Shown here piece by piece: positions 1-14,286 of a stretch of DNA of 14,286 nt. Position 1 is the stretch's first letter. Every line of letters starts with the position of its first letter. The position numbers were made by a program, and so were the translations under genes. Source of the stretch: Candidatus Omnitrophota bacterium (GTDB lineage: Bacteria > Hinthialibacterota > Hinthialibacteria > Hinthialibacterales > JAKPRU01); the NCBI GenBank assembly GCA_029570205.1, contig JAKQSI010000129.1, positions 1 to 14,286 on the forward strand. The letters run 5' to 3'. Below the pieces are notes generated by a model. The model ran no database searches, had not been told where the DNA came from, and saw only the letters and a program-made list of their open reading frames with translations.

Positions 1-73
1 AAGAAGAAAACAATCGCGGAAATAAGAACGAATTTTCTCATTGTCGTTTGACTTCCGGACATACCTGCATTTT

Positions 74-91
74 CGCCATTCATGAATGGCG
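74..91. repeat. 18-bp perfect palindrome
   Basis: CGCCATTCATGAATGGCG is its own reverse complement, with no spacer. It lies in gene-free DNA about 600 bp upstream of the first gene. A perfect 18-mer palindrome suits a dimeric regulator site for a gene left of the window, or the stem of a repeat element. No second copy was seen in the window. Confidence 0.6.
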
Positions 92-113
92 TATTTCCGG
101 CCTCAGTGCGTCA

Positions 114-194
114 GTAGACAGACCTTTCGTATTCGGCTGGAAACAAATCTCCACCTTCAGCGGTAGACGAAAGCCGAATCCGGGCCGTGTCTAC
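114..194. repeat. imperfect nested inverted repeat (~80 bp)
   Basis: GTAGACA (114-120) pairs with TGTCTAC (188-194), and further in ATTCGGCT (131-138) pairs with AGCCGAAT (172-179). The two arm pairs are in register apart from a few extra bases, so they form one long imperfect hairpin with a loop of about 33 nt. It could be a miniature repeat element or a structured RNA. There is no coding potential and no flanking target duplication that I can point to. Confidence 0.5.
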
Positions 195-526
195 ACGCAC
201 ACCGACCGCGCAAGGTGAAATCCCTCGCGCACTCTGTCACGCTGCCTTTGTGTTGCCTTGTTGCAGGGGGAAATAGTTATCTGTGCGGCAACCCTCTGCA
301 TATTCTTCGCTCCTCCTTTCAAATCCCAAATTAAAAACCTTACCACCATTCCAAGAATATCTTTATCCATTGCATCCGTCAAGCAATTTTTCAGATTTTT
401 TTCATGCGGTAGTGGAGGAATTTCAAAAGTCTCACCCCGAACCTTTCCCAGAGCGAGTGGGAGACGTTCCCGAATAGGGATGTTCAGGATAGGATCGAGT
501 TGCCCGAAGGGTTTGCGATCAGTCGC

Positions 527-611
527 TGGATTCCGGCTTTCACCGGAATGACGATTGGAGAGAATGCCTGATGTCTGTACGGTTTCATTCCGGCGAAAGC
601 CGGAATCCAGG
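527..611. repeat. paired ATTCCGG hairpin repeats in inverted orientation
   Basis: One unit at about 527-553 contains ATTCCGG, a 6-nt spacer and CCGGAAT. A second unit at about 584-611, on the opposite strand, contains ATTCCGGC-GAAA-GCCGGAAT. Each unit folds on itself, and the two units are also complementary to each other, so the pair forms a larger inverted repeat around about 30 bp of unique sequence. This resembles the widespread CTGGATTCC..GGAATGAC dispersed repeats of many bacterial genomes. Confidence 0.7.
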
Positions 612-634
612 CCGCAACCAAGACCGGTCTTATC

Positions 635-666
635 TTGACGCTCTACACTGTGCAATGCTTATCTAA
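635..666 (+). promoter_or_regulatory. weak candidate promoter for the PfkB-hom cluster
   Basis: TTGACG (635-640) resembles a -35 box. The best -10 candidate, around 659-665 (TTATCTA), is poor and sits 18-19 nt away. The position, 35-60 bp before the first start codon of the cluster, is suitable. This is a weak match offered only because no better promoter is visible. Confidence 0.25.
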
Positions 667-669
667 GCA
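656..669. promoter_or_regulatory. possible operator, inverted repeat TGCTTA-TC-TAAGCA
   Basis: Six-base arms TGCTTA and TAAGCA are separated by 2 nt, ending 29 nt before the kinase start codon and overlapping the weak candidate -10 region. The placement fits a repressor site, but a single short inverted repeat is thin evidence. Confidence 0.3.
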
Positions 670-698
670 GTTCATCCTTCGATTCTTAGGACTTATAT

Positions 699-1625
699 AT
701 GTCAAAACCGGATCTGGTGATAGTCGGCTCGGTCGCTTTGGATTCCATACGGACTCCGCATGGGGAACGTTCCCGTGTACTGGGTGGGGCAGCGACCTAT
801 TCCGCCGTGGCCGCGTCTCTGCTGTGCAAACCCGGCATTGTCGCCGTGATCGGAAAGGATTTCCCGGAGGAACACCGGATCTTTCTGGAGCAGCGCGGGA
901 TTGACCTGGAAGGCCTGGATCGCAAAGCGGGCGAGACATTTCACTGGAAAGGCCGCTATGAAGGCGACATGAACGCGGCGATTACCGAGGACACCCAACT
1001 CGGTGTGTTCGCGGAGTTCTCCCCCACCATCCCGGAGTCTTACCGGGAGGCGGATTACCTGTTTCTGGGAAACATCCACCCGCAGTTGCAGCTCGATGTG
1101 CTGGACCAGATGAAACCGGGAGTGTTCGCCGCAGCGGATACGATGAACCTGTGGATCAACACCACGCACGATCTCTTGCAGAAAGTGATTCGTCGTGTAC
1201 ACCTGATGCTGCTCAACGATGCGGAGGCACGCGCAGTCTCCGGCAGATATAACCTGCTGAATGCGGCGGAGGAGATCCGCCGGATGGGACCCTCCATTGT
1301 GGTCATCAAGAAAGGCGAACACGGGGCGATGGTGTTTTCGGAGCGCGGGATTTCACTGATCCCCGCTGTGCCGCTCTCCACGGCGAAAGATCCGACCGGG
1401 GCTGGAGATACCTTTGCGGGAGGTATGATAGGATACCTGGCGAGATTCGGAATCGGGAACCGCGCGCAATTGGCCGGTGCGGCCCTGATGGGTGCGATTC
1501 TTGCCTCGTTTACGGTTGAAAACTTCAGCGTGACCGGCCTGGCAACAGCAACACCGCAAAGCATCGCCGACCGAAAGGGCCTTCTTCAGGCGGCAACGCA
1601 AATCGAGATGCAATCCCTGGCCTGA
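699..1625 (+). CDS. PfkB-family carbohydrate (ribokinase-like) kinase
   Basis: A 308-residue protein of normal length for the ribokinase/PfkB superfamily, cytosolic kinases that phosphorylate a hydroxyl of sugars, nucleosides or related substrates using ATP. The family signature DPTGAGDTFAGG is at residues 231-242, with Asp237 as the expected catalytic base and the GAGD backbone as anion hole. The N-terminal GGAATYSAVAAS segment (29-40) matches the first PfkB signature region. The motif FHWKGRYEGDMN (81-92) marks a subgroup whose substrate I cannot name. The start is supported by AGGA at 688-691, 7 nt before ATG. It is followed after 42 bp by homoserine dehydrogenase on the same strand, so the two are probably co-transcribed. 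Whether it serves amino-acid or sugar metabolism is open. Confidence 0.88.
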   Translation: MSKPDLVIVGSVALDSIRTPHGERSRVLGGAATYSAVAASLLCKPGIVAVIGKDFPEEHRIFLEQRGIDLEGLDRKAGETFHWKGRYEGDMNAAITEDTQLGVFAEFSPTIPESYREADYLFLGNIHPQLQLDVLDQMKPGVFAAADTMNLWINTTHDLLQKVIRRVHLMLLNDAEARAVSGRYNLLNAAEEIRRMGPSIVVIKKGEHGAMVFSERGISLIPAVPLSTAKDPTGAGDTFAGGMIGYLARFGIGNRAQLAGAALMGAILASFTVENFSVTGLATATPQSIADRKGLLQAATQIEMQSLA

Positions 1626-1667
1626 CTGTTCCAATTCAACGCGGATTCCTGGTATGAGGAGACTTCC

Positions 1668-2984
1668 ATGGCAGACAAGACTTCATTACGGGTGGGTGTG
1701 ATCGGGCTGGGAACAGTCGGATCGGGACTGGTGCGGACCCTGCAACGCAATCGGGACCAGATTGTGCGAAACGCCGGAATGCCCGTTGATATTGTGGTGG
1801 TCGCCGATATCAATCCCGATGCCTTCAGTCGGGTGAACCTGACCGGGATCGAAACCACAAACGATGCCGGGCGGATCATTCACAACGAGCGAATTGACTG
1901 TGTTGTCGAGCTGATCGGGGGAACCGGCATTGCTAGAGACATCGTGCTGGATGCATTCCGCGCCGGGAAAGATGTTGTGACCGCCAACAAGGCGTTGCTG
2001 GCAACCCATGCCCAGGAAATCTTTCGTGCAGCCGAACAGTATGGTCGAAAAATCCATTTCGAGGGCGCAGTCGGCGGCGGCATTCCGATCATCCAGAGCC
2101 TGTACGGCGGACTTGGCGCAGCAACGGTCACACAAATTCACGCGATTATTAACGGCACGTGCAATTACATCCTGACCGCCATGGAGAAACAGGGTCGAAG
2201 TTTTCGGGATGTTCTCAAAGAGGCGCAAAAGCTGGGGTATGCCGAGGCGGACCCGACATTCGATATCGAGGGGCACGACTCGGGACACAAAATCGCGATC
2301 CTCGCATCCATTGCCTGCAACACCGCCATCGATTTCAAGGATGTCCATCTGGAAGGCATTCGCGATATTACGGTGGACGATATCAAGTTCGGCAAGGAAT
2401 TGGGCTATACCCTGAAACTCCTGGCCATCGCAAAAGATTACCGGGACAGCATTGATGTTCGTGTGCATCCGACATTCATTCCGAATGAGAACCTGCTGGC
2501 CTCGGTGCACGGAGTCCACAATGCGGTATACACATGCGCGCCCGGCCTGGGAGCGGTAATGCTGTACGGTCGGGGGGCGGGAGATTTGCCCACCGGCAAT
2601 GCCGTCGCAAGCGATCTCATTCAGGCCGCGCGAGACAAGGCCGCCCGTCAGCCGATCTCCTATCGGAATTTCTATGAAAAACGGAAACCGGTTCGAGATA
2701 TGGCGGATATCGAAGGCTCGTATTACCTGCGGTGCATTGTTTCGGATCAGGCTGGAGTTCTCGCCACGATTTCTCACATTCTCGGTGAACACAACATCAG
2801 TGTTTCCTCTATGATACAAACGGAGGCTGGAAAGGACGGCGTTTGTCCGATAGTGTTCATGACGCATGAAGCCCGCGAGGGAAATGTCAAGAAAGCGCTG
2901 GAGAAGATCGCGAAGCAGGATGTTGTAAAAGCCAAACCGAAATTGATTCGGCTGGAGAGAATTGAAGAGATAACGCAGTTTTAA
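1668..2984 (+). CDS. hom: homoserine dehydrogenase with C-terminal ACT domain
   Basis: A 438-residue enzyme that reduces aspartate semialdehyde to homoserine with NAD(P)H, the branch step to threonine and methionine. Residues 8-20 carry the Rossmann motif GVIGLGTVGSG. The catalytic region has NGTCNYIL (162-169) and the segment with Glu193, Asp204 and Lys208, whose spacing equals that of the known catalytic residues in yeast homoserine dehydrogenase (Glu208, Asp219, Lys223). A C-terminal ACT domain (about 352-420, starting YYLRCIVSDQAGVL) is the usual threonine-sensing module, so feedback inhibition is expected. Length is typical of the single-function form without aspartokinase. GAGGAG at 1656-1661 is an excellent ribosome site 6 nt before ATG. 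No thrB or thrC lies beside it in the window. Confidence 0.96.
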   Translation: MADKTSLRVGVIGLGTVGSGLVRTLQRNRDQIVRNAGMPVDIVVVADINPDAFSRVNLTGIETTNDAGRIIHNERIDCVVELIGGTGIARDIVLDAFRAGKDVVTANKALLATHAQEIFRAAEQYGRKIHFEGAVGGGIPIIQSLYGGLGAATVTQIHAIINGTCNYILTAMEKQGRSFRDVLKEAQKLGYAEADPTFDIEGHDSGHKIAILASIACNTAIDFKDVHLEGIRDITVDDIKFGKELGYTLKLLAIAKDYRDSIDVRVHPTFIPNENLLASVHGVHNAVYTCAPGLGAVMLYGRGAGDLPTGNAVASDLIQAARDKAARQPISYRNFYEKRKPVRDMADIEGSYYLRCIVSDQAGVLATISHILGEHNISVSSMIQTEAGKDGVCPIVFMTHEAREGNVKKALEKIAKQDVVKAKPKLIRLERIEEITQF

Positions 2985-3050
2985 TGTCCTGTACATCCCA
3001 GATCCTTACGGGGATTCCACGGACCTGTTCGGGTCGCAGAGGCCGGGATT

Positions 3051-3677
3051 ATGAAAAACGCACGCGCGATCGAAATCTGTCGCCGTCTGAAAAAAGAATA
3101 CCCGGATATTCGCTGTCCTCTTAATTATTCGACTCCCCTGGAGTTGCTGATTGCTTCGATTCTCTCCGCTCAGTGTACGGATGAGCGGGTGAATAAAGTT
3201 ACTCCCGCCATTTTCAAGAAATATCGGACTGCAAAAGATTGGGCCAACGCTGACCCCGCTGTTCTTGAAGAGGAGATTAAATCCACCGGCTTCTATCGAA
3301 ACAAGGCCAAGGCCATTCGGAACTGCTGCGCGGAAATCGCCGAGCGATTCGGCGGGGAACTTCCACAATCCATGGAAGATCTCACCAGCCTTCCGGGTGT
3401 CGGACGAAAGACGGCGAATCTCCTGCGCGGGTATATTTTCGGTCAGCCTTCGATTGTAGTCGATACGCATTGCATCCGTGTCAGCGGAAGGCTGGGCCTG
3501 ACCACCCACAAAGACCCGGAGAAGATCGAGCAGGATTTGATTTCTTTGATTCCCTCGAAAGAGCGGACCGGCTTTTCGCATCGGCTGATTCATCATGGCC
3601 GGGTGGTTTGCCAGGCAAGAAAGCCGCGCTGTACAGGCTGCTGTCTTTTCGATCTCTGTCCTTTCCCCGAAAAGTAA
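3051..3677 (+). CDS. nth: endonuclease III, DNA glycosylase/AP lyase
   Basis: A 208-residue base-excision repair enzyme that removes oxidised pyrimidines and cleaves the abasic strand. It shows the helix-hairpin-helix LPGVGRKTAN (114-123) with catalytic Lys120, and the aspartate in VVDTH (Asp138). Both fall at the same numbers as in Escherichia coli Nth. The C-terminal iron-sulfur loop is complete: Cys187, Cys194, Cys197 and Cys203 in the C-x6-C-x2-C-x5-C pattern. The protein is therefore expected to be active. AGAGG at 3038-3042 lies 8 nt before ATG. It is 66 bp downstream of hom and 85 bp upstream of the ProRS-like gene on the same strand; no functional link is obvious beyond a possible shared transcript. 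Confidence 0.97.
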   Translation: MKNARAIEICRRLKKEYPDIRCPLNYSTPLELLIASILSAQCTDERVNKVTPAIFKKYRTAKDWANADPAVLEEEIKSTGFYRNKAKAIRNCCAEIAERFGGELPQSMEDLTSLPGVGRKTANLLRGYIFGQPSIVVDTHCIRVSGRLGLTTHKDPEKIEQDLISLIPSKERTGFSHRLIHHGRVVCQARKPRCTGCCLFDLCPFPEK

Positions 3678-3762
3678 TTTCCCCTATTGTCATTTTGCCT
3701 TCAGCGCGTTCGAAAACAGCCCGGTGTGTTCCTGTCGGGTCGATTCGTTCGGATGTTTCACC

Positions 3763-5394
3763 ATGCTTCAATCCCGGTTGTATATTCCCACTCGCCGTGA
3801 GACGCCGCATGATACGGAGTCACGCGGACAATCGCTGTTGATTCGCGCGGGATTCATACGGCAGTTGCCGTCAGGAGTCAGGGCCTATCTTCCCATGGGG
3901 CAGATGGCACTTCGGAGACTTTGCGAACTGGCGAGGAAAGAACTTCAGGCAGTTGGGGCCATGGAAGTCCATGTTCCGCACGGCGAATTTGAGGAAATGC
4001 TGATCTCGCTGGTCGGCGGGGATTTGCGCTCCTATCGTGACCTTCCGAAGGTCTTTTTCGCGCGTCGCTCTTTGGAGGATGGGGAGTTTTTGGAAGTGTG
4101 TGGGTTTGAATGCAGGACGGAAAGCGCCCCCATCCCGACCTTTTCCGTAGAAGATTCCCCCACCCCGACCCTCCCCGTAAACGGGGAGGGAGAAGAAATC
4201 CCCCCGTTTACGGGGGGATATAGGGGGGTATTGCTCCCACCCTTCCGCCGGATATTCCACCGTCTCGGCTTGACCGTTATCGAGACAGGAGGACAGGGAA
4301 CTGCATGGGGATTTGTTGTGTGTTCCGAGCAGGGCGATGTGTTCGGGACATGCGCCGAGTGCGGATTCTCCATGCCCCTGGCAATGTTTCCGTTGACTGA
4401 TTCGGAAATGAACAACCGGGAATCGTCCACCCTGGAGAAAGTGCATACACCGGGGATGACCAGGGTGGAGCAGGTGACGCAGTTCCTGGGGTGTTCCGCC
4501 AACCAGTTGATTAAGACGATGATTTTCCAGGCGGGAGAGGAATGCGTTGCGGTGTTGTTGAGAGGCGATCACACCGTATCCGAAGAGAAACTGAGCGCGT
4601 ACCTGGGATACTCCGTGCAGCTGGCGACACCGGAGATGATCGAGCGTGTGACCGCCGCGCCGGTGGGATTTGCGGGGCCGGTGGGACTGGAAGGCATCCT
4701 GAAAATCGGCGACCGGTCGCTGAGAAACGCCGGGCCGTGCGTGACCGGCGCAAACGAAAGCGATTATCATTATCGCGGCGTGACCCTGGGGCGCGATTAT
4801 GAGGTGGATCGCTGGGCAGACCTGCGTGTCGCTCAAGTGGGGGATGTATGCGGGCGGTGCGGCATTGGGCGAGTCCAGGGCTGGAATGGGATCGAGATCG
4901 CAAGAGGTGGGGCTGTTCCCCCAGAAGTGATTGAGCGATTGGAGGCCTGGTACATGGATGAGAATAGCCTGCGTCATCCGCTGAGGGTTGAACGGTTCAA
5001 CGTGAATCTGAGCCGCCTGTTTCTTGCCCTTGCAGACCTCCATGCCGATGATCGCGGTGTGGTGTGGCCGATTGCAATTGCGCCCTTCGAAGTGCATGTT
5101 GTGGACCTGACACCATCGGATGAGGAGGTTCATCGGATTGCGTGTGAGTTGAGCGCGTGTCTGGAACAGCAGGGCTGGAGGGTGTTGCATGATGACCGCC
5201 CAAGCCGTCCGGGTGTGAAGTTCAAGGACGCCGACCTCTTGGGATTGCCCTACGCGGTTATTGTCGGCTCACGCTCTGTGCAAGAGGGGCTTGTGGAGGT
5301 AGAGCGCCGCACGGCACAGAAGAGGGAAAAGCTCCCTGTGAATGATGTTGCCGCGTTAATTCTCTCCTGGAGAAAAGAGGATCTCACTGAATAA
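3763..5394 (+). CDS. prolyl-tRNA synthetase-like protein with degenerate catalytic core
   Basis: A 543-residue protein recognisable end to end as a bacterial-type ProRS. The N-terminus (1-72) matches the start and motif 1 (RAGFIRQLPSGVRAYLP at 28-44). The stretch that normally runs from motif 1 to GPTHEE is missing by about 35 residues. Motif 2 (usual FRDE..R..REF) is not recognisable after LRSYRDLPKVFF (88-99). An insertion follows at about 121-158. Two cysteine pairs survive, CAECG (197-201) and CGRCG (363-367). The INS editing domain (about 226-345) keeps LLRGDH and a lysine at 276 where E. coli has editing Lys279. Motif 3 is reduced to RFNVNLSRL (411-419). The anticodon-binding domain (about 435-540, with DDRPSRPGVKFKDADLLGLP) looks intact. 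The frame is open upstream to 3595, but that part overlaps nth and has no homology, so ATG 3763 is chosen; its ribosome site is weak. Aminoacylation is unlikely; an editing or regulatory paralogue, or early decay, fits. Confidence 0.85.
   Translation: MLQSRLYIPTRRETPHDTESRGQSLLIRAGFIRQLPSGVRAYLPMGQMALRRLCELARKELQAVGAMEVHVPHGEFEEMLISLVGGDLRSYRDLPKVFFARRSLEDGEFLEVCGFECRTESAPIPTFSVEDSPTPTLPVNGEGEEIPPFTGGYRGVLLPPFRRIFHRLGLTVIETGGQGTAWGFVVCSEQGDVFGTCAECGFSMPLAMFPLTDSEMNNRESSTLEKVHTPGMTRVEQVTQFLGCSANQLIKTMIFQAGEECVAVLLRGDHTVSEEKLSAYLGYSVQLATPEMIERVTAAPVGFAGPVGLEGILKIGDRSLRNAGPCVTGANESDYHYRGVTLGRDYEVDRWADLRVAQVGDVCGRCGIGRVQGWNGIEIARGGAVPPEVIERLEAWYMDENSLRHPLRVERFNVNLSRLFLALADLHADDRGVVWPIAIAPFEVHVVDLTPSDEEVHRIACELSACLEQQGWRVLHDDRPSRPGVKFKDADLLGLPYAVIVGSRSVQEGLVEVERRTAQKREKLPVNDVAALILSWRKEDLTE
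4127..4236. repeat. palindromic repeat block inserted in frame in the ProRS-like gene
   Basis: About 110 bp unlike the rest of the gene. It starts with two similar 30-bp units in tandem (CCCCCATCCCGACC at 4127 and CCCCCACCCCGACC at 4157). Two hairpins follow: CCCTCCCCGT/ACGGGGAGGG (4169-4178 with 4181-4190) and TCCCCCCGT/ACGGGGGGA (4199-4207 with 4210-4218), then a GGGGGG run. The second hairpin with its tail resembles the element at 7582-7616, read on the other strand. It encodes roughly residues 121-158 without a stop or frameshift, where ProRS alignments have no counterpart. Exact edges are uncertain by about 10 bp. Confidence 0.75.
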
Positions 5395-5413
5395 CAGAGT
5401 CGTTTCTTGGAGT

Positions 5414-5450
5414 GCGGGAGCGCAGCTCCCGCCTTTACTATCGTTTTTTT
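5414..5450. terminator. 8-bp GC hairpin with a T-run further downstream
   Basis: GCGGGAGC (5414-5421) and GCTCCCGC (5425-5432) form a perfect stem with a 3-nt loop, 20 bp after the ProRS-like stop codon. Seven T residues follow at 5444-5450, 11 nt after the stem, which is farther than in a textbook intrinsic terminator. The hairpin may be a dispersed palindromic repeat that also ends transcription. Confidence 0.4.
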
Positions 5451-5470
5451 AATTTGCACAAATGTTCATC

Positions 5471-5487
5471 TTGGCACATTCCTTGCC
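5471..5487 (+). promoter_or_regulatory. sigma-54 (-24/-12) promoter
   Basis: TTGGCACATTCCTTGCC fits the sigma-54 consensus TTGGCAC-N5-TTGC at every fixed position. The diagnostic GG (5473-5474) and GC (5485-5486) are separated by exactly 10 nt, as required. The predicted transcript would start near 5498, giving a leader of about 30 nt to the start codon at 5527. Expression would then depend on RpoN and an ATP-dependent enhancer-binding activator; neither is encoded in the window. Confidence 0.75.
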
Positions 5488-5489
5488 TC

Positions 5490-5502
5490 TTGAACAGTTC
5501 AA
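5490..5502. promoter_or_regulatory. possible operator, TTGAAC-A-GTTCAA
   Basis: A perfect inverted repeat with 6-bp arms and a 1-nt centre, lying over the predicted sigma-54 transcript start. Its position suits a repressor or autoregulatory site for the downstream helix-turn-helix protein. A smaller inverted repeat ATTTG-CA-CAAAT (5452-5463) lies just upstream of the -24 box. Confidence 0.35.
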
Positions 5503-5512
5503 CCGACATTTC

Positions 5513-5518
5513 AGGAGG
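5513..5518 (+). promoter_or_regulatory. strong ribosome binding site that selects the 5527 start
   Basis: AGGAGG lies only 2 nt before the first ATG (5521) but 8 nt before the second in-frame ATG (5527). The second spacing is normal, so 5527 is the better start. Confidence 0.65.
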
Positions 5519-5526
5519 AAATGAAG

Positions 5527-6141
5527 ATGAACGAACGTCATGAACAAGAGGAAGATCGGTCCGAATGCCGACAGCCTGAGGAATGGGAGGCGATATTGAA
5601 AGATGTTACTGTCCCGCGCGATTACAGGGAAATCCCATTTGATCCCCAGATGCTGCCTTTCATCCAGGAACGCTATCAAATGCCGGAGCTGGTCAATATC
5701 GCCGACCGGGAGGAGGCGAACCTTGTGCTGGATCGAGATGTCGAGCGGCTTCGTCGCGCCATCGACCGGAAGTTGCATGGCCGAATGAAAATCTGCATGT
5801 TGCTGTCGGCGCTGACCGGTTGGTCGAACCGTCGGATTGCGGCGGTTCTGGGGTATTCCAAAGACACCGTGCGTCGGGATTTGGATGAGGGGGTAAAGAT
5901 TCTCAAGACCTATTTTCGCGAATCGGAGGAACGGACGTTCCCCCGGTTCCATCGGTCTCGAAAGGTACTGCGTGCGGGGATTTTTCCGCTTGATACGGAC
6001 CGGGAGCGCAGCGTGTTTCAGCAATTCGTCAATGACAATGTCATCCTGCACCTGGCGTACAGCGGCGGGGACGATTTCCGCGAGGCCATGGTGATTTATC
6101 TGCCGTCCGCTCCGGCAGAAAAATCAGGGGTCCAGCAATAG
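5527..6141 (+). CDS. sigma-region-4-like helix-turn-helix protein, function unknown
   Basis: A 204-residue protein, soluble and rich in charged residues. Residues 92-122 (LSALTGWSNRRIAAVLGYSK and following) read like the helix-turn-helix of sigma-70 region 4 or LuxR-type regulators, with the usual I-A..LG.S...TV..L pattern. The N-terminal 90 residues are acidic and unlike sigma region 2, so it is not an obvious sigma factor. The C-terminal part (about 130-195) matches nothing I recognise. An in-frame ATG at 5521 would add two residues, but the ribosome site favours 5527. It stands alone behind a good sigma-54 promoter and converges with the glycosidase gene. It is likely a DNA-binding regulator; the target is unknown. 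Confidence 0.8.
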   Translation: MNERHEQEEDRSECRQPEEWEAILKDVTVPRDYREIPFDPQMLPFIQERYQMPELVNIADREEANLVLDRDVERLRRAIDRKLHGRMKICMLLSALTGWSNRRIAAVLGYSKDTVRRDLDEGVKILKTYFRESEERTFPRFHRSRKVLRAGIFPLDTDRERSVFQQFVNDNVILHLAYSGGDDFREAMVIYLPSAPAEKSGVQQ

Positions 6142-6216
6142 AAACACAGTATGCGAGGCGATCCGGCAGTGTTTTTCTTCCGATGGTGGGGGGATGGAGC
6201 GGACATGTCCGGGCCG

Positions 6217-7350
6217 CTACAGTCCGGCAGCGGTTTGTGCGGCTGGGAGGATGACCTCGTTCCACACGGGGTCATCCTCCGAGACACACCATGCGGAATC
6301 CTCTTTGAGATGGCCTAGGTTCCAAAACATCCAGGGGACTCGCGAGCGGTTGCAGATCTCGGTGACATACCGGTATGTCTTGATTTGTCCGTTGAAACGG
6401 GCCTTACGCTGAATGCCGAATTCCTCGACAACAAGTTGCTTGTGGAACGGCACGGTTACGGTTTTGGCATCTCGAATCCACTGCCTGAGATTGCCGCCGT
6501 AAAAGTGCAGTGTATAGACATCCGTATGCGGAATGTTTCCCAGATCGCGGAGATCGTCTCCCGTATTCACTCCGTAATATCGGCTGTGGCCGGCCGTCCC
6601 GATGGAAATCCGGGTATCGGGGTCCAGCGCAGCGATGGTGGCTGCGCACATTGTCAGCCAGGAGCGGACGGTTGCGACAGTCTCTTCCGGGCTGTGAGAA
6701 TTATTGTTCTTGAGATTGATACCCGGTTCGTTCGCGATCTCCCATGCCCAGATCACATCATCCAGGTCTTTCCACATTACGCCGGAAGGCTGATGAACAT
6801 GCAGAAGACACTGGCGGATTCGGTTCAGGTAAGCCCGCTTTGCCGCCGTGGATGTATAACATTCCCAGTCTCCGAACTCCAGGAAGTAATTCGTGGGGAT
6901 TCCGAATGTCACAATCAGACGGATTCCGGCATGTCGGCATTCGGTAATGAGGCGATCAACCTTGTTGAATGCGTCTTGGTGAAAGAATCCAATGGGAGCC
7001 TCGAACGTGTACGGATCGGGGGGATCCTCCCACCAGACAAATTCCTCACGATGCCCAAGAATGATCCGAAGCACACGCAGCCCGGCATTCTGCATGGCCA
7101 GCAGTTGTTTTTGCCGTCGATGATCAGGCTGAAACCACAGCTGCGCCTGATTTGCGCCTCCCCAGACCCTCGGGAGCGGCTCAAATGGAACCGGCTTGAA
7201 TGATAGGCGGTTCGGCAGTTCAAATGTACCTGCGGGGGGAACCTGCGCGATCTCCGTTGATTCGGTCACTCGATCCGATGGCGAGCGACAAGAAATCACC
7301 AGCAATGGAATGAAGACCATCCAGAGAGGGAAATATCTTTTCGTATCCAT
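6217..7350 (-). CDS. GH5-type glycoside hydrolase, predicted lipoprotein
   Basis: A 377-residue protein with a lipoprotein signal: basic N-terminus, a hydrophobic stretch (9-20) and the lipobox LVIS-Cys21, implying attachment to the outer face of a membrane. The rest resembles a GH5 (beta/alpha)8 retaining glycosidase such as a cellulase or mannanase. WEIANEP (203-209) supplies the likely acid/base Glu208, and VVEEFG (307-312) the nucleophile Glu310. Conserved aromatic and histidine positions (LHFYGG at 281-286, MFWNLG at 341-346) fit the fold. Both catalytic residues are present, so activity is expected; the polysaccharide is not predictable. The start is set by the signal peptide; the ribosome site is weak. 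It is downstream of the methyltransferase gene on the same strand but separated by 380 bp. Confidence 0.82.
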   Translation of the reverse strand: MDTKRYFPLWMVFIPLLVISCRSPSDRVTESTEIAQVPPAGTFELPNRLSFKPVPFEPLPRVWGGANQAQLWFQPDHRRQKQLLAMQNAGLRVLRIILGHREEFVWWEDPPDPYTFEAPIGFFHQDAFNKVDRLITECRHAGIRLIVTFGIPTNYFLEFGDWECYTSTAAKRAYLNRIRQCLLHVHQPSGVMWKDLDDVIWAWEIANEPGINLKNNNSHSPEETVATVRSWLTMCAATIAALDPDTRISIGTAGHSRYYGVNTGDDLRDLGNIPHTDVYTLHFYGGNLRQWIRDAKTVTVPFHKQLVVEEFGIQRKARFNGQIKTYRYVTEICNRSRVPWMFWNLGHLKEDSAWCVSEDDPVWNEVILPAAQTAAGL

Positions 7351-7468
7351 GCCGTTCCGCGGACGAGCGATTCATCCGGTCTGTCTGCGATTCGCGAGAG
7401 CGATGCGAGGTATGATAAGCAATTCCGCATGGGATTCCAAGCGGGAAGCGGAATAGGCAGGCACGATT

Positions 7469-7616
7469 CCTCCCCTGAAGATCGGGGGAGGTCAGATGGG
7501 GGTTGACTGCTCAGAAAGGCCGGATGGCAATTAACACGAAAAACAGCTCCTGTACCTCTGGAATCTCTACTATCCTGAACACAACCCCCCTTGTATTCCC
7601 CCCGATTTTCGGGGGG
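7469..7616. repeat. inverted pair of G/C-rich hairpins
   Basis: Left unit: CCTCCCC (7469-7475) pairs with GGGGAGG (7485-7491), then GGGGGTTG ends at 7505. Right unit: CAACCCCCC (7582-7590), then CCCCCCGA (7598-7605) pairs with TCGGGGGG (7609-7616). The right unit is the mirror of the left, so the whole resembles an element of about 150 bp with hairpin-bearing ends and about 75 bp of interior. The right unit is also related to the second hairpin inside the ProRS-like gene. Confidence 0.6.
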
Positions 7617-7623
7617 AAGCCTG

Positions 7624-7650
7624 GGCAGGCACGGAGGCCTGCCCCACCAG
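7624..7650. repeat. partial copy of the GCCTGTCCCACCAG dispersed repeat
   Basis: This stretch (GGCAGG..GGCCTGCCCCACCAG) is close to the core of the module at 12772-12797 (GGCAGGGACGCCTGTCCCACCAG) in the same orientation, and inverted relative to 9991-10018. It abuts the 9-bp tandem repeat directly. Confidence 0.5.
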
Positions 7651-7694
7651 GTATTACAGGTATTACAGGTATTACAGGTATTGCGGGCATTAGG
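7650..7694. repeat. 9-bp tandem repeat (GGTATTACA)
   Basis: Three perfect copies of GGTATTACA (7650-7676) are followed by two decayed ones (GGTATTGCG and GGCATTAGG). It is non-coding, about 40 bp downstream of the methyltransferase stop codon in its transcription direction. Copy number may vary between strains by slippage. Confidence 0.85.
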
Positions 7695-7730
7695 TGCATA
7701 AGGGCAATCCCCCGTGACTGCCCCAAGAGT

Positions 7731-8507
7731 TTATTTACTCCTCTGCTGTGCCTCGCCGGTCATCGGAACAAATCGAACGGGAAGGACACTCTCGATAGTT
7801 GTTCCGTCTTTTGTCTTTCGAATTTGAACCAATTCCTGCCGCATTACGCCTACGGGAATGACCAATACGCCCCCGACTTTCAATTGATCGATGAGAGGCT
7901 GCGGGATATGGTCCGGCGCGGCAGTTACCATGATTGCATCGAACGGAGCCGCCTCCGGCCATCCGCGATACCCATCCCCGCAGCGAACGTGAACGTTGGT
8001 GTATTTCATTTCTTTGAGCGTTTTTTCGGCGCGTTCGGCGAGAGACTCGACGATCTCGATCGTGTAAACCTCTTTGGCGAGTTCGGCCAGAATGGCGGCC
8101 TGGTACCCGGATCCGGTCCCGACTTCAAGCGCCCGTTCGGAACCGTCCAGCTCCATGAGATCGGTCATCAGGGCAACGATATATGGTTGGGAAATGGTCT
8201 GGCCTTCGCCGATAGGGAGCGGGTAATCCTCATACGCGAAAAGGCGTTCCTTTTCCGGCACGAATTCGTGTCGGGGCACGGTTCGCATCACATTCAGCAG
8301 TGTCGCATTACGAATGCCCCGTGCCGCGATCTGGTTTGTGACCATCTGCTCCCGCAGTTTTTTGAAATCGGGCGGCCCGGCATGGGAACGCTGACAGGCC
8401 ATCACAAAGCCGATCAGCCCAACAAGCGCCACACCCCAGAAAATCAGCATCAATCGATCGTCGAATGAGTTATCGGAAGCCGTTGTCTGAAACATGATGG
8501 ACCCCAT
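7731..8507 (-). CDS. pcm: protein-L-isoaspartate O-methyltransferase with N-terminal export/anchor signal
   Basis: PIMT repairs damaged aspartyl residues in proteins by transferring a methyl group from S-adenosylmethionine. This 258-residue version has the catalytic domain from about residue 46: GEGQTISQPYIVALM (100-114), SAM motif I LEVGTGSGYQAAIL (127-140), and DAIMVTAAPDHIPQPLIDQL (190-209). The usual enzyme is about 210 residues; here about 45 extra N-terminal residues contain a hydrophobic stretch (19-37) ending FVMA-Cys38, which reads as a lipoprotein signal or membrane anchor. That would put a SAM-dependent enzyme outside the cytoplasm, which is odd. A second ATG (Met5, at 8495) is also possible, with GGGG about 9 nt before it. 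The next minus-strand gene encodes another lipoprotein. Confidence 0.9.
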   Translation of the reverse strand: MGSIMFQTTASDNSFDDRLMLIFWGVALVGLIGFVMACQRSHAGPPDFKKLREQMVTNQIAARGIRNATLLNVMRTVPRHEFVPEKERLFAYEDYPLPIGEGQTISQPYIVALMTDLMELDGSERALEVGTGSGYQAAILAELAKEVYTIEIVESLAERAEKTLKEMKYTNVHVRCGDGYRGWPEAAPFDAIMVTAAPDHIPQPLIDQLKVGGVLVIPVGVMRQELVQIRKTKDGTTIESVLPVRFVPMTGEAQQRSK

Positions 8508-8514
8508 TGAAACA

Positions 8515-8543
8515 TTGATTCTGTCCCCATTTCAGTGTATCAC
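8515..8543 (+). promoter_or_regulatory. candidate sigma-70-type promoter for the URO-D family gene
   Basis: TTGATT (8515-8520) and TATCAC (8538-8543) are separated by the ideal 17 nt, each matching 4 of 6 consensus bases. A transcript would start near 8550, giving a leader of about 48 nt. It lies in the 90-bp gap between divergent genes. The match is moderate. Confidence 0.35.
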
Positions 8544-8597
8544 ATTTTGATCCAAAAGAATCCTTTGTTGTTTTAAGAAAGGCGAGACAGGGTCTCC

Positions 8598-9833
8598 ATG
8601 AACAGTCGTGAACGAGTTTGGGCCGCGCTTTCCCATGAAGAAGGGGATCGCGTTCCGGTCGATTTCGGAGCCATGCCGTCGACCGGCATTATGGCGATGG
8701 CCTATGGTGAATTGCGCCGGTATTTAGGATACGGCAAGGGACGGGTTCGAGTTTACGATTTCAGCCAGCAGCTTGCCGAACCGGAACCGGAGATTCTGGA
8801 ACGGTTCGGTGTCGATGTGGTCGATTTGCGCAACACCTCGATTCTCCCGGACAATCGGAAATGGATTCCATGGACTTTGCCGGACGGGCAGGAAGCGGAA
8901 CGTCCAGCCGATGTGCTTGCTGAATCGGATGGGTGCGGAGGACACATTATCAAGGATTCCTTGGGGCAGGTCATCGCGCGAATGCCGAAAGGGTCGTTTT
9001 ATTTTACCGGGCTTCAACCTGCACTGGGCGAGCCGCCGAAGCCGCTGGAAGAATACACTTTCTCGATTCTGGAAGATGACTACCTGGAGATGCTTCAGAC
9101 CCGTGCCCAGTGGTTTCGCAAGAACACCGAGTACGCTGTGATGGCAGGATTCGGCGGAAGCATCCTGGAACTCTGTCAGGGACACCGGGGATGGGGCAAT
9201 TTCATGATGGACTTGGCCGCCGATCCGGAATTTGCCGAGGCTTTGATGGACAAGGCGCTGGAGTCGCACCTTCGCAATCTGGAACGTTTTCTGGAGGCGG
9301 TGGGAGACACCATAGATGTGATCCAGATGGGCGATGATTTAGGTACTCAGCAGGGGCCACAGCTTTCCCCTGAGATGTATCATGAGATGATTTACCCCCG
9401 GCACAAACAGGTCTACCAATATGTCCATGCGCGCTCGAAAGCGGCGGTGTTTCTCCATTCCTGCGGCGGCATTCGCCCGCTGCTGCCGGACCTGATTGAC
9501 GCGGGAGTTCAGGCATTGAACCCCGTACAGACCTCCGCCGCCGGGATGGACCCGGCGGAATTGAAAGCGCAGTATGGAAATCGGTTGACATTCTGGGGAG
9601 GCGGATGCGATACCCAGGCGATCCTGCCCCTTGGAACCCCGGAACAGATCGACGCGCATGTTCGGGAGCGAATTTCCATTTTTGCACCCGGGGGCGGATT
9701 TGTGTTCTGCCAGGTTCATAATGTCCAGGCGAAAACACCGCCACGGAATGTCGTAGCGATGTTTGAGGCAGTGGCCAAGTATCGGGACTATCCTGACGGA
9801 TGGAAGCGAGAGGATTTGCGTGTTGCTCAGTAG
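8598..9833 (+). CDS. uroporphyrinogen decarboxylase family (MtaA/CmuA-like) protein
   Basis: A 411-residue protein of the URO-D superfamily. The opening NSRERVWAALSHEEGDRVPV (2-21) is the classic family start. True HemE carries a conserved MRQAGRY segment near the N-terminus, which is absent, so haem synthesis is unlikely. Instead HSCGG (287-291), Cys337 (GGGCDTQ) and Cys371 (FVFCQVH) suggest a metal-binding site as in the cobalamin- or corrinoid-linked methyltransferase branch. QMGDDLGTQQGPQLSPEMY (243-261) and the ending NVQAKTPPRNVVAMFEAV (375-392) are typical of this branch. The substrate cannot be told and no corrinoid protein is nearby. The ribosome site is weak, but the start agrees with the family N-terminus. 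It is divergent from pcm and precedes the greA fusion by 299 bp. Confidence 0.88.
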   Translation: MNSRERVWAALSHEEGDRVPVDFGAMPSTGIMAMAYGELRRYLGYGKGRVRVYDFSQQLAEPEPEILERFGVDVVDLRNTSILPDNRKWIPWTLPDGQEAERPADVLAESDGCGGHIIKDSLGQVIARMPKGSFYFTGLQPALGEPPKPLEEYTFSILEDDYLEMLQTRAQWFRKNTEYAVMAGFGGSILELCQGHRGWGNFMMDLAADPEFAEALMDKALESHLRNLERFLEAVGDTIDVIQMGDDLGTQQGPQLSPEMYHEMIYPRHKQVYQYVHARSKAAVFLHSCGGIRPLLPDLIDAGVQALNPVQTSAAGMDPAELKAQYGNRLTFWGGGCDTQAILPLGTPEQIDAHVRERISIFAPGGGFVFCQVHNVQAKTPPRNVVAMFEAVAKYRDYPDGWKREDLRVAQ

Positions 9834-9912
9834 GAGTGTCATCATTTCAGACCGGAGTAGTTCGTGGGGCTTTTCAATGAGATTTCCCCTTCGGTCGAAA
9901 TGACAACGGAAT

Positions 9913-10086
9913 CGTCATTCCGAGCATGACTCCGGTAGGGCCGGTGCTTGGGTGACGAAAGCCTTTCTTTGTCAGGCAGAGACGCCTGACCTACTGGTGG
10001 GACAGGCGTCTCTGCCTGTCGAAGGGGGAGCTTTCTCAGGAGGAGCAGCCCGGAGTCTGCGACGGGCTGCGACGTGGTGATCTCAG
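9913..10086 (+). repeat. mosaic repeat copy 1 (modules A and B)
   Basis: Module A (9913-10042) runs from CGTCATTCCGAG to TTTCTCAGGAG and contains a strong inverted repeat: CAGGCAGAGACGCCTG (9973-9988) with its exact complement CAGGCGTCTCTGCCTG (10003-10018), 16-bp arms around a 14-nt loop. Module B follows directly, with GGAGCAGCCCGGAGTCTGCG at 10042-10061 and GATCTCA near 10086. Both modules recur after the greA-fusion gene: A inverted, B in the same orientation. The 16-bp hairpin could also stop transcription after the URO-D family gene. Confidence 0.8.
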
Positions 10087-10132
10087 TACATGCGACCCCG
10101 GTTATGAATAAGTCATATTTCGGTGAACACGA

Positions 10133-12619
10133 ATGGAAGTACATGTAAATCTGCGCATCAACGAACTTCGGGAAGCGGGGGACTGGCCTGGAGTGGAACA
10201 ACTTTCACGAGACATCTTGAATCGGACGCCGGAGGATGTGTTCGCCTTGCGTGCATTCTCCCAGGCGCTGGAGCAGCAATCCAAAACCGATGAATTGCCG
10301 AAAATCTGGCGGAAGCTGGCCGACCTGGAGGATCGCCCCGGTCCCGTGGAGAAGGCGCTTGCCGCCCATTACCTCCAACAGGACAAGAAAGAATCGGCGG
10401 TGCAATGGTATCGGCGCGCATTGGAGTCGTTTGTGCGGGCGCGGGATGACTCGCAGATCGAAGAGATCTGGCTGGAACTCTGCGAGCTGGACCCCTCGGA
10501 CCTGGAGTGGTTTTTGTCGATTTCAGACCGTGTTGCCGGGTCGCGACGGAAGGAGCAGGCCTCGATTCTCTTGCAGATGCTGGTTCCTTATTATGAGAAA
10601 AATGAGCAGTGGGAGGATGTGCTGACGATTCTTCGTCGCGCGGCGACGTTGACCCCGCAGGATATCGGTATCCGTGATAGCGTTATCAAGGCGCTGCGGG
10701 CACGTTACGCCGGCGCGGTTGCCCTTGAACATGTTCTCGACCACTGCGGAATGCGTCAGACCGGCTCCATTCTGGAATCCCTCCAGCAGGCCGAACGCCT
10801 CATCCCATATTCCGATGGAGAAGCCTGTTATCACCCCGATTGGGGTGTGGGATTGGTGAAGAAACTGGACCTGTTTTCGGAACGGGTCACCATCGACTTT
10901 GAGCGGAAAAAGAATCACGAAATCACGGTGGACCTGGCGCAGGAAATTCTGGAACCGCTGCATCACCGGGATATTCGAGCCGCCTGGGTACGCGAACCGG
11001 AGCGTGTGAGTCGGCTGGTTGAGGAAGACCCGGCGGAGATTGTCAGAATGGCGCTCATCCGCTGCGGGCGGAAAGCGACTGCCGGTGAGTTGAAACAACG
11101 CCTGTGCGGTTCGGTCATCCCCGAAAAAAAGTGGTCGCGATGGTGGGCAAGCGCAACCGCCGCAGTCAAGAAAGATCCGTTTATCAGCCTTTCGGGAAGT
11201 ACCTCCAAAGCGTATATCCTTCGCAAAGAACCACGCAGCGCCGAAGAAGAATGGATGGAGAGTTTCGAGAAGAAACGGAATCCCATCGAGAAGATCGACC
11301 TGGTTCTGTCTTATCTTCGGAATACGAAGCCATCCAACTATTCCGTCGAGTTGCTGCGCCGTTTCTCTCTCATGCTTTTTGCGCTGGCAAAAGAACGTCG
11401 GAATCCCGCCGTTCGCCTGGAAATCTACCTGACCCTGGAAGACCTGAACCGATGCGAGCCTTCTATCGGCGGGCCGGCAGAGTCGACGTGGGATGAGATT
11501 CTGGCCGGTCCTTCCGAATCGGTGGACCTCCTGCTGCAACTGGCGTACCCGGATCACCAGTGGCGGATGTGGGAACGGCTGCGCGAGAGATATCCCGATG
11601 CGTGGAGGGAGATTTGCGGAACGCTGATACTTTCCCATCAATCCCTGATCCGTGATCGCCTGGCGGAATGGCTTCGGGCCGAACGCCATGAGGCTATTCT
11701 CTCCGACCTTGCGAAGAAAGTGGCTCTCGAACCACGGGAATACCCCGAAGCGTTTGCATGGTTCTCCGACCAGGTTTTATTGGGCAACCGGCAGGATGTT
11801 TCGATGGGGATTGATGCTCCTGTGCTGTTTGAACGATTGCTGATGCTGGTCGATTTCCTTAATGATCGCGCCAAGCGGGTAGAGAAAACCGAGGCGGCGA
11901 TATTGCGGGCGTCCGCCGCACAGGTTCGCAGTGTGCTCAAGAAAGATGATTTCGCGATTCTCGACAAAATCCTTCCGAATATCGATCGTTCTGTGGCGTT
12001 GTCACTGTACAAGCGGGCCAACCTGAACAGCGGCCTGGATGTTGGAGCGCGCGAGAAAATCACCCGCCGGATTCTGGCGCGGTTTCCGGGATTGCTCGGC
12101 TCTCTGGAGACCGGGTCCGATGCGGCGGAGTTCCTCTGTACTTATCCGGCTTACGAAGCGCGCCGGAAGCGGTTGCAGCAGATCATCGAGCAGGAACTCC
12201 CGCGCGTGACCGATCAGATTGAGGAGGCCCGCAAACACGGCGACCTGAGCGAGAACGCCGAATATCACGCCGCGAAAGACAAGCAGAAAACCCTGTACGG
12301 AGAGGCAGCGGACCTGCGGGATCAACTCCAACTTGCGCGTCCCACAGACCTTTCCAGGATTGTGCCCGATGAAGTGAAATTCGGCGTGAAAGTGCGCATA
12401 ACCAATTCCGAGGGTGAAGGGAAAGTGTACACCGTGCTGGGGCCGTGGGAGTCGATTCCCGAACAGGATATTTTATCTTATCAGGCCCCGTTTATGCGAG
12501 CATTCCTGGGCAAGAAAACAGGAGATATTGTAGAGATTGACCTGCCCAGTCGGAAAGGAATCTTTACCGTCCAGGAAATCGAACCCATTCCCGCCGAACT
12601 CTACTCGCTTCCGAATTGA
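10133..12619 (+). CDS. greA: GreA transcription elongation factor fused to a long helical N-terminal region
   Basis: An 828-residue protein. Residues 677-828 form a complete GreA: coiled coil with the tip motif DLSENAEY (704-711, acidic Asp704 and Glu707 that bind the catalytic metal in RNA polymerase) and the C-terminal FKBP-like domain. GreA rescues backtracked polymerase by stimulating transcript cleavage. The usual GreA is about 158 residues. The extra 676 residues are mostly helical, with TPR-like pairs at about 10-200. At about 226-277 is a segment (ACYHPDWGVGLVKKL) resembling a small CarD/Tudor-like barrel, and at about 290-365 a helical module with WSRWWASATAAVKKDP (334-349). Long-extension GreA proteins are known in Chlamydiae and Spirochaetes. 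GGTGA (10122-10126) lies 6 nt before ATG. Mosaic repeats flank the gene on both sides. Confidence 0.9.
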   Translation: MEVHVNLRINELREAGDWPGVEQLSRDILNRTPEDVFALRAFSQALEQQSKTDELPKIWRKLADLEDRPGPVEKALAAHYLQQDKKESAVQWYRRALESFVRARDDSQIEEIWLELCELDPSDLEWFLSISDRVAGSRRKEQASILLQMLVPYYEKNEQWEDVLTILRRAATLTPQDIGIRDSVIKALRARYAGAVALEHVLDHCGMRQTGSILESLQQAERLIPYSDGEACYHPDWGVGLVKKLDLFSERVTIDFERKKNHEITVDLAQEILEPLHHRDIRAAWVREPERVSRLVEEDPAEIVRMALIRCGRKATAGELKQRLCGSVIPEKKWSRWWASATAAVKKDPFISLSGSTSKAYILRKEPRSAEEEWMESFEKKRNPIEKIDLVLSYLRNTKPSNYSVELLRRFSLMLFALAKERRNPAVRLEIYLTLEDLNRCEPSIGGPAESTWDEILAGPSESVDLLLQLAYPDHQWRMWERLRERYPDAWREICGTLILSHQSLIRDRLAEWLRAERHEAILSDLAKKVALEPREYPEAFAWFSDQVLLGNRQDVSMGIDAPVLFERLLMLVDFLNDRAKRVEKTEAAILRASAAQVRSVLKKDDFAILDKILPNIDRSVALSLYKRANLNSGLDVGAREKITRRILARFPGLLGSLETGSDAAEFLCTYPAYEARRKRLQQIIEQELPRVTDQIEEARKHGDLSENAEYHAAKDKQKTLYGEAADLRDQLQLARPTDLSRIVPDEVKFGVKVRITNSEGEGKVYTVLGPWESIPEQDILSYQAPFMRAFLGKKTGDIVEIDLPSRKGIFTVQEIEPIPAELYSLPN

Positions 12620-12630
12620 GGCAAGGACAT

Positions 12631-12756
12631 TTTCTCAGGAGCAATGCCCGTTCCGTCATCGCGAGGAGCAGCCCGGAGTCTGCGAAGGGCGGCGACGTGG
12701 CGATCTCACGTTTGTGCGCCCCAGCGACGACATTGCTACGCTTCGCTCCTGAGAAA
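12631..12756. repeat. module B enclosed by 12-bp inverted repeats (mosaic copy 2, left part)
   Basis: TTTCTCAGGAGC (12631-12642) is the exact complement of GCTCCTGAGAAA (12745-12756). Between them is module B, with GGAGCAGCCCGGAGTCTGCG (12663-12682) and a GATCTCA end, in the same orientation as at 10042-10086. The same TTTCTCAGGAG word is the junction between modules A and B in copy 1, so it looks like the point at which modules join. It begins 12 bp after the greA-fusion stop codon. Confidence 0.7.
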
Positions 12757-12886
12757 GCTCGCCCATCGACAGGCAGGGACGCCTGTCCCACCAGTAGGCC
12801 AGGCGTCTCTGCCCGGCAAAGAAAGGTGGAAAGCACGCTTTCTTCACCCAATCACCGGCCCTGCCGGAGTCGCGCTCGCAATGACG
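12746..12886 (-). repeat. module A, inverted (mosaic copy 2, right part)
   Basis: Reading the minus strand from 12886 to 12746 gives the same order as 9913-10042: CGTCATT.CGAG, GACTCCGG..GGGCCGGTG, the hairpin, then GAGCTTTCTCAGGAG. A 20-base stretch (CTACTGGTGGGACAGGCGTC, 9991-10010) is present exactly as its complement at 12778-12797. The hairpin arms (12772-12785 and 12800-12813) are kept apart from one G-T pair, so folding is conserved between copies. Confidence 0.8.
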
Positions 12887-12908
12887 GTATAGGTCAAGAT
12901 ACACCACG

Positions 12909-14045
12909 CTACAGGTTTGTATCTAACGGAGCCGCGCTGTCCAAACCGGAGCGGTCCAGCTGGAACGGCCCCACAGGAGGGGTGCTTTCCTCCGCAACGG
13001 CTAACTGCATGGCCGCCTGCTTGAACAGCGGCAGGCGCGCGCCCGCCTGGAAATGCAGACGAGTTATCACTCGCCCGTGCCGATAATCATATTCCACCAT
13101 TTCGACTACCTGCCGACATAATGAATCGACTACCGGAAAGGGCGGATGATCGAACCGGACAGCATCCCCCGCTCTCGCATAAAAGAAACCGGCCATATCG
13201 AGAGCGCGTTGCGTTGCCGGTTGGGTAACCAGAGGCAGAATCGCGTTCTTGAGCAGTTCGGCATCGGCCTCCGAGGTGATCGCGCGGATATAGAGGTGTT
13301 TCGTCCGAAGCCCGAACGTGCGAATCGAATCCGGAGAAGTAAATGTTGTACGAAACTCCGCGCCGGAGGGTGGCGTTACGCCGCCATGGAGGACAAAGGC
13401 GTTTTTGATGTCGTCATCGGTTCGCCACAGGTTCAAGGTCATCAGGTCGGGATCGAATCGAACGCGATGATTCGGCGCGACTGTGCGCGAGCGATAGCGC
13501 AGAACCGAATCCCACGAAATATCCCACAGCGCATTGTGATCCAGGATCGCAAGCAGGCTTATGACATCGAACAGACCCGTGTTGACAAAACCGAGGCGGT
13601 CGATGATCCGAGGCGACTCTGTTTCCACGGAGTAACCCAGGTGGGGTACAGGTGTACGACTCAGGATATCTATCAGAATATCGGTGATCGACTGATTCTC
13701 ATAAACAGCGGTGACGGAATGCGGAAAGAGACGCGGCGGCTCCCGTTTGGCGAGGATGGTCAGCGGCGCTTCTACAGAATCCAACCGGATATGGCTAACC
13801 TGTCCGCGAAACACAAGAATCCGATTGATGAACACCTCGATTTGTCTACCGAAGTCCAGCGGAACATCCAGGTCCTCGCGATGCAGTTCAATCCACGCCT
13901 TTGCGGTCATCTGGCGGAAAGGGGATCTCACCAGGACACTTCGGGGATTGAATACCCGTGCGGCGAGTGTGCCGGAATCGCCGTAGATTCGCACTTCAAT
14001 GTCGCAGGATGGTGCGGGAATGGGGTTGCGATCCGAATTTGCCAT
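12909..14045 (-). CDS. phage/contractile-injection baseplate hub-like protein (tentative)
   Basis: A 378-residue soluble protein without signal peptide or membrane segment. The first half has beta-rich patterns reminiscent of tail hub (gpD/gp27-like) proteins: LDFGRQIEVFINRILVFRGQ (63-82) followed by LTILAKRE (95-102), then YENQSITDILIDIL (115-128), as in hub proteins where a loaded beta barrel precedes a 'tail-attachment' helix. The C-terminal 40 residues are low in structure. No other tail, capsid, lysis or integrase gene lies in the window, so this may be the edge of a prophage or injection system continuing to the left of its start (beyond 14286), or an orphan domesticated gene. The family assignment rests on pattern memory only; the gene itself is convincing. 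Its 3' end is 22 bp from mosaic repeat copy 2. Confidence 0.5.
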   Translation of the reverse strand: MANSDRNPIPAPSCDIEVRIYGDSGTLAARVFNPRSVLVRSPFRQMTAKAWIELHREDLDVPLDFGRQIEVFINRILVFRGQVSHIRLDSVEAPLTILAKREPPRLFPHSVTAVYENQSITDILIDILSRTPVPHLGYSVETESPRIIDRLGFVNTGLFDVISLLAILDHNALWDISWDSVLRYRSRTVAPNHRVRFDPDLMTLNLWRTDDDIKNAFVLHGGVTPPSGAEFRTTFTSPDSIRTFGLRTKHLYIRAITSEADAELLKNAILPLVTQPATQRALDMAGFFYARAGDAVRFDHPPFPVVDSLCRQVVEMVEYDYRHGRVITRLHFQAGARLPLFKQAAMQLAVAEESTPPVGPFQLDRSGLDSAAPLDTNL

Positions 14046-14124
14046 GGTTCCGGTCCGGTGTAAGAGGGTTCTAATTTTAATGGAAGTGGATCAGAATCGG
14101 CGAATTTTGGCGTGCGTTGCGAAG

Positions 14125-14190
14125 AGATTTCCCCCTTCGGGCTAACCCGCATTTCTCACAAGCCTCTCGGGAGAGGGGTGAGGCCGGTTG
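14125..14190. repeat. repeat fragments: GAGATTTCCCCCTTCGG and CCTCTC-GG-GAGAGG
   Basis: GAGATTTCCCCCTTCGG nearly repeats GAGATTTCCCCTTCGG at about 9879-9895. Just after it, CCTCTC (14163-14168) and GAGAGG (14171-14176) form a small palindrome followed by GGTGAGG, a common dispersed motif in bacterial genomes. This is in the gene-free end of the window (14046-14286). Confidence 0.45.
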
Positions 14191-14286
14191 GATATCGCGA
14201 GAATAATCGCGGCGAGTGGTTTCTTGAAGAGATGAGACCATGCGAGTCAGGATAAACAGAGAAACGTGCAGCCGAAATGGGCCGGA

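Follow-up and report, generated by a model that had tools for sequence, protein, structure and literature searches.

A degenerate bacterial-type prolyl-tRNA synthetase, predicted to edit in trans, in a Candidatus Omnitrophota bacterium and two congeners

Locus and gene layout

The window is a 14,286-nt stretch of contig JAKQSI010000129.1 from a Candidatus Omnitrophota bacterium (assembly GCA_029570205.1; genome G000 below). It carries an open frame of 543 codons and a stop at 3763–5394 (+), without interruption, as the first-pass annotation of the window had stated. Sequence comparison identifies the product as a bacterial-type prolyl-tRNA synthetase (ProRS) by descent, and its closest solved structure is 2J3L (E. 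faecalis ProRS, E 7e-75). In profile searches it falls below the curated cut-offs expected of an active bacterial-type ProRS, with 318 bits to NF006625 (cut-off 558) and 233 bits to TIGR00409 (cut-off 306.7). Pfam matches above cut-off are tRNA_edit (PF04073) at aa 230–342 (E 5e-19) and HGTP_anticodon (PF03129) at aa 444–534 (E 3e-19); no Pfam match to the class II core, tRNA-synt_2b, was found in the 543-aa protein. The AlphaFold model has a mean pLDDT of 42.8 because it was built with only five sequences, and it is uninformative. The gene and its parts are as follows.

3051–3677 (+): nth, endonuclease III-like (Pfam HhH-GPD); lies next to the gene on its upstream side, same strand, in both G000 and G001
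3763–5394 (+): degenerate bacterial-type ProRS, predicted trans-editing factor (open frame, Pfam and profile scores; orthologues in G002, 91%, and G001, 80%)
3763–3978 (+): N-terminal core with class II motif 1 (dimer interface), aa 1–72, ending at invariant P72; 11 of 17 invariant columns kept
3979–3993 (+): site of a deletion of about 34 residues, aa 73–77, which takes out most of GPTHEE together with the residues preceding it; 1 of 11 columns kept, 9 deleted
4060–4251 (+): destroyed motif 2 region, aa ~100–163, including an in-frame insert at aa 116–163; 0 of 20 columns kept, insert dN/dS ~0.9
4157–4230 (+): within the insert, core of a palindromic repeat that is dispersed through the genome (inverted repeat; 47 matching stretches)
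4351–4362 (+): first Cys pair, C197-x-x-C200, putative Zn ligands (alignment; invariant in all three orthologues)
4429–4797 (+): INS editing domain, aa 223–345 (PF04073, 5e-19); 17 of 17 columns, dN/dS ~0.11 against G001
4849–4860 (+): second Cys pair, C363-x-x-C366 (alignment with canonical ProRS and orthologues)
4888–5016 (+): ruined GIEVGHxFxLGTKYS segment and motif 3 (VERFNVNLSR), aa 376–418; 4 of 11 and 0 of 6 columns kept
5083–5391 (+): anticodon-binding domain (ABD, HGTP_anticodon), aa 441–543 (PF03129, 3e-19); 14 of 14 columns, dN/dS ~0.1

In each of the three congeners the gene immediately downstream (5521–6141, +, in the window) encodes a 206-aa protein that weakly matches a helix-turn-helix.

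Lost motifs, retained domains and selection

Invariant columns were defined as those at least 95% identical among 27 canonical bacterial ProRS, and were counted as kept if present in all three degenerate proteins, that is, the window protein and its orthologues in two congeneric genomes. Overall, 66 of 127 columns are kept. The aminoacylation motifs retain just 5 of 48 (motif 2, 0/20; motif 3, 0/6; GPTHEE and the preceding stretch, 1/11; GIEVGH..KYS, 4/11), whereas the INS (17/17), the Zn linker (3/3) and the ABD (14/14) retain all 34, and the N-terminal core with motif 1 retains 11 of 17. Given 66 of 127 overall, the probability is ~4e-14 for the losses in the aminoacylation motifs and ~8e-13 for full retention in INS, Zn linker and ABD. 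The split between lost and retained columns is not due to chance.

The lesions are largely as first described from the sequence. Alignment with canonical ProRS places the loss of about 34 residues after P72, with the GPT of GPTHEE among them and 9 of 11 columns deleted; the earlier reading was that GPTHEE and about 35 preceding residues were missing. Motif 2, called unrecognisable, is replaced. The reported reduction of motif 3 to RFNVNLSRL also holds: canonical MGCYGIGVSR reads VERFNVNLSR in the window protein, and the motif-3 glycines are lost. Two of the three orthologues retain the motif-3 Arg; G002 has His instead. GxGGSxSHEF and GIEVGHxFxLGTKYS are ruined as well. No equivalents remain of E. 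coli K-12 ProS T109 (the GPTHEE Thr), R140 and R144, the last two belonging to motif 2. GPTHEE and the class II motifs 2 and 3, which mark an active ProRS, are thus absent from the protein, and both INS and ABD are present. The two CxxC pairs (C197/C200 and C363/C366) and the ABD, both described earlier as preserved, are indeed intact.

The editing residues D350 and H369 of E. coli ProRS correspond to D317 and H336 in the window protein. INS pocket residues I263 and L266 of the E. coli enzyme correspond to V235 and V238, positions at which canonical ProRS often or usually have V. The editing lysine of E. coli ProRS is K279, and the K279A enzyme is editing-defective (PMC3973320). Its equivalent is K251. 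The first-pass annotation was right that the INS is intact and wrong in placing the editing lysine at Lys276, which aligns with E. coli K308. K251, D317 and H336 are conserved in all three orthologues, so that the tRNA_edit domain carries the conserved lysine and active-site residues of an INS-superfamily editor.

The orthologues in G002 (91% identical) and G001 (80% identical) are full-length and stop-free, and have identical lesions. The lesions therefore predate the radiation of the genus, and an assembly or frameshift artefact is ruled out. Against G001, the more distant congener, whole-protein dN/dS is 0.20 (0.16–0.25), with values of 0.13 for aa 1–115, 0.115 for the INS and 0.098 for the ABD. 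The neighbour nth, used as a control, gives 0.095. The active ProRS gives lower values (0.02–0.05), and the higher 0.20 of the whole degenerate protein counts against the trans-editing reading proposed below. The frame is free of stops in all three species, with dS reaching 0.59. When the observed number of substitutions was placed at random in a neutral simulation, the frame stayed open in 1% of trials between the two closest species, and in none of 2000 for either remaining pair. The copies evolve under purifying selection, and the simple pseudogene named in the first-pass annotation as a refuting outcome is not what was found. The evidence base is three species, represented by MAGs that are 90–94% complete. 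Beyond these congeners, no degenerate form was found among 386 genomes at E 1e-75; the other matches, none above 327 bits, came from full-length ProRS frames.

In a phylogenetic tree the three degenerate proteins group with canonical ProRS of the same order (support 98/91), which are their nearest relatives, on a very long stem branch of 2.8 changes per site. This grouping is consistent with vertical descent followed by displacement. In canonical relatives proS adjoins ribF, and follows rseP in two of three loci examined. The window's genome has ribF with neither gene beside it, and gene order therefore speaks neither for nor against orthology.

Partner synthetase and proposed role

A second proS, which the first-pass annotation had proposed to search for, is present in the same genome. 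It is an archaeal/eukaryal-type ProRS of 476 aa, on C51 of G000, that scores 602 bits to TIGR00408 (cut-off 437), and both congeners encode one as well, at ~600 bits. These family-I enzymes are intact and catalytically complete, with PF00587, PF03129 and PF09180, and have no INS. The degenerate protein as sole ProRS of the genome is ruled out. Six same-order relatives encode canonical bacterial ProRS without the archaeal/eukaryal type. Of the genomes examined, G065, unrelated and assembled as a single contig, carries both types, its bacterial type with all motifs intact (loci C1:3769400–3771800, L115, and C1:4112324–4113742, L109). A two-enzyme intermediate is therefore plausible.

The sole PF04073 match in each of the three congeners is the INS of the degenerate protein; the PF04073 search found no YbaK homologue in their genomes. 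A free-standing editor could have been missed through MAG incompleteness in one genome, but this is unlikely in all three. Two other families of the class have a free-standing PF04073 protein instead. Of 29 further genomes that encode an archaeal/eukaryal-type ProRS, 17 lack any PF04073 protein, so that this ProRS type alone demands no INS-family editor and the idea that it always needs one is false. For this reason the sole-PF04073 pattern is suggestive, but not compelling, as a sign of an editing gap filled by the degenerate protein.

Our preferred reading is that a retired bacterial-type ProRS was kept as a stand-alone trans-editor after an archaeal/eukaryal-type ProRS displaced its aminoacylation role, and we regard this as probable. 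The lineage would have gained the archaeal/eukaryal-type enzyme, which lacks an editing domain, and the vertically inherited bacterial-type ProRS would then have lost its aminoacylation site. The ABD would select tRNA-Pro by its anticodon, dimerisation would probably still occur through motif 1, and the INS would hydrolyse mischarged tRNA-Pro, most likely Ala-tRNA-Pro released by the new ProRS. As a trans-editor would, the degenerate protein has no working aminoacylation site attached to its INS and coexists with another ProRS. Support at the sequence level comes from the loss of the motifs, the retention of INS, ABD and N-terminal core under purifying selection, the co-occurring ProRS of the other type, the lack of any other PF04073 protein in the three congeners, and the grouping in the tree.

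By itself, the INS of E. coli ProRS is not specific for any tRNA; it depends on the ABD to read anticodon bases G35/G36, and acceptor-stem changes matter little to its editing (PMC3973320). This dependence would explain why INS and ABD were retained together. Retention of both, with loss of the motif-2 loop that reads the acceptor stem, matches the needs of an anticodon-guided editor, which favours an Ala-tRNA-Pro trans-editor. The first-pass annotation had proposed a full-length inactive ProRS acting as a trans-editing or tRNA-sensing factor. The data support this proposal, and its trans-editing half gains from the sole PF04073 match, the kept editing residues and the need of the INS for the ABD (PMC3973320).

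Its other half, a tRNA-Pro-binding regulator or sensor, is unlikely. Here the ABD would bind (uncharged) tRNA-Pro and signal or sequester, and the INS would be merely structural or bind the 3' end. Conservation of the ABD and motif-1 region would suit such a protein, as would the helix-turn-helix protein encoded downstream on the same strand (5521–6141), and synthetase paralogues in other roles are known, such as HisZ and YadB (PMC7373986). However, all known INS hydrolysis residues are present, with dN/dS as low there as in the ABD; a mere binder need not retain K251, D317 and H336, and the protein has no signalling domain.

A trans-editor with a substrate other than Ala-tRNA-Pro, either Cys-tRNA-Pro or another mischarged tRNA, is doubtful. 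Pockets of the INS family vary in amino-acid preference and the superfamily has many specificities (PMC11295145), and with no YbaK homologue in these genomes, Cys-tRNA-Pro would otherwise go unedited. Yet the domain derives from the Ala-specific INS of ProRS, and V235 and V238 (E. coli I263 and L266) are residues frequent or usual in canonical ProRS. Aminoacylation through a remodelled active site, or a subunit role with another ProRS, is highly improbable: the N-terminal core and motif 1 are kept, as is the motif-3 Arg in two of three proteins, but the Arg140 and Arg144 equivalents, the GPTHEE Thr, SHEF and the motif-3 glycines are all lost, that Arg is His in G002, and a different type of ProRS, itself complete, is also encoded. 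A decaying pseudogene still open by luck would account for the large deletion, the repeat-derived insert and the long stem branch, but can be ruled out with near certainty by the stop-free frames of three species, whole-protein dN/dS of 0.20 and ~0.1 in INS and ABD, the simulated rarity of frame retention, and lesions shared since before the genus radiated.

The trans-editor favoured here was compared with known systems. It shares descent, domain order, INS, ABD, CxxC pairs and editing residues with bacterial (P-type) ProRS that carry an INS (TIGR00409/NF006625; E. coli ProS; 2J3L), and differs from them in its destroyed aminoacylation motifs and its scores (318 bits where the cut-off is 558, and 233 where it is 307). 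In principle its nearest precedent is ThrRS-ed of some Archaea, a ThrRS that is truncated, has no catalytic site and performs editing in trans (PMC9976931, PMC7373986). Both have lost the catalytic site, kept editing and anticodon domains, and coexist with a separate active synthetase (PMC7373986, PMC9976931, PMC11295145). The likeness to such a retired synthetase is by analogy only: ThrRS-ed belongs to another synthetase and another domain of life, its editing domain is not homologous, and the active partner here is a different ProRS type rather than a truncated sister. ProXp-ala, which trans-edits Ala-tRNA-Pro where ProRS lacks an INS, has a homologous editing fold and conserved lysine (K45). 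It is a single domain that reads acceptor-stem G72/A73 (PMC3973320, PMC10164551), whereas the degenerate ProRS has an ABD and core remnant and is predicted to recognise the anticodon. YbaK and other free-standing INS-superfamily deacylases share PF04073 and the free-standing role but are single-domain proteins. According to a review, all INS-superfamily members except ProRS are single-domain (PMC11295145); the protein described here, at 543 aa with core remnant and ABD, is not.

No report of a ProRS counterpart of ThrRS-ed was found in the literature searched, with most subscription journals outside its reach. We think it reasonably likely, if a little less so than the trans-editing role, that this is the first ProRS-derived, anticodon-reading trans-editor, a full-size synthetase stripped of aminoacylation and retained only to proofread the product of the ProRS that displaced it. 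If so, proofreading can be selected separately when a synthetase is displaced and can persist after synthesis is lost, in a trans-editor that brings its own means of reading the tRNA. Published work leaves open how the distant INS site is informed of anticodon binding (PMC3973320). For this question the protein would provide a natural separation-of-function mutant, because a shuttle from the aminoacylation site cannot exist here. For annotation, a long, conserved, ProRS-like gene need not encode a ligase.

Insert, repeats and other features of the window

The first-pass annotation had overlooked that the motif-2 region contains an insert carrying a dispersed palindromic repeat with dozens of genomic copies. 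The insert is in frame and comprises 48 residues (aa 116–163). Its core, ~4157–4230, has perfect 14-nt arms at 4173–4186 and 4202–4215. A search with region 4096–4262 gave 47 matching stretches across the window's genome. The insert is common to all three congeners and is therefore older than their split. Its dN/dS is ~0.9 (0.77–1.07), nearly neutral, unlike that of its flanks. Copies of the REP-like repeat elsewhere in G000 include C128:29257–29353 and C117:15017–15088; the copy at 4157–4230 is read in frame within a conserved protein.

Further downstream, a 378-aa open frame lies at 12909–14045 (−), with no Pfam match at E 0.001. A gene at 10133–12619 (+), present in G001 too, encodes an 828-aa protein in which an N-terminal TPR-like part is fused to a complete C-terminal GreA/GreB (PF03449 and PF01272). 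It is flanked by two pairs of direct repeats, 9973–10024/12770–12821 (52 nt, 81%) and 10040–10085/12663–12708 (46 nt, 93%).
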